The notes under the pieces were generated by a model. It did no database searches. It was not told the DNA's origin and saw nothing but the letters and a program-made list of their open reading frames with translations. 64,000 bases of DNA from Alphaproteobacteria bacterium. Its GTDB lineage: Bacteria > Pseudomonadota > Alphaproteobacteria > Bin95. The stretch covers positions 1-64,000 of the forward strand of contig JAJEIH010000066.1 in assembly GCA_022827685.1 (NCBI GenBank), written 5' to 3'. Every line of letters starts with the position of its first letter. Positions within the stretch are counted from its first letter, which is position 1. Below, one piece after another: positions 1-64,000 of this stretch. The position numbers and the translations under genes are program-made.

Positions 1-29
1 ACCGCGCATGGGAAACCCTCATGCGCGGT
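1..29. repeat. Perfect inverted repeat (10-bp arms, 9-nt loop)
   Basis: The arm ACCGCGCATG at 1-10 is matched exactly by its reverse complement at 20-29, with a 9-nt spacer. The structure may continue past the window edge. It sits just downstream of the minus-strand pilus genes. It lacks a T-tract on either side within the window, so a terminator is possible but unproven. Confidence 0.6.
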
Positions 30-129
30 GTCGGTACCCCGGCCAACGACAACAACTGCGCCGACTACGCCGACAGGCACGCCGCATGAACCCGATCAGC
101 CCAGCGATCCCGCCATCGCCATGTCAGAT
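30..129. other. Short stretch after the pilus genes, no gene called
   Basis: Downstream of the 110-residue minus-strand gene I see no complete reading frame with a convincing ribosome-binding site. A minus-strand ATG at position 22, inside the hairpin, is open to the window edge. It could begin the next pilus gene (a secretion ATPase in R64-type order), but only seven codons are visible. Confidence 0.3.
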
Positions 130-462
130 TCACACCCGCACGCCCTTGAGCTCGTCGCTGGTCGCGTAGACCGCGAGCACCCCGTCGCAGTAGCGCGCCG
201 TGAGCCCGCGCTCCGTCCAGGACGAGAGCCACCAGGACCCGGACGGAGGATCGACCAGGCCGGACCACTCATCCTCCCAGAGGTTGGCCGCGTCCGTCAC
301 GCGGATCCGTTCCTGGACGCTTCGCCAGGCCGTCTGGATGACGACCGCATGCGCCAGGGCTTCCTGCTGCCGCGTCCGCTCCGGATCGCCCGTCTGCGCG
401 CCGGCGCCGGCCGCGATCCCGGCGAAGCCCAACGCCACCACGGCCGTAATCGAGTGCTTCAT
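130..462 (-). CDS. Small exported protein in the pilP position of a type IVB pilus operon
   Basis: This encodes 110 residues. The first 22 form a signal peptide: Lys near the start, a hydrophobic run TAVVALGFAGIAAGAGA, and a likely cleavage site after AGA. The mature part is short, Trp-rich (WEDEWSG, GSWWLSSW) and carries one Cys. Its ATG overlaps the pilO stop as ATGA (459-462), so translation is coupled. In R64-like operons the gene after pilO is pilP, a periplasmic assembly protein. Position and export signal fit, but I do not recognise a PilP motif and the protein is short for that family. Function is therefore inferred from context only. A longer frame runs through the region upstream but is a shadow of pilO. 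Confidence 0.6.
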   Translation of the reverse strand: MKHSITAVVALGFAGIAAGAGAQTGDPERTRQQEALAHAVVIQTAWRSVQERIRVTDAANLWEDEWSGLVDPPSGSWWLSSWTERGLTARYCDGVLAVYATSDELKGVRV

Positions 463-1748
463 CCTGCCTTCCCTTGCTCGCTGCGCATCGCAGAGCCAGC
501 CTGCGAACCCGTCAGCGCATGGAACTCGCTCTCCCGGACATGAAACGCCTGCGTCCGCCTGACGGCGAATACCCAGTCGCGCTCCGGGCTCCAGGTAACC
601 GACGCCACTTCGAGCCCCTCGATCGCCGTCAGCATGGCGACGGCCTCCCGGAGCGGCCGGCCGGTCTGGAGCTCGACCTCGACCTCCGCGCCCCAATCCC
701 TGTATTCGATCTCGAAACCGCGGAGCGCCAGCGCCATGTCCAGACGACGGCGAAACTCGGCCGGCTCCGCCCAGGTCGCGTCCTCCGCGCGGTAGCGCTC
801 GACCACCACCGGCAGCGCCATGAACGCCGCAGACGTTCCCTTGTCGTCCATGACCGCATCGGGCCAGCGCTTCAGCATGTCCTGGGCGAGCGGCACATAG
901 ACCCGGGGATCGAGCCCTTCCCGCAGAACCCAGGAGACCTCCAGAACAGGTCGCCCGGCCAGGCCCCCGGGAGCCATTTTCGACACCCCCTGCGCGAATC
1001 TCGGATGGCACGCCACCGCCAGCCGGTCGAACCCCGACATGCTGACGCGGCGTGCGTCCATGGCCGCCTGGCAGTGCCGCAGGAAGTCCCCCGTGCGGAC
1101 CACCGCCTCGACCAGCGGCTCTTCCCTGGTCTCCTTCCGGCCCAGGCCGGCCATCCGCAGCAGGTCCTCGCCCGCGAGCCACCACAGCAGCCCTCCGGCA
1201 GCCCCCAGCATCAGCACGAGCACGAGCACGAACGACCCGACAGACATCCCCGCCGCCGGCGCCCTCACCATTTCCGGCGCGTTGGCCGCGCCTTCGGCAA
1301 TCGTTTCTACGCCGAGGACCTCCGCATCCGGAGCGAACTCCACGAGCCCCGGCGTGACCGCCAGGTGCATCCGGTCGCCCTGCAGGTTGCCCAGCGCCGC
1401 GAACGCTTCCTCGCCCGACGCGAAGACCGAGTCCCCGCCCGGCAGAATCAGGCCGGCCGCGCCGCGAAGCACCGCGACCCGCCGCGGCCCTTCTCCCTTC
1501 CCGTCCTCCTCTATGAAGGCCGCCCAGCTTTCCTCGCTCCCCAATCCCGCTGTCAGCACAGCGGCAAGAGGCCGGCTTCCCTCCGGATTGTCGACGCCGT
1601 TCACGAAGCCGGTCTGCGCCCCGACATCGACCGTCCAGGGCCTGTACCGCTCCTTCGCGATCCGGCCCGCAGCACGGCCCTTGACGAGCTCGCGCTGCCA
1701 GTCGAGACCGGCAGCGAACCGCTGACCCCCGATGATGAGGACGCTCAT
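459..1748 (-). CDS. pilO: Type IVB pilus assembly protein PilO (PilO2-like)
   Basis: This encodes 429 residues. The N-terminal part is cytoplasmic, a single hydrophobic segment lies at about residues 169-193 (rich in V, L, A and W), and the C-terminal part of about 235 residues would be periplasmic. This architecture, together with the preceding secretin, matches the R64 thin-pilus PilO inner-membrane family, which scaffolds the pilus machine between inner membrane and secretin. The ATG overlaps the pilN stop as ATGA (1745-1748), and its own stop overlaps the next start, so the three genes form one translationally coupled operon. The family assignment rests on size, topology and context rather than a catalytic motif. 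Confidence 0.75.
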   Translation of the reverse strand: MSVLIIGGQRFAAGLDWQRELVKGRAAGRIAKERYRPWTVDVGAQTGFVNGVDNPEGSRPLAAVLTAGLGSEESWAAFIEEDGKGEGPRRVAVLRGAAGLILPGGDSVFASGEEAFAALGNLQGDRMHLAVTPGLVEFAPDAEVLGVETIAEGAANAPEMVRAPAAGMSVGSFVLVLVLMLGAAGGLLWWLAGEDLLRMAGLGRKETREEPLVEAVVRTGDFLRHCQAAMDARRVSMSGFDRLAVACHPRFAQGVSKMAPGGLAGRPVLEVSWVLREGLDPRVYVPLAQDMLKRWPDAVMDDKGTSAAFMALPVVVERYRAEDATWAEPAEFRRRLDMALALRGFEIEYRDWGAEVEVELQTGRPLREAVAMLTAIEGLEVASVTWSPERDWVFAVRRTQAFHVRESEFHALTGSQAGSAMRSEQGKAG

Positions 1749-3298
1749 CCCCCGGCCTCCCGTACCGGAACGGCGCGAGCCTCGGAGACCTCCCGTCCGA
1801 CAGTCCCGCCGCTTGCCGGCGAGTTGTTGTTCGCCGCCGTGGCGAGTCCGCCGCCGCCGACCCCGAGCCTTCGCTCCGAGATGCCGAGCGGCTCGCCTAT
1901 GTTCGCGGTCACCAGCAAGGCCAGCTCGATCCGCCCGATGCTCGTGTCGCCTCCACCGTCCGGAAACGGAATATCCGGATCGAACGTCCCGTCCCTCGAC
2001 CCCGAAGAGGTCCGGTCCCTGAAGCCCGTCAGGAGCAGGGTGTCGCCCCTTGCGAACCGTTGCGTGACCGTGGTGGCGCGCCGACCGCCGGCGGGAAGCT
2101 GGATCGCGTTGCCGACCGTGCCGAAGCTGGTGAACTCCGGCCGGTCCTGGATCGTCGCGGTGATCCGCGCCAGAACCTCATTCGGGCCGACGATCTGCGC
2201 CACGAAGCTGAGACCGAAACCGGAAGATACCGTCCCCGGAGTAAGCGCGACGGTGCGCACGCCGTCGTCGACCGTCGTGGTCACCTCCTTGAGATAGGCC
2301 TGCTCGAACAGGTCGTAGAACACCCCCGGCACCCTGCTGACCGCCGATACGTCCGCGGAAAGCAGCCGCGACGCCCTCCCGACCGAACGCAGCGCGCTTA
2401 CCGTCGCCCGAAGCGTCGACCCGCCAGCGGTCGTCGGCTTCACGATCGAGATCGAGCCGTTCTCGACCCCAATCTGGAAGTTCGACCCGAACGCCTCCGG
2501 CAGGAGCCCTGACAGCCCCACCTCATAGTCGGACCCCTTGTCGAACCGCACCGAATAGAGATGCACGCTCAACGTCACCTCCCGCAGGAGATGCTCGTTG
2601 ATGTGCGCCAGATACTGCCGGACCCGCTCTATCGCCCGCGGCAGGCCGCTCACCGTCACCGTTCCCGACGTCGCCGAGATCGAAACCGCCCCTTCCGACC
2701 CGGCCGCCGTCTTGGCCTGCGTCCCGACCTCCGCCCAGGGGTCGTAGACCATCTCCGACGTGATCGTGTGACTGGACGAGCCGCTCGTCTCGTCTCCGCC
2801 GCTGCCCTGCGTCGCCGTCGTTACGTTGTAGGTCTGCTTGCCCTGCAGCGCATGGACGTCGAACACAACCGTCTCGGACCGCACAACCTCCACGGTCCCG
2901 GCATCGGCGTCGTAGTGCCAGCGATAACCGGCAGCCTGTGTCCAGGCGTCCAGCAGCTGATCCAGCGGGCCGGCCCAAACACCCGCCTCGCCCGCCATCT
3001 CGTCCGCCCAGGACGAGAGCCAGCCGTTCGCGTCGCCGCCGGCGGCCGCTTCACCCCCCGAAACGGAGACATCCTCATCCGCCGCCAACCGGGCCGAGCC
3101 TGAAATCCGGACGGAAATGCCGGCCGCGTCCTCAATCCGACGGGCCAGCACCTCGTCACTCGGAACCACGCTTTCCTGCGCTATCCCCCGATCGCCCGGC
3201 AGGCCGTCCCTCGCTCCGTCCACAAGGGTCACGACCACGCCCGAGTCAGAACGCAGTTCTTCAGGCAGCAGCGAACCCGGCGCCACTACCTCCTTCAA
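1745..3298 (-). CDS. pilN: Type IVB pilus outer-membrane secretin (PilN/BfpB family), 5' end damaged
   Basis: From the first usable in-frame start (TTG at 3298) the frame encodes 517 residues. It has the features of PilN/BfpB secretins: an N-terminal periplasmic part with a short beta-rich domain, then a C-terminal secretin barrel region (about residues 230-490) with GDTLLLTGFRDR and a closing IGRIELALLVTANI strand. It would form the outer-membrane ring through which a type IVB pilus passes. The TTG is unlikely to be the true start: the same frame runs further upstream and encodes a lipoprotein signal (see next entry). No ATG, GTG or TTG exists in that extension, so the gene may be frameshifted or truncated. 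Confidence 0.75.
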   Translation of the reverse strand: MKEVVAPGSLLPEELRSDSGVVVTLVDGARDGLPGDRGIAQESVVPSDEVLARRIEDAAGISVRISGSARLAADEDVSVSGGEAAAGGDANGWLSSWADEMAGEAGVWAGPLDQLLDAWTQAAGYRWHYDADAGTVEVVRSETVVFDVHALQGKQTYNVTTATQGSGGDETSGSSSHTITSEMVYDPWAEVGTQAKTAAGSEGAVSISATSGTVTVSGLPRAIERVRQYLAHINEHLLREVTLSVHLYSVRFDKGSDYEVGLSGLLPEAFGSNFQIGVENGSISIVKPTTAGGSTLRATVSALRSVGRASRLLSADVSAVSRVPGVFYDLFEQAYLKEVTTTVDDGVRTVALTPGTVSSGFGLSFVAQIVGPNEVLARITATIQDRPEFTSFGTVGNAIQLPAGGRRATTVTQRFARGDTLLLTGFRDRTSSGSRDGTFDPDIPFPDGGGDTSIGRIELALLVTANIGEPLGISERRLGVGGGGLATAANNNSPASGGTVGREVSEARAVPVREAGG

Positions 3299-3566
3299 CC
3301 CCAGATAGGGATGCCCGGACCGTATGAGAGAGCGAAAACCCGGCCGCTCCGGATTGATCGCCCCTACTCTCCCGAGCTTCTCCTCGACAGCGGCCGCCTC
3401 CCGCTCAACTGCTTTCTGGTCGATCCAGCCGCAGCCCGGCAGGGCGATCCCCGCGGCCAGCAGCAGAACCCCGACACCCCTGCTGGAACTTGATGCCGAA
3501 CCGTTCGATCCGCCCGTAAGTCGCTGGCTTGCACCGGTTGACAGGACCCCGAATCCCTTTCAGCAT
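3299..3566 (-). pseudogene. pilN: Upstream continuation of pilN with lipobox, apparently frameshifted
   Basis: Reading upstream in the pilN frame gives VGVLLLAAGIALPGCGWID, a textbook lipoprotein signal with lipobox LPGC, as expected for PilN secretins. The frame is open to a TGA at about 3561-3563 but has no start codon. In the next frame, an ATG at 3566 opens into residues ending GRIERFGIKFQQG, a basic stretch that would join directly to VGVLLLAAG if one base were removed from the C4 run at 3477-3480 (plus strand). I infer either a one-base insertion that disrupts the gene, or a sequencing error. Confidence 0.55.
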
Positions 3567-3575
3567 GATGCTGAA
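3559..3575. repeat. Perfect 17-bp palindrome at the pilus/chromosome junction
   Basis: TTCAGCAT-G-ATGCTGAA has two perfect 8-bp arms around one central base. It lies exactly where the pilN frame ends and six bases before the recognisable part of the SnoaL-like gene fragment starts on the other strand. It could be a recombination core or an operator for the pilus genes. The sequence alone does not decide. Confidence 0.6.
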
Positions 3576-3580
3576 TGTAG

Positions 3581-3742
3581 CGTTCGGTCGACCCCGTCTC
3601 ATGGTCCTGCGTGCTCACCACGCCGGACCGGTCGAGCGCCTGGCGCGGCCTCGACCTGCTGCATGTCGAGGGCGGCAGGATCGTCGCCAAGCACACCTAC
3701 GCCAAGACGGCGCGTCCGCTCTTCGAGGCCCGCGCCGCCTGA
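3581..3742 (+). pseudogene. C-terminal remnant of a SnoaL/NTF2-like protein
   Basis: This frame gives 53 residues, including WRGLDLLHVEGGRIVAKHTY and ending in PLFEARAA before TGA at 3740-3742. The pattern W-x-G-x-D-x-x-x-V-x-x-G-x-I-x-x-K-x-T-Y is the last two strands of small SnoaL-like/ketosteroid-isomerase-fold proteins, which are normally about 130 residues. The first 60% is missing. Stop codons lie immediately upstream (TAG at 3578-3580) and the sequence there switches to the pilus operon. The fragment is convergent with the NHL gene, whose stop is 8 bp away. Confidence 0.6.
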
Positions 3743-3750
3743 CCGGCGTC

Positions 3751-4752
3751 TCAACGGGTGCGTTTGAACTTCTGGAACGAATGCGGGGTCAGGGGCGCGA
3801 ACTGCTCGATGGCGCCGGAGGCCTTGACCACCTCGCCGACATAGAGGTCGCCCCGCGAGTCCGCCCAGATGCCGTGCGGCGCGATGAAGTTGCCGGGCAG
3901 GATCGGGTTGGGCCCGCCGAACCGGGCCTGGATATTGCCGTCGAGATCGCAGACCGTGACCCGGGCAACGGGATCGTGGCCGACGGGCGGCATCTCCATG
4001 AACCTGAAATGCAGGCTTTGCGGGGCCTGCCCGAATGTCCAGCCGAGCTCGGCGATATAGAGGTTCTCCTGCTCGTCCAGGAAGAGGTCGTCGGGCCGGT
4101 TGACCCAGTCCCAGATGGTCAGCAGCTCGCCGTCGCCCGAGAAGATCTGGATACGGGAATTTTCCCTGTCGGCGACGAAGACCCGGCCCGAACGGTCCAC
4201 GACGATCGAATGCGGCAGGTTGAACTCGCCGGGCCCGCTCCCCGGCTCGCCCCATGAGGCCTTCAACTCGCCCGCGGCGGTAAACCGGTGGACGCGCGCA
4301 TTGCCGTAGCCGTCCGAAACGAACAGGTCGCCATCCGGGCCCACCGCCGCGTTGGTCACCATGTTGAAGGGGCCGGCGGAGCAGCAGACCGGACTGTGAT
4401 CGATCCTGAAGCCGGTGTCCGCGGGATTTCCGGGATCGCCGAGCGTCATCAGGAGTTCGCCACCGGCCGTCAGCTTCCGGATCGTGTGGTCGAAATTGTC
4501 GGCGCAGAACAAGTGGTCGTTCGCGTCGATATAAATGCCGTGGGCGTTGGTGAACATCCCTTCGCCCCAGGCATCCAGGAACTGACCTTCCTTGTCGAAG
4601 ACGATGACCGGATGGTCGCCCCGGTTGAAGACATAGACCCGGTCGCGGCTGTCCACGGCGACGCCCGCCACCTCGACGAACGACCAGCCCTCGGGCAGCC
4701 GCTCCCAGCCTTCCAGGACCTCATATTCCATCTTGTGATAGCCAATCGCCAT
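3751..4752 (-). CDS. NHL-repeat beta-propeller protein
   Basis: This encodes 333 residues with no signal peptide. It contains successive NHL-type blades, e.g. VAVDSRDRVYVFNRGDHPVI (31-50), GIYIDANDHLFCADNFDHTI and SIVVDRSGRVFVADRENSRI, each followed by a turn that reads like DxxGxFL. The family resembles the propeller of peptidyl-alpha-hydroxyglycine amidating lyases, but many bacterial members have no known substrate. Start MAIGYHKMEY was chosen because the protein aligns from there. A longer frame upstream overlaps the next SDR and is a shadow. It lies next to small catabolic genes, so a scaffold or lactonase-like role is possible but unproven. Confidence 0.75.
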   Translation of the reverse strand: MAIGYHKMEYEVLEGWERLPEGWSFVEVAGVAVDSRDRVYVFNRGDHPVIVFDKEGQFLDAWGEGMFTNAHGIYIDANDHLFCADNFDHTIRKLTAGGELLMTLGDPGNPADTGFRIDHSPVCCSAGPFNMVTNAAVGPDGDLFVSDGYGNARVHRFTAAGELKASWGEPGSGPGEFNLPHSIVVDRSGRVFVADRENSRIQIFSGDGELLTIWDWVNRPDDLFLDEQENLYIAELGWTFGQAPQSLHFRFMEMPPVGHDPVARVTVCDLDGNIQARFGGPNPILPGNFIAPHGIWADSRGDLYVGEVVKASGAIEQFAPLTPHSFQKFKRTR

Positions 4753-4865
4753 CCCGTTGCTCCCTGACAATCGGCATATACGGGGCAAGGCCGCCAGCGC
4801 CCCGAAAGTCGCCCGGGACCGGGCCCGCACCCGTCTTTCCGAAGGTCCTCCCCGTGTCCCGCCTT

Positions 4866-5621
4866 TCAGTAAGTCCCCGGCGCTACATGCGCGCTGACAA
4901 GATTGCTGCCGCCATCGACATCGAGCACGGACCCGATGACGAACGACGCCTCTTCCGAAGCGAGATAGGCGATCGCGGCCGCGATTTCCTCCGGCTCGCC
5001 CGAGCGCCCCAGGGGCATGCGCTCCGCCTGGGCGGCCTGCGCCGCCGCCGGGTCCGCGGCCCTGCCGAACCCCATCGGGCCGCGCGTGAAGGGTGTGAGC
5101 GTGTTGCCCGGACAGACCGCTGTGACCCGGACCCCCCGGCCGGCGTATTGCAGCGCCATCTGCCGGGTCAGCCCGATGACGCCGGCCTTGCTGGCGCAGT
5201 AGGCGGCCCGGTTCGGAATCGGGTGCCAGCCGGAATTGGAAGCGACATTGACGATCGCGCCGGACCCCTGTTCGAGCATACGGGGAAGGGTGAACTTGCA
5301 CATGAGAAACACGGCGCGCAGGTTGACCGACATCAGCCGGTCCCAGTCTTCGACCGAGGTGTCGACGACATCGGCCACGACCCGAATTCCGGCATTGTTG
5401 ACCAGGACGTCGATCCGACCGGTTTCGTCCGCCGCGCGTTCGGCCAGCCCGCTTGCCGCGTCGGGATCGGCAATGTCGCAGACGGCTTCCACGAGCCCCG
5501 GCGGCGCCTCGTCGAATGCCAGGTCCGCGCCGTAAACCCGGTCTCCGAGACCCAGGAATTTCCGGGCGGTCGCAGCACCTATGCCGCGTCCCGCGCCGGT
5601 AACGATTACGGTTCTGGCCAT
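4866..5621 (-). CDS. SDR-family NAD(P)-dependent oxidoreductase
   Basis: This encodes 251 residues, the usual length of a classical short-chain dehydrogenase. It has the cofactor motif TGAGRGIG (8-15), NNAG, the active-site Ser in NVASNSGWH, the catalytic YCASK pair and a C-terminal DVDGG motif. A ribosome-binding site GAGGGAGC lies just before the ATG at 5621. An acidic residue (GADLAFDE) after the second strand suggests NAD+ preference. The substrate cannot be read from sequence. It is followed, after a 120-bp gap, by the NIPSNAP gene on the same strand. Confidence 0.85.
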   Translation of the reverse strand: MARTVIVTGAGRGIGAATARKFLGLGDRVYGADLAFDEAPPGLVEAVCDIADPDAASGLAERAADETGRIDVLVNNAGIRVVADVVDTSVEDWDRLMSVNLRAVFLMCKFTLPRMLEQGSGAIVNVASNSGWHPIPNRAAYCASKAGVIGLTRQMALQYAGRGVRVTAVCPGNTLTPFTRGPMGFGRAADPAAAQAAQAERMPLGRSGEPEEIAAAIAYLASEEASFVIGSVLDVDGGSNLVSAHVAPGTY

Positions 5622-5741
5622 TGCTCCCTCCGCTGCCGTTTCGCCGCGCCGGGCCGATCTTTCAACAGGTCGTGTCCGGAAGCCACCTGGCAACCTGCGG
5701 ACAGAGCACAACCGGAACCGGGACCCGCCCGGTTCGTCAGG

Positions 5742-6065
5742 TCACTGCGCGACCGAGCGCTCCGTCGGAACCACGCGGGTGACCTGGATCAGGTCGCGGT
5801 CGATGAGGTCCACGACCCTGGGCGCGACCTCGTTCTTCCAGAAGTCGCTCTCGTAAACGGCGGCGTAGAGCGCCTCGCGGCTCGCTTCGCTCTCGAAGCG
5901 GCGCGTCCAGAAATAGACCGAATCGTCCTCCTCGCCGCGATAGCTTCCGGTGATGACCATGCCCTTGGAGACCTGGAACGGGATGATGGTCCCCTCCATG
6001 AACTCGAGCCAGTCCTCCATCTTGCCGGGCCGGACCGTGTACCGGCGAAGCTCGTAAAACGCCAT
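5742..6065 (-). CDS. NIPSNAP-family protein
   Basis: This encodes 107 residues. The start MAFYELRRYTVRPGKMEDW matches the beginning of NIPSNAP domains (YELRxYxVRPGKxxEW), and VYFWTRRFES is the second strand-helix element. NIPSNAP proteins have a dimeric alpha-beta barrel fold like small monooxygenases. Bacterial functions are poorly known. The ATG at 6065 follows GGGAGC. The gene diverges from a second small alpha-beta barrel protein at 6210, with 144 bp between the starts. Confidence 0.85.
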   Translation of the reverse strand: MAFYELRRYTVRPGKMEDWLEFMEGTIIPFQVSKGMVITGSYRGEEDDSVYFWTRRFESEASREALYAAVYESDFWKNEVAPRVVDLIDRDLIQVTRVVPTERSVAQ

Positions 6066-6209
6066 TCGGATGCTCCCTTCTCTTCCGGAAATGCCGGGCG
6101 ATGCCGCATCGATACCCCGGCGGAAGGTGCGCGACAAGCGGCACAAGAAGGGGCAACCGCTTCCGCGGCCGTTCTGCTATGCTGGCCCGCAAATGACGGG
6201 AGACGGGCC
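6066..6209. promoter_or_regulatory. Divergent control region between two alpha-beta-barrel genes
   Basis: These 144 bp separate the NIPSNAP start (minus) from the YdhR-like start (plus). Both genes must be driven from here. I see no strong sigma70 boxes or operator dyad, only the ribosome-binding site AGACGGG before the plus-strand ATG. Confidence 0.4.
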
Positions 6210-6548
6210 ATGACGAGGATGATCGCCGTTGTCACCTACGGATTGCCGGAAGGCACCGACCGGGAAACGGCCGTGCAGATGTTCCGCGATTCGATCCCGC
6301 GCTACATGGCCACCGAAGGCCTGATCCGCAAGAACGTCCTCTACAGGGACGGCCTCGGCGGGGGGATCTATCTCTGGGAGTCGCGAGAGGCGGCGGAGAA
6401 GGGCTACAACGCCGAATGGGTCGCCTACATGACGGCGAAATACGACCATCCGCCGCAGATCGAGATGTATGAGATGCCCATCACGATGGACCGGGAATAC
6501 GACACGGTTTACGACGAGGGCGCGGCCTACGACGAAGCGGCCGAATAG
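6210..6548 (+). CDS. YdhR-like small monooxygenase
   Basis: This encodes 112 residues. The central part KNVLYRDGLGGGIYLWES followed by AAEKGYNAEW matches the YdhR family, whose E. coli member has K-W-T-x-x-E-x-x-x-x-GGIYLF in the same place. The fold is a dimeric ferredoxin-like alpha-beta barrel related to antibiotic-biosynthesis monooxygenases. No oxidised substrate is established for the family. The acidic tail (YDEGAAYDEAAE) is unusual. A rho-independent terminator follows 23 bp after the stop. Confidence 0.8.
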   Translation: MTRMIAVVTYGLPEGTDRETAVQMFRDSIPRYMATEGLIRKNVLYRDGLGGGIYLWESREAAEKGYNAEWVAYMTAKYDHPPQIEMYEMPITMDREYDTVYDEGAAYDEAAE

Positions 6549-6570
6549 CCGTCCCGCCGTAGTTTCCCCA

Positions 6571-6604
6571 AAGCCGGCGCCGGCGAAGCCGCGCCGGCTT
6601 TTTT
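6571..6604 (+). terminator. Rho-independent terminator
   Basis: AAGCCGGCGC (6571-6580) pairs perfectly with GCGCCGGCTT (6591-6600) around a 10-nt loop, followed by TTTT. It ends the YdhR-like transcript. The stem also begins with AA on the other strand, so it may terminate the minus-strand hydratase transcript too. Confidence 0.9.
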
Positions 6605-6615
6605 CCTTTCGCGCA

Positions 6616-7464
6616 CTATTCCGCGGCCAGCGTGTCCGCTGCCGCCGGCGCGTCGGCCTGCGCGCGGTCCATCGCTTCCCAGTCGAACAGCGCCGGCTGC
6701 TTCTCGACGAAGCGGGCGACCGCCGCCGCATGGTATTCGGAGCCGGACGCGACCGACTGGGCGAAGGCCTCCATCTCCAGCATGGTGCGGTGGTCGAGGT
6801 TGAAGGACTGGTTGAGGATGGTCTTGGAAAGGCCGATGGCGGTCGTCGAGGCCTTCGTGAAACGCCCCGCCAGCGCCCGCGCCGCGTCCATGAGCGCGTC
6901 TTCCTCGTGCAGTTCATGGACGATGCCGTATTCCCTCGCCTCGGCCGCGCCGAGCTTGCGGGCGCTGAAGATCAGCTCCTTCGCCCTTTGCAGCCCGACG
7001 ATGCGCGGCAGCAGGTAGAAGCCCGACCAGTCGGGCACCAGCCCGATGCGCCCGAAAGCCTGCATGAAGATCGAGCGCGGCGTGGCCAGGATGAAATCGC
7101 AGGCAAGCGCCAGGTTGAAGCCGGCCCCGGCGGCCGCGCCGTTGACCGCGGCAATGACCGGCATTTCCAGGTTCATGAGGTCGTAGAAGCGGTTATGGCC
7201 CTCGCGCATCCGGCGCCGGTTGAACTCCGCGCCTTTCTGGCGCGACTGCATCGCCTTCACATCGCCCCCGGCGCAGAACGCCCGGCCCGCCCCGGTGACG
7301 ATCGCCGCCTTGATGCTGCGCCCGCCCTCGCGCTTGAGCTCGGCCAGCACGGCGTCGAGCTCGGACCGCATGGGCTCCGAGAGCGCATTGCGCGCCTCCG
7401 GGCGGTTGAGCGTAATCGTCGCAATCTCGTCGGCCACATCGAAGATCAGATGCTGAAATGCCAT
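6616..7464 (-). CDS. Enoyl-CoA hydratase/isomerase family protein (PaaG-like)
   Basis: This encodes 282 residues of crotonase fold. The oxyanion-hole segment AFCAGGDVKAM and the second hole loop AAAGAGFNLALACD are present. The active-site stretch FGRIGLVPDWSGFYLLPRIVG carries Asp, as in PaaG-type isomerases (GLxPD), rather than the Glu pair of true hydratases. Isomerase or related chemistry is therefore more likely than simple hydration. I chose ATG 7464 (MAFQHLIFDV) because homologous proteins begin there; 14 extra residues are possible upstream. It lies 88 bp downstream of a luciferase-like gene on the same strand. Confidence 0.85.
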   Translation of the reverse strand: MAFQHLIFDVADEIATITLNRPEARNALSEPMRSELDAVLAELKREGGRSIKAAIVTGAGRAFCAGGDVKAMQSRQKGAEFNRRRMREGHNRFYDLMNLEMPVIAAVNGAAAGAGFNLALACDFILATPRSIFMQAFGRIGLVPDWSGFYLLPRIVGLQRAKELIFSARKLGAAEAREYGIVHELHEEDALMDAARALAGRFTKASTTAIGLSKTILNQSFNLDHRTMLEMEAFAQSVASGSEYHAAAVARFVEKQPALFDWEAMDRAQADAPAAADTLAAE

Positions 7465-7552
7465 CGGGGCGTTCCTCTGTCGGGTCGTTGCATTCCCCGC
7501 GAACATAGCGGACGCGGCGCGGCGGGCAATCTGCCGGCGGGGCTTGTCCGTC

Positions 7553-8707
7553 TCAATGCCCGAAGGCGGGCATCACGTCCTTCGCCACGCGGTCGAACTG
7601 CTCCAGCATCTGGGCGGTCGGCGTGCCCATGCTGGTGGAGAGGTTGATGTGCTCCATGCCGGGGTAGCGCTCTTCCAGCTGCTTCAGGCGCTCGACCAGC
7701 TCCTCGGCAGTGCCCGCGAACCAGGCGCCGAGGTCCATGAAATGCTCCAGCCTCGGCACGCCGTTCCCGTACCAGCCGCCCCGGCGCGACGCCGCCTTCA
7801 CGCCTTCGGGCGAAATGCCCGGCACGAAGCCTAGCGGCGCGAATATCTTCACATGCTCCTCGTAGAGCGGGGTCATCTCGCGGACCGCCTGCTCTTTGGT
7901 GTCCGCCAGATAGAAGAAGATCCCGATCGTCAGGTTCTCGCCGAGTTCCAGATCGAGGCCGGCGCGGGCCGCCGCGTCCCGGTAGCCCTGGATCGGCCCC
8001 TCGGCCATGGTCGCCGCGCCGCCGCCGACGGCGCCCTTGATGCCGTGCCGGACCATGAAGTCCAGCCCGCGCGGATTGGCGCTCACCACCGGCTGCCAGC
8101 ATTCCACCGGCAGGTTGACCGGGCGCGGCACCAGCGTGATCTCCTCCAGGTCATAGCCCCGATAGGGCACGCGCGGCGGCAGGGTGTAGTGGCTGCCCTC
8201 GTGGCGGAAGCTCTCCTCGTTGAACGCCTTGAACATGATCTCGACCTGCTCCTCGAACAGGTCCCGGTTGGCGGTCTGGTCCTGCATCGGCGCGCCGAAG
8301 GTCTCGACCTCGCGGGTGTGGTAGCCACGCCCGACGCCGAACACGGTGCGCCCCTCTGTCAGGATGTCGGCTGTGGCGAAATCCTCCGCCAGGCGGAGCG
8401 GGTGCCACATCGGCGCGATGTTGAAGCCGCAGCCGATCCTGAGCGAGCGCGTGATATGGGCGAGATGCACCGCGCACATGAGGATGTTCGGGATACATTC
8501 ATAGCCTTCGTGCTGGAAATGGTGCTCCGCCAGCCAGAGCGTGTCGAAGCCGATCTCGTCCAGCTTCTTCGCCACCGCATCGGTCTTGGCGAATACGGAG
8601 GCGAGGTCCTCGTTCGAGTAGCGCCGCTCATCGGCGGGGGTCGCATCCTGGCCCCGGTCGGGCAGGTCGATATGGCCCGGATAGACGGTGGTGAACTTGC
8701 GGATCAT
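7553..8707 (-). CDS. LLM-class flavin-dependent oxidoreductase
   Basis: This encodes 384 residues with the bacterial-luciferase TIM barrel. The N-terminal strand is followed by DTLWLAEHHFQHEGY (the WxxEHH motif of FMN-dependent members), then IGCGFNIAPMWHPLRLAED and GVGRGYHTREVETFG. Such enzymes oxidise or cleave carbon compounds with reduced FMN supplied by a reductase. The start ATG 8707 is preceded by GGAG. No reductase lies beside it. Two further LLM proteins occur at 27.2 and 29.1 kb. Confidence 0.85.
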   Translation of the reverse strand: MIRKFTTVYPGHIDLPDRGQDATPADERRYSNEDLASVFAKTDAVAKKLDEIGFDTLWLAEHHFQHEGYECIPNILMCAVHLAHITRSLRIGCGFNIAPMWHPLRLAEDFATADILTEGRTVFGVGRGYHTREVETFGAPMQDQTANRDLFEEQVEIMFKAFNEESFRHEGSHYTLPPRVPYRGYDLEEITLVPRPVNLPVECWQPVVSANPRGLDFMVRHGIKGAVGGGAATMAEGPIQGYRDAAARAGLDLELGENLTIGIFFYLADTKEQAVREMTPLYEEHVKIFAPLGFVPGISPEGVKAASRRGGWYGNGVPRLEHFMDLGAWFAGTAEELVERLKQLEERYPGMEHINLSTSMGTPTAQMLEQFDRVAKDVMPAFGH

Positions 8708-8798
8708 GCGAATCTCCAGGAGAGCCGGACGCCTGCGGCGCCGGGCGGAAGGCAAGGCGGAAACGCTCTACGCCGGGAGCCGGGCAAGCGGGGAAAGC

Positions 8799-8890
8799 TG
8801 GCGGACAGGGAGGGATTCGAACCCTCGGTACGCCTGTTGACGTACGACGGATTAGCAATCCGCTGGTTTAAGCCACTCACCCACCTGTCC
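8799..8890 (-). tRNA. tRNA-Ser (anticodon GCT)
   Basis: On the minus strand the acceptor arm GGACAGG (from 8890) pairs with CCTGTCC, followed by G and an encoded CCA (8801-8799). The anticodon stem-loop CGGATTGCTAATCCG places GCT in the loop. The long variable arm (GTACGTCAACAGGCGTAC) is typical of class II tRNA-Ser. GGTTCGAATCC is the T arm. Confidence 0.95.
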
Positions 8891-9027
8891 CGAAAGCCGG
8901 CGAGACTTACAGAATCCAGGCCCCCGGCGTCAACGCCCAAACGGGGATGAGAAACCCGCCGGCCGGTCTTCGAACCGGCCCGCGGGATATGCTACACTCC
9001 GCCCGGCGCAACCCCGCGAGATGCTTC

Positions 9028-9558
9028 ATGATGCGTTCCTGCCTCATCGCCGCCGCCATCGCCGCGCTCCTTGCCGGTTGCGGCGATAGCAAGATAGAGC
9101 ACGACTATCCCGACCCGCTGTATCGCCACCTGCCGGGAAGCCAGGGCCACTCCTACCTCCCGAAGGAAGGCGCGCAGGGAATCTTCGGCGAGGGCGGCAT
9201 CAATCTGCTCGGGGGAGACAGGCAGCAGGGCGGCGGCTCCGGGATCGGCGTCAACAGTTTCCTGTGGCGCGCTTCGCTCGACACGCTGTCCTTCATGCCG
9301 CTGGCGTCGGCGGACCCCTTTGGCGGCGTCATCATCACGGAGTGGTTCGCGCCGCCCGAAACGCCGAACGAACGCTTCAAGGTCACGGTGTATATCCTCG
9401 ACAGGCAGCTTCGGGCTCACGGCCTGAAGGTTGCGGTATTCCGCCAGGAAAAGGGCGAAGCCGGCTGGGTCGATGCGGCGGTGGAGAGCGCCACGCACAC
9501 CGAAATCGAGAACAACATCCTGGTCCGGGCGAGGGAACTGCGCATCGCCAGCCTGTAG
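9028..9558 (+). CDS. DUF3576 lipoprotein
   Basis: This encodes 176 residues. MMRSCLIAAAIAALLAGCGD is a lipoprotein signal with the lipobox LAGC. The mature part has FLWRASLDTLSFMPLASADPFGGVIITEW, the hallmark of the alphaproteobacterial DUF3576 family, which is nearly always found just upstream of leuS as here (24-bp gap). Such proteins are predicted outer-membrane lipoproteins of unknown role; closeness to lptE hints at envelope biogenesis. The start could instead be the second Met at 9031 or an earlier one. Confidence 0.85.
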   Translation: MMRSCLIAAAIAALLAGCGDSKIEHDYPDPLYRHLPGSQGHSYLPKEGAQGIFGEGGINLLGGDRQQGGGSGIGVNSFLWRASLDTLSFMPLASADPFGGVIITEWFAPPETPNERFKVTVYILDRQLRAHGLKVAVFRQEKGEAGWVDAAVESATHTEIENNILVRARELRIASL

Positions 9559-9582
9559 CATCCGGGGACACGGAGCGCCTTC

Positions 9583-12135
9583 ATGGCCCGATACGACCAC
9601 CGCGAAGCCGAGCCTTACTGGCGCGGGCAATGGGAAGAAGCCGGCTGCTTCACGGCCCGCGAGGATGCTTCGCGCCCGAAATACTACGTGATGGAGATGT
9701 TCCCCTATCCCTCGGGGCGCATCCATATGGGCCATGTGCGCAATTTCACGCTGGGCGATGTCGTCGCCCGCTACAAGCGCGCCCGGGGCTTCAACGTGCT
9801 GCACCCGATGGGCTGGGACGCCTTCGGCCTGCCGGCCGAGAACGCCGCCTTCGAGGCCGGCGTCCATCCCGGCGTCTGGACGCGCCGGAACATCGCCACC
9901 ATGAAGGCGCAGCTTTCGACCATGGGCCTCTCCTACGACTGGGACCGGGAGCTTTCGACCTGCGAGCCCGAATATTTCAAGCATGAGCAGGCGATGTTCC
10001 TCGACTTCCTGGAGAAAGGGCTTGCATACCGGCGCAAGTCCTGGGTCAACTGGGACCCGGTCGAGAACACCGTGCTTGCCAATGAGCAGGTGATCGACGG
10101 CCATGGCTGGCGTTCGGGCGCGCCGGTGGAGCGGCGGGAGCTGGCCCACTGGTTCCTGAAGATCACGGCCTATAGCGACGAATTGCTCGAGGCGCTCGAC
10201 GGGCTGGACCGCTGGCCGGACCGCGTGCGGCTGATGCAGGCGAACTGGATCGGCCGCTCGGACGGCGCGCGGGTCGGTTTCCGACTCAAGGGGCGCGCCG
10301 ATACGCTCGAGGTCTTCACCACCCGGCATGATACGCTGTTCGGCGCCTCCTTCATGGCGATCTCGCCGGACCATCCGCTCGCGCAGGAAATCGCGGCGAA
10401 AGACCCGGACATGGAAGCCTTCATCGCCGAATGCCGCAGCCTCGGCACCAGCGAGGCCGCAATCGAGCAGGCGGAGAAGCGCGGCCGGGATACCGGGCTG
10501 AGGGCCCTGCATCCGTTCGACGACGGCGTGGAACTGCCTGTCTATGTCGCGAATTTCGTGCTCATGGACTATGGCAGCGGCGCCATTTTCGGCTGCCCCG
10601 GCCATGACCAGCGCGACCTCGATTTCGCCCGCGCCTACGGCCTGCCGGTGCTCCCCGTCGTCTGCCCGCCCGACGCGGACCCCGGGAGTTTCGAGATCGC
10701 GGAGGAGGCCTATACCGGCGACGGGCGGCTCATCAACTCGTCCTTCCTGGACGGACTCGACGTGCCGGAGGCAAAGCGCAGCATGGGCGAGCGGCTGGAG
10801 GCGCTGGGGCTCGGCGAGCGCACGGTGCAGTATCGCCTGCGGGACTGGGGCGTCTCCCGCCAGCGCTACTGGGGCTGCCCGGTGCCGGTCATCCATTGCG
10901 GCGCCTGCGGCATCGTGCCCGTGCCGCGCGCCGACCTGCCCGTCACGCTGCCCGATGACGTGACCTTCGATGCGCCCGGCAATCCGCTGGACCGGCACCC
11001 GACCTGGAAGCACGTCCCCTGCCCGTCCTGCGGCGCCCCCGCCGAGCGCGAGACCGACACCTTCGACACGTTCTTCGAGTCGTCCTGGTATTTCGCCCGC
11101 TACTGCTCGCCGGGCGTCGAGGACCGGCCGTTCGACCGCGAGGCCGTGGATTACTGGATGCCGGTGGACCAGTATATCGGCGGCGTCGAGCACGCAGTGC
11201 TGCATCTGCTCTATTCCCGCTTCTTCAGCCGGGCCATGAAGGAATGCGGCTATATCGGCGTGGATGAACCCTTTGCCGGCCTGTTCACCCAGGGGATGGT
11301 CTGCCACGAGACCTACCGGGCCCAGGACGGGGGCTGGCTGCAGCCGAACGAGGTGGAAGACGACGGCAATGGCGGCAAGCGCCGGCTGTCGGACGGGGCG
11401 CCGGTTTCGGTCGGCCGCTCCGAGAAGATGAGCAAGTCGAAGAAGAATGTCGTCGATCCCGAGGAGATCATCGAGCGCTACGGCGCCGATGTGGCCCGCC
11501 TGTTCATGCTCTCTGACAGCCCCCCGGCGCGCGACCTGGACTGGACCGAAGCGGGCGTGGACGGCGCATGGCGCTATCTCAACCGGCTCTGGCGGCTGGT
11601 GGAGGAGGCGCCGGACGCGCCTGCGGGCGCCGGAACGAGCGATGCGGCGGAGGCGCTGAGGAACGTCGCCCACAGGACCGTGGACGCGATGACCGGCGAC
11701 CTCGAACGCTTCCACTTCAACCGGGCGGTGGCGCGGGTCCGCGAGCTGACCAATGCGCTGGCGGACGCCCTGCCGGCCGCCGACCCGGCGATGGCGGCCG
11801 CATATCGCGAGAGCATCGGGACGGCCGTGCGGCTGATCGCCCCGATGACGCCTCATCTGGCGGAAAGCTGCTGGCGAAGGCTCGGCGGCGAGGGCCTGCT
11901 TGCCGACCAGCCCTGGCCGGCCGCCGACCCTGCGCGGCTCACCGAGGAGATCGTGGTGCTCCCCGTGCAGGTGAATGGCAAGCTGCGCGGCCAGCTGGAG
12001 GTCGCGCGCGGCCTGGAGGCGGCGGACGTCGAGGCGGCAGCGCTCGCCCTTGCCGGCGTGCAGCGGCAGCTCGAAGGCAAGGCGCCCCGCCGCGTCGTCG
12101 TCGTGCCCGACAAGATCGTCAATGTCGTGGCCTGA
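9583..12135 (+). CDS. leuS: Leucyl-tRNA synthetase
   Basis: This encodes 850 residues, full length for a bacterial LeuRS. It charges tRNA-Leu with leucine in the cytoplasm. The class I signature appears as [11 protein letters not shown] (41-51, HxGH form) and EKMSKSKKN (KMSKS at 615-619). The editing domain lies between, with [12 protein letters not shown]. Zinc-type cysteine pairs HCGAC and CPSC are visible. A start ATG follows closely on the DUF3576 stop. The end overlaps the lptE start by 14 bp, so the operon is translationally coupled. Confidence 0.98.
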
Positions 12136-12640
12136 GACGCTTGCGGCCGCTGTCGCCGGGCTGCTGCTCGGCGCCATGCTCGCCGGCTGCACCCTCGAGC
12201 CCGTCCATGCGCGCCGGCCCCAGCAGGGACCCGACGTCACCGCGGCCATGGCGCAGGTTGAGGTGGAGCCGATTCCGGACCGGGTCGGCATGCTGCTGCG
12301 CCGCCGGCTCGAGCAACGCCTGGCGCCGGGCGGAGCCCGCCTTCCCGCGGAATACCGGCTGCGCGTTCAGCTGCGCTCGGCTTCGGCCGGCGCGCTCATC
12401 GGCAAGAGCGACAGGGTAACCCGCTCCGATCTCAAGCTCACCGCCGAGTTCGAGCTCACCAGGAGCGGCAGCGACCAGCCGGCGCTGCGCGGCTGGGCGC
12501 GCTCCGTACACAGCCACGATGTGCTGGATTCCGCCTTTGCGACGCGGGCGGCGGAGCGCGCGGCGCGCGAGCGCGGCGTGGAAGCGTTGAGCGCCCAGAT
12601 CGCGCGGCGTCTTGCGCTCTTTTTCCGCAGCGGGAAATAG
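12122..12640 (+). CDS. lptE: LPS-assembly lipoprotein LptE
   Basis: This encodes 172 residues. The signal [17 protein letters not shown] has the lipobox LAGC, and the mature start C-T-L-E-P-V-H matches the C-x-x-x-P-hydrophobic opening of LptE. LptE plugs the LptD barrel and helps insert lipopolysaccharide into the outer membrane. The gene sits between leuS and holA, the conserved location in Alphaproteobacteria, and overlaps leuS. Sequence similarity in this family is low, so the call leans on synteny. Confidence 0.85.
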
Positions 12641-12645
12641 GCCGG

Positions 12646-13764
12646 ATGAAGATCGCCGGCCGGCAGATCGCCGCGTTCCTGCGCGATGCGCCGCCGCCCG
12701 AACTGCTCGCCGTTCTTCTCTACGGACCCGACGAAGGGCTGGTGCGGGAGCGCGCCCGCCTGCTGGCCGGCAAGGTCGTCGAGGACATCGGGGATCCCTT
12801 CCGGGTCGCGACGCTCACCGGGCCGGACCTGAAGGCGGACCCGGCGCTGCTGGCCGACGAGGCGGCCGCCATTTCGCTCACCGGCGGCAAGCGGCTGGTG
12901 CGGCTGCGCACCGCCGGCGACGACTGCGCGAAGGCGCTTGAGGCCGTTCTGGACGGTCCCGCCGCCGAGGCGCTGATCGTGGTCGAGGCGGGCGATCTTC
13001 CGCCGCGCTCCAGGCTGCGCAAGCTGGCCGAAACGCACGGTCGCGCCGCCGCCTTGCCCTGCTATGCCGATGACGACGACGCCGTCTCCCGGCTGGTGGA
13101 GCACGCCGTGCGGAGCGCCGGCGCGACAATCGAGCCGGACGCGCTCGCCTTCGCCGCCGACCATCTCGGCAACGACCGGATGACAACCCGCATGGAAGCG
13201 GAAAAGCTCGCGCTCTATGCCGGCGATGGCGGCACGATCACGCTCGAGGACGCCGTGGCCTGCATCGGCGATTCCGCGGTGCTTTCCCTGGACGACATCG
13301 CCTTCGCCGCGGGCGCGGGCGACCTGTCCGCGCTCTCGACCGCGCTCGACCGGGCGGCTGCCGAGACCGCGGCGCCCGTCTCGATCCTGCGCGCCGCGGG
13401 GCGCCACTTCCAGCGGCTGGATGCAGCGCAGGCGCTCATCGCCGCCGGCGCAGATGAACGAAGCGCCATGACGCGGTTGCGGCCTCCGGTTTTCTTCCGG
13501 CGCCGGGAGGCCTTCCGCAGCCAGCTCCGCCGCTGGCCGCAGGCCCGCATCCTCGCGGCCCTTGCCCGGCTCAACCGGGCTGAAATCGACTGCAAGACCA
13601 CCGGCCTGCCGGACCGCGCGATCGCCGAGCGCACCCTTTTCGAGCTGGCCCGGATGTCTCAGCGGGGCCGGGGCCCGCGCCGCGCTCAGGCAGCTCCGGC
13701 AATGGCGAGGAAATCGGCGGCGGACAGGCTCGCGCCGCCGACCAGCGCGCCGTCCACGTCATAA
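12646..13764 (+). CDS. holA: DNA polymerase III subunit delta
   Basis: This encodes 372 residues. It is the clamp-loader subunit that opens the beta clamp. [17 protein letters not shown] (26-42) is the expected Walker-A-like region, and [18 protein letters not shown] matches the delta helical domain. It starts 5 bp after lptE. The final residues (after [16 protein letters not shown]) are low-complexity and overlap the convergent tpiA gene by 79 bp (13686-13764), so this tail is probably dispensable read-through. Confidence 0.93.
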
Positions 13765-14420
13765 GGAGCCAGCAGCGCCGCCGCGTTGTCGGGCTTGACC
13801 GAGCCTCCGTAGAGGATGCGGGTCCCTGCGCCCCGCTCGCCCAGCGCGGCGCGCAATGCGGCATGGACGGCGACGACTTCATCCACGGTCGGCGTGCGCC
13901 CGGTGCCGATCGCCCAGACCGGCTCGTAGGCGACCACCGTGTTCTCGGGCCGGGCGCCTTCCGGCAGTGAGCCCAGAAGGCTTGCGGCCACGACCGCTTC
14001 CGCCCGGCCCGCATCCCGCTCCTCGGCGGTCTCGCCGACGCAGACGATGGCGACCAGGCCCGCCCGGTGCGCCGCCGCCGCCTTCGCGCGCACGACGGCA
14101 TCGGATTCGCCGTGGTCGGCGCGGCGCTCGGAATGGCCGGCGATGACATGAGAGCAGCCGGCATCGGCCAGCATCCCGGCCGATATGTCGCCGGTATGCG
14201 CGCCTGCCTCCTCCGCGTGACAGTCCTGCCCGCCGAGCGCGACCCGGCTGACCGAGAGCACGGACGCGACCGGCGCCAGCAGGGTCGCCGGCGGGCAGAC
14301 CAGCAGTTCCGCCGCTCCTTCCGGCGCCGCGGCCAGCGACCGCGCGAGTGCCAGGCCGTCGGCGGCGAGGCCGTTCATCTTCCAGTTGCCCGCAATCAGC
14401 GGGCGGCGGGCGGCGGTCAT
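13686..14420 (-). CDS. tpiA: Triosephosphate isomerase
   Basis: This encodes 244 residues. It interconverts dihydroxyacetone phosphate and glyceraldehyde 3-phosphate. All catalytic residues are in place: N12 and K14 (GNWKMN), H96 (AGHSERR), E166 ([13 protein letters not shown]), with the phosphate loop [11 protein letters not shown] and closing GALVGGASL. The ATG overlaps the stop of malonyl-CoA decarboxylase upstream as ATGA. The 3' end lies antisense to holA for 79 bp. Confidence 0.97.
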
Positions 14421-15769
14421 CGGGTCTTCTTCTCCTGCTTTCCGGCCAGCGCGCGCACGGCCGACGACATGGCGATCCGCCCCTCGCCCTTGTAGGCCTC
14501 GTGGTTCGCCTCGATCATGTCGCTCCGGTAGAGGTAGTTGATCATGACGCCGGCCGACTGGGCGCGCCCGTCCTCGGAGACATTCGCCAGCCAGTTCAGC
14601 CGCTCCATGCGCGCCCCGTTCGAGAGGTGGAAATGCGCGACCGGATCGGCCACCCGGCCCTTGCGCCGGGCGTGGACGAGATAGCGCGCCACCGCTCGCA
14701 GCACCGGTCCCTTCGCCGCTTCGGCGGCCTCCGGGTTCTCCCACCATCCCGGCTTCGCCAGCGCGGCCTCTACCACGCGGTCGGGATTGTCTTTCAACCA
14801 GCGCCCGAAGCCCGGAATCGGCGAGAGCGTGGCGAAGGTCTTGAGGTTGGGCAGTTCGGCGCGCAGATCGTCCACCACGCGCTTGATGAGGAAATCGCCG
14901 AAGGCGATGCCGGCAAGGCCGCGCTGGGCGTTCGATATCGAATAGAAGACAGCAGTATCGGCGCGCGACGCATCGCCGACCGGGCTCTCCTCGTCGAGCA
15001 GCGCGTGGACATTGTCCGCGAGCCCCGTCTCCAGCGCGACCTCGACGAAGATCAGCGGCTCATCCGGCATGCTGGGGTGGAAGAAGGCGTAGCAGCGCCG
15101 GTCCGAGTCGAGCCGGTTCTTCAGGTCCTGCCAGCTCCGGATGGCATGCACCGCTTCATAGTCGATAAGCTTCTCCAGCAGCGAGGCCGGGGCGTTCCAG
15201 TCGATCCGCCGGAGCTCCAGGAAGCCCGCATCGAACCAGCTTGCGAGCAGATGCTTCAGGTCCTTCTCGAGACCCGAGAGCGCCGCATCCTCGCGCGCGA
15301 AGCGCATCAGGTCGTAGCGCAGGTCCACCAGGAACTTCACGCCGTCGGCCAGCGCATTGAACTGCCGCAACAGGCGTTCGCGCGGCGCATTCAGCGCATC
15401 CCGGAGCGCCTCTTCCGCAGCCGCCCGGCGATCCGGCGCCGCCGCTTCCAGCGCCGCCACCGCCCGCCCGACCGCTACAGGGTCCCGGTCGAACTCGGTC
15501 GCCAGAATGGTCAGATAGCGGCGGCGGCCGGTCTCCGACAATTGCAGGTAGGCCCTGCCGAGCTCGGCAGCGCGGCCGCGGGCCGAGACCTCCCCGCCGC
15601 GCCCCTCCAGGCAGGCCCAGAAGCGTTCGCGTATGCGTTCGGCATCGCTCTTCGTCAGATCCGGGTCGGGGTCGAGGCCGTCGCCGCCGATGAGCCCGCG
15701 CACGGCTTCTTTCAGCCCCGCGAGCGTGCGGTCGAACAGTCGGGAGACCTCTGCTTCGGACTGGCTCAT
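14417..15769 (-). CDS. Malonyl-CoA decarboxylase
   Basis: This encodes 450 residues. It converts malonyl-CoA to acetyl-CoA and CO2. The N-terminal helical domain (to about 150) is followed by the acetyltransferase-like catalytic domain: [18 protein letters not shown], then [26 protein letters not shown] and the conserved [18 protein letters not shown], which contains the catalytic-type His. The stop overlaps tpiA and the start overlaps nnrDE as ATGA, so the three genes are cotranscribed. Confidence 0.95.
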
Positions 15770-17238
15770 GTCGTGTGCATCCTGCGGAGAACGGCCGGCA
15801 ACATGTCCGGCAGGTCCTCCGCAATCAAGCCCGGCCCGAAGGCTGCCGCCGCCTCTCCATGCAGCCATGTTGCCGCAGCAGCAGCCTCGAAGGCGGGCAT
15901 GCCCTGCGCCATCAGGCCCACCGCCATGCCCGCCAGCACGTCGCCGCTGCCGGCGGTTGCGAGCCAGGGCGGCGCGTTCGCCGAAATGGCGGCCCGCCCG
16001 TCCGGCGCGGCAACTACGCTGTCGGCGCCCTTGAGCAGCACGGTCCAGCCGCTTGCCGCCGCAGCCGCGCGCGCCCTCGCAAGCCGGTCGCCGCCGAACG
16101 GGAAGAGGCGCGCGAACTCGCCGTCATGGGGCGTCAGCAGCCCGGCACCACCCCTGCCCTGCGACAGCCGCCCGGCCATTGCCGTCAGCGCGTCGGCGTC
16201 CAGCACGACGGCGCCGGCGCGCGCACAGGCCGCTTCCACGGCATCAACCGTTTCGGGTCCGAGGCCAGCGCCGGGCCCGACCAGCACGGCATTCTTGCGC
16301 CCGTCCTCCAGCATGCGCCGGAAGTCCTCCGGTCCGCTCCGCCGCACGACCAGCGCGCCGGGCAGGGAGACCGCATAGACCGGCCATGCCTCGTCGGGCG
16401 CGGAGACGGTGACGAGGCCCGCGCCGGCGCGCATGGCGCCCCTTGCCGCCAGCCGGGCCGCGCCGGTCGTGTCCGCTCCGCCCCAGACGACCGCATGGCC
16501 GCGCGTGTATTTGTGGCTCTCCGGCCCCGGAACGGGCAGCGTCCACAAATCCGGGCCGTTCTCGAAGGCGGTGGGGCCGATCTCGTCCAGCACCGCCTCC
16601 GGAATGCCGATATCGGAGACCTCGACTTCCCCGCAATAGAGCCGCCCCGGAAGCAGCAGATGGCCCGGCTTCTTGCGGAAGAAGGTCACCGTCAGATCAG
16701 CGCGGGGCGCATGGCCCAGCACCGCACCGCTGTCTCCGGCAATCCCGCTCGGCAGGTCCACGGCGACCAGCGGCAGGCCTTCCACTGCTTCCAGGGCCTC
16801 CTGCGCCGCGCCCGAGACCGGCCGTTTCAGCCCGGCTCCAAAGAGCGCGTCGATGACGAGCCGGGCGTCCCCCGGCGCTCCGGGACCGAGCGGCTCGACC
16901 GGTCCCTGCCATGTTTTCGCCGCCTCGGCTGCATCGCCCGCGAGCGCCTCCCGGCAGCCCAGCAGCGCCACGCGCACCCGCCAGCCGGCGGCTCGCAGAC
17001 ATTCCGCCGCAATGAAACCGTCGCCGCCATTGTTGCCGGGCCCCGCCAGCACCAGCACGGGCCGCGGACTCCAGCGCCGGCGCACCGCATCGGCGATGGC
17101 GGCGCCGGCATGGCGCATCAGCTCGAAACCGGGACGCCCGCGGTCAGCCGCCAGCCGGTCGGCCCGGCCCATCTCCCCGACCGTCAGCAGGGCCGAGCGG
17201 CCGCGCATTGCGGGAGCGGCCGGTTCGTTCAGTCCCAT
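15766..17238 (-). CDS. nnrDE: Bifunctional NAD(P)H-hydrate repair enzyme
   Basis: This encodes 490 residues in two domains. The N-terminal epimerase (about 1-215) has LVLAGPGNNGGDGFIAAECL and LVIDALFGAGLKRPVSG. The C-terminal ADP-dependent dehydratase has ESHKYTRGHAVVWGG, LTPHDGEFARLFP and NAPPWLATAGSGDVLAGM with the catalytic Asp. Together they repair hydrated NADH and NADPH. It overlaps the Nudix gene upstream by 10 bp. The start MGLNEPAAP was preferred over much longer upstream openings, which run into the tRNA. Confidence 0.95.
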   Translation of the reverse strand: MGLNEPAAPAMRGRSALLTVGEMGRADRLAADRGRPGFELMRHAGAAIADAVRRRWSPRPVLVLAGPGNNGGDGFIAAECLRAAGWRVRVALLGCREALAGDAAEAAKTWQGPVEPLGPGAPGDARLVIDALFGAGLKRPVSGAAQEALEAVEGLPLVAVDLPSGIAGDSGAVLGHAPRADLTVTFFRKKPGHLLLPGRLYCGEVEVSDIGIPEAVLDEIGPTAFENGPDLWTLPVPGPESHKYTRGHAVVWGGADTTGAARLAARGAMRAGAGLVTVSAPDEAWPVYAVSLPGALVVRRSGPEDFRRMLEDGRKNAVLVGPGAGLGPETVDAVEAACARAGAVVLDADALTAMAGRLSQGRGGAGLLTPHDGEFARLFPFGGDRLARARAAAAASGWTVLLKGADSVVAAPDGRAAISANAPPWLATAGSGDVLAGMAVGLMAQGMPAFEAAAAATWLHGEAAAAFGPGLIAEDLPDMLPAVLRRMHTT

Positions 17239-17918
17239 TCCATGACGCGCCTGCCGTAGAGCGTCTTCACGACCGGCACCGGGCGGCTCATGTCGTGCAG
17301 CCTGTCCTCGGCGAGGCGCGACTCGATTTCCCTGAGCACGAGCGCGGTGATCGGCCGGAGCTTCAATCGCTGTGCATCGGCAAGCCGGACCCAGTGGAGT
17401 TTCAGCAACTCGCCCGAGCCTTCGCTCAGGTCGCCGCGCACATGCTCTGCGTCGATCACGAAAAACCTTGCGTTGAAACGACGCGGACGGCCGGGCGGCG
17501 TCACGGCCCGGTGGATATAGGTCAGCCTGTCGAGCGCAGGAGCATGGCCGCTGTCGTAGAAATGCCGCCAGTCGTCCGAAAGGCCGCCCGGCCGCACGCC
17601 ATTGACAGGCTCGCCCACGATCAGCCCCGCTTCCTCGAAGGTCTCGCGCACCGCCGCCAGCGCCAGCGCCCTCGCCCGACGCGCGGTCGCGGACGAACGC
17701 AGCCTCCGTTCGACCTCCGGGCGCAATTCCCGGGCCGCCGGCGCGTGGCCGTCCTGGCGGTCCACCCTGCCGCCGGGAAACACATAATGCTCCGGGTAGA
17801 AAACGTGGCCCTGCGAACGCTCGCCCATCACCACTTCGCCGGTCTCCCGGCGGAGGATGACGAGGGTGGCCGCGTCGCGGATCGGCGTCCTGGGCCGCCG
17901 GTCGCCGCCTGCCTTCAT
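17229..17918 (-). CDS. Nudix hydrolase
   Basis: This encodes 229 residues. YVFPGGRVD opens the Nudix fold and AVRETFEEAGLIV carries the REUxEExGU core (RETFEEAGL). The gap between the Gly and the core is larger than in the compact 23-residue box, as in the longer RNA- or CoA-pyrophosphohydrolase-like group with an inserted helix. The nucleotide substrate is unknown. It overlaps nnrDE, which would place it in a metabolite-repair operon. The start was set at ATG 17918 to keep it clear of the tRNA-His gene. Confidence 0.88.
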   Translation of the reverse strand: MKAGGDRRPRTPIRDAATLVILRRETGEVVMGERSQGHVFYPEHYVFPGGRVDRQDGHAPAARELRPEVERRLRSSATARRARALALAAVRETFEEAGLIVGEPVNGVRPGGLSDDWRHFYDSGHAPALDRLTYIHRAVTPPGRPRRFNARFFVIDAEHVRGDLSEGSGELLKLHWVRLADAQRLKLRPITALVLREIESRLAEDRLHDMSRPVPVVKTLYGRRVMEWD

Positions 17919-17942
17919 CCGCGCCCCGCCCCGGACGGGTCG

Positions 17943-18020
17943 TGGGGTGCCCAACCGGATTTGAACCGGTGACCTCCTGGACCACAACCAGGCGCTCTAA
18001 CCGACTGAGCTATGGGCACC
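17943..18020 (-). tRNA. tRNA-His (anticodon GTG)
   Basis: On the minus strand GTGCCCA (18019-18013) pairs with TGGGCAC, followed by C73 and encoded CCA. An extra 5' G at 18020 can pair with C73, as expected for tRNA-His. The anticodon loop TTGTGGT gives GTG, and GGTTCAAATCC is the T arm. Confidence 0.95.
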
Positions 18021-18156
18021 ACGCGGAAAGCCTCGCAAGGAAGGACGCCATCTAGGCCGTCCACCCCCCGAAGGTCAAGACCGGGGGCGGTTGCGCCCAT
18101 AGCCGCCGCAGCCCGGACCGACTAACCTTTCGTCCACCGACCGGCGCCCGCCCACC

Positions 18157-19431
18157 ATGCACACGCTCCTCTTTCTCGAGCCCGGCCATTTCCACGCCGC
18201 TCTCACCCTGCGCGCGGCGAACCCTCGGATCGACCCCACCGTCCACCTCTACGCCCGGCCCGGCCCGGAACGCGACGCCTTCATGGCCCTGGTCGGCTCG
18301 TTCAATGCCCGGGCCGACCGGCCGACAGGCTGGACCGTCCGGACCCACGAGTCGGCCGACCCGGAGCGGGCCCTGGTCGAGGAGCGGCGCGGGGACATCG
18401 TCATCCTTGCCGGGCGCAACCGGCCCAAGCTCGGCGCCATCGCGCGCCTGCATGCGGCGGGCCTGCATGTGCTCGCCGACAAACCCTGGCTTACAGAAAG
18501 CGCGGCGCTGCCGGACCTCGAACAGGCAACGGCGGGCTGGCCGCTCGCCATGGACATCATGACCTTCCGCCATGAGGCGGCGGCGCGCCTCACGCAGAAG
18601 ATCGCGGCGGACCCCGGGCTGTTCGGCGCCCTCGGCCGGCAGGCGGACGAGCCCGCAATCGACATCCAGTCCGTGCATCACCTGCTCAAGATGGTGAACG
18701 GCGCGCCGCTCCGGCGGCCCTCCTGGTATTACGACACCCGCATCCAGGGCGACGGGCTCGTCGATATCCAGTCCCACATGGCCGACCAGGCGCAGTGGAT
18801 ACTCGGCGACGGGCCGGGCTTCGTGTTCGAGCGGGACTACGAGCTTGAGGACGCGCGCCGCTGGAGCACCCCGGTGCCGCGCGAGCTCTTCGAGGCCAGC
18901 ACCGGACTCGGCGACTACCCGGAGCCGCTGGCGCCGCATGTGGACGCCGGCGTGTTGCAACTCGCCTGCAATGGCGAGATACGCTACCGGTTGCGGGGCG
19001 TCCCCGTCCGCCAGCGGGCGGAGTGGGGGCAGCGCGAGCCGGAGGGAGGCGGCGATGCGCACCGGACCACGGTCCGGGGCGAGCGGGCGACGGTCATTGC
19101 GCGCCGCGGGCCCGAGACCGGCTTCCGGGCCGAGGTGCATGTCGCGCCGCACGACCCGGGGCCCGGCTTCGAGGCCCGCCTCTCGGAGACGCTCGCAGCC
19201 TGGGAGGCCGATATGCCCGGCCTGTCGCACCGCCCGTCTTCCCTCGGGCGCGAGATCGTCATCCCGTCCGCACTCCACACGCCGCATGAAGCGCATTTCC
19301 CGATGGTGCTGGACGACTTCCTCGACCTTCTCGACGCCGGCGACCGGCCGGCCGCGCTCGCCGCCCGCATACGCGCACGCTACACGCTTCTCGCGCGGGC
19401 CCGCGAGCGAAGCGCGCCGGCCGGCGGATGA
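18157..19431 (+). CDS. Gfo/Idh/MocA-like putative oxidoreductase
   Basis: This encodes 424 residues. The N-terminal half looks like a Rossmann domain (MHTLLFLEPGHFHAALTL; later GDIVILAGRNRPKLGAI, then LHAAGLHVLADKPW, the conserved K-P of this family). The C-terminal half (after about 150) has DIQSVHHLLKMVNG, WYYDTRIQGDGLVDIQSHMADQ and matches the putative oxidoreductase C-terminal domain. The dinucleotide motif is degenerate: there is no GxGxxG, only EPGHFH. It may therefore bind NAD(P) weakly or differently. Substrate unknown; probably a sugar- or inositol-type dehydrogenase relative. Confidence 0.75.
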   Translation: MHTLLFLEPGHFHAALTLRAANPRIDPTVHLYARPGPERDAFMALVGSFNARADRPTGWTVRTHESADPERALVEERRGDIVILAGRNRPKLGAIARLHAAGLHVLADKPWLTESAALPDLEQATAGWPLAMDIMTFRHEAAARLTQKIAADPGLFGALGRQADEPAIDIQSVHHLLKMVNGAPLRRPSWYYDTRIQGDGLVDIQSHMADQAQWILGDGPGFVFERDYELEDARRWSTPVPRELFEASTGLGDYPEPLAPHVDAGVLQLACNGEIRYRLRGVPVRQRAEWGQREPEGGGDAHRTTVRGERATVIARRGPETGFRAEVHVAPHDPGPGFEARLSETLAAWEADMPGLSHRPSSLGREIVIPSALHTPHEAHFPMVLDDFLDLLDAGDRPAALAARIRARYTLLARARERSAPAGG

Positions 19432-19528
19432 CTGCGCTGGAACAAGGCGCCGGCCCCGGGGCATTGCGGCGGATTCCGCTTTCGGACATAGTCCGGCGCC
19501 TTCCGGAAACGACAGGACACAGGCCGCC

Positions 19529-20692
19529 ATGCTTCGCCTTTCCGACAACCTGAACCGACTGGGAACCGAGACCGCCTTCGAGGTCCTGGCTCGGGCGGCG
19601 AAGCTGCAGGCCGAAGGCCGCGACATCATCAATCTCGGCATCGGGCAGCCGGACTTCAAGACGCCGCCCCATGTGGTCGAGGCGGCGGCCAAGGCGCTGC
19701 GCGACGGGCATCACGGCTACACGCCGGCCAACGGCATTCCGGCGCTGCGCGAGGCGGTGGCGGGGGATATCGCGCGCTTTCGCGGCGTCGAGGTCGATCC
19801 CGACCTGGTGATGATCCTGCCCGGCGGCAAGCCGACCATGTTCTTCGCGATCATGATGTTCGGGGAGCCCGGCGCCGAGATCGTCTATCCGAACCCCGGC
19901 TTCCCGATCTACGAGTCGATGATCGAATATACCGGCGCCACCCCCGTCGCCATGGCGCTGCACGAGGAGAACGGCTTCGCCTTCTCCGCCGACGAGGTGC
20001 TGGCGCAGATCGGCCCCGCGACGCGGCTGCTCATCCTCAACAGCCCCGCCAACCCGACCGGCGGCGTCGTGCCGAAGGCGGAGATGGACAAGCTGGTGAC
20101 CGGGCTCGAGGACCATCCGCATGTCGCGGTCCTCTCCGACGAGATCTACAGCCGGCTGCTCTACGAGGACAACGAGCATGTATCGCTGCTCGGCTATGAG
20201 AGCCTGCGCGAGCGCACCATCCTGCTGGACGGCTGGAGCAAGACCTATGCGATGACGGGCTGGCGGCTCGGTTACAGCGTCTGGCCGGAAGCGCTCTTCC
20301 CGCTGGTGGAGCGGCTGGCGGTCAACTGCCATTCCTGCGTCAACGCGGCCACGCAATATGCCGGCATCGCTGCGCTGAACGGGCCGCAGGACGCCGTGGA
20401 AACCATGCGCCGGGCGTTCGACGCGCGCCGGCGCATCATCGTGCGCGCGCTCAACCAGCTTCCGGGCTTCCGCTGCGTCGATCCGGGGGGCGCGTTCTAC
20501 ACCTTCCCCAATATCGAGGGCACCGGCATGAGCGCGCGCGAGCTGCAGAGCCGGATGCTGGAGGACGCCGGCGTCGCGACGGTGGCCGGCACCAGCTTCG
20601 GCGGGCATGGCGAGGGCTTCATCCGTTTTTCCTACGCGGCGAGCGAGGAAGACATCGAACGCGCGGTCGAACGCATCCGCACCGTGCTCTGA
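19529..20692 (+). CDS. PLP-dependent aminotransferase, class I/II
   Basis: This encodes 387 residues of fold type I. NLGIGQPDFKTPPHV and NSPANPTGG are signature stretches, and WSKTYAMTGWRLGY places the PLP lysine at K238. The C-terminal Arg that binds the substrate carboxylate is in FIRFSYA. It resembles aspartate/aminotransferase-like enzymes related to AspC, with substrate unresolved. It lies 97 bp after the Gfo/Idh gene and 181 bp upstream of glnB. Confidence 0.9.
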   Translation: MLRLSDNLNRLGTETAFEVLARAAKLQAEGRDIINLGIGQPDFKTPPHVVEAAAKALRDGHHGYTPANGIPALREAVAGDIARFRGVEVDPDLVMILPGGKPTMFFAIMMFGEPGAEIVYPNPGFPIYESMIEYTGATPVAMALHEENGFAFSADEVLAQIGPATRLLILNSPANPTGGVVPKAEMDKLVTGLEDHPHVAVLSDEIYSRLLYEDNEHVSLLGYESLRERTILLDGWSKTYAMTGWRLGYSVWPEALFPLVERLAVNCHSCVNAATQYAGIAALNGPQDAVETMRRAFDARRRIIVRALNQLPGFRCVDPGGAFYTFPNIEGTGMSARELQSRMLEDAGVATVAGTSFGGHGEGFIRFSYAASEEDIERAVERIRTVL

Positions 20693-20786
20693 CCGCCCGT
20701 TCGGCAGGCATTTCAAGCGCCCAATGAAGAGGCATATGGCGAAAACATGTGCAAGTCCGGTTGCCGCACGGGCGGAAAACCCTTGA

Positions 20787-21212
<426 letters not shown>

Positions 21213-21259
21213 ATACCCGGCGCGAGCGCCTTCCGGAACAGAGAGGGAGCCCCTATCTC

Positions 21260-22681
21260 ATGTCGCTCAACTGCAAGACGCCCGAGGATGTGCTCAAGGC
21301 AATCCAGGACAACGACGTCCGCCATGTGGACCTGCGCTTCACCGACCCGCGCGGCAAGTGGCAGCACACCGCCCAGTATGTGACGACCATGGACGAGGAT
21401 GTCTTCGTGGACGGCATCTTCTTCGACGGCTCCTCCATCGCCGGCTGGAAGGACATCAACGAGTCCGACATGATCCTCATGCCGGACCCGACCACGGCCA
21501 CCATGGACCCGTTCATGGCGGAGAACACCATGGTGCTGTTCTGCGACGTCCATGAGCCGTCCACCGGCATGTCCTATGAGCGCTGCCCGCGCTCGGTCGC
21601 CAAGAAGGCCGAGGCCTATATCCAGGAAGCGGGCATCGGCGACACGGCCTATTTCGGCCCGGAAGCCGAGTTCTTCGTGTTCGACGACGTGCGCTTCGAC
21701 GTGTCGATGAACCGGACCTTCTACATGCTCGACAGCGCGGAAGGGCCTTACAACTCCGGCACGGAGTTCGAGGAGGGCAATCCCGGCCACCGCCCGGGCG
21801 TGAAGGGAGGCTACTTCCCGGTTCCGCCCGTCGACAGCGGCGCGGACATGCGCTCCGAAATGGTCTCGACCATGGCCGAGATGGGCCTCGACATGGAGAA
21901 GCACCACCACGAGGTGGCGCCCTCCCAGCATGAGCTCGGCCTCAAGTTCGGCACCCTGGTCGGGGCGGCCGACTCGATGCAGATCTACAAATATGTGACC
22001 CACATGGTCGCGCACAGCTACGGCAAGACGGCGACCTTCATGCCGAAGCCGGTGATCGACGACAACGGGTCCGGCATGCATGTCCACCAGTCGGTCTGGA
22101 AGGACGGCCAGCCGCTCTTCGCCGGCCACGGCTATGCCGACCTCTCGGAGTTCGCGCTGCACTATATCGGCGGCATCATCCGGCACGCGAAGGCCATCAA
22201 CGCCTTCTCCAACCCGCTCACCAACTCCTACAAGCGGCTGATCCCGGGCTTCGAGGCGCCGGTGCTGCTGGCCTATTCGAGCCGCAACCGCTCGGCCTCC
22301 TGCCGCATCCCCTATGTGGCGAGCCCGAACGGCAAGCGCGTCGAGGTGCGCTTTCCCGATCCGGGGGCGAACCCCTATCTGGCCTTTGCGGCCATGCTGA
22401 TGGCGGGCATCGACGGGGTCATCAACAAGATCCATCCGGGCGAGCCGATGGACAAGAACCTCTACGACCTGCCGCCGGAGGAGCTGGAAGGCGTGCCGAC
22501 GGTCTGCGGGTCGCTCCGCGAGGCGCTCGGGAGCCTGGACGCCGACCGGTCGTTCCTGACGCGCGGCGACGTGTTCACGGACGACCTGATCGACGGCTAT
22601 ATCGACCTCAAATGGGAAGAGGTCTATGCCTTCGAGCACACGCCGCACCCGATCGAGTTCAAGATGTATTACAGCGTCTGA
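21260..22681 (+). CDS. glnA: Glutamine synthetase type I
   Basis: This encodes 473 residues. It makes glutamine from glutamate and ammonia with [11 protein letters not shown], the metal-site [44 protein letters not shown] and the regulatory tyrosine Y402 in NLYDLPPEE (adenylylation) are all present. The last feature means GlnE-type regulation is expected. The start ATG follows GAGAGGGAG. It shares a transcript with glnB, and a strong terminator follows. Confidence 0.98.
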
Positions 22682-22706
22682 CCGGGCGGCAGGCAGACAA
22701 CAGCGC

Positions 22707-22737
22707 GAAGCCCCGCCCCGGCGGGGCTTCGTCGTTT
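22707..22737 (+). terminator. Rho-independent terminator after glnA
   Basis: GAAGCCCCGCC (22707-22717) pairs with GGCGGGGCTTC (22720-22730), 11 bp. The literal spacer is two bases, so in practice the innermost pair opens to give a 4-nt loop. GTCGTTTT follows. It lies 26 bp after the glnA stop and ends before the convergent acyl-CoA ligase. Confidence 0.85.
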
Positions 22738-22754
22738 TCAGTTCAGCCCTCCTC

Positions 22755-24284
22755 TCAGGGGTCCGGCTGGCCGGCTTCCAGGTCGCGGAGTTCGGTCTTC
22801 ACGACCTTGCCGTAATTGTTCTTCGGCAGCGCCTCCACGAAGCGGTAGGCCTTGGGGCGCTTGAAGCGGGCCATGCTGTCGAGGCAGTGGCGGTCGAGCG
22901 AGTCCCCGGCCGGCTCGTCTCCGGCGGCGACGACATAGGCGATGACATTCTCGCCCCATTCCGGGTCCGGCCGGCCGATCACCGCCACCTCGCTCACGCC
23001 CGAATGGGTCAGCAGCACCTCCTCGATCTCGCGCGGATAGATGTTGACGCCGCCCGAGATGATCATGTCCTTCGAGCGGTCCTTGAGCGTCACATAGCCT
23101 TCCTCGTCCACGATGCCGACATCGCCCGTGTGCAGCCAGCCGCCCCTGAGCGCCGCTTCCGTCGCGTCGGGGTTGTCCCAGTAGCCGTTCATCACCACCT
23201 CGCCGCGCACCTGTATCTCGCCGATCTCGCCAGGCGGCAGGGCGCGTTCGTCCTCGTCGGCGATCCGGACCTCGACATTGGAGAACGCCCGCCCGGCCGA
23301 GGCCAGCCGCTCCTCGTAGCGCGGATGGTCCACCTCCGCGATCTCCTCGCGGCGCAGGCTCGTGATCGTCATCGGGCATTCGCCCTGGCCGTATATCTGG
23401 ATGAGCTTCGGGCCCCAGAGCTCGAAGGCCCGCTTGGCGTCGGCCACATACATCGGCCCGCCGCCATAGACGATGGAGCGCAGGTTCGCGACATCGGCGC
23501 TTTCGGCCGCCGGGTGGTCGATCAGCCGCTTCACCATGGTCGGCGCGGCGAAGAAGCTGCTGCCCCTGTAATGGCGGATCAGCGCGAAGATCTCCTCCGG
23601 ATCGAACCCACCCTCCGGCACCACCTGCGGGCTCGCGCGCGCGACGTGGGGAATGTTGTAGCAGCCGGAGCCGTGGCTGAGGGGGGCCGGATGCAGCGCG
23701 GCGTCGCCCTCGGCGATCTCGTCCACATCGGAGAAATAACCGAGCGTGCAGTGCAGCAGGTTGCGGTGCGAGAGCGCAGCGCCCTTCGGCCGGCCCGTCG
23801 TGCCGCTGGTGTAGAACAGCCAGGCGTTGTCCGTGGGCGCGACATCCGCAAGCCCGGCCCGCTCGCCCTCATAGAGCGCCCGGAACTCCGCCTCGCCGGT
23901 GACGACCATCCGCTCCACATTCGCGAGGCCGTCGCAGACGGGGGCGAGTGCATCCGCCAGGTCCGGCGTGACGGCCACGAAGCGGGCGCCCGAATTCTCG
24001 AAGATATAGGCGAATTCGTTCGGGTGGAGGCGGGCATTGACCGGCACGGCGCAAAGGCCCGCATGCCAGATGCCGTAAAGCAGCTCCAGGAATTCGGGGC
24101 AGTTCTTCATCGCGATCGCCACGCGGTCGCCCGGCCGCAGGCCCGCGGCCAGCAGCGAGCCGGCGATGGCGGCGGTGCGGTCCGCCAGCGTGCGGTAGTC
24201 GGCATGGGGCGCGAAGCCCTTCGCCAGCGCGAGATTGTCCGGCCTCGCGCGGGCGGAGCGGATTATCAGGGCGGCAAGGTTCAT
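22755..24284 (-). CDS. AMP-dependent acyl-CoA ligase
   Basis: This encodes 509 residues of the ANL adenylating family. The P-loop motif FYTSGTTGRPKGA (A3), YGQGECPM and GWLHTGDVG (A5-A7 region), and the hinge/core DRSKDMIISGGVNIYPREIEE are present, with the catalytic Lys near the end in PKNNYGKVVKTEL (A10). It forms acyl-CoA via an acyl-adenylate. No signal peptide; cytoplasmic. Substrate chain or ring type is not readable. It lies 78 bp from the enolase-superfamily gene on the same strand, which would be consistent with a shared catabolic operon. Confidence 0.92.
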   Translation of the reverse strand: MNLAALIIRSARARPDNLALAKGFAPHADYRTLADRTAAIAGSLLAAGLRPGDRVAIAMKNCPEFLELLYGIWHAGLCAVPVNARLHPNEFAYIFENSGARFVAVTPDLADALAPVCDGLANVERMVVTGEAEFRALYEGERAGLADVAPTDNAWLFYTSGTTGRPKGAALSHRNLLHCTLGYFSDVDEIAEGDAALHPAPLSHGSGCYNIPHVARASPQVVPEGGFDPEEIFALIRHYRGSSFFAAPTMVKRLIDHPAAESADVANLRSIVYGGGPMYVADAKRAFELWGPKLIQIYGQGECPMTITSLRREEIAEVDHPRYEERLASAGRAFSNVEVRIADEDERALPPGEIGEIQVRGEVVMNGYWDNPDATEAALRGGWLHTGDVGIVDEEGYVTLKDRSKDMIISGGVNIYPREIEEVLLTHSGVSEVAVIGRPDPEWGENVIAYVVAAGDEPAGDSLDRHCLDSMARFKRPKAYRFVEALPKNNYGKVVKTELRDLEAGQPDP

Positions 24285-24362
24285 CCGGGACCTCCGGCAA
24301 GCGTCCGCCGCCAGTCAAGCAAGCCTCGGGCCCTCACCGCAAGCCCCGGCGCGGACACGCGG

Positions 24363-25562
24363 TCACCCCCGGCTCACCGCCACATGCGCGTCCTTGCGCC
24401 GGTCGAGGTCCGGCAGCAGCTCCGTGCCGAGCCCCGGCCCTTCGGGCGGCAGGATCCAGCCGTTCTCCACCGTTGGAATGGTTGTCACCAGCTCCCGGTA
24501 CCAGCCGGTGTAGAAGGCGCGCACCGATTCCTGCACGAGCGCGTTCGGCACGCTGAGCGAGAGGTGGACACAGGCCATGAAGGCGACCGGGCCCGAGCAG
24601 TCATGCGGGGCGACCGGGCGGTGGTAGCTGTCCGCCAGCGCCGCGATCTTGCGGGCCTCGGTCAACCCGCCGCACCAGGAAATGTCGGGCATGGCGATGC
24701 CGCAGGCCCCGGTCTCCAGCAGGTCGCGGAACTCCCATTTACCGCCAAGCGTCTCGCTGACGCAGATCGGCACGCGGGTCTTGGCCGCGTAGTCCCTGAG
24801 CGCCGCGAGGCTGTCCATGCGGATCGGGTCCTCGTACCAGAAGGGGTCGAAGGGCTCGATGGCGGCCGCGACCCGGACCGCCGCCGGATGGCGCCAGAGC
24901 GAGTGCAGCTCCACCATGATGTCCATGGCGTCGCCCACCGCGCCGCGTATCTTGCGGAACGGCTCCAGCGCCCGGTCGATGTCGCGCGCGGAGATGTAGT
25001 AGCCGTCGGACTCGATCGCCGCGTGGTCGAACGGCCAGATCTTCATGCCGGTGATGCCCTGCTCCAGCAGGCTGAGCGCCAACTCGTCGGCGCGGTGGAG
25101 GAAGGCGTCGAGGTCCTCGTAGGGCCCTTCGTCCGCGCCCTCCAGCCCCCAGTCGTCCGTGCCCCAGTCGGGCCGGCTGCGCACATAGCGGTAGCCGGCG
25201 CAGGTGTTGTAGGTGCGGATACGGTCTCGGCAGAGGCCGCCGAGAAGCTGGTGGACCGGCTGCCCGGTCGCCTTGCCGAGCAGGTCCCAGAGCGCGATGT
25301 CCACGGCGGAGCGGCCCCGCGCCTCGGCGCCGGCGCCGGAAAAGCCGATATAGGGGGTGAGGTCCCGCCCGATGCGCTCGATGGCGCCGGGGTCGCGGCC
25401 GAGCAGTTTCGGCACCGCGGACTCGTGCAGATAGGCCTCCACCGCCCGCGCCCCGAAAAAGGTCTCGCCGAGGCCCACCAGCCCCTCGTCGGTATGCACC
25501 CGCACCCAGAGCACATTGGGGAACTCGTCGAGCCTTACGGTTTCGAGCGCCGTGATCTTCAT
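24363..25562 (-). CDS. Mandelate racemase/muconate lactonizing enzyme family protein
   Basis: This encodes 399 residues of the enolase superfamily. The capping domain (ETFFGARAVEAYLHE) is followed by a barrel with the three metal carboxylates in MVELHSLW, WYEDPIR and VSETLGG, a Lys in TGMKIWPF, and a His in VAPHDCSGPV as acid/base. Members dehydrate sugar acids or racemise. The WPF and HSLW elements resemble sugar-acid dehydratase groups, but the substrate is not determined. It shares a 63-bp divergent gap with the hydrolase at 25626. Confidence 0.88.
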   Translation of the reverse strand: MKITALETVRLDEFPNVLWVRVHTDEGLVGLGETFFGARAVEAYLHESAVPKLLGRDPGAIERIGRDLTPYIGFSGAGAEARGRSAVDIALWDLLGKATGQPVHQLLGGLCRDRIRTYNTCAGYRYVRSRPDWGTDDWGLEGADEGPYEDLDAFLHRADELALSLLEQGITGMKIWPFDHAAIESDGYYISARDIDRALEPFRKIRGAVGDAMDIMVELHSLWRHPAAVRVAAAIEPFDPFWYEDPIRMDSLAALRDYAAKTRVPICVSETLGGKWEFRDLLETGACGIAMPDISWCGGLTEARKIAALADSYHRPVAPHDCSGPVAFMACVHLSLSVPNALVQESVRAFYTGWYRELVTTIPTVENGWILPPEGPGLGTELLPDLDRRKDAHVAVSRG

Positions 25563-25625
25563 GTGTGCGGTCCTTCCCGTCTCTTCCGCTCTCCTCGCCC
25601 GGCACGATAGGGCTATGCTCGGGCC

Positions 25626-26114
25626 ATGTCAGGGAAAACGCTGATCGTCGTCGATGTGCAACGGGGCTTCGTCAACGGGCATACCCGCCATGTCGTTCCC
25701 ATCGTCGAGCGGCTGCAGACGGGCTATGACCGCATCTACGCCACCCGCTTCGTCAACGCCCCGGCATCGCCCTGGCGACGGTTCATGGACTGGCGGCGCT
25801 TCGCCGAAGGCTCGGCGGAGGCGGAGCTTGCATTCCGGCCTGCGACGGACGCCGTCATCGTCGTGAAGCATGTCTATAGCTGCGTGAACGACGTCCTCCT
25901 CCGCGACCTGCGCGACCGGGAAACGGCCGAGGTTTCCCTCTGCGGCATCGACACGGACGCCTGCGTGCTGGTTTCGGCGGTCGATCTCTTCCAGAACGGC
26001 ATCCGCCCCGTAATCCTCGCGCAAGCCTGCGCCAGCCATGCCGGCCCCGAATATCACGAGGCCGGGCTGCGGCTGCTGGAGCGGCTGGTCGGGAAAGACC
26101 AGATCACTGCCTGA
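25626..26114 (+). CDS. Isochorismatase-family cysteine hydrolase
   Basis: This encodes 162 residues. The catalytic triad is visible: D10 (VVDVQRGF), K81 (VIVVKHVYS) and C113 (GIDTDACVLVSAVDLF). The cis-peptide-type turn is present. Such enzymes hydrolyse amides (nicotinamide, biuret, ureidoacrylate-like compounds) or isochorismate. The short length and one-triad architecture fit the amidase branch. It is divergent from the enolase-superfamily gene and ends 10 bp before the convergent phnM stop. Confidence 0.88.
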   Translation: MSGKTLIVVDVQRGFVNGHTRHVVPIVERLQTGYDRIYATRFVNAPASPWRRFMDWRRFAEGSAEAELAFRPATDAVIVVKHVYSCVNDVLLRDLRDRETAEVSLCGIDTDACVLVSAVDLFQNGIRPVILAQACASHAGPEYHEAGLRLLERLVGKDQITA

Positions 26115-26124
26115 CCGACGGGCC

Positions 26125-27255
26125 TCAGCTCATCCCGAACCGCAACAGCCGGCCCGCTGCAAGGGCGGCGGCCGGGCGGGGGACGGGGCCGGAGGGATCG
26201 ACCAGCAGGATGTCTGCGCGCATGCCCTCGCCAAGCGCGCCCCGGTCGTCCAGTCCCGCCGCCCGGGCCGGATTGGCGGAGACCAGCGCCCACGCCTCCT
26301 CCAGCGGCAGGACGCCCTCCTCCGCCAGCCGGAAGGGCGCGAGCAGCAGGGCGGGGTAGTAGTAGTCCGAGGCAAGTACGGTGCAGAGGCCCTTGCGCAC
26401 CATCTCGGCGGCCCCGGGACAGCCGGCATGGCTGCCGCCGCGCAGCACATTGGGCGCGCCGAACACGACCGCCTCGCCTGCCGCCGCCGCGTCCCGCGCC
26501 ACCTCCTCCACCTCCGGGAACTCGGAGATGCGCACGCCCAGCCCCCGGTAGAGGCGGCGGTCCTCCAGCGTCTCCTCGTCATGGGCGAGCCGAACCACGC
26601 CCGCTTCTTCCGCCGCCGCCGCGATCCGGCGAAGCGCCGCCGGCACTTCGGGCGCGCCTTTGCGCACCTCTTCCAGCAGGTCGCGAAAGGCGTCATGCGA
26701 GACCCCCGCGCGTCCGGCATACTGGCCGATCTTCTCCTCGTCGCGGCAGCACTGCTCGTAGATTTCCTCGAAATGATCGTTGAAGGCGAGCAGATCGACC
26801 TTTCCCGCCGCGAGCCACGCAGAGAGCTCGTCCATGGCGGCCAGGTTCCAGGTCTCGATGCGCAGATGCAGGCGGGTATCGACGACCAGCCGGCCGTCCA
26901 GCGCCTCCAGCGCCGCCATCAGCGCCACCAGCGTGCCGCGCCCGCGCAGGCCCGGCTCCCAGGACCATGTGACCGCGTGGAAGGCCGTGGTGATGCCGTT
27001 GGCGGCCATCTGCCGGTCGGTGTCGAGCAGCGCTACATCGAGCGGGAAATGCACGCCCGGGCGCGGCATGATCTGGCGTTCGAAGGCGTCGCCGTGGATA
27101 TCCACGATGCCCGGCAGCACCAGCAGTCCGGCGGCGTCCAGAACCTCTCCGCCCGCGCCGCCGGCGGCCACGATCCGCCCGCCGGCGACGGAAAGGTCGC
27201 GCCCTTCGAAGCCGCCTTCCGGCGTGAGGACCCGCCCTCCGGTAATCGTCAGCAA
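26125..27255 (-). CDS. phnM: PhnM-like alpha-D-ribose 1-methylphosphonate 5-triphosphate diphosphatase
   Basis: This encodes 376 residues, close to E. coli PhnM (378). GIVDIHGDAFERQIMPRPG carries the H-x-D metal motif of this amidohydrolase branch, followed by FNDHFEEIYEQ, RLAHDEETLED and LASDYYYPALL. In the C-P lyase pathway PhnM releases pyrophosphate from the ribose triphosphate intermediate. No phnGHIJKL genes are in this window. The start is TTG at 27255, chosen because GAGGCGG precedes it at good spacing; it overlaps the stop of the flavin oxidoreductase by 7 bp, so the two are coupled. Confidence 0.85.
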   Translation of the reverse strand: MLTITGGRVLTPEGGFEGRDLSVAGGRIVAAGGAGGEVLDAAGLLVLPGIVDIHGDAFERQIMPRPGVHFPLDVALLDTDRQMAANGITTAFHAVTWSWEPGLRGRGTLVALMAALEALDGRLVVDTRLHLRIETWNLAAMDELSAWLAAGKVDLLAFNDHFEEIYEQCCRDEEKIGQYAGRAGVSHDAFRDLLEEVRKGAPEVPAALRRIAAAAEEAGVVRLAHDEETLEDRRLYRGLGVRISEFPEVEEVARDAAAAGEAVVFGAPNVLRGGSHAGCPGAAEMVRKGLCTVLASDYYYPALLLAPFRLAEEGVLPLEEAWALVSANPARAAGLDDRGALGEGMRADILLVDPSGPVPRPAAALAAGRLLRFGMS

Positions 27256-28118
27256 GCGCCCGCCGCCTCTTTGAAGCGCGCAAGCGCCTGTATGCGCTCC
27301 TCCACGGAGTCGACCCGGTAAAGCGGGTAGAGGGTCAGCAGGCTTGCGCCGAGCGACCGCCAGCCTTCTGCCGCGGCGGCCCATTGCTGCACATCCGGCG
27401 AGTCGGCGCGCATCCAGGCGTCGATGCCGAAGGAGGCGGGGTCGCGGCCTTCCGCTTCCAGCAGGCCGTGCAGGGTCTCCACCAGCCGCCTGCCGCTGTC
27501 GTCGGGCCGCGCGATCGGAATCCAGCCGTCGCCGATCTTCGCCGTCCGGCGCAGCACGGCTGGGTGCGTGCCGCCGAACCAGACCGGGATCGGGCGCTGC
27601 ACCGGCAGGGGGTTGAGCCCGGCGTCGGCGAAGCCGTGCCAGCGGCCCCCGGTCGTCACCAGCTCCTCGGTCCAGAGCCGGCGCATCAGCGCCACCTGCT
27701 CCGCCTGCCGCGCGCCGCGCGTCTCCCAGTCCTCGTTCAGCGCCTCGTATTCGACGAAGTTCCAGCCTGTGCCGATGCCGAGCCGGAGCCGCCCGCCGGA
27801 GAGGATATCGACCTCCGCCGCCTGTTTGGCGACCAGCGCCGTCTGGCGCTGCGGCAGGATGAGCACGCCGGACGCCAGCCCGATGCGCTCCGTGCAGGCG
27901 GCCAGGTAGCCCATCGTGACGAAGGTCTCGTGGAACTGGTCCCGGTGCGTGTAGGGCGGCTTCCACCCTTCGCGCGAGGCGGGGTCTGCGCCCAGCACAT
28001 GGTCGGGCACGGTGATCCAGTCATAGCCCAGTTCCTCCGCCGCCTGCGCCCAGTCGCGTATCGCGGCGAAGTCGGAGCCGAAATCCCTGGTCGGAAAAAA
28101 CGCGCAAAGCCCGGCCAT
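27249..28118 (-). CDS. LLM-class flavin (F420- or FMN-)dependent oxidoreductase
   Basis: This encodes 289 residues with a luciferase-like barrel: TVPDHVLGADPAS, LASGVLILPQRQTALVAKQA, LSGGRLRLGIGTGWN and PVWFGGTHPAVLRRTAKIGD, the pattern of the TIGR03619-like group. It lacks the E-H-H motif of FMN-type luciferases and may use F420. Translation is coupled to phnM downstream. Its role with PhnM is unknown. F420 use is inference; no F420 synthesis genes are visible here. Confidence 0.85.
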   Translation of the reverse strand: MAGLCAFFPTRDFGSDFAAIRDWAQAAEELGYDWITVPDHVLGADPASREGWKPPYTHRDQFHETFVTMGYLAACTERIGLASGVLILPQRQTALVAKQAAEVDILSGGRLRLGIGTGWNFVEYEALNEDWETRGARQAEQVALMRRLWTEELVTTGGRWHGFADAGLNPLPVQRPIPVWFGGTHPAVLRRTAKIGDGWIPIARPDDSGRRLVETLHGLLEAEGRDPASFGIDAWMRADSPDVQQWAAAAEGWRSLGASLLTLYPLYRVDSVEERIQALARFKEAAGAC

Positions 28119-28306
28119 CGCTCATTCCCGTTGCTTCGAAGGACGGCAGTATAAAGCGGCCGGACCAGAGGCGCCTTCAACTTTGCGGGCCTGCCTTGCG
28201 TCCCTTGAGAAACGATACCGACATCCAAACCTCTCCGTTGACCGAGGATGCCCCACCCCGCCGCGATTGCTGCCATAATGGCGGCGACGGGACGGGAGGG
28301 AGACCC
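28119..28306. promoter_or_regulatory. 188-bp divergent control region
   Basis: This separates the LLM/phnM operon (minus) from the SDR/LLM/cyclase operon (plus). It is less GC-rich than its surroundings (AAACGATACCGACATCCAAA) and must hold both promoters. I see no clear sigma boxes. Confidence 0.4.
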
Positions 28307-29077
28307 ATGGGCGTGCTGGACGGCAGGACGGTGCTGGTTACCGGGGCGGCTTCCGGCATCGGCCGGGCGACGGCTTTGGCGGTGGCGGAGGCGGGCGCTT
28401 CGGTATTGGCGACCGATATCGACGAGGCGGACGGGCGCGAAACCGCCGAGCGCGCGGGCGGGCGCTTCATGCCCCAGGACGTGACCGACGAGGCGCGCTG
28501 GCAGGAGGTGGCCGAGGCCGCCGGGCCGCTGCACGGGCTGGTCAACAATGCCGGCATCGCCATCGTACGCCCGCTGCTGGAAACCAGCCTCGAGGACTGG
28601 CGCAAGCAGCAGGCGGTGAATGTCGAGGGCGTCTTCCTCGGCGTGAAGCACATCCTGCCGGTCATCCGGGATTCGGGCGGCGGCTCGATCGTCAACCTGT
28701 CCTCGGTCGCCGGCCTGCGCGGCAACGCCGTCGGCCTTTCCTGCTACAGCGCGACCAAGGGCGCCGTGTGCCTGTTCACCAAGTCGGCCGCGCTGGAGAG
28801 CGCCCGTCGCGGCTGGAACGTGCGCGTGAACTCGGTCCATCCCGGCATCATCGACACACCGATCTGGGACCGGATGGCGGAGAGCGGCCCCTCGCTCTTC
28901 AACGACCCGACCGCCTCCACCGATCCCGTGGAACGCGCCTCGGGCCGGGTGCCGGGCGGACGCCCCGGCGGCCCGGAGAACATCGCGGACGGCATCGTGT
29001 TCCTGCTCTCCGACAACTCCTCCTACATGACGGGCTCGGAACTCGTCATCGACCACGGCATGACCGCCGGCTCCTGA
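28307..29077 (+). CDS. SDR-family oxidoreductase
   Basis: This encodes 256 residues. TGAASGIGRA (cofactor), NNAGIA, the Ser in VNLSSVAGL and catalytic YSATKGAV are present. An Asp after the second strand (LATDIDEADG) favours NAD+. The start ATG follows GGGAGGGAG; a longer upstream opening lacks such a signal. The gene begins a three-gene run (SDR, LLM oxidoreductase, cyclase). Substrate unknown. Confidence 0.88.
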   Translation: MGVLDGRTVLVTGAASGIGRATALAVAEAGASVLATDIDEADGRETAERAGGRFMPQDVTDEARWQEVAEAAGPLHGLVNNAGIAIVRPLLETSLEDWRKQQAVNVEGVFLGVKHILPVIRDSGGGSIVNLSSVAGLRGNAVGLSCYSATKGAVCLFTKSAALESARRGWNVRVNSVHPGIIDTPIWDRMAESGPSLFNDPTASTDPVERASGRVPGGRPGGPENIADGIVFLLSDNSSYMTGSELVIDHGMTAGS

Positions 29078-29105
29078 CAGTCCGCCCCGGAAGGCCCGAC
29101 CGCCC

Positions 29106-30152
29106 ATGCGAATCCTGACGACCCTGCCCCAGAACGACCTGAACGAGGTGCCGGCCGCCGCTGCCGCGGCCGAGGCCGCCGGCTTCGACGGCGTGCTGAC
29201 CATGGAGAACCGCCACGACCCGTTCCTGGCGCACGCCGTCGCCGCGACTTCCACAAGGCGGATCGAGCTCGGCACCGCCGTTGCCATCGCCTTTCCGCGC
29301 AGCCCGATGGTGGTCGCGAACGCCTGCTGGGACCTGCAGACCGCCTCGAAGGGCCGCTTCGCGCTTGGCATCGGGCCGCAGATCCGCCCGCATAACGAGA
29401 AGCGCTTCTCGGTGCCATGGTCGGCGCCGGTGCCGCGGCTGCGCGAATATGTGCAGGCGCTCAGGGCGATCTGGCGGAGCTGGGAGACCGGCGAACGGCT
29501 GCGCTTCGAGGGCGAGCACTACACCTTTACCCTGATGACGCCGAACTTCACGCCGGCATCGACGGGCCAGCCCATGGTGCCGGTCACCCTCGCGGCGGTC
29601 GGCGACTATTCGCTGCGCCTCTCGGGCGAAGTGGCGGACGGGGTGCGGCTCCACGGCTTCTGCACGAGGCGCTACCTGGAGGAAGTCTGCATGCCGCGCA
29701 TCGCCGAGGGCATGGCGCGGACGGGGCGGAGGCGCGAGTCCTTCGAGGTGACGGGCGGCGGCTTCATCGCCACCGGCGCGGACGACGAGGAGGTCGCGAA
29801 GGCCGTCGAGTGGGTGCGCTACCGCGTCGCCTTCTACGGCTCGACGCCGGGCTACTGGCCGGTGCTGGACCTGCACGATCTCGGCGACCTCGGGCGCAAG
29901 CTCAATCGCATGACCAAGGAGGGCGCCTGGGACCGGATCGCCGCCGAGGTCGATGACGACACGGTGCGCCTGTTCGCCGCCGTCGGCCGCCATGACGAAC
30001 TCGCCGGCGCCGTCGAGGACCGCTTCGGCGGGGCGGCGGACGCCATCTACGCCAGCCTCTCCATGGACCTGCGGCCCGATCTGCCGCCCGACCTGATCCA
30101 GGACATCCGCCGCCTGCCTACCGCCTTCAAGGGCTATGACACGGCCTGGTGA
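29106..30152 (+). CDS. LLM-class oxidoreductase (F420-type, TIGR03617-like)
   Basis: This encodes 348 residues. GFDGVLTMENRHDPFLAH, LGTAVAIAFPRSPMVVAN, LGIGPQIRPHNEKRFS and PVTLAAVGDYSLRLSGEVADG match the longer luciferase-like group annotated as F420-dependent. It starts 28 bp after the SDR and ends overlapping the cyclase by 17 bp. The E-N-R in place of E-H-H is typical for this group. Substrate unknown. Confidence 0.85.
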   Translation: MRILTTLPQNDLNEVPAAAAAAEAAGFDGVLTMENRHDPFLAHAVAATSTRRIELGTAVAIAFPRSPMVVANACWDLQTASKGRFALGIGPQIRPHNEKRFSVPWSAPVPRLREYVQALRAIWRSWETGERLRFEGEHYTFTLMTPNFTPASTGQPMVPVTLAAVGDYSLRLSGEVADGVRLHGFCTRRYLEEVCMPRIAEGMARTGRRRESFEVTGGGFIATGADDEEVAKAVEWVRYRVAFYGSTPGYWPVLDLHDLGDLGRKLNRMTKEGAWDRIAAEVDDDTVRLFAAVGRHDELAGAVEDRFGGAADAIYASLSMDLRPDLPPDLIQDIRRLPTAFKGYDTAW

Positions 30153-31998
30153 CGCCGGCGCGGTTGCCGCCCGTCCCGGCGCCGGACAAGGCGGACGGAG
30201 CCGGCGGCTTTCCCTCTCCTGGCTGCTGGTGCTCAGTTTCGGCTCGCTGATCGCGGTCTCGATCCTCGTGGTGCTGGGCTTCGCCGTCTATGGCGCGGCG
30301 CGCAACACGGTGGACCTGCTGCGGGACAGGGCCGACCTCGGAATCGGGGTGTTGACGCGGGAGGTCGAGGGCCTGCTCGAATCGGCGGGCGACCAGGCCG
30401 GCTTCGTCGCGCGGGCGCTGGAGACCGGCGAGACCGACCCCGGGAACCCGGAGCAGGTGACGGCGCTTCTGTTCGGCGCGATGGCGGCCGACCCTGCCAT
30501 CGGCGCCATCGCCCTTATCCGCCCCGACGGGCAGGCGCTGCTGGCCGAGCGGACGGAAACGCTTGCGAAGGTCCGGACGCTGGACTTCTCGAACGACGAA
30601 GCGGCGATGACGGCGCTTCGCTACGGCAGGGCGAACAGGGAGCCCGTCTGGGCGCCGCCGATCTACCGGCAGGACTACGACTCGTCGGTCCTGACGCTCC
30701 AGATTCCCATCTACCGGAACGACCGGTTCCAGGGGATGCTGGCGGCGGCGCTGGGCGTCATGGCGCTGTCCGAATTCCTGGAGCATCTCTCCGCCGGCAG
30801 CGCGCCGAACACCTTCGTGCTCTACGGCAGGGACAGGGTGCTGGCCCACAGGTTCATGGCGGCAGGATATCCGGGCCTTTCGCTGCAAGAGCCGCTGCCT
30901 GCGCTTGCCTGGTTCGGAGACCCGGTCCTCACGCATATGTGGACGCCCGAGGCCATGCGTCCGGCCGCAATAGAGGCCAGACCGCCGCTGAAGAGCCATC
31001 TGGTCGAGGCGGACGGCAACAACTACCTGTTCCTCTACCGCGAACTAGACGCCTATACGGCCACCCCGCTCATCGTCGGGGCCTATTTCGACACCGATGT
31101 GATGAGCGACGAGATAAACCGCCTGTTCAACTCGATCATCGTCGGCCTCGCCGCCCTCGCGCTCGCCGTCCTGCTGGCGCTCTTCATCGGCAGGCGGCTC
31201 TCGCGGCCCGTGTCGCGGCTTTCCTCGGTCGCGCGCCTCATCGGCGAATTGCGCCTGGAGGATATCCGCGACCTGCCCCACAGCAGGGTGAGGGAGCTCG
31301 ACGAGCAGTCCAGCGCCTTCAACTCGATGACGGGCGCGCTGCGCTGGTTCCAGGCCTATGTGCCGCGCTCGCTGGTCCATCAGCTCATGCGCGAGGGCGA
31401 CCTTGCCTCGCTCGCCTCCGACCGGCGCAACGTCACCGTGATGTTCAGCGACATCGCCGGCTATTCCACCATCTCGGAAGGCAAGAGCGCGGCCGAGGTC
31501 GCGGCCCTGCTCAACCGCCATTTCGGCATACTGACCGGCGCCATAGAGGCGGAGGGCGGCACGGTGGACAAGTTCATCGGCGACAGCGTGATGGCCTTCT
31601 GGGGCGCGCCGGAAAAGCAGAAGAACCGCGCCATCCGCGCCTGCCGGGCAGCGCTCGCCATCCGGGAGGGAATCGCCGCCGACAACCGCGAGCGTGAAGC
31701 CCGCGGCGAACCGCCCGTGCGCGTGCGCCTCGGCATCCATTCCGGGCAGGCGACGGCCGGCAATATCGGCGCGCCGAGCCGCGTCAACTACACGGTCATC
31801 GGCGACGATGTGAACATCGCGCAGCGGCTGGAGCAGCTCGGCAAGGAGGTGTCGCCCGACGCCGAGGTCGCCATTACCGTCAGCGCCTCGACGGTGGCCG
31901 ATCTGGACGGGCTGTTCGAGGTGGAGCCGGTCGGCGAGATGGAGGTCAAGGGCCGCGCCGCCCCGGTTGCTGTCTATCGGCTCGTCGGCATGGCCTGA
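30136..31998 (+). CDS. Membrane-bound class III adenylate/guanylate cyclase
   Basis: This encodes 620 residues: TM1 at about 28-50, a periplasmic dCache-like sensor (55-330), TM2 at about 333-352, a HAMP-type linker (350-410) and a class III cyclase domain (430-620). Catalytic residues are intact: metal Asp439 (FSDI) and Asp483 (GDSV), adenine-specifying K479 and T553, transition-state N560 and R564 (VNIAQRLE). Lys and Thr point to ATP, so cAMP is the likely product. Translation overlaps the LLM gene, so an environmental signal may be tied to this catabolic run. The sensed ligand is unknown. Confidence 0.93.
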   Translation: MTRPGDAGAVAARPGAGQGGRSRRLSLSWLLVLSFGSLIAVSILVVLGFAVYGAARNTVDLLRDRADLGIGVLTREVEGLLESAGDQAGFVARALETGETDPGNPEQVTALLFGAMAADPAIGAIALIRPDGQALLAERTETLAKVRTLDFSNDEAAMTALRYGRANREPVWAPPIYRQDYDSSVLTLQIPIYRNDRFQGMLAAALGVMALSEFLEHLSAGSAPNTFVLYGRDRVLAHRFMAAGYPGLSLQEPLPALAWFGDPVLTHMWTPEAMRPAAIEARPPLKSHLVEADGNNYLFLYRELDAYTATPLIVGAYFDTDVMSDEINRLFNSIIVGLAALALAVLLALFIGRRLSRPVSRLSSVARLIGELRLEDIRDLPHSRVRELDEQSSAFNSMTGALRWFQAYVPRSLVHQLMREGDLASLASDRRNVTVMFSDIAGYSTISEGKSAAEVAALLNRHFGILTGAIEAEGGTVDKFIGDSVMAFWGAPEKQKNRAIRACRAALAIREGIAADNREREARGEPPVRVRLGIHSGQATAGNIGAPSRVNYTVIGDDVNIAQRLEQLGKEVSPDAEVAITVSASTVADLDGLFEVEPVGEMEVKGRAAPVAVYRLVGMA

Positions 31999-32076
31999 CT
32001 GCTGGCGCCTCCCCCGCCCTGCAACCGCTGTGATAGAGTCGCGGCGAGACGCCTGACACAGGGGAAATCACGACCC

Positions 32077-32931
32077 ATGCCCGACGACCTTGCGGATATC
32101 CGCAGCCATATCGGCACCCGTCACGCCGACGCCGATGTGGCGACGGCGGCCCCGGTGCTGCTGTTCCAGAAGACGCTCGGACGGCATGACCTGGAGCCGG
32201 AGGACGGCGCCGCGATCCCGGCCGGGTGGCACATGCTCTACTTCCTGCCCCGCTTCGAGCAGGCGGAGCTGGGGCCGGACGGCGCGCCCGCCTCCTCCGG
32301 CGTCATCCCGGAAATGCCGTTCCCGCGCCGCATGTATGCCGGCACGCGCCTCGCCTTCCACGAGCCGATCCGCATCGGCGACCGGCTGCATCGGGAGACG
32401 GAGCTTGTGGAGCTCGCCGTCAAGGACGGCAGCACCGGCCGCCTCGCCTTCGCGACCGTCGAGAGCCGCATCTCGACGCCGCGCGGCCTGGCGGTGGTCG
32501 AGCAGCGCGACACGGTCTATCGCGAGGAGACGCCCGCCGGCGCCGCAAACAGGGCGCCGAAGCGCGCCGCGCCGCCGGCCAACACCGTCTGGGAGGCTGA
32601 GGAGCGCCCGGACGAGGTCACCCTCTTCCGCTTCTCGGCGCTGACCTTCAACTCCCACCGCATCCATTACGACGCCGTCTGGGCGAAGGAAGTGGAGGGC
32701 TATCCGGCGCTGGTCGTCCACGGGCCGCTCTCGCAGTCCTACCTGATGAACTTCGCCCGCGACTGCATGGCCCCGAAACGCATGACTTCCTTCGACATGC
32801 GGGCGCGCGCGCCGCTCTTCATCGACGGGCCGGTGCGGCTGGTCGGCAAGCCGGTGGACGGCGGCTGCGAGGTCTGGGCGGTGACGCCGGAAGGCACCAT
32901 CGCGATGAGCGCGGCAGCGGCCTTCGCCTGA
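32077..32931 (+). CDS. FAS1-like / mesaconyl-C4-CoA hydratase-like hotdog dehydratase
   Basis: This encodes 284 residues of two hotdog halves. The N half has GWHMLYFLPRFEQAELGPDG and RRMYAGTRLAF; the C half has LFRFSALTFNSHRIHYDAVWAK and ALVVHGPLSQSYLM, the MaoC/hydratase-2 signature (R-F-S-A-x-T-x-N-x-H-x-I-H-Y-D). This is the group of mesaconyl-CoA hydratase-like and FAS1-type dehydratases. A His and Asp in the second half would do the chemistry. It begins a cassette with TauD and SDR. Confidence 0.85.
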   Translation: MPDDLADIRSHIGTRHADADVATAAPVLLFQKTLGRHDLEPEDGAAIPAGWHMLYFLPRFEQAELGPDGAPASSGVIPEMPFPRRMYAGTRLAFHEPIRIGDRLHRETELVELAVKDGSTGRLAFATVESRISTPRGLAVVEQRDTVYREETPAGAANRAPKRAAPPANTVWEAEERPDEVTLFRFSALTFNSHRIHYDAVWAKEVEGYPALVVHGPLSQSYLMNFARDCMAPKRMTSFDMRARAPLFIDGPVRLVGKPVDGGCEVWAVTPEGTIAMSAAAAFA

Positions 32932-32973
32932 GGCCCGGCGACAGGGAACGAGGAACGACTGGGAGAAAACGAC

Positions 32974-33822
32974 ATGGCAGAGCAGCTTCAGACCCGACCG
33001 CTCGGCGGCGCGCTCGGGCTCGAAGTGACCGGCGTCGATCTGTCGGGGCCAATCGCCGAGGACGTGTTCGACGAGATCAAGGAGAATTTCTGGCGGAACC
33101 CGGTTCTCGTCTTCCGCGACCAGGACCTCGACGCGCACAGCCTGGCGGCGCTGGGCAAGCGCTTCGGGCCGCTCCAGCTTCATGTGCTGGTCGATTACCG
33201 CCATGAGGAGGTGCCGGAGGTATCGTGGCTGACCAATGTGAACAAGGACGGCTCGCTCGATCCCGCCGGCTACAAGCGCGCGACGACCTGGCATTCCGAC
33301 GGCACCTTCGAGGAGCGCCCACCGGCGGTCGCCATCCTGCACGCCAGGGAAATCCCGTCGAAGGGCGGCGGCACCGTGTTCTGCAACATGATCCGTGCCT
33401 ATGAGACGCTGCCGGACGAGGTGCGGGAGCGGATCGACGGGCTGACGGGCCGGCATTTCTACGGCGCCGGCCCCGGCGGAACCGGCGCGCTTCCGCTCAA
33501 GGACTACCAGGAGGGGACGCTGCCGGAGGTGCATCACCCCGTCGTGCGCACGCATCCGGAGAGCGGGCGCAGGATGCTCTATGTCAACGCCATCCACACC
33601 TTCGGCTTCGTCGAGGTCGAGGGCGAGGAGGGCGAGACGCTGCTGAACGGCCTGCTCGACCACGCCACGCAGGACGAGTTCGTCTATCACCACCGCTGGA
33701 GCCACGGCGACGTGGTGATGTGGGACGAGCGCGCCACCATGCACCGGGGCGCGGGCGACTACGACCCGAACGAGCGCCGGGTCATGCTGCGGACCATCTC
33801 CTACGGGGAACGGCCCCGGTGA
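32974..33822 (+). CDS. TauD/TfdA-family Fe(II)/2-oxoglutarate dioxygenase
   Basis: This encodes 282 residues with the complete iron triad: H107 and D109 (TTWHSDGTF) and H257 (ERATMHRGAGDY); the 2-oxoglutarate Arg is R273 (NERRVMLRT). The family hydroxylates or cleaves sulfonates, phenoxyacids, phosphonates and carnitine-like compounds. The substrate is not identifiable. It follows the hotdog gene by 42 bp and overlaps the SDR start as GTGA. Confidence 0.92.
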   Translation: MAEQLQTRPLGGALGLEVTGVDLSGPIAEDVFDEIKENFWRNPVLVFRDQDLDAHSLAALGKRFGPLQLHVLVDYRHEEVPEVSWLTNVNKDGSLDPAGYKRATTWHSDGTFEERPPAVAILHAREIPSKGGGTVFCNMIRAYETLPDEVRERIDGLTGRHFYGAGPGGTGALPLKDYQEGTLPEVHHPVVRTHPESGRRMLYVNAIHTFGFVEVEGEEGETLLNGLLDHATQDEFVYHHRWSHGDVVMWDERATMHRGAGDYDPNERRVMLRTISYGERPR

Positions 33823-34682
33823 ATCCGGCCTTCGCCAAGGCCGTCCTGCTGACCGGGGCGGCCGGCGGGCTCGGCGCGGCGATGGCCGAGGCGCTTGCCG
33901 GGGACGGGCACCGGCTGGCGCTGGTGGACCGCGACGAGGAACGCCTGCAGGCGCTGACGAACAGGCTCTGGCAGAAACACGGCGACGGCGTGGTGCTGCC
34001 GCTGGCGCTCGACCTTGCCGACGAGGAGGCCTGCGCGGAGGCCGCCGGGCGCGCGGCGGAGCATTTCGGGCGGCTCGACATGCTGGTGAACAATGCCGGC
34101 ATCGGCATGAGCACGCTGCGCCCCGACTATCATCTGCGCCCGCTCGCCGCCCTCAGCGAGGTATCGGTCGAGGACTGGCGGCGCTTCGTCGCCGTCCACG
34201 CCACCGCGCCCTTCGCCTTCATGCGCGCCGCCGCGCCCTTCATGCAGGAGCGCGGCTGGGGCCGGATCGTCAATGTCACAACCTCGCTCTCCACCATGCT
34301 CCGGCCGCAGTTCTTTCCCTACGGCGCCTCGAAGGCCGCGCTGGAGGCGATGTCGTCCCAGTTCGCCGGCGAGCTGGAAGGCAGCGGCATCACCGTGAAT
34401 GTGCTTACGCCCGGCGGCCCGACCGATACGCCGATGGTGACGGAGGAGAGCGCGCCGGACAGAAGCACCCTGCTCTCCCCCGCGGTGATGGCCCCGCCGA
34501 TCCGCTTCCTCGCCTCGGAGATTTCCGACGGCTTCACCGGCCGGCGGATCGTCGCCGCGCTCTGGGACAAGCGCATCGCGCCCGTGGACTCCGCCATGTA
34601 CGCCGGCGGCCCGATCGGCTGGCCCGGCACGGGACCCGCCGCCATCTGGCCCGAGAGCCTGCCGGGGGCCGACCGCGCCTGA
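33819..34682 (+). CDS. SDR-family oxidoreductase
   Basis: This encodes 287 residues. TGAAGGLGAAM (cofactor), NNAGIG, the Ser in VNVTTSLS and YGASKAALEAM are present. The C-terminal tail is longer than usual (WDKRIAPVDSAMYAGGPIG). I chose GTG at 33819, which overlaps the TauD stop as GTGA and follows GGGGAA; upstream openings overlap TauD out of frame. It likely completes the oxidation of the TauD product, by inference from order. Confidence 0.82.
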   Translation: MNPAFAKAVLLTGAAGGLGAAMAEALAGDGHRLALVDRDEERLQALTNRLWQKHGDGVVLPLALDLADEEACAEAAGRAAEHFGRLDMLVNNAGIGMSTLRPDYHLRPLAALSEVSVEDWRRFVAVHATAPFAFMRAAAPFMQERGWGRIVNVTTSLSTMLRPQFFPYGASKAALEAMSSQFAGELEGSGITVNVLTPGGPTDTPMVTEESAPDRSTLLSPAVMAPPIRFLASEISDGFTGRRIVAALWDKRIAPVDSAMYAGGPIGWPGTGPAAIWPESLPGADRA

Positions 34683-34725
34683 CTCGGCGCGGCGGAATGC
34701 TGCACCGCAAAAAGGCCCGCGCGGC

Positions 34726-34754
34726 TTGACTTGCCGGGCGCGCGAACCCTAAAA
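34726..34754 (+). promoter_or_regulatory. Predicted sigma70-type promoter of etfBA
   Basis: TTGACT at 34726-34731 and CTAAAA at 34749-34754 are separated by 17 bp. The etfB start lies 40 bp further on. The -35 is one base from consensus; the -10 is weak by E. coli standards but usual for Alphaproteobacteria. Confidence 0.6.
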
Positions 34755-34793
34755 GCCGCCCTTGCCCTTCAACCCGAGCCTGCGGAGGTCCCC

Positions 34794-35543
34794 TTGAAGG
34801 TCCTCGTCCCCGTCAAGCGCGTCATCGACTACAATGTGAAAATCCGGGTGAAGCCGGACGGCACCGGCGTCGAGACCCGGAATGTGAAGATGTCGATGAA
34901 CCCGTTCGACGAAATTTCCGTCGAACAGGCCATCCGGATGAAGGAAAACGGCTCGGCCGAGGAGATCGTTGCGGTTTCCATCGGCGTGCAGCAGTGCCAG
35001 GAGACCATCCGCACCGCGCTCGCCATGGGCGCGGACCGGGGCATCCTGGTCGTCACCGAGGACGAGGTGGAGCCGCTCGCCGTCGCCAAGATGCTGAAGG
35101 CGATCTGCGAGAAGGAAGAGCCGGGCATGGTCATTCTCGGCAAGCAGGCCATCGACGACGACTGCAACCAGACGGGCCAGATGCTCTCCGCCCTGCTTGG
35201 CTGGTCGCAGGCGACCTTCGCCTCCGAGGTCGCGATAGACGGCGGCAAGGCCCGCGTCACCCGCGAGGTCGATGGCGGGCTGGAAACGGTCGAAGTCACG
35301 CTGCCGACCGTGGTGACGGTGGACCTGCGCCTCAACGAGCCGCGCTACGCCTCGCTGCCGAACATCATGAAGGCCAAGCGCAAGCCGATCGACCGCATGG
35401 AGCCGGCGGACCTCGGCGTGGACACCGCGCCGCGCCTCACGGTGCTTCATGTCGGCGAGCCGGAGAAGCGCGCCGGCGGCGTCAAGGTCGAGACCGTCGA
35501 GGAGCTCGTGCAGAAGCTCTCCACCGAAGCGAAGGTGATCTGA
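34794..35543 (+). CDS. etfB: Electron transfer flavoprotein subunit beta
   Basis: This encodes 249 residues. [19 protein letters not shown] and [16 protein letters not shown] are the family start, with [17 protein letters not shown] (AMP/ETF signature). The start is TTG at 34794, backed by an ideal GGAGGT 4 bp before it; the protein then begins where homologues do. ETF takes electrons from acyl-CoA dehydrogenases such as those at 52.5 and 57.0 kb and passes them to ETF-quinone oxidoreductase. It is followed 4 bp later by etfA. Confidence 0.95.
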
Positions 35544-35547
35544 TCCC

Positions 35548-36501
35548 ATGAGCGTTCTCGTCATCGCCGAACACGACAACGCCACCTTGAAGGCGGCCAC
35601 GCGCAACGCCGTGGCAGCAGCGGCGGAGATCGACGCCGATGTGCATGTGCTGGTCGCGGGCCAGGGCTGCGGCCCGGCCGCCGAGGCCGCCGCGCAGGTT
35701 GCGGGCGTCGCGAAGGTCCTCGTCGCCGAGGACGGGGCCTATGAGCACGCGCTCGCGGAGAATGTGGCGAAGCTGGTGGTCGATCTCTCCGGCAGCTACA
35801 GCCATGTGCTGGCGCCGGCCACCGCAAACGGCAAGAACATCCTGCCCCGCGCCGCGGCCCTGCTCGACGTGGCACAGATTTCGGACATCACCGAGGTCGT
35901 GTCAGCCGACACCTTCGTGCGCCCGATCTATGCCGGCAACGCCATGGCGAAGGTACACTCCACCGACCCGGTCAAGCTCATCACAGTGCGCATGACGGCC
36001 TTCGACGCGGCCGCTCCCGAGGGCGGCTCCGCCCCGGTCGAAGCGATTTCCGGCGAAGGCAGCATCGGGCTCTCCAGTTTCGTCGGGCGCGAGCTCACCA
36101 AGTCCGAGCGCCCCGAACTCACAACCGCCGGCATCGTCGTCTCCGGCGGGCGCGGCATGGGCTCGGGCGAGAACTTCAACATCCTGGAAGCGCTCGCCGA
36201 CCGGCTGGGCGCGGCGGTCGGCGCTTCGCGCGCGGCGGTGGACGCCGGCTATGTGCCGAACGACTACCAAGTGGGCCAGACCGGCAAGGTGGTCGCGCCC
36301 GAGCTCTACATCGCCGTCGGCATTTCGGGCGCCATCCAGCATCTCGCCGGCATGAAGGACAGCCGGGTGATCGTCGCCATCAACAAGGACGAGGAAGCGC
36401 CGATCTTCCAGGTCGCCGATTACGGGCTCGTCGCCGACCTGTTCAAGGCCGTGCCGGAACTCACCGGCGCGCTCGACGAATACAAGGCGGAAAACGATTG
36501 A
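35548..36501 (+). CDS. etfA: Electron transfer flavoprotein subunit alpha
   Basis: This encodes 317 residues. The C-terminal FAD-binding domain has [19 protein letters not shown] and [20 protein letters not shown], the ETF-alpha signature, then [16 protein letters not shown]. It binds FAD between itself and EtfB. Translation is close-coupled with etfB, and it is followed directly by the hydroxyacyl-CoA dehydrogenase, a common alphaproteobacterial trio. Confidence 0.97.
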
Positions 36502-36506
36502 CCGCC

Positions 36507-37400
36507 ATGCCCAAAGGTATCGACAGCGGCATCCGCAAGGTCGGCGTCATCGGCGCCGGGCAGATGGGCAGCGGCATCGCGCATGTCGCCGCGCTTTCCG
36601 GCTTCGATGTGCGCCTTGTGGACATAGCAGGCGCAGCGCTGGAACGCAGCCTCGCGGTCATCGGCGGCAATATGGACCGGCAATTGCGCCGGGGCCTGTT
36701 CGACGAGGCGGCGAAGACCGAGGCGCTGGCGCGGATCGGCACCGGCACGGACTATGCCGCCTTCCGGGACTGCGACATCGTGATCGAGGCCGCCACGGAG
36801 AACGAGGCGGTGAAGCGCGAGGTGTTCAAGGCGCTGCTGCCGCATCTCGCCGAGGGCGCCATCGTCGCGTCCAACACCTCCTCGATCTCGATCACGCGGC
36901 TGGCTTCCACGACCGACCGGCCGGAGCGGTTCATCGGCCTGCATTTCATGAACCCCGTGCCGATGATGTCCCTGGTGGAGCTCATTCGCGGCATCGCCAC
37001 CGAGGACCGGACCTTCGACGACGTAAAGCAGTTCGCCGTCTCGCTCGGCAAGACGCCGGTGGCGGCGGAGGACTTCCCGGCCTTCATCGTCAACCGCATC
37101 CTGCTGCCGATGATCAACGAGGCCGTCTATACGCTCTATGAGGGCGTGGGCTCGGTCGATGCCATCGACACCGGCATGCGCCTCGGCGCCAACCACCCGA
37201 TGGGGCCGCTGGAACTGGCGGACTTCATCGGCCTCGACACCTGCCTCGCGGTGATGCAGGTGCTCTATGACGGGCTCGCGGACAGCAAATACCGCCCCTG
37301 CCCGCTGCTGGTGAAATATGTCGAGGCCGGCTGGATCGGACGCAAGGCCGGCCGCGGTTTCTACGACTACTCAGGCGACCACCCCGTCCCGACGCGATAG
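36507..37400 (+). CDS. 3-hydroxybutyryl-CoA dehydrogenase
   Basis: This encodes 297 residues. VGVIGAGQMGSGIAHVAA is the NAD-binding start; NTSSISITRLA and FIGLHFMNPVPMM carry the active-site Ser and catalytic His, and FPAFIVNRILLPMINEA the C-terminal domain. It interconverts 3-hydroxybutyryl-CoA and acetoacetyl-CoA. A TTG at 36498, overlapping etfA, with the purine-rich AAGGCGGAA ahead, is an alternative start adding three residues. It ends 10 bp before a convergent gene. Confidence 0.95.
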   Translation: MPKGIDSGIRKVGVIGAGQMGSGIAHVAALSGFDVRLVDIAGAALERSLAVIGGNMDRQLRRGLFDEAAKTEALARIGTGTDYAAFRDCDIVIEAATENEAVKREVFKALLPHLAEGAIVASNTSSISITRLASTTDRPERFIGLHFMNPVPMMSLVELIRGIATEDRTFDDVKQFAVSLGKTPVAAEDFPAFIVNRILLPMINEAVYTLYEGVGSVDAIDTGMRLGANHPMGPLELADFIGLDTCLAVMQVLYDGLADSKYRPCPLLVKYVEAGWIGRKAGRGFYDYSGDHPVPTR

Positions 37401-37410
37401 GGCCGACCGG

Positions 37411-38586
37411 CTACAACACGCCGTCGATTGCCCGAAGGTAGAGGCGCTCCAACGCACCCGTGTCGAGAGGAACCGGGTTGGTTGCGGCGGACGGGTCCTC
37501 CGCCGCCATTGGCGCCATGCGCCTTGCGAACGAAGCGTCCACGCCGATGTCCTTGAGCGTGTGGGGGATCCCGATCTCCTCGCGCAGGGCAAGAATCCAG
37601 TCGAGGACGCCCGAGAAGGACGGGTCCGGCAGGTCGAGGTAACGCGCGAGAGCCGCCATTTTCCTCTCGACGGCCGGCCGGTTGAAGACGAGCACATAGG
37701 GCATGACCACCGCGTTCGTCAGGCCGTGGTGGGTGTCGAGCAGCGAACTGCAGGGGTGGCTGAGAGCGTGCATGGCGCCCAGCCCCTTCTGGAAGGCGGT
37801 CGAGCCCATCGAGGCAGCCACCTGCATGCGGCTCCGTGCAGGAAAATCGGTCGGGTTTTTCACCGCGACGGGAAGCGCGTCGCGGACGAGCCGCATTGCT
37901 TCGAGCGCAATACCCTGCGCCAGCGGATGGAAGACGGGGCTCGAATAGGCTTCGAGGCTGTGGGAGAGCGCATCCATTCCGACTGCCGCGGTCAGATGCG
38001 CGGGAAGCCCAAGGGTGAGTTCGGGGTCCAGGATGACGCGGCCCGGCATCATCCTGGGATGGAAGATGATCCGCTTGGTGTGTTCGGCGCGGGCGTCGGT
38101 GATGACCGAGGCGCGCCCCGTCTCCGAACCCGTGCCCGAGGTGGTGGGAACGGCGACCACCGGCAGCATTCCGTCCTCCTCCGCCCGGGTCCACCAGTCC
38201 TCGCGGTCCTCGAAATCCCAGATGGGCCGCGATTGGGCCGCCATGAAGCCGATCGCCTTGCCGGTATCCAGGGCGCTGCCGCCCCCAAAGGCAATGATCC
38301 CGTCATGGTCCCCGTCCCGGAGCGCCCTTACCCCTTCATGGACGTTGGCCTCGACCGGATTCGGGCGCACTTCCGAGAAGAGCGCGCATGCGAGGCCCGC
38401 CTGTGTACAGGACGCCACCGCGTCGCTCACCATGGGCAGCGCCGCCAGCCCTGGGTCCGTGACCAGCAGGGGCCGGCGGATGCCGAGTTCGAGGCACGCC
38501 CGGGGAAGCTCGCTTATGCGCCCGGCGCCGAAGCGGATCGGAGCAGGGAAGCTCCAGTTGCCAATCGCGTCGGTCGGCCTGTCCAT
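37411..38586 (-). CDS. Iron-containing alcohol dehydrogenase
   Basis: This encodes 391 residues of the group III ADH family. NAD motif GGGSALDTGKAIGF, then VPTTSGTGSE, and metal-ligand region MDALSHSLEAY and LSHPCSSLLDTHHGLTNAVVMP. The C-terminal domain is helical. It interconverts alcohols and aldehydes or hydroxyacids and ketoacids with NAD(P). The substrate is unknown. Convergent with the hydroxyacyl-CoA dehydrogenase, with the stops 10 bp apart. Confidence 0.92.
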   Translation of the reverse strand: MDRPTDAIGNWSFPAPIRFGAGRISELPRACLELGIRRPLLVTDPGLAALPMVSDAVASCTQAGLACALFSEVRPNPVEANVHEGVRALRDGDHDGIIAFGGGSALDTGKAIGFMAAQSRPIWDFEDREDWWTRAEEDGMLPVVAVPTTSGTGSETGRASVITDARAEHTKRIIFHPRMMPGRVILDPELTLGLPAHLTAAVGMDALSHSLEAYSSPVFHPLAQGIALEAMRLVRDALPVAVKNPTDFPARSRMQVAASMGSTAFQKGLGAMHALSHPCSSLLDTHHGLTNAVVMPYVLVFNRPAVERKMAALARYLDLPDPSFSGVLDWILALREEIGIPHTLKDIGVDASFARRMAPMAAEDPSAATNPVPLDTGALERLYLRAIDGVL

Positions 38587-38702
38587 CGGGTGCTCCTCCC
38601 GGCGTGAGCATCGGGAAAGACCGGATAGGACCCTTGCGGGGAGGAAAGCAAGCCCGGCGAGCGCGCTTGGCCGCGCCGGAACCGCCGGGCGAGAGTTCCC
38701 GG

Positions 38703-39893
38703 CTAAATCACACCATCCGCCCGGAGCGCCTCGACCGCACCGCCGTCATAGCCGAGCGCGGCCAGCACCTCTGCCGTGTGCTCGCCCTGGTCCGGGGTGT
38801 GGAGGCGGACATCGGGCCGGCCGCCGCTGCGGGACAGGGTGGCGGCCTGGCCGACAACGCCGACATCCCCGAGTTCCGGGTGGGCCATGACCTTCTCGAT
38901 GCCGAGATGGCGCACCTGCGGGTCGGTCATCGTCCTGTCGATGCTGTTGATCGGCCCGCAGGGCACGCGCGCCTCGTTCAGCACGACCACCCACTCCTCG
39001 CTCGGGCGCCTCGCCGTGTATTCGCCGAGCACCCTGTTGAGCGCGGCCCGGTTCTTCGACCGGCTTTCGTCGTCGGCATAGTCGGGGTGGGAGACAAGTT
39101 CCGGACAGCCGAGCGCGCCGCAAAGCCGCCCGAACATGGTGTTGCCGGAGGCGGCGATGTTGATATGCCCGTCCGAGGTGGGGAACACGCCGGTCGGGAT
39201 CGAGGTCGGGTGGTCGTTGCCGGCCTGCGGCGCCACCTCGCCGGAGACCGTCCAGCGCGCCGCCTGGAAGTCCAGCATCATGATCTGCGCTTCCAGCAGC
39301 GACGTATGCACCCACTGCCCCTCGCCGGAGCGCTCCCGTTCGTAGAGCGCCAGCAATATGCCCTGCGCCAGATGCAGCCCGGCCGTCAGGTCCGCGATCG
39401 GGATGCCGACCCGGACCGGCCCCTGCCCCGGCAGGCCGGTGATCGACATGAGGCCGCCCATACCCTGCGCGATCTGGTCCACGCCCGGCCGGTCGCGGTA
39501 GGGGCCGGACTGGCCGAAACCGGATATGGAGCCATAGACGATGCGCGGATTGACGGCCTTGACAGCGTCGTAGTCGATGCCGAGCCGGTGCTTGACGCCC
39601 GCGCGGTAGTTCTCGACCACCACATCGGCATGTTTCGCCATCTCCAGGAAGATCTCCCGGCCCTTGTCGGCCTTGAGATTGAGCGTCATCGACCGCTTGT
39701 TGCGGTGGAGGTTCTGGAAGTCGAAGCCGTGGCGGGCGCCGGACACCACCGAGCGCGCGTCTCCGCCCGGCGGCGCTTCGATCTTGACCACGTCCGCCCC
39801 CCAGTCGGCAAGCTGGCGCACGGCGGTCGGCCCGGCCCGGGCGCGGGTAAGGTCAAGGACCCTGATATGGGCGAGAGGCAGCGTCGCGGACAT
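38703..39893 (-). CDS. CaiB/BaiF-family CoA-transferase (class III)
   Basis: This encodes 396 residues. VLDLTRARAGPTAVRQLADWGADVVKIE is the family start. VVVENYRAGV, GFGQSGPY and IADLTAGLHLAQGILLAL follow, with the nucleophile Asp at D168 (ADLTAG). The C-terminal domain has VPCGPINSIDR. The enzyme moves CoA between carboxylic acids. A start at ATG 39893 fits; an extra N-terminal opening lacks homology. The substrate pair is unknown. Confidence 0.93.
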   Translation of the reverse strand: MSATLPLAHIRVLDLTRARAGPTAVRQLADWGADVVKIEAPPGGDARSVVSGARHGFDFQNLHRNKRSMTLNLKADKGREIFLEMAKHADVVVENYRAGVKHRLGIDYDAVKAVNPRIVYGSISGFGQSGPYRDRPGVDQIAQGMGGLMSITGLPGQGPVRVGIPIADLTAGLHLAQGILLALYERERSGEGQWVHTSLLEAQIMMLDFQAARWTVSGEVAPQAGNDHPTSIPTGVFPTSDGHINIAASGNTMFGRLCGALGCPELVSHPDYADDESRSKNRAALNRVLGEYTARRPSEEWVVVLNEARVPCGPINSIDRTMTDPQVRHLGIEKVMAHPELGDVGVVGQAATLSRSGGRPDVRLHTPDQGEHTAEVLAALGYDGGAVEALRADGVI

Positions 39894-40064
39894 GGCGGCT
39901 CGGGCTTTCGTTCCGGGGAAGCAGGCGTCATTCAAGCACACGCGGCGGCGCTGCCGCCAGCCTGCCGACGCCCATTTGCCGCGCGTTGGCGGCGCGCAGC
40001 CGGAGAATCTCCGCTATGGTGACGCCCGGAACCGCGGAGACCGGCCGAGATGGCAGGCGGAGCG

Positions 40065-40421
40065 ATGCAGAACCCGGACAGCCGCGCGGCGCAGGTGGAC
40101 GACGCGCTGCTGCAGCGGATGACGGCCGCCCTTGTCGAGGCGGCCGACCCGGAACAGGTCATTCTCTTCGGCTCCCGCGCGCGCGGCGAGGCCGGACCGG
40201 ACTCGGACGTCGATCTGATTGTGGTCGAAGCCGAGCCGTTCGGGCCAGAGCGCGACCGCTTCGCGGAGGCGTTGCGGCTCTGGCGTACGCTCGATGGCTT
40301 TCGCGTTGCCGCCGATGTCCTGGTCTACAGCTGCGACGAAGTGGAGTACTGGCGCGACTCTCTCAACCATGTCCTCGCCCGCGCACTCAGGGAAGGCAGA
40401 GTCCTCTATGAGCGACGTTAA
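40065..40421 (+). CDS. MNT-type minimal nucleotidyltransferase
   Basis: This encodes 118 residues. GSRARGEAGPDSDVDLIVV is a perfect GSx10DxD motif, with the third Asp in AADVLVYS. It belongs to the minimal nucleotidyltransferase family, which in MNT-HEPN modules acts as antitoxin by adding AMP or similar to the HEPN partner. ATG 40065 is preceded by GGCGGAG; an earlier ATG at 40050 adds five residues. The stop overlaps the HEPN gene by 14 bp. Confidence 0.88.
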   Translation: MQNPDSRAAQVDDALLQRMTAALVEAADPEQVILFGSRARGEAGPDSDVDLIVVEAEPFGPERDRFAEALRLWRTLDGFRVAADVLVYSCDEVEYWRDSLNHVLARALREGRVLYERR

Positions 40422-40803
40422 ATGTGCGCGAATTCTTGTCGAGGCGGCGGAGAAGGACTTATCGGCCCTTCGCCATATGGGCGATACCGATGCGTTCCCG
40501 GACGAAATATTTGGCCTGCATGCGCAGCAGGCGGCGGAGAAGTCGTTCAAGGCGTGGCTTGCGCTTCTGGGTGAGACCTATCCTTTGGTCCACGACCTTC
40601 GGCGCTTGCTGGAAATGCTGACGGCGCACGAACCGGAGGCACACCGTTTCGGAGCGTTGATCGATTACACACCCTATGCAATGCAGTTCCGCTATACCGG
40701 GCAGGACATGCCGGCGGCATCGCTCGACCGCGAAAGGATCGTCGAAGAGGTGAGCGCGCTCTTGGAGGAAGTCCGGCAGCGGCTGGCAAGCGCGGGAGGC
40801 TGA
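40408..40803 (+). CDS. HEPN-domain protein (MNT partner)
   Basis: This encodes 131 residues, mostly helical. FGLHAQQAAEKSFKAWLALL and YPLVHDLRRLLEML are the HEPN signature helices. It overlaps the MNT gene by 14 bp, the standard arrangement of MNT-HEPN modules. The RX4-6H catalytic motif of RNase HEPN toxins is absent: the nearest His after an Arg-rich helix (R66, H74) has the wrong spacing. It may therefore be a non-nuclease partner such as HI0074. Base composition is slightly less GC-rich than neighbours, so lateral transfer is possible. Confidence 0.85.
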   Translation: MSDVKCARILVEAAEKDLSALRHMGDTDAFPDEIFGLHAQQAAEKSFKAWLALLGETYPLVHDLRRLLEMLTAHEPEAHRFGALIDYTPYAMQFRYTGQDMPAASLDRERIVEEVSALLEEVRQRLASAGG

Positions 40804-40914
40804 CATCGGCGACAGCGAACGAGCTGCCGTTCGGGGTGACATTCGAAGACCTGCCCGGACTTCCGATTCGGGACCGCAGGATCGCATCCTTTCCCGGCCT
40901 GTCCGCGTCGTGGC

Positions 40915-41670
40915 TCAGTGGAAATAGGCGCCCCCATCCACGACGAGCGTTTGCCCGGTGACGAAGTCGGAATCCTGCGAGGCGAAGAACATTACCGCGC
41001 CCACGATATCTTCCGGGTGCTGGTCGCGCTGGATGACGCGCGCCTGAAGCGAGACGTCCCGGAGCGTTTCGAGCTGGTGGGGATTGGCGAGCACGCCGTC
41101 GGAGAGCGTGAATCCGGGCGCCACCGCATTGACCCGTATGCCCGCGCCGCCGAGTTCCTTCGCCAAGGCTTTGGTCATCGCGTTGACGGCGCCCTTGCTC
41201 GCCACATAGTGCAGCAGGAACGGAACGCCCTTGAACGGCGTGCCCGACGAGAAGTTGACGACCGAGCCGCCGCCCTGCCGGCGCATGGCGGGGACGACCG
41301 CGCGGGTCGCCATCGCCTGCCCGATGACATTCACATCGAGCACGCGTCGCCACTCCTCGATGTCCAGATCCTCGAAGGGCCCGGTCTTCAGCGAGGAGTA
41401 GATGCCCGCATTGTTGACCAGCACGTCGATGCGGCCGAACGCCCCCAGCGCGGCCTCCGCCATGGCTTCGGTGTCGCTTTGACTCGACACGTCGCAAGCG
41501 ACGCCGATGACCGCGTTCCCGGCATTGTCCAGCGCCTTCGCAGCCTCCGCCGCGCCCGCGCGGTCCGCAATGACGACATTCGCGCCTTCCGCGAGCAGGC
41601 CTTCCGCAACGGCGCGCCCGATACCCATCGCCCCGCCGGTGACGATTGCGACCTTTCCCTTGCAACGCAT
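40915..41670 (-). CDS. SDR-family oxidoreductase
   Basis: This encodes 251 residues. TGGAMGIGRAVA (cofactor), NNAGIY, the Ser in VNFSSGTPF and YVASKGAVNAM are present, ending VVDGG. An Asp after the second strand (VVIADRAG) suggests NAD+. The ATG 41670 begins MRCKGKVAIVTGG. The substrate is unknown. It is flanked by toxin-antitoxin remnants, so the region is a mobile or accessory spot. Confidence 0.88.
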   Translation of the reverse strand: MRCKGKVAIVTGGAMGIGRAVAEGLLAEGANVVIADRAGAAEAAKALDNAGNAVIGVACDVSSQSDTEAMAEAALGAFGRIDVLVNNAGIYSSLKTGPFEDLDIEEWRRVLDVNVIGQAMATRAVVPAMRRQGGGSVVNFSSGTPFKGVPFLLHYVASKGAVNAMTKALAKELGGAGIRVNAVAPGFTLSDGVLANPHQLETLRDVSLQARVIQRDQHPEDIVGAVMFFASQDSDFVTGQTLVVDGGAYFH

Positions 41671-41742
41671 GTCCCTTCTCCTCCCGCTCGCCTGCGCTCC
41701 CGACCCGCCCGGTTCGGCGACTTCTCCATGCCGGCGCCGGAC

Positions 41743-41943
41743 TCATGCGGTCGCGGGCGTATCGACTCCGATGCAGCGGCGCCGGGCTGCTGCAAACAGT
41801 ACGCTACCGACTTCGACGGGCCAAAGCGACAGGACGAACGCGCGGTCGTCGATGAGCGAATCACGCAGCCGGTCTGCCGCCTCCGAGGACTCGTCGGGAA
41901 ACACCCAGGCCATGGCGACCGAGACATCGAGAACGAAAGGCAT
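41743..41943 (-). pseudogene. Truncated PIN-domain (VapC-like) toxin
   Basis: This encodes 66 residues against about 130 for a complete VapC. The first Asp (FVLDVSVAMAW) and the Glu (WPVEVGSVLF) of the PIN active site remain; the two later Asp residues are missing. Its ATG overlaps the antitoxin stop as TGATG. Downstream the frame runs into unrelated sequence ending at the SDR upstream region. It is probably inactive. Confidence 0.7.
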
Positions 41944-42185
41944 CAGTGCTTGCACGCTTCCTCGACCATCTGCCGGACCGGGGTCCCGCCGAGGGAGTGA
42001 GTTCGCTGAAACTCCTTCAACGCATCGATGGCGGATTGCACCTTGCCGGAATCCCGCGAGCGGAACGGGACCAGTTCTGCCAGCGGCCGGCCGTGCCTGG
42101 TGATGACGAACCGTTCGCCTGCTTCCACCCGCCGAAGCAGTTGCGGCAAGTGGGTTTTTGCCTCGAACGCCCCGATTTCCGACAC
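41943..42185 (-). CDS. Phd/YefM-family antitoxin
   Basis: This encodes 80 residues. GAFEAKTHLPQLLRRVEAGE followed by RFVITRHGRPLAELVPF is the Phd/YefM signature. I chose GTG at 42185 because GAGGAGG lies just before it and homologues begin around here; a further 12 residues are open upstream. It is directly followed by a truncated PIN toxin. With its toxin lost, it may be a solitary antitoxin or an unlinked regulator. Confidence 0.85.
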   Translation of the reverse strand: MSEIGAFEAKTHLPQLLRRVEAGERFVITRHGRPLAELVPFRSRDSGKVQSAIDALKEFQRTHSLGGTPVRQMVEEACKH

Positions 42186-42289
42186 TGCGCCCGCCTCCTC
42201 TGCCACCTCGCCATCAATCAACCAGTCTCAGTCTGGTCTTAACAGCAAACCAGGTGAAAGACACCAACGGCTGCGGGTGCACGAACCGG

Positions 42290-42940
42290 CTATGCCGGCC
42301 TCGGGCTTATGGGCATCTCGGCGAACACCCGGTAGCTCTGCGACTTCGGTCGGCCCCGGTCTTCGTCCCTGACATAGCGGATCGACGAGGCGCCGAGCAG
42401 GGACCGCGGCAGGACCATCGCGCGAATGAAACGGCTCGAAACATCGGGCGAAGCCTGCGCGAAGACAGGCTCCGGCCCGCTTTCGAACCAGGCGCCGCCG
42501 GGCCCGTAGGACGAGGAGCGGCCTTCCGTGTCGATCCTGATGTCCCCCTCCCGCAGGCACCTAATTCCCGGGCCCTGGTGCGTGTGCAGCAGCGCCGTTC
42601 CCCCGGGCGGGAAGGCAACGCTGTCGAGCCGCAGCAGGAGTTCTTCGGCAATCGCGACCGGATCGATCCGGCCGGCAAGGCGAAGCGTTGCGCGGTGGTT
42701 GTATGCGCCGGGTCCCTCATTCGCGGGCACGACCTCCCAACGCCAGACCGCAGCGCCACCGGCGGCGGCGCAGAGCCGCAGCGGTTCCGCCAGGACAACG
42801 CCTCCGTCGGCCGGAACCTCCTCCCCGTTCACCAAGACGCTGCCGGCCGGGACATAGAGCGCCCTCGGCGCGGGATCGTCGAACCGGACCTCCTCGCCGC
42901 CGAACAGCACATCTTCGAACAGCCGGATTTCATGCGGCAT
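42290..42940 (-). CDS. Bicupin-like protein
   Basis: This encodes 216 residues. The second half has LLHTHQGPGIRCLREGDIRI, typical of a cupin metal site (HxH), and the first half is a degenerate cupin. The closing part is rich in Arg. It lies 12 bp after the hydantoinase, or overlaps it if GTG at 42955 is the start. I do not recognise a family with known activity. Metal-dependent small-molecule chemistry or binding is likely; it may serve the hydantoinase product. Confidence 0.65.
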   Translation of the reverse strand: MPHEIRLFEDVLFGGEEVRFDDPAPRALYVPAGSVLVNGEEVPADGGVVLAEPLRLCAAAGGAAVWRWEVVPANEGPGAYNHRATLRLAGRIDPVAIAEELLLRLDSVAFPPGGTALLHTHQGPGIRCLREGDIRIDTEGRSSSYGPGGAWFESGPEPVFAQASPDVSSRFIRAMVLPRSLLGASSIRYVRDEDRGRPKSQSYRVFAEMPISPRPA

Positions 42941-42951
42941 GCCCGGCGGCC

Positions 42952-44412
42952 TCACTCGTCGAGTTTCCGGAGCGCGATGGGGTCGAAGGGGGCGGTGAAG
43001 CGGCCGGTCGGGCGGATGAAGTCATAGGGCTCGCGCTTCAGCCACCGGCCGCGCCCCGGCTCCGCCGTCACCTCGCCGTCGTTCCAGATCACCTCGCCGC
43101 GCGAGAGCGTCATCACCGGCCAGCCGGTCACCGACATGCCTTCATAGGGCGTGTAGTCGGTCAGGGTGTGCAGGTCCTCGCTGCGGATCGTGACCTCCCG
43201 CTCCGCATCCCAGATCGCGATGTCGGCGTCGGAGCCGACGGCGATCGTGCCCTTTTTCGGGTAAAGGCCGAACAGCCGCGCCGGGTTGGCGGATGTCAGC
43301 GCCACGAACTCGCAGGGGCCGATCCTGCCGGCCGAAACGCCCTCGGAGAATACGAGCGGCAGGCGCGTCTCCAGCCCCGGCACGCCATTCGGGATTTCGC
43401 TGAAGCGCGCATTGGCGCCGTGCAGCGCTTTCCCCCTCGGGTCGTCGAAGCTGTAGGGCGCATGGTCCGAGCTCACGATCCCGAGCGTCCCGTCGGTGAG
43501 CGCCCTCCAGATCTCCTCATGGTCGGCTTGGGTGCGCGGCGCGGGCGAGCAGATGAACTTGGCGCCCTCGAAGCTGTCCCGGTCCATGTCGTCGGCGGTG
43601 AGCGTCAGATATTGCGGGCAGGTCTCGCCGAACACCTTGATGCCGCGCGCCTGCGCCCGGCGGATCTCCTCCGCCGCCTCCGCGCAGGTGACGTGGAAGA
43701 CCTGGATCGGCAGGTCCAGAAGCTCGGCGAGCGCGATGACGCGGTGAACCGCCTCGCGCTCGACGACCGGCGGCTTGGACCAGGCATGGTAGCGCGGCGA
43801 GGTCAGCCCGGCTTCCAGCAGCCGGTCCGTCATCCACATGATGGCGTCGTGGTTCTCCGCATGGACGCACACGAACGCCCCGTGCTTCTTCGCGCAGGCG
43901 AACACCCTGAGCAGCTGCGCATCGTCCATCCGGTTTGACGGATAGGTCATGAAGACCTTGATCGAGCGGTGGCCCTCGGCGATCAGTTCCGGCAGTTCCT
44001 CCTCGATCACCGCGTCGGAGGGGTCGTTGACGATGATGTGGAAGCAGTAGTCGATGACCGACTTGCGCGCGAGTGCGGCATAGCCGTCCATCGCCTCCCT
44101 CACCCCCCGGCCCCGGACCTGGGGCGAAAAGCTGATCGTGGTGGTGGTGCCCCCGCAGGCGGCCGAGATCGAGCCGCTGGTGAAGGTGTCGGCATTGGTG
44201 CCCCCGGTGGAACCCGGCTGCTCGATATGGCAGTGGCTGTCCACCCCGCCCGGCATGACCAGCCGGCCGCCGGCGTCGATCTCATGCGCGCCGCTGTCCA
44301 GTTTCTCGCCGAGCGCAGCGACGCGCCCACCGGCGATGCCGATATCGGCCCGGACCATATCCGACGCCGTGACCACCGTGCCGCCGCGAATGACCGTGTC
44401 ATATGCCGCCAT
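42952..44412 (-). CDS. hydA: Dihydropyrimidinase/hydantoinase
   Basis: This encodes 486 residues of the cyclic amidohydrolase family. The metal site is complete: H60 and H62 (DSHCH), carboxylated K152 (SIKVFMTY), H184 (CVHAENHD), H240 (FHVTCAE) and D316 (SSDHAPYS). It hydrolyses the ring of dihydropyrimidines or hydantoins to carbamoyl amino acids. Substrate range cannot be set: GVDSHCHIEQ resembles D-hydantoinases. No carbamoylase is nearby. The SDR lies 17 bp before it on the same strand. Confidence 0.92.
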   Translation of the reverse strand: MAAYDTVIRGGTVVTASDMVRADIGIAGGRVAALGEKLDSGAHEIDAGGRLVMPGGVDSHCHIEQPGSTGGTNADTFTSGSISAACGGTTTTISFSPQVRGRGVREAMDGYAALARKSVIDYCFHIIVNDPSDAVIEEELPELIAEGHRSIKVFMTYPSNRMDDAQLLRVFACAKKHGAFVCVHAENHDAIMWMTDRLLEAGLTSPRYHAWSKPPVVEREAVHRVIALAELLDLPIQVFHVTCAEAAEEIRRAQARGIKVFGETCPQYLTLTADDMDRDSFEGAKFICSPAPRTQADHEEIWRALTDGTLGIVSSDHAPYSFDDPRGKALHGANARFSEIPNGVPGLETRLPLVFSEGVSAGRIGPCEFVALTSANPARLFGLYPKKGTIAVGSDADIAIWDAEREVTIRSEDLHTLTDYTPYEGMSVTGWPVMTLSRGEVIWNDGEVTAEPGRGRWLKREPYDFIRPTGRFTAPFDPIALRKLDE

Positions 44413-44429
44413 GTGCGCATCTCCCGCCT

Positions 44430-45149
44430 TCAGCTTGCCCCGAGAATAACCGAACGCGCGCGCAGGGCTTCGCCTGAATCGACGAAAAGCGTCTCGCCGG
44501 TGACAGAGGGCGTCTCGATGAGATAGGTGAGCGCGGCGGCGACCTCCTCCGGCCGGACCGCACGGCGGAGCGGCAGCCTTTCGCCCAGCGTCTCCAGCCG
44601 TCCGGGCTTCATGCCCGCGCTCTCATAGACGATGCCGGGCGCAATCGCCGCGATCCGGAGCCGGGGCGCGAGCGCCGCCGCGAGCGTCCGCACTGCGCCT
44701 TCCAGCGCGATCTTGCTGAGCGTGTAGGAGAGGTAGCCCGCCCCCGGATGGCGGATTTTCTGGTCCACGATATTGACCGCGAGCCCCGTCCCGTCTTCCC
44801 CGAGCGCGGCGGCGAAGGCCTGGATCGCAAGCAGCGGCGCGCGCAGGTTCGTGGCCATGTGCGCGTCGAAGGAGACGGCGTCGAGCGTCCCGATCCGGTC
44901 CGGCTCGAAGCGCGCGGCATTGTTGACCAGCACCGAAAGCCCGCCGAGCCGCTCATGCGCCTCGCCGACGATCCGCGCCGGAACCGACGGGTCGTCCAGG
45001 TCGCCCTGCAGGACCACGGCATCCAGGTCCGCCGGCGGCCCGGTCATGCGCGTGTGGACGGCGACCCGGTGGCCGGCCGCCAGCATCGCGCGGGCAAGCG
45101 CCAGCCCCAGGCGCCGCGCGCCGCCGGTAATCAGAATGCGCTCCGCCAT
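44430..45149 (-). CDS. SDR-family oxidoreductase (pteridine reductase/FolM-like)
   Basis: This encodes 239 residues. The start MAERILITGGARRLGLALA has T-G-G-A-R-R-L-G in place of the usual TGxxxGIG; R in this site occurs in pteridine reductases and FolM. NNAARFEPDRIG and YTLSKIALEGA with Tyr and Lys in place, and a tail lacking the usual WxxxN. It might make tetrahydropterin, or could be a general SDR. It precedes the hydantoinase by 17 bp. Confidence 0.75.
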   Translation of the reverse strand: MAERILITGGARRLGLALARAMLAAGHRVAVHTRMTGPPADLDAVVLQGDLDDPSVPARIVGEAHERLGGLSVLVNNAARFEPDRIGTLDAVSFDAHMATNLRAPLLAIQAFAAALGEDGTGLAVNIVDQKIRHPGAGYLSYTLSKIALEGAVRTLAAALAPRLRIAAIAPGIVYESAGMKPGRLETLGERLPLRRAVRPEEVAAALTYLIETPSVTGETLFVDSGEALRARSVILGAS

Positions 45150-45353
45150 GCCCCTGTCCCGGCCGGTCGAACCCGGCCTATCCTAGCCGCATCGGAATGC
45201 CCGCGCTCCGGGCCGCAGAATCGTTGCGACCAACCGTCCCGCCGTCTTCTACCCGGCCCTGCAATGCTCTATATCGGCTTTCCTTTGGGCGGTGCCCGCC
45301 CGGCTCGAGAGGCTGCGGCTCTTTGCCAACGAAACCTGCGGAGGTGACATATC

Positions 45354-49932
<4,579 letters not shown>

Positions 49933-49940
<8 letters not shown>

Positions 49941-51369
49941 GGTCACCGGCTTCCTAGAATTCGAACGCAGCGAACGCCCCTACCGGCCAATCGAGGAGCG
50001 CGTCCGCCACTGGCGGGAATTCGTGGTCCCGCTCGGCGACGAGGCGACCCGGAAGCAGGCGGCGCGCTGCATGGATTGCGGCATCCCCTTCTGTCACAAC
50101 GGCTGCCCGGTCAACAACCAGATCCCGGACTGGAACGACCTGGTATATCGGGACGACTGGCAGGACGCGCTGGTCAATCTGCACTCCACCAACAATTTCC
50201 CGGAGTTCACGGGCCGCGTCTGCCCCGCGCCCTGCGAGGAAGCCTGCGTCCTCAACATCAATGACGACCCGGTCACCATCAAGACCATCGAATGCGCCAT
50301 CGTGGACAAGGGCTTCGATGAAGGCTGGGTCCTGCCGCAGCCGGCGGCCGCGCGCACCGGCAAGCGCGTCGCCGTCGTCGGCTCGGGGCCGGCCGGCATG
50401 GCGGCGGCGCAGCAACTGGCCCGGGCCGGCCACGATGTCGTGCTGATGGAGAAGGAAGACCGCATCGGCGGCCTGCTGCGTTACGGCATTCCGGACTTCA
50501 AGATGGAGAAGCACCTGATCGACCGGCGCATGGAACAGATGGCGGCCGAGGGTGTCACCTTCCGCACCGGCGCTCATGTGGGCGTCAATGTCGATGCGGA
50601 GGAGCTGCTTGGAGCGCATGACGCCGTTGTGCTGGCCGGCGGCGCGGAGGCGCCGCGCGACCTTGCGGGCACGCCCGGGCGCGATCTGGACGGCATCCAT
50701 TTCGCCATGGACTTCCTGCCGCAGCAGAACCGCATCAATGCCGGCGATCCGGCGCCGGCGGGCAGGATCGACGCCGCCGGGCGCAAGCTCGTCGTGATCG
50801 GCGGCGGCGACACCGGCTCCGACTGCATCGGCACCTCGACGCGCCAGGGCGCGGAGCGAATCGTGCAGCTCGAAATCTTCGACGAGCCCGAGGAGAACCC
50901 GGACCTCAGCCTTGTCTGGCCCTACTGGCCGCGCCGGCTGCGCATTTCCTCCTCGCAGAAGGAAGGCTCCGAGCAGCGCTACGAGATCGAGACCACGGCC
51001 TTCCTCGGCGACGCGGCGGGCCGGGTGCGGGCGCTCGCCACCCGGCAGGTGCGTTTCGAACCCGGCAAGGGCTTCGTGCCCGTCCCCGGCTCCGAAGGCG
51101 AGATCGAGGCCGACCTTGTGCTGCTCGCCATGGGCTTCGCCGGCCCCGTCCGCGCCGGCATGATCGACCGGCTCGGCATTGCGCTCGATGCGCGCGGCAA
51201 TGTCGAGGCCGACACGGAAAGCTACCGGACCTCGCGCGACAAGGTCTTCGCCGCGGGCGACATGCGCCGGGGCCAGTCCCTGGTCGTCTGGGCGATCCGC
51301 GAAGGCCGCCAGTGCGCGCATGCCGTCGATGCCTACCTGACCGGCCGCCCCTCCGAACTCCCGCGCTGA
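49933..51369 (+). CDS. gltD: Glutamate synthase (NADPH) small subunit
   Basis: This encodes 478 residues. [20 protein letters not shown] and [11 protein letters not shown] hold the 4Fe-4S cysteines; [17 protein letters not shown] is the FAD site and [11 protein letters not shown] the NADPH site. It passes electrons from NADPH to GltB. The ATG lies inside the gltB end (49933-49940), so synthesis is coupled and stoichiometric. Confidence 0.98.
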
Positions 51370-51497
51370 ACTTCCGGGGACGAAAAGGCCGGCGCCTACC
51401 GCCTTCCCTCCGTCAGTCCGGAAGTCCGCCCGCCCGGAGCCGCTTCAGGAAATGCCACCAGGGCAGCCTCGACTGGTTCCAGAGGGCCGCCCCCGGG

Positions 51498-52457
51498 TCA
51501 GGCGAATGCCTCTTCCCAGCTTCCGCGCGTTGCGGCCTTGGCGTATTCAGTGGCGCGGTTCTCGAAGAAATTGGCGTGCTCGACGCCGTTCAGCATCTCG
51601 TCCATCCAGGCGAGCGGGTTCTCCGCCATGCCGAACACCGCCTCCAGGCCCAGCTGTTCCAGCCGCCGGTCCGCGATGAAGCGGATGTAGGACTTCACCT
51701 CCTCCGCCTCCAGGCCTTCGACGCCGCCCATCTCGAAAGCGAGGTCGATGAAGGCGTCCTCATGTTCGATCACCGTCCGGCAGGCTTGCCGCAAGTCCCG
51801 GCGGAGCGCATCGGTCCACACTTCGGGATATTCGCCGACGAAGGTACGGAAGAGGCGGATGGCGTTCTCGGTATGCAGGGTTTCGTCGCGGGCCGACCAG
51901 GCCACGATCTGCCCCATCCCCTTCATTTTGCCGAAGCGCGGGAAGTTGAGCAGGATGGCGAAGCTCGCGAAAAGCTGGACCCCCTCGGTGAAGGCGCCGA
52001 ACACCGCCAGCGTGCGCGCGATGTCTTCCTTCGAGTCCGAGCCGAACTGCTTCATGTAGTCGTATTTGTCGCGCATCGCCTTGTAGCGCATGAAGGCCGA
52101 ATACTCGACTTCCGGCATGCCGACCGTGTCCAGCAAATGGCTGTAGGCGGCGATATGCACCGTCTCGATATTGGAGAAGGCCGCCAGCATCATCTGCACC
52201 TCGGTCGGCTCGAAGACGCGGGCGTAGTGCTTCATGTAGCAGTTGTTCACCTCGACATCGGCCTGGGTGAAGAAGCGGAAGATCTGGGTGAGCAGGTTCC
52301 GCTCGGCCGGCGTGAGGATGCGCCGCCAGTCGGTCACGTCGTCGGAGAGCGGCACTTCCTCCGGCAGCCAGTGGATGCGCTGCTGCGTCAGCCACGCATC
52401 GTAAGCCCACGGATAGCGGAAGGGCTTGTAGGTCGGGCTCGGGTCGAGAAGCGGCAT
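51498..52457 (-). CDS. nrdB: Ribonucleotide reductase beta subunit (class Ia)
   Basis: This encodes 319 residues. It supplies the diiron-tyrosyl radical. The ligands are all visible: D67 (QADVEV), E98 and H101 (NIETVH), Y105 as the radical tyrosine, E158 (FTEGVQ), E192 and H195 (DETLHTE). The alpha subunit is not adjacent in this window. A tail peptide for binding the alpha subunit is present only in short form (WEEAFA). The start MPLLDPSPTYKPFRYPWAY is typical for alphaproteobacterial NrdB. Confidence 0.96.
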   Translation of the reverse strand: MPLLDPSPTYKPFRYPWAYDAWLTQQRIHWLPEEVPLSDDVTDWRRILTPAERNLLTQIFRFFTQADVEVNNCYMKHYARVFEPTEVQMMLAAFSNIETVHIAAYSHLLDTVGMPEVEYSAFMRYKAMRDKYDYMKQFGSDSKEDIARTLAVFGAFTEGVQLFASFAILLNFPRFGKMKGMGQIVAWSARDETLHTENAIRLFRTFVGEYPEVWTDALRRDLRQACRTVIEHEDAFIDLAFEMGGVEGLEAEEVKSYIRFIADRRLEQLGLEAVFGMAENPLAWMDEMLNGVEHANFFENRATEYAKAATRGSWEEAFA

Positions 52458-52539
52458 GGGTGCGGCACCGGGACTGCGGCCCGCAAGTGTATAGTCTTGC
52501 TATAACGGCGTCACCCGAAAGAGGCATCCGCCGGAACCC
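52458..52539. promoter_or_regulatory. 82-bp divergent promoter region of nrdB and the acyl-CoA dehydrogenase
   Basis: Plus-strand TTGCTATAAC (52498-52507) has an extended -10 form (TGxTATAA) facing the dehydrogenase. On the minus strand GACTATACA is a candidate -10 for nrdB. TATAG (52490-52494) and CTATA (52500-52504) form a dyad with a 5-bp spacer, so the two promoters overlap. It does not match an NrdR box pair. Confidence 0.5.
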
Positions 52540-54171
52540 ATGACCCTTCCGATCTCCCTTCTCGAAGAGGCGCTCGGCGCGGCCCGGTCCTATCTGGAAG
52601 AGGCGCGCGGCAGCGTGGCGGCGCGTGTGCAGGCCGGCGGCCGTACCGACCCCGCCGCGCTTGAGCGCGACCAGTTCGCGGCCCACGGTTTCGCCTGGAC
52701 CGCGACCTATGTGGCGGGCCTGCGGGAAATGCTCGGCTGGGCGCGGCGGCTGGAAGCGGCGGACAGTCTCACCGAGCTCGACCGGCTCATCCTGCAGGCG
52801 GCCTTCGGGGAGTATCTGGCCCAGCTTGCGGGCGGCATCGCCGTCTCGCAGGGGGAAGTGGTGCGGCCGGCGGACCTCGGCCTCGACGGCATGGCGCTGC
52901 GCGTTCCCGCTGTCGAGCGTGTCGCGGCCGAGGGCAATTCCAACGCAACGCGCATGGAAATCGCCGCCCTGCTTGCCGAGGGCCAAAGGCCGTCCGACGG
53001 GCTGGAGGACGAGTCGCTCGCCCTGGTGCGGGACCAGTTCCGCCGATTCGCGGACGAGCGCATCGTCGGCCCGGCGCATGGATGGCACAGCCGCGACGAA
53101 CTCATCCCGATGGCGGTGGTCGAAGACATGGCCGACATGGGCGTGTTCGGGCTCACCGTGCCGGAAGAATGGGGCGGGCTCGGCATGGGCAAGGTGGCCA
53201 TGTGCGTGGTCACGGAGGAGCTGTCGCGCGGCTATATCGGCGTCGGCTCGCTCGGCACACGCTCCGAGATCGCGGCCGAACTGATCCGGCTCGGCGGCAC
53301 GCAGGAGCAGAAGGAACGCTGGCTTCCCGGCATTGCGAGCGGCGCCGTGTTGCCAACCGCCGTGTTCACCGAACCCGATGTCGGCTCGGACCTCGGCGGC
53401 GTGAAGACCCGCGCGGTGCGGAACGGCGGGACTTACCGGATTTCCGGGTCGAAAACCTGGATCACCCACGCGGCGCGCGCCGACCTGATGACCCTGCTCG
53501 CCCGCACCGATTCCAACAAGCCCGGCTATCGCGGCCTCTCCATGTTCCTGGCCCCGAAGACGCGCGGCGACGACGGCAACCCGTTCCCCGACCCCGGCAT
53601 CGGCGGCGGCGAAATTCCCGTGCTCGGCTATCGCGGCATGAAGGAATACGAGATCGGCTTCGACGGCTTCGAGGTGGACGCCGGGGACCTTCTCGGGCGC
53701 GAGGAAGGCCAGGGCTTCAAGCAGTTGATGGCGACCTTCGAGAGCGCGCGCATACAGACCGCGGCGCGGTCGGTGGGCGTGGCGGAGCGCGCGATGGAAC
53801 TGGCGCTCGACTATGCCGCCGGCCGCAGGCAATTCGGCAAGGCGATCCTCGGCTTCCCGCGCGTCGCCGGCAAGATCGCCTGGATGGCGGTCGAGACCCA
53901 GATTGCCCGCCAGCTCGCCTGGTTCGCCGCGCGCGAGAAGGATGGCGGCCGGCGCTGCGACATCGAGGCCGGCATGGCGAAGCTGCTCGCCGCGCGCGCG
54001 GCCTGGGCCAATGCCGACAATGCCGTCCAGGTGCATGGCGGCAACGGCTACGCGCAGGAATACGAGGTCGGGCGCATCCTTTGCGACGCCCGCATCCTCA
54101 ACATTTTCGAGGGCGCGGCGGAGATACAGGCCCATGTCATCGCGCGCGGCCTGCTGGAACGCCGCAACTGA
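52540..54171 (+). CDS. (2S)-methylsuccinyl-CoA dehydrogenase-like acyl-CoA dehydrogenase
   Basis: This encodes 543 residues, with a ~150-residue N-terminal extension before the standard acyl-CoA dehydrogenase domain (SLALVRDQFRRFADERI). FTEPDVGSDLGG, KTWITHAARADLMTLLART, LSMFLAPKTRGDDGNPFPD, GYRGMKEYEIGFDGFEVDAG and LMATFESARIQTAARSVGV match the Mcd enzyme of the ethylmalonyl-CoA pathway, which also carries such an extension. The catalytic base is E524 (NIFEGAAEIQ). Mcd makes mesaconyl-CoA and delivers electrons to ETF. Starts at ATG 52540; partners of the pathway (Ccr, Ecm) are not in this window. Confidence 0.82.
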   Translation: MTLPISLLEEALGAARSYLEEARGSVAARVQAGGRTDPAALERDQFAAHGFAWTATYVAGLREMLGWARRLEAADSLTELDRLILQAAFGEYLAQLAGGIAVSQGEVVRPADLGLDGMALRVPAVERVAAEGNSNATRMEIAALLAEGQRPSDGLEDESLALVRDQFRRFADERIVGPAHGWHSRDELIPMAVVEDMADMGVFGLTVPEEWGGLGMGKVAMCVVTEELSRGYIGVGSLGTRSEIAAELIRLGGTQEQKERWLPGIASGAVLPTAVFTEPDVGSDLGGVKTRAVRNGGTYRISGSKTWITHAARADLMTLLARTDSNKPGYRGLSMFLAPKTRGDDGNPFPDPGIGGGEIPVLGYRGMKEYEIGFDGFEVDAGDLLGREEGQGFKQLMATFESARIQTAARSVGVAERAMELALDYAAGRRQFGKAILGFPRVAGKIAWMAVETQIARQLAWFAAREKDGGRRCDIEAGMAKLLAARAAWANADNAVQVHGGNGYAQEYEVGRILCDARILNIFEGAAEIQAHVIARGLLERRN

Positions 54172-54189
54172 GCCCCCGGAGCGGTTTGC

Positions 54190-55368
54190 ATGGCACGGAT
54201 CGTTATCGTCGGGGCGGGCATAGGCGGGTTGGCGCTTTCCCTCTCCCTCGCAAAGCGCGGCATAGACGCCCTGGTGCTGGAACAGGCGCCGCGCATCGAG
54301 GCGGTCGGCGCGGGAATCCAGCTCAGCCCCAACGCCACGCGCATCCTGAACTGGCTGGGCCTCGAAGACGACATGGCCGGGTGGGGCGTCGAGCCGGTCG
54401 GACTCGCGATCCGCAGCCATGAGGGCGAGATGCTGGTCGAGGCGCCGCTCGGCCGGGAAGCGCGCGAGACCTTCGGTTATCCCTACTACCACGCGCATCG
54501 CGCGGACCTGCTGGACGGGCTGCTCAAGCGCCAGCCGCCGGGGCGGGTGCGGCTGGGCGCGCAGGTCGTCTCGATGGAGGACGGACGGCTGACGCTTGCC
54601 GACGGCGAAACCGTGGAGGCGGATATCGTCATCGGCGCGGACGGCATCCACAGCCCGGTGCGTCGCCATCTCTTCGGCACAGGCAATGCGCGGGACTCCG
54701 GCTCCGTCGCCTGGCGGGCGCTGGTTCCGGCAGAACGGCTCGCCGATCTCGGCATTCCGCGCGAGTCCGGCGTCTGGTGGGGGCCGGACGCCTGCATGGT
54801 GCGCTACTGGGTCTCGGCCGGGCGGCTGATGAACTGGATCGCCATCGCGCGCACGGACCGCGAGACGCCGGAGTCCTGGTCGCGGCTCGGCCGGGTGGAA
54901 GACGCCGCCGAGGCGATGGCGCCCTTCCCGCCCACGGTCACGCGCATGGTGGAGCGCACGGAGACCGTGCATGAATGGGCGCTGTTCGACCGGGAGGGGC
55001 TGCCGGCCTGGACGCGCGGGCGGACGACGCTGCTGGGCGACGCCGCGCATGCCATGATGCCCTATCACGCCCAGGGCGCCGCCATGAGCCTGGAGGATGC
55101 CTGGGTGCTGGCCGGCTGCCTCGCCGAAGACCCGGGCGAGAGCGGCCTCGCCCGCTACGAAGCGTTGCGCCGGGAGCGCGCCAACCGGGTGCAGGCCTGG
55201 TCCCGCGCCGTCGAACGCCACTGCCTGCTGGCCGACCCGGCGGAGGTCGCGGCGCGCAACGCCAAGCTGGCGAAGGACCGCGCGGACTATCGCGGCGGCT
55301 TCCCGCCGGGGCAGATCTGGCTCTACGGCTACGACGCCGAGGCCGCGCTTTCCGAAGCCGCTGCGTAG
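54190..55368 (+). CDS. FAD-dependent monooxygenase (salicylate hydroxylase-like)
   Basis: This encodes 392 residues. GAGIGGLALSLSLAKRG is the FAD motif, GADGIHSPVRR the DG motif, and LLGDAAHAMMPYHAQGAAMS the GD motif, all in their expected order. The PHBH-type fold hydroxylates aromatic rings with NAD(P)H. It begins 18 bp after the acyl-CoA dehydrogenase but has no evident tie to it. Substrate unresolved. Confidence 0.9.
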   Translation: MARIVIVGAGIGGLALSLSLAKRGIDALVLEQAPRIEAVGAGIQLSPNATRILNWLGLEDDMAGWGVEPVGLAIRSHEGEMLVEAPLGREARETFGYPYYHAHRADLLDGLLKRQPPGRVRLGAQVVSMEDGRLTLADGETVEADIVIGADGIHSPVRRHLFGTGNARDSGSVAWRALVPAERLADLGIPRESGVWWGPDACMVRYWVSAGRLMNWIAIARTDRETPESWSRLGRVEDAAEAMAPFPPTVTRMVERTETVHEWALFDREGLPAWTRGRTTLLGDAAHAMMPYHAQGAAMSLEDAWVLAGCLAEDPGESGLARYEALRRERANRVQAWSRAVERHCLLADPAEVAARNAKLAKDRADYRGGFPPGQIWLYGYDAEAALSEAAA

Positions 55369-55459
55369 CCGGCACTTGCGGCGCGCTCGGATTGACGGAC
55401 ATGAGGGCCGGCCATAGGTTAGGTTCACGCTCGAAGCTGGCCACGGAAACATTGCCGCC

Positions 55460-55720
55460 ATGGACCCCGCGCTCATAACCGCCTGGGCAACCGTCGCCAT
55501 CGCCGCCTCGACCGTTATCGTAGGCGGTGCAACCTGTTTCCTGATCTGGCGCGGGATTCGGGAAATGCGCCGGTCCTCGGATGAGCGCGCCCGCGCTCGC
55601 GAAACTGCCGCCGCAGAACTCGCCGAATGGCGGGACGCCGATATCCGCCGCCACGAGGAATCGATGACGGCGCTTCTCGCTCTGATTCAGCGCACCGGGC
55701 CCGTTGCGCCGGCCGAATAG
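55460..55720 (+). CDS. Small membrane-anchored coiled-coil protein
   Basis: This encodes 86 residues: one hydrophobic segment (about 6-31) then a charged, heptad-prone helix rich in Arg, Glu and Ala (MRRSSDERARARETAAAE). I do not recognise a family. It sits 91 bp after the monooxygenase and 12 bp before the twin-membrane gene, so could belong to the same operon. It may be a membrane scaffold; that is inference only. Confidence 0.55.
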   Translation: MDPALITAWATVAIAASTVIVGGATCFLIWRGIREMRRSSDERARARETAAAELAEWRDADIRRHEESMTALLALIQRTGPVAPAE

Positions 55721-55732
55721 GAAGGCCTTCGC

Positions 55733-55918
55733 TTGTCCTTCCTGATCCCGATTTTCCTCGCCGCGGTGGCGCTCGTCCTGTTCACCGGGATTTTCGGGAT
55801 GATGCGGGGCGGCAGCTTCAACCGCAAATACGGCAACAAGCTGATGCAGCTCCGCGTCGGCCTGCAATTCCTCGCAATTATCCTGATCGCCGCGGCGGCG
55901 CTGCTGGCCGGCTCCTGA
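55733..55918 (+). CDS. Twin-transmembrane protein (HIG1-like)
   Basis: This encodes 61 residues. Two hydrophobic helices (about 3-22 and 41-60) flank a basic loop with MRGGSFNRKYGNKLMQLRV, the pattern of small HIG1-type twin-transmembrane proteins of Alphaproteobacteria. The start is TTG at 55733, preceded by AGGAAGGC. The stop overlaps the adenosyltransferase start as TGATG, so the two are coupled. The function is unknown; HIG1 relatives act on respiratory supercomplexes. Confidence 0.7.
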   Translation: MSFLIPIFLAAVALVLFTGIFGMMRGGSFNRKYGNKLMQLRVGLQFLAIILIAAAALLAGS

Positions 55919-56481
55919 TGGTCCGGCTTACGAAGATCTACACAAGGGGCGGCGACGGGGGCGAAACATCGCTTGGCAACGGCGCGCGCGTCGCCAAGGA
56001 CAGCATTCGCGTCGAGGCGTTCGGCGCGGTGGACGAAGCCAATGCCTGCATCGGCCTCGCCCGCCTGCACACATCCGGCGAGATGGACGCCATGCTGTCG
56101 CGCATCCAGAACGACCTGTTCGACCTGGGCGCCGACCTCTGCACGCCGGAAGGCGGCGAGCGGCGTTCCGGGGCCTTGCGCGTCGTCCCGGAGCAGGTCC
56201 AGAGGCTGGAGGCCGAGATCGACGCAATGAACGCTGCGCTCGCGCCGCTCAACTCCTTCGTGCTGCCCGGCGGGTCGGCGGCGGCGGCGGCGCTGCATCT
56301 CGCGCGCACCACGGCCCGCCGGGCGGAACGCGCGATGACGGCGCTCGCCCGCGAGGAGCCCGTGGGCAACGCGGCGCGGCACTACATCAACCGCCTCTCC
56401 GACCACCTCTTCGTCGCCGCCCGGCTGGTCAATGACAAAGGCGCCGCCGATGTTCTCTGGGTGCCGGGCGCGAACCGGTGA
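55918..56481 (+). CDS. Cob(I)alamin adenosyltransferase (PduO type)
   Basis: This encodes 187 residues. The N-terminal ATP loop TRGGDGGETSLGNGARVAKD, the VEAFGAVDEANACIG helix and RRAERAMTAL with the cobalamin-facing Arg are typical PduO. It makes adenosylcobalamin. Overlap with the twin-membrane gene (TGATG) sets the start. The ethylmalonyl-CoA pathway needs this cofactor for its mutases, so co-location with an Mcd-like gene is sensible. Confidence 0.93.
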   Translation: MVRLTKIYTRGGDGGETSLGNGARVAKDSIRVEAFGAVDEANACIGLARLHTSGEMDAMLSRIQNDLFDLGADLCTPEGGERRSGALRVVPEQVQRLEAEIDAMNAALAPLNSFVLPGGSAAAAALHLARTTARRAERAMTALAREEPVGNAARHYINRLSDHLFVAARLVNDKGAADVLWVPGANR

Positions 56482-56497
56482 AGCCGCCGCCAGGCGC

Positions 56498-57034
56498 TCA
56501 GTTCCCCTGCTTCCTCACCATCACGCGCCTTAGCGCCTTCCTGGCGTAGTCCCAGTCGGGGCGGATGGCGAGCGAGCGCTTGTAGTCGGCTACGGCTTCG
56601 TCGAGCCGGCCCATTTCGGCCTGGAGGTCGCCGCGCACCTTGTAGGCGCGCCAGAGTTCCACCTGGCCGAGCGCGACGCTTTCGTCGAAATCGGCGAGCG
56701 CGCTATCCAGCTTGCCCAGGCGCCACTTGGCGACGCCGCGATTGTGGAAGGCCTCTCCATATTCCGGGCGCAGGCGGATGGCCTCGTCGAAGTCCGCGAC
56801 AGCATCCGCATAGGCCCCGGTCTCGATCTGCGCCGTGCCGCGCTTGAAAAGGCCCCGCGAACGCTCTTCCGGGGTCTCGAACAGGCCGCCTTCGAGCGCG
56901 CGCGTGCAATGGAGCACGTTCGCCGACGGCGCGCCGCCGCCTGCCATGCAGAGCATCTTGTCCCAGGAGTCCGCCGCCAGCGCCGGGCCCGCCGACAGAA
57001 GCAGCAGGAGCGCGAGTCCGGTCCTAGCGGCCAT
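56498..57034 (-). CDS. Exported tetratricopeptide-repeat protein
   Basis: This encodes 178 residues. A signal peptide MAARTGLALLLLLSAGPALA precedes two to three TPR units: RGTAQIETGAYADAVADFDE, AFHNRGVAKWRLGKLDSALA and DLQAEMGRLDEAVADYKRSL. A basic tail (RKALRRVMVRKQGN) follows. TPRs bind other proteins in the periplasm. The ATG lies inside the end of the acyl-CoA dehydrogenase (57024-57034), so translation is coupled. Partner unknown. Confidence 0.8.
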   Translation of the reverse strand: MAARTGLALLLLLSAGPALAADSWDKMLCMAGGGAPSANVLHCTRALEGGLFETPEERSRGLFKRGTAQIETGAYADAVADFDEAIRLRPEYGEAFHNRGVAKWRLGKLDSALADFDESVALGQVELWRAYKVRGDLQAEMGRLDEAVADYKRSLAIRPDWDYARKALRRVMVRKQGN

Positions 57035-58169
57035 GGCGCATATGCCTCGCGATGATCGTGCGCTGGATCTGGCTGGTGCCGCCGCCGATGGTCGCCTGCA
57101 TGCCTTCCCGGAAATAGCGTTCCATGTCGGCCTCCGGCGTGGTGCCGATACCACCCATGATCTGCACGCCCTGGCGCGAAACCTCCTGCAGCGTCTCGGA
57201 CGCGAACAGCTTCGCCATCGCCGCTTCCTTCGGGCACGGCCCGCCGCCGTTCGCCGCCGCAGCGGCCCGGTAGGTCAGAAGCCGCGCTGCATCGACCCTC
57301 GTCTGCATGTCGGCCAGCATATGCCGGATGACCTGGAAATCGAAGATCGGCCGGCCGAATTGCTCGCGCGCGCCGGCATAGTCGCAGGCATCGTCCACGG
57401 CCTGTTGCGCGCAGCCGACATAGCCGGCCGCGATGGATATGCGCTCCAGCTCCAGATGCTCGGTCATGATCTGCCAGCCCTGGCCCTCCGCGCCGAGGAG
57501 CGCGTGGCCGGGCAGGCGCACATCGTCGAAGAAGATCGTGTTCGACCCTGTGGCCCGGCGTGCGAGCGCCTCCACCTTGTGGACGGTCACGCCCGGCGCA
57601 TCGTTCGGGATCAGCAGCACCGAGAGCCCGTCATGCTTCTCTGAGCCCGCTTCGGTGCGCACCAGAGCGCAGAGCACCGCGCCCCTTGCGCCGCCGCCCG
57701 AGTTCCAGAGCTTCTGCCCGTTCACCACCCAGTCGTCTCCGTCCCGCCGGGCGCGGGTGCGGGCATTGGCGGCGTCCGAACCCGCCTGCGGCTCCGAGAG
57801 GGAGATGACGAAGCGCATCTCGCCCGCCAGGAACGGCTCGATATAGTGCGCCGCCTGCTCGGGATTTCCGTGATGGACGATGTTCTGCGCAGTGAACATC
57901 GGCACCATCAGCGCCGTGGCGAAGTCCGGGCCGTAGCGCGCCAGCCCCTCGCACATCAGCGCGTAGGAGAAAATGTCGCCGCCCTGCCCGCCCTGCTCTT
58001 CCGGCACCAGCAGGCCGATCCAGCCCTGTGAGACGACCTTCGCATAGCCCTCATAGGGATATTCGCGGTTCCGGTCCTTCTCGCGGACATAGTCGCGGCC
58101 GATTTCCTCTTCCATGAAGCGGAAGACGGTCTCGCGCCACATCTCCTGTTCGGGCGTCAGGAAATCCAT
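57024..58169 (-). CDS. Acyl-CoA dehydrogenase (isovaleryl-type base)
   Basis: This encodes 381 residues. LLVPEEQGGQGG, FVISLSEPQAGSDAAN, WNSGGGARGAV and AREQFGRPIFDFQVIRHMLADM are standard domain marks. The usual catalytic Glu in EGTSEIQ is replaced (IGGGTSQIQRT). Instead E242 in HLELERISIA lies where isovaleryl-CoA dehydrogenase has its base. Branched-chain or 2-methyl substrates are thus likelier than straight ones. Electrons would go to EtfAB. An ATG at 58169 follows GGGGAG; a TTG two codons earlier is also possible. Confidence 0.92.
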   Translation of the reverse strand: MDFLTPEQEMWRETVFRFMEEEIGRDYVREKDRNREYPYEGYAKVVSQGWIGLLVPEEQGGQGGDIFSYALMCEGLARYGPDFATALMVPMFTAQNIVHHGNPEQAAHYIEPFLAGEMRFVISLSEPQAGSDAANARTRARRDGDDWVVNGQKLWNSGGGARGAVLCALVRTEAGSEKHDGLSVLLIPNDAPGVTVHKVEALARRATGSNTIFFDDVRLPGHALLGAEGQGWQIMTEHLELERISIAAGYVGCAQQAVDDACDYAGAREQFGRPIFDFQVIRHMLADMQTRVDAARLLTYRAAAAANGGGPCPKEAAMAKLFASETLQEVSRQGVQIMGGIGTTPEADMERYFREGMQATIGGGTSQIQRTIIARHMRHGR

Positions 58170-58194
58170 CGGCAAAGCTGCTCCCCGCCGGTTG

Positions 58195-59346
58195 CTAGTT
58201 GACGACGAGTTCGGTGGAAGCCTGGGTCACCGGCTCATTGCCCGTTTCGGTGACGACGGTCGTCGTGCCCGAAGTCGCGGCCAGCCCGGCGTCGCTGTCG
58301 AAGATGATGATGTGGATGAAGAACACCATGCCGGGCGCGGCGAGCACGGGATTGCCGCGATAGAACATCGGGCTGTCCATCCACACCGGCGCGAAGGTGG
58401 CGCCGAGCGAATAGCCGCAGGCGTTCATCCGGTGCTCGGCAAGGCCGTGCGCGTCCAGCACGCGGGCATGGGCGTCGAACACCTCGCCCACCGGCCGGCC
58501 GGGCCTCAGCGCCTCCCGGCATGCCGCCAGCGCCTCGACCGCCGCCTCATGGAGGAAACGCTGGCGTTCCGGCGGCGGGCCGATGCGGATCGTGCGCATG
58601 AGGCACGCATGGTAGTGCCGCCAGGTGCCGGCGAATTCCAGCGTCAGCTGGTCGTCCGCATCCAGATGCCGCCTGCCGCTGTAGTAGCGGCACATGAGCG
58701 CGCCGGGGCCGGAGCCGATGACGGTCTCGTTTGCCGGGTCGTCGCCGCCGGCGCGCAAGACCGCGCCCTGCATCGCCGCCAGGATATCGCCCTCGAACGC
58801 GCCCGGCTTCGCCAGCCGGACGGCCTCGTCCCAGGCGCGGTCCGCCAGCTCCCCCGCCTTGCGCACATAAGCAAGCTCCGCCGGGCTCTTGACCATGCGC
58901 AGCCCGTCCACCAGCCCGGAAGCGTCGCCCAGCTCCGCAAACCCTTCCAGCGCATCGCGCAGCCGGAAGCCCATCGCCGCGGGAAGGCCGTAGGACTGCC
59001 ATTCCACGCCGAGCCGCCCGCCGGCGGCGCCGAATTCCGCCAGCATCGCCTTCAGGTCCCTCTCGGGCCGGGCATCGGCCGCGTCCTTCCAGACCCGGAT
59101 GTCTTCGAGTACCGAGGTGAACTCGGCCTGGCGAAGGTCCGGCGCGCGGGTCAGCAGCGCCGTCCGTCCGTCGGCGCCGAGCCAGAGGCACTGGAAGAAG
59201 CAGAAGCCGAACGTGTCGTAGCCCGTCAGGTAGAACATGCTTTCCTGCTTGAAGATCAGCAGTCCGTCGAACCCCGCCGCCGCCGCCGCCTCGGCCGCCG
59301 CGCGCTGCCGGGCCGCGAATTCCTGCTCGCTGAAGTGGATGTGCAT
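58195..59346 (-). CDS. M24-fold (creatinase/aminopeptidase P-like) protein without metal ligands
   Basis: This encodes 383 residues. The N-terminal creatinase-like domain (to about 145) and the pita-bread domain are present. The five canonical metal ligands are all replaced: the first Asp by E237 (LEFAGTWRHYH), the second by C248 (HACLMRT), the His by Y312 (CGYSLG), the first Glu by H345 (MVFFIHI), and the last Glu by a Thr in SGTTTVVTETG. This points to a metal-free member such as creatinase or ectoine hydrolase. It starts MHIHFSEQEF. It is divergent from the gamma-glutamyltransferase, with 93 bp between starts. Confidence 0.82.
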   Translation of the reverse strand: MHIHFSEQEFAARQRAAAEAAAAAGFDGLLIFKQESMFYLTGYDTFGFCFFQCLWLGADGRTALLTRAPDLRQAEFTSVLEDIRVWKDAADARPERDLKAMLAEFGAAGGRLGVEWQSYGLPAAMGFRLRDALEGFAELGDASGLVDGLRMVKSPAELAYVRKAGELADRAWDEAVRLAKPGAFEGDILAAMQGAVLRAGGDDPANETVIGSGPGALMCRYYSGRRHLDADDQLTLEFAGTWRHYHACLMRTIRIGPPPERQRFLHEAAVEALAACREALRPGRPVGEVFDAHARVLDAHGLAEHRMNACGYSLGATFAPVWMDSPMFYRGNPVLAAPGMVFFIHIIIFDSDAGLAATSGTTTVVTETGNEPVTQASTELVVN

Positions 59347-59439
59347 GCTGCGTCTCTCGCTTTCCTCTCCGCCCTCGCGCATCATGGCATGAAGAGCCGC
59401 CCCGATGACAAGGCAGGCTGACAGGGGAGCGTGGGGACG

Positions 59440-61158
59440 ATGGCGAGCGAACGGGCCGAAACGGTCGCAACCCGGCATATGGCGGTAGCCGGACACCAGC
59501 TTGCGGCGAGCGCGGCGTTCTCCGTGCTGGAGGCCGGCGGCAATGCCATCGACGCGGGCGTGGCCGGCGGGCTGGCGCTCGGCATTCTCGAAAGCGACCT
59601 CGTCAGCGTCGCGGGCGTTGCGCCGATCATGGTCTATAGCGCCGAAACGCAGCAGGTTGTCACCATCTCGGGCCTCGGCTGGTGGCCGAAAGCGGCGGAT
59701 ATCGAGCATTTCCGGCGGGAATATGGCGGCGCCATTCCGAACGGCGTTCTGCGGACGGTCGTGCCGGCCGCCCCGGACGCCTGGATCACCGCGCTGGAGC
59801 TCTGGGGCCGGATGAGTTTCGGCGAAGTCGCGCAGGCGGCGATCCGCTACGCCCGCTACGGCTTCCCGATGTATCCGCTGATGGAGCGGATCATCTCGGA
59901 GCACGAGGCCGAGTTCCGCGCCGCGCCGGACACGGCGGCGGTCTTCCTGCCGGGCGGGCGGCCGCCCCGGACGGGCGAGCTGTTCTTCCAGAAGGAAGGG
60001 GCGGCCGCGCTGCAATACATGGCCGACGAGGAGGCCGCCGCCGCGCGCAAGGGCGGGCGCAAGGCCGGGCTCGCGGCCGCCCGCGACGCCTTCTACAGGG
60101 GCGACATCGCGAAGCGCATCGCCGAGTGGCAGGCGGCCGAGGGCGGCTGGATGACGCTCGAGGACCTCGCCTCCTTCCGCGTCGGCATAGAGGAGCCGGT
60201 GCGCGGGCGGTTCGGCAATGCGGATGTCTATGCCTGCGGACCCTGGTGCCAGGGGCCGGCGTTGATCGAGGTGCTGAACATCGTCGGCGGCTACGATCTC
60301 CGCGCGCTCGGCCACAACAGCGCCGATGCCGTGCATGTCTCGGTCGAGGCGGTCAAGCTCGCCATGGCGGACCGCGACGCCTGGCTGGGAGATCCGCGCT
60401 TCGTGGACGTGCCGATCGAAACGCTGGCGTCGGAGGCCTACGCCGCCCTGCGCCGGGCGGAGATCGACATGGGCCGCGCCATGCCGGAAATGCCGCCGCC
60501 GGGCGAGGCCGGCTCGCGCTCCAGGGTTCCTGCAGCGCCCGTGCCGACACGGGAGCCGGAGGTTGCGCCGCTGGACACCTCCTATATCTGCGTCGTGGAC
60601 GAGGACGGAAACGTCTTTTCCGCCACGCCGTCGGACGGCTCCTATGGCGGCACGGTAGCGCCCGGCGTCGGCCTCGCTATCTCCTCGCGCGGCTGCCAGT
60701 CCTGGACCGACCCGGCGCATGCTTCGGCTCTCGCCCCCGGTAAGCGCCCCCGCCTGACGCCCAACCCCGCGCTCGCCGTGCTGGACGGCGGAGCCCGCTT
60801 CGTGCCCTTCGGCACGCCCGGCGGCGATGTCCAGACCCAGGCCATGTCGCAATGCCTGATGAACCTCGCGGTCCACGGCATGTCCGCCCAGGAAGCCGTC
60901 TCGGCGCCCCGCCATGCCAGCTACAGCTTCCCGTCCTCCTTCGAGCCGCATGCCTACTATCCGGGCCTGCTGAAGCTGGAGAGCGCCATCGCGGATGCGG
61001 CCGGCGGCGAGCTCGCGCGGCGCGGCCACGAGATCGAGCGATGGCCGGAGCGCATCTGGCTCGCGGGTTCCGTGTGCATGATCGACGCCGACAGCGAGCG
61101 CGGCCTGATGACCGGCGGCGCCGACCCGCGGCGCATGGCCTGCGCCGTCGGCAGCTAA
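59440..61158 (+). CDS. Gamma-glutamyltransferase-family Ntn hydrolase
   Basis: This encodes 572 residues. AAFSVLEAGGNAIDAGVAGG opens the large chain. The autocleavage nucleophile is T380 in LDTSYICVVDEDGNVFS, then SYGGTVAPG, and FGTPGGDVQTQAMSQCLMNL. No signal peptide is evident, so it is likely cytoplasmic, unlike GGT of E. coli. It may hydrolyse gamma-glutamyl amides or acylated substrates. An upstream GTG (59431) adds three residues. It is followed by threonine aldolase. Confidence 0.88.
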   Translation: MASERAETVATRHMAVAGHQLAASAAFSVLEAGGNAIDAGVAGGLALGILESDLVSVAGVAPIMVYSAETQQVVTISGLGWWPKAADIEHFRREYGGAIPNGVLRTVVPAAPDAWITALELWGRMSFGEVAQAAIRYARYGFPMYPLMERIISEHEAEFRAAPDTAAVFLPGGRPPRTGELFFQKEGAAALQYMADEEAAAARKGGRKAGLAAARDAFYRGDIAKRIAEWQAAEGGWMTLEDLASFRVGIEEPVRGRFGNADVYACGPWCQGPALIEVLNIVGGYDLRALGHNSADAVHVSVEAVKLAMADRDAWLGDPRFVDVPIETLASEAYAALRRAEIDMGRAMPEMPPPGEAGSRSRVPAAPVPTREPEVAPLDTSYICVVDEDGNVFSATPSDGSYGGTVAPGVGLAISSRGCQSWTDPAHASALAPGKRPRLTPNPALAVLDGGARFVPFGTPGGDVQTQAMSQCLMNLAVHGMSAQEAVSAPRHASYSFPSSFEPHAYYPGLLKLESAIADAAGGELARRGHEIERWPERIWLAGSVCMIDADSERGLMTGGADPRRMACAVGS

Positions 61159-61209
61159 CAGGCGCGGGACGATACCGACCGATCCAATCCCCAACCGGCG
61201 AGCGACCCT

Positions 61210-62265
61210 ATGGCTCTAGCGACGCGGCAAGGCGCCAACGCGCCGCACATCAACCTCTACAGCGACACCCAGACCCTCCCGACGCCCGAAATGCGCCGCG
61301 CGATGGCCGAGGCCCAGGTGGGCGACGAGCAGTCCTTCGCCGACCCGAGCGTCAATGCGCTCTGCGAACGGGTGGCGGCGCTGCTCGGCAAGGAAGCCGC
61401 GGTTTTCCTGCCCTCGGGCACGATGTGCAACGAGATTTCCATCCGGGTCCATTGCCGGCCGGGCGACGAGGTGATCGCCGAGGCCTCCTGCCACATACTG
61501 AACTTCGAGGGCGGCGGGCCGGCCGCGCTCTCCGGCGTGCAGATCGCGCCGATACCGGGCGAGCGCGGCATCTACACGGCGGAGCAGGCCGAAGCCGCCA
61601 TCCGCCCGGAGCACCGCTATGCGCCCCGTTCCGCGCTGCTGGAGGTCGAGAACACCGCCAATATGGGCGGCGGCACGGTCTGGCCGCTGGAAGCCGTGCG
61701 GGCGGTCACGGATGTCGCCCGCGCGCACGGCCTCGCGACCCATCTGGACGGGGCGCGGCTGCCGAATGCGGTCGTGGCCTCCGGCACCGCCGCGGCCGAC
61801 TACGGCGCCTGCTTCGACAGCGCCTGGATCGACCTCAGCAAGGGCCTCGGCTGCCCCGTGGGCGCAGTGCTCGCCGGCTCGGCGGCTTTCATCGACGAGG
61901 CATGGCGCTGGAAGCAGCGCATGGGCGGCGCCATGCGGCAGGCCGGCATCGTCGCCGCGGCCGGCCTGCATGCTCTCGACCGGCACTGGGACCGGCTGAC
62001 GGACGACCACGCCAATGCCGCCCTGCTGGCCGGTGCGCTCGCCCGGATAGACGGCATCTCGGTCGAGCCCTGCGAGACCAACATCCTGTTTTTCGATGTA
62101 GGCGGCACCGGGCGGAGCGCCGCCGACATGGCCGAGCGCGCCGGCGCGGCGGGCCTGCGTATCGGCGCGATGGGGCCGACGCGGATGCGCGCCGTGACCC
62201 ATCTCGATGTCAGCCGCGAGGATTGTGAGGAAGCCGCGCATATTCTCGCCGGGGCGGCGGCATGA
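61210..62265 (+). CDS. Low-specificity L-threonine aldolase
   Basis: This encodes 351 residues of PLP fold type [46 protein letters not shown] and the PLP lysine K211 in [14 protein letters not shown] are present. It splits threonine into glycine and acetaldehyde, and related beta-hydroxy amino acids. The stop overlaps the methyltransferase start by 4 bp, so both are coupled. Confidence 0.92.
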
Positions 62266-63086
62266 GCTTCGATGCGGACGCCTTCAAGGCGTTCGAGCGC
62301 GAGGGCTGGAACCGGCAGGCCGCCGGCTACCGGGCCGTCTCCTGGGACTCGACCCGCCTCGGCCTCGGTCCCGTGCTGGATGCCGCCGGCGTCGAGGCCG
62401 GCATGGAGGTGCTGGATGTGGCGACGGGCCCCGGCTACGGCGCAGCGCTGGCCGCCGGGCGCGGCGCGCGGTCGACCGGCGTGGATTTCGCCGCCGCCAT
62501 GGTGGAGGAAGCGCGGCGCAACTTCCCCGAGGCCGGGTTCCGGGAGGGCGACGCCGAGGCGCTGCCCTTCGGGGACGGGCGCTTCGACGCCGTCACCTGC
62601 TCTTTCGGCATGCTGCATTTCGCCCGCCCGGAGCGCGCGGTCGCGGAGGCGTTCCGGGTGTTGCGGCCGGGCGGGCGCCATGCGTTCTCCGCCTGGTGCG
62701 CGGCGGACAGGGTGGCGCATTTCGGTATGTTCCGCCGCGCGGTCGCAGCGCACGGCGATCCTCATGCGGGCGGCATTCCCGAAGGCCCGGAAATGTTCCG
62801 CTTCTCCGATCCCGAGGAGTGCGCGTGCGTCCTGAAGGCGGCCGGCTTCCGGGACATAAGGGTGGAGGAAATGGCGGTCCATCGCCGCGTGACGCCCGAA
62901 GCGCTGGTCGAGGGGCTGCGCCACGCCACGGTGCGCTCCCGCGCACTGCTGGACGCACAGACGCCCGAAGCCCGCGCCGCCATCGAGGCTTCCGTGCTGG
63001 CGGAAGCCCGCGCCATGGCCGGTTCCGGCGGCATACTCGACCTCTCCCTGCCCGCCGTCCTCGCCTCGGGGACGAAGCCGCGTTAA
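62262..63086 (+). CDS. Class I SAM-dependent methyltransferase
   Basis: This encodes 274 residues. [20 protein letters not shown] is motif [15 protein letters not shown] motif [23 protein letters not shown] motif III and [12 protein letters not shown] motif IV, a methyltransferase-11 type domain. The C-terminal part is helical. The substrate is unknown. ATG 62262 overlaps the threonine aldolase end by 4 bp. Confidence 0.9.
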
Positions 63087-63134
63087 ACAGAGCTTCGAGG
63101 CGCCGTATCCGGCCGCAACCGTCGCAAGGAAGCC

Positions 63135-63563
63135 ATGGCCGTATCGACCCGCGCTGTTCGGACCGCTCTTGTCCTCGCCGCCTTGCTGCTTCCGCCTGCT
63201 GCAGCATTGCAGGCGGAAACGGAGCCCTGCCCGTCCGGTTTCGAGCGCTATATGGAATATCGGATGTTCTTCGGGCGCGGCAAGCCGGGGGGCGGCATGG
63301 TGTCCGACGGCGAATGGAGGGATTTCCTCGCCGCCGAGGTCACGCCGCGCTTCCCGGACGGTCTTACCGTCATTGATGCAGGCGGGCAGTGGCGCGACGG
63401 CAAGGGCGCCATCGGCCGCGAGGAGGCCAAGCTGCTGATCGTGCTCGCCGAACCCGGCCCGGATGCGGTGCAGCGCACGGAGGAGATCGCCGAAGCCTAC
63501 AAACGCGCCTTCGACCAGCAGTCCGTGCTGCGCGCCGCTGAGACGGTTTGCGCTGCGTTCTAG
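63135..63563 (+). CDS. DUF3574 exported protein
   Basis: This encodes 142 residues. A signal peptide ALVLAALLLPPAAALQA is followed by FERYMEYRMFFGRGKPGGGM, VSDGEWRDFLAAEVTPRFPDG and GREEAKLLIVL, the pattern of the DUF3574 family, a small exported protein of unknown role. Two Cys at the N- and C-terminal ends of the mature part could pair. Ribosome-binding site AAGGA lies 7 bp before the ATG. Confidence 0.8.
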   Translation: MAVSTRAVRTALVLAALLLPPAAALQAETEPCPSGFERYMEYRMFFGRGKPGGGMVSDGEWRDFLAAEVTPRFPDGLTVIDAGGQWRDGKGAIGREEAKLLIVLAEPGPDAVQRTEEIAEAYKRAFDQQSVLRAAETVCAAF

Positions 63564-63630
63564 TACTGCAGTTGCGTGTTTAGAGCACGATCCGTTCTCT
63601 CTGGAACGTATCGAGTGGGCAACCCTGTTT

Positions 63631-63733
63631 GTCACCCCGGACGGAGCGAAGCGGAGATCCGGGGTCCAGCCTGTCGAGGTCTTTGCCATGCTTTGCCGGC
63701 GGTGCTGGGCCCCGGCTCGGGGGCCGGGGTGAC
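63631..63733. repeat. Alphaproteobacterial palindromic intergenic repeat
   Basis: GTCACCCCGG (63631-63640) and CCGGGGTGAC (63724-63733) are perfect inverted ends. Inside, ATCCGGGGTCCAGC (63658-63671) and GCTGGGCCCCGGCT (63704-63717) form a second, nearly perfect dyad. The GTCACCCCGG...ATCCGGGGTCCAGC pattern is a very common intergenic element of Alphaproteobacteria. It may be transcribed as a long stem-loop. It does not encode protein. Confidence 0.8.
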
Positions 63734-63828
63734 GATGTGGGCCGTAATCTTCACATGAGTCTGGAGTCGATGCCGCTGGTATAATACCAGCGGTCGCCGA
63801 TCGGAACCGATGGCAACGGCCTCCGGGA

Positions 63829-63967
63829 CACTCCTCCCCCGCTTGCGGGGGAGGCCGGGTGGGGGGCCGCTTGCGCGCCAGCGGAAGCGGCGGGCGAAGC
63901 CCGGCAACGGTCCGTCGCGCCGAGAGGCCCGCCCCCGACCCCTCCCGCCGAGCGGGAGGGGAGAAAA
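63829..63967. repeat. Second palindromic intergenic repeat
   Basis: CTCCCCCGCTTGCGGGGGAG near 63833 and CCCCTCCCGCCGAGCGGGAGGGG near 63939 are two strong hairpins of C-rich and G-rich arms. GGGTGGGGG and CCCCCGACCCC between them pair as an outer stem. Such composite elements are scattered in GC-rich Alphaproteobacteria. GAGAAAA closes the right end. Confidence 0.7.
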
Positions 63968-64000
63968 CCGAATGCCCCGGGCATGAATCCTGCATTGCGC

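Follow-up and report, generated by a model that had tools for sequence, protein, structure and literature searches.

A SnoaL-like gene split by a probable I-type integrative conjugative element with an R64-like thin-pilus operon in an alphaproteobacterium

Among the closest described counterparts of the locus reported here is the R64/IncI1 system, which it resembles in the order of its pilus genes (pilN–pilO–...–pilQ–pilR–pilin) and in a set of TraI, TraJ, DotI/TraM-like, DotH/TraN-like, DotA/TraY and NikA-like proteins. In contrast to R64/IncI1, the present element is integrated into a chromosome with a serine recombinase of its own, its PilN falls under the curated family cut-off, a large additional protein (X) is encoded between pilO and pilP, and a relaxase of the NikB type (PF03432) is absent from the genus. 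The pilus loci of Bosea pANAM02 and Azospirillum p5 show a similar order (TcpQ–PilN–PilO2–ATPase–TadC-like), but are plasmid-borne and lack X. Elements of the PAPI-1/pKLC102 type carry a tyrosine integrase and insert at tRNA genes, whereas here the recombinase is of the serine type and the target is a protein-coding gene. These Pseudomonas elements are likewise integrated and conjugative and possess a type IVb pilus of the R64 kind (PMC5297154), but mate through an MPF_G channel, in contrast to the MPF_I channel predicted here. Integration by a large serine recombinase (TndX) is shared with Tn5397-like elements in the account given in PMC3158045, although these are Gram-positive and their transfer genes are unrelated to those described below. 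In a 2011 survey, MPF_I systems on chromosomes were rare, being essentially confined to Dot/Icm in Legionella and Coxiella, and several such systems on one chromosome were not found (PMC3158045); newer reports may exist.

The window, i.e. the whole stretch of DNA that was analysed, comprises bases 1–64000 of contig C36 of a metagenome-assembled genome of 167 contigs (G000); window and contig start at the same base, so the record holds no further sequence to the left. The element is spread over three or more contigs of this genome, which would include C36, C56 and C165. Comparisons were made within a set of eight genomes (G000–G007), consisting of this genome and seven congeners. One congener (G006) is the bin95 genome from the sponge Aplysina aerophoba (PMC5649159); sponge symbiosis is therefore represented at least once in the alphaproteobacterial genus to which the genome under study belongs.

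Positions 1–3604 of the window belong to an integrated element and form its right-hand end; the insertion has split a SnoaL-like gene. The preliminary description had proposed such an edge with a beheaded chromosomal gene beyond it, and both junctions have now been located. Positions 3602–3742 encode only the C-terminal ~47 residues of a SnoaL-like protein (chromosomal remainder at 3607–3742, plus strand), while the front half of the gene lies on C165, where it is joined to the other end of the element at GATGATTTCCTGGTC/GTGCTGCCGGGTCGACCG; the junction in the window is GGTCGACCCCGTCTCATGGTC/CTGCGTG. The complete gene (~137 residues) is found in six congeners (G001, G002, G003, G004, G005 and G007). 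The empty site reads GATTTCCTGGTCCTGCGTG. Contig C170 of G004 matches the window with 94% identity over 2 kb and holds the SnoaL front half, its tail and the NHL gene together on one contig; C363 of G007 and C132 of G002 also match, so that relatives with an intact SnoaL-like gene beside the same NHL gene exist, as had been expected. The two circumstances named as counting against an integrated element, a pairing of this NHL gene with the pilus operon in many distant genomes and a lack of mobile genes within 60 kb to the left, were not encountered: the NHL gene occurs in congeners without the pilus operon, and mobile genes are present. The edge had, however, been placed at the 17 bp palindrome TTCAGCATGATGCTGAA (3557–3573, no strand), and this is refuted, as the palindrome lies inside the element end, ~30 bp short of the junction, and is missing from the related element ends L026 and L031.

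The element half of the attachment site (attR; 3571–3604, no strand) consists of the arm TGAATGTAGCGTTCGGTCGACCCCGTCTCATG, which has an inverted partner at the C165 end. The recombination core TGGTC (3602–3606, no strand), with its central dinucleotide GT at 3604–3605, is the sole sequence common to the empty site, both junctions and the deduced attP, and a target duplication is absent. When the two ends of the element are joined, an attP of ...CGGTCGACCCCGTCTCATGGTCGTGCTGCCGGGTCGACCG... results, in which an unbroken 11 bp inverted repeat is centred on the GT of the core; such a repeat was reached in none of 20,000 shuffles. Arms placed symmetrically about a dinucleotide, a core of only a few bases and the lack of a duplication are characteristic of large serine recombinases. 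An enzyme of this class, with Resolvase, Recombinase and zinc-ribbon domains, is encoded on the C165 arm and in a PDB search resembled TP901-1 integrase as well as a structurally characterized recombinase from a conjugative transposon. A close homologue is found on the left arm in G002, where both junctions (C553 and C527) are as in the genome under study, with the same bases around the core.

The gene nearest to this end, pilN (1745–3430 or further upstream, minus strand), encodes a type IVb pilus secretin lipoprotein that is matched by TIGR02520, the model for PilN secretins of type IVB (E = 6.5e-39); its score of 133.8 bits is far under the curated cut-off of 287.65, which marks it as a divergent member of the PilN family. 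Identity reaches 69% with the congener copies and is 25–28% with PilN of pANAM02 and p5. Upstream of the lipobox (region 3431–3562, minus strand), ATG, GTG and TTG are all absent and the frame is open to ~3562, with a TGA in the palindrome; pilN may start at a rare start codon or through a frameshift. One frame over from pilN, an ATG begins an open reading frame of 64–65 codons, and pilN of L024 likewise lacks a standard start before its lipobox. A direct family search with pilO (459–1748, minus strand) gave no match, but its profile aligned over 356 columns with the annotated PilO2 of the Bosea and Azospirillum plasmids (hhalign probability 97.5%, E = 8e-12). The identity of pilO is 41–51% to most congener copies and 29% to that of G005.

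Assignment of the short third gene (130–465) as pilP was considered and rejected: it is the front of a secreted protein of 540–670 residues, X (first ~108 codons at 138–462, minus strand), cut by an insertion sequence. Its product resembles the starts of the 540–670-residue proteins encoded after pilO in congeners and ends where those continue. Positions 1–137 (plus strand) form the end of an insertion sequence present in multiple copies; they match the first bases of contig C64 of the same genome with 100% identity and contain the last 28 codons of an open reading frame (...AWETLMRGVGTPANDNNCADYADRHAA and stop). The rest of X (QRDHREVQVAPARYGNGRTGL...) is encoded in frame on C56 from ~141, after another insertion-sequence end. 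The junctions are AAGGGCGTGC/GGGTGTGAATCTGAC on the window side and CTTGCACCC/GGGCGTGCAGCGCG on the C56 side, and the two ends show a terminal inverted repeat of ~25 bp and an 8 bp duplication, GGGCGTGC, indicating that the insertion sequence lies within X and that the operon resumes on C56. Since X is broken, the window copy of the element may be impaired. X is built from a signal-like N-terminus, a variable linker and a C-terminal LDLDGDG...DINGDG segment; in G002 this segment matches phrog_3677 (labelled protease; E = 5e-33). In the copies at L024 (6545–8554), L025 and L029, the linker has SCPAGQVGTPPNCTTPTS repeats and the calcium-type C-terminal segment is conserved, and in some copies X is followed by genes such as those for a GNAT or a radical-SAM protein. 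On C64 (L006, 1–1635) the same insertion-sequence end lies directly upstream of a gene resembling that of a SIR2-type defence protein.

The pilus part of C56 encodes a PilP-like protein, a T2SSE ATPase, a PilR-like protein (a weak match only; ComGB, E = 3e-4) and two pilin-like paralogues with the common C-terminal end GSCxGC; pilN, pilO, ATPase, inner-membrane PilR and pilin are therefore found in the order of an R64-type thin-pilus operon. The transfer part comprises an R64-type TraI (PF16932, E = 4.6e-56), a DotB/TraJ ATPase, DotI and DotH (which we take to correspond to TraM and TraN), an IHF-like protein, TrbI/DotG, DotA/TraY and a coupling protein (T4CP), together with a large ATPase that is probably DotO/TraU, its VirB4 match being weak. 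Domain matches for the T2SSE ATPase, DotB/TraJ, DotI, DotH, TrbI and DotA/TraY are above cut-off, and the conjugation genes are undecayed open frames. Assignment to MPF_I calls for at least four genes specific to that class (PMC3158045), and C56 carries TraI, TraJ/DotB, DotI, DotH and DotA/TraY; as judged from its predicted proteins, it is an I-type (MPF_I) conjugation system. In G005 (C120, 36843–39716; L059) genes for a ribonucleotide reductase and SSB lie downstream of the coupling protein. The R64-type operon of the preliminary description thus holds, with PilN recognized through TIGR02520, the PilO2-like pilO through hhalign and the remainder on C56. Its prediction that the remaining genes would lie to the left is correct for pilP to the pilins, although within the window the operon breaks at position 1 in the insertion sequence. 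Mobile genes were likewise expected there; the serine recombinase (C165), the tra/dot genes and the coupling protein (C56) were recovered, but not a linked relaxase.

PF03432, the relaxase family expected for R64, gave no match in any of the eight genomes, and a relaxase motif search on the element contigs returned nothing credible. TrwC (MOBF) relaxases are matched 3 to 23 times per genome across G000–G007 (ten in the genome under study, 23 in G003), all on other contigs, and none is physically linked to the window's copy of the element. This TrwC load is unusual for a sponge-symbiont genus. Contig C5 of the genome under study, which matches C436 of G002 with 94% identity over 9.4 kb, carries SSB-like and toprim genes related to genes in these elements, a kinship that is suggestive only as a pointer to the relaxase. 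The C165 arm contributes ParA, ParB, a toprim protein and NikA-like accessory genes.

All seven congeners contain pilN, with one to three pilN loci per genome, while outside the genus six genomes of the family gave no match and seven of 46 other genomes of the class did. Among the pilN-side ends elsewhere (the congeners and the genome's own C2), nine join unrelated flanks and the tenth, on C553 of G002, occupies the same site as in the window; the ends are conserved over ~70 bp, and the flanks beyond are unlike except in this pair. Targets include comM and genes resembling those for TauD, MaoC, an amidohydrolase, an aldo-keto reductase and an integrase. In G006 (L026, 4000–6008) a related element end breaks comM exactly at the Walker A motif; comM is an insertion site of other islands too. 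A second end (type A) on C2 (L070, 11764–11973) lies within a phage-type integrase gene and is followed by a different insertion sequence, found at nine other places in the contigs. This end was considered as the other end of the present element and rejected, the true other junction being on C165; a viral origin was also rejected, a search of viral contigs having given no relative. The G002 bin holds filled junctions (C553, C527) and an empty site (C132) side by side, a pattern suggestive of either a recent move of the element or variation among strains; as C132 and the flank on C527 are not fully alike, two strains may be mixed in the bin.

Of what is looked for in an integrative conjugative element, integration at a defined chromosomal site that is empty in relatives, a dedicated site-specific recombinase with a matching att structure, and a type IV secretion channel with a coupling protein were found here; for the relaxase, the matches obtained (TrwC) are unlinked. 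On this basis the window very probably contains one end of an integrative conjugative element of the MPF_I class that carries thin-pilus genes and entered the chromosome through its own serine recombinase. The unlinked relaxase, the scatter over several contigs, the interruption of X and the absence of a standard pilN start before the lipobox count against this reading. C56, C165 and the window would belong to one element, the first being linked to the window by the insertion-sequence duplication and the reading frame and the second by the split SnoaL-like gene. The recombinase would join attP to GATTTCCTGGTCCTGCG within the SnoaL-like gene, splitting it. The operon pilN, pilO, X, pilP, pilQ, pilR and pilins would read inward from the window end, with the MPF_I (Dot/Icm-like) mating channel and coupling protein further inward and the partition, toprim and NikA-like genes in the other arm. 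If the element works as R64 does, donor and recipient would be kept in contact by the thin pilus, and the MPF_I channel would carry the DNA across; a TrwC-type relaxase would presumably nick the DNA, and the element would be predicted to excise and transfer. More tentatively, the copies may represent a lineage of MPF_I elements with serine recombinases, varied targets, a terminal thin-pilus operon and MOBF rather than NikB relaxases that has multiplied in this sponge-symbiont genus, which we regard as possible rather than probable.

The most serious competing explanation is a dead remnant, i.e. an old integration, damaged by insertion sequences and devoid of a relaxase, that neither excises nor transfers. 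The insertion in X, the unlinked relaxase and the C2 end followed by another high-copy insertion sequence would fit such decay, but the conjugation frames on C56 are intact, the G002 bin shows filled and empty sites, and pilN and pilO are conserved among copies (41–69% identity), so that we consider a remnant rather unlikely. It is distinctly less likely that integration proceeded by another mechanism, such as a tyrosine integrase or transposase encoded on a part of the element missing from the assembly; although several target genes and two differing types of end occur across the genus, the short core, the lack of a target duplication and the GT-centred inverted repeat point to a serine recombinase, and one is encoded on each left arm that was recovered (G000 and G002).

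The fragmentation of the genome, with contigs ending in repeats at this very locus, also raises the question of whether the pilus contig ends were misjoined to the SnoaL flank during assembly or binning. Such a chimera is very improbable, since G002 independently has both junctions, base for base around the core, and both flanks are adjacent on a single contig of G004. Least credible of all is an old, non-mobile chromosomal type IVb pilus locus: its presence in every congener would agree with this, but the flanks differ at nearly every copy, some genomes hold two or three of them, and elsewhere the target gene is unbroken, the empty sites refuting a fixed locus.

Compared with the earlier picture of rare chromosomal MPF_I systems, I-type conjugative elements are here present throughout a genus, inserted in different genes of the chromosome and in some genomes two or three times. 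With junctions available on both sides and a deduced attP, the integration step of the proposed element is directly testable, and these same features suggest that sponge symbionts actively exchange genes by conjugation. The C165 recombinase with its att sites might also serve as an integration tool.
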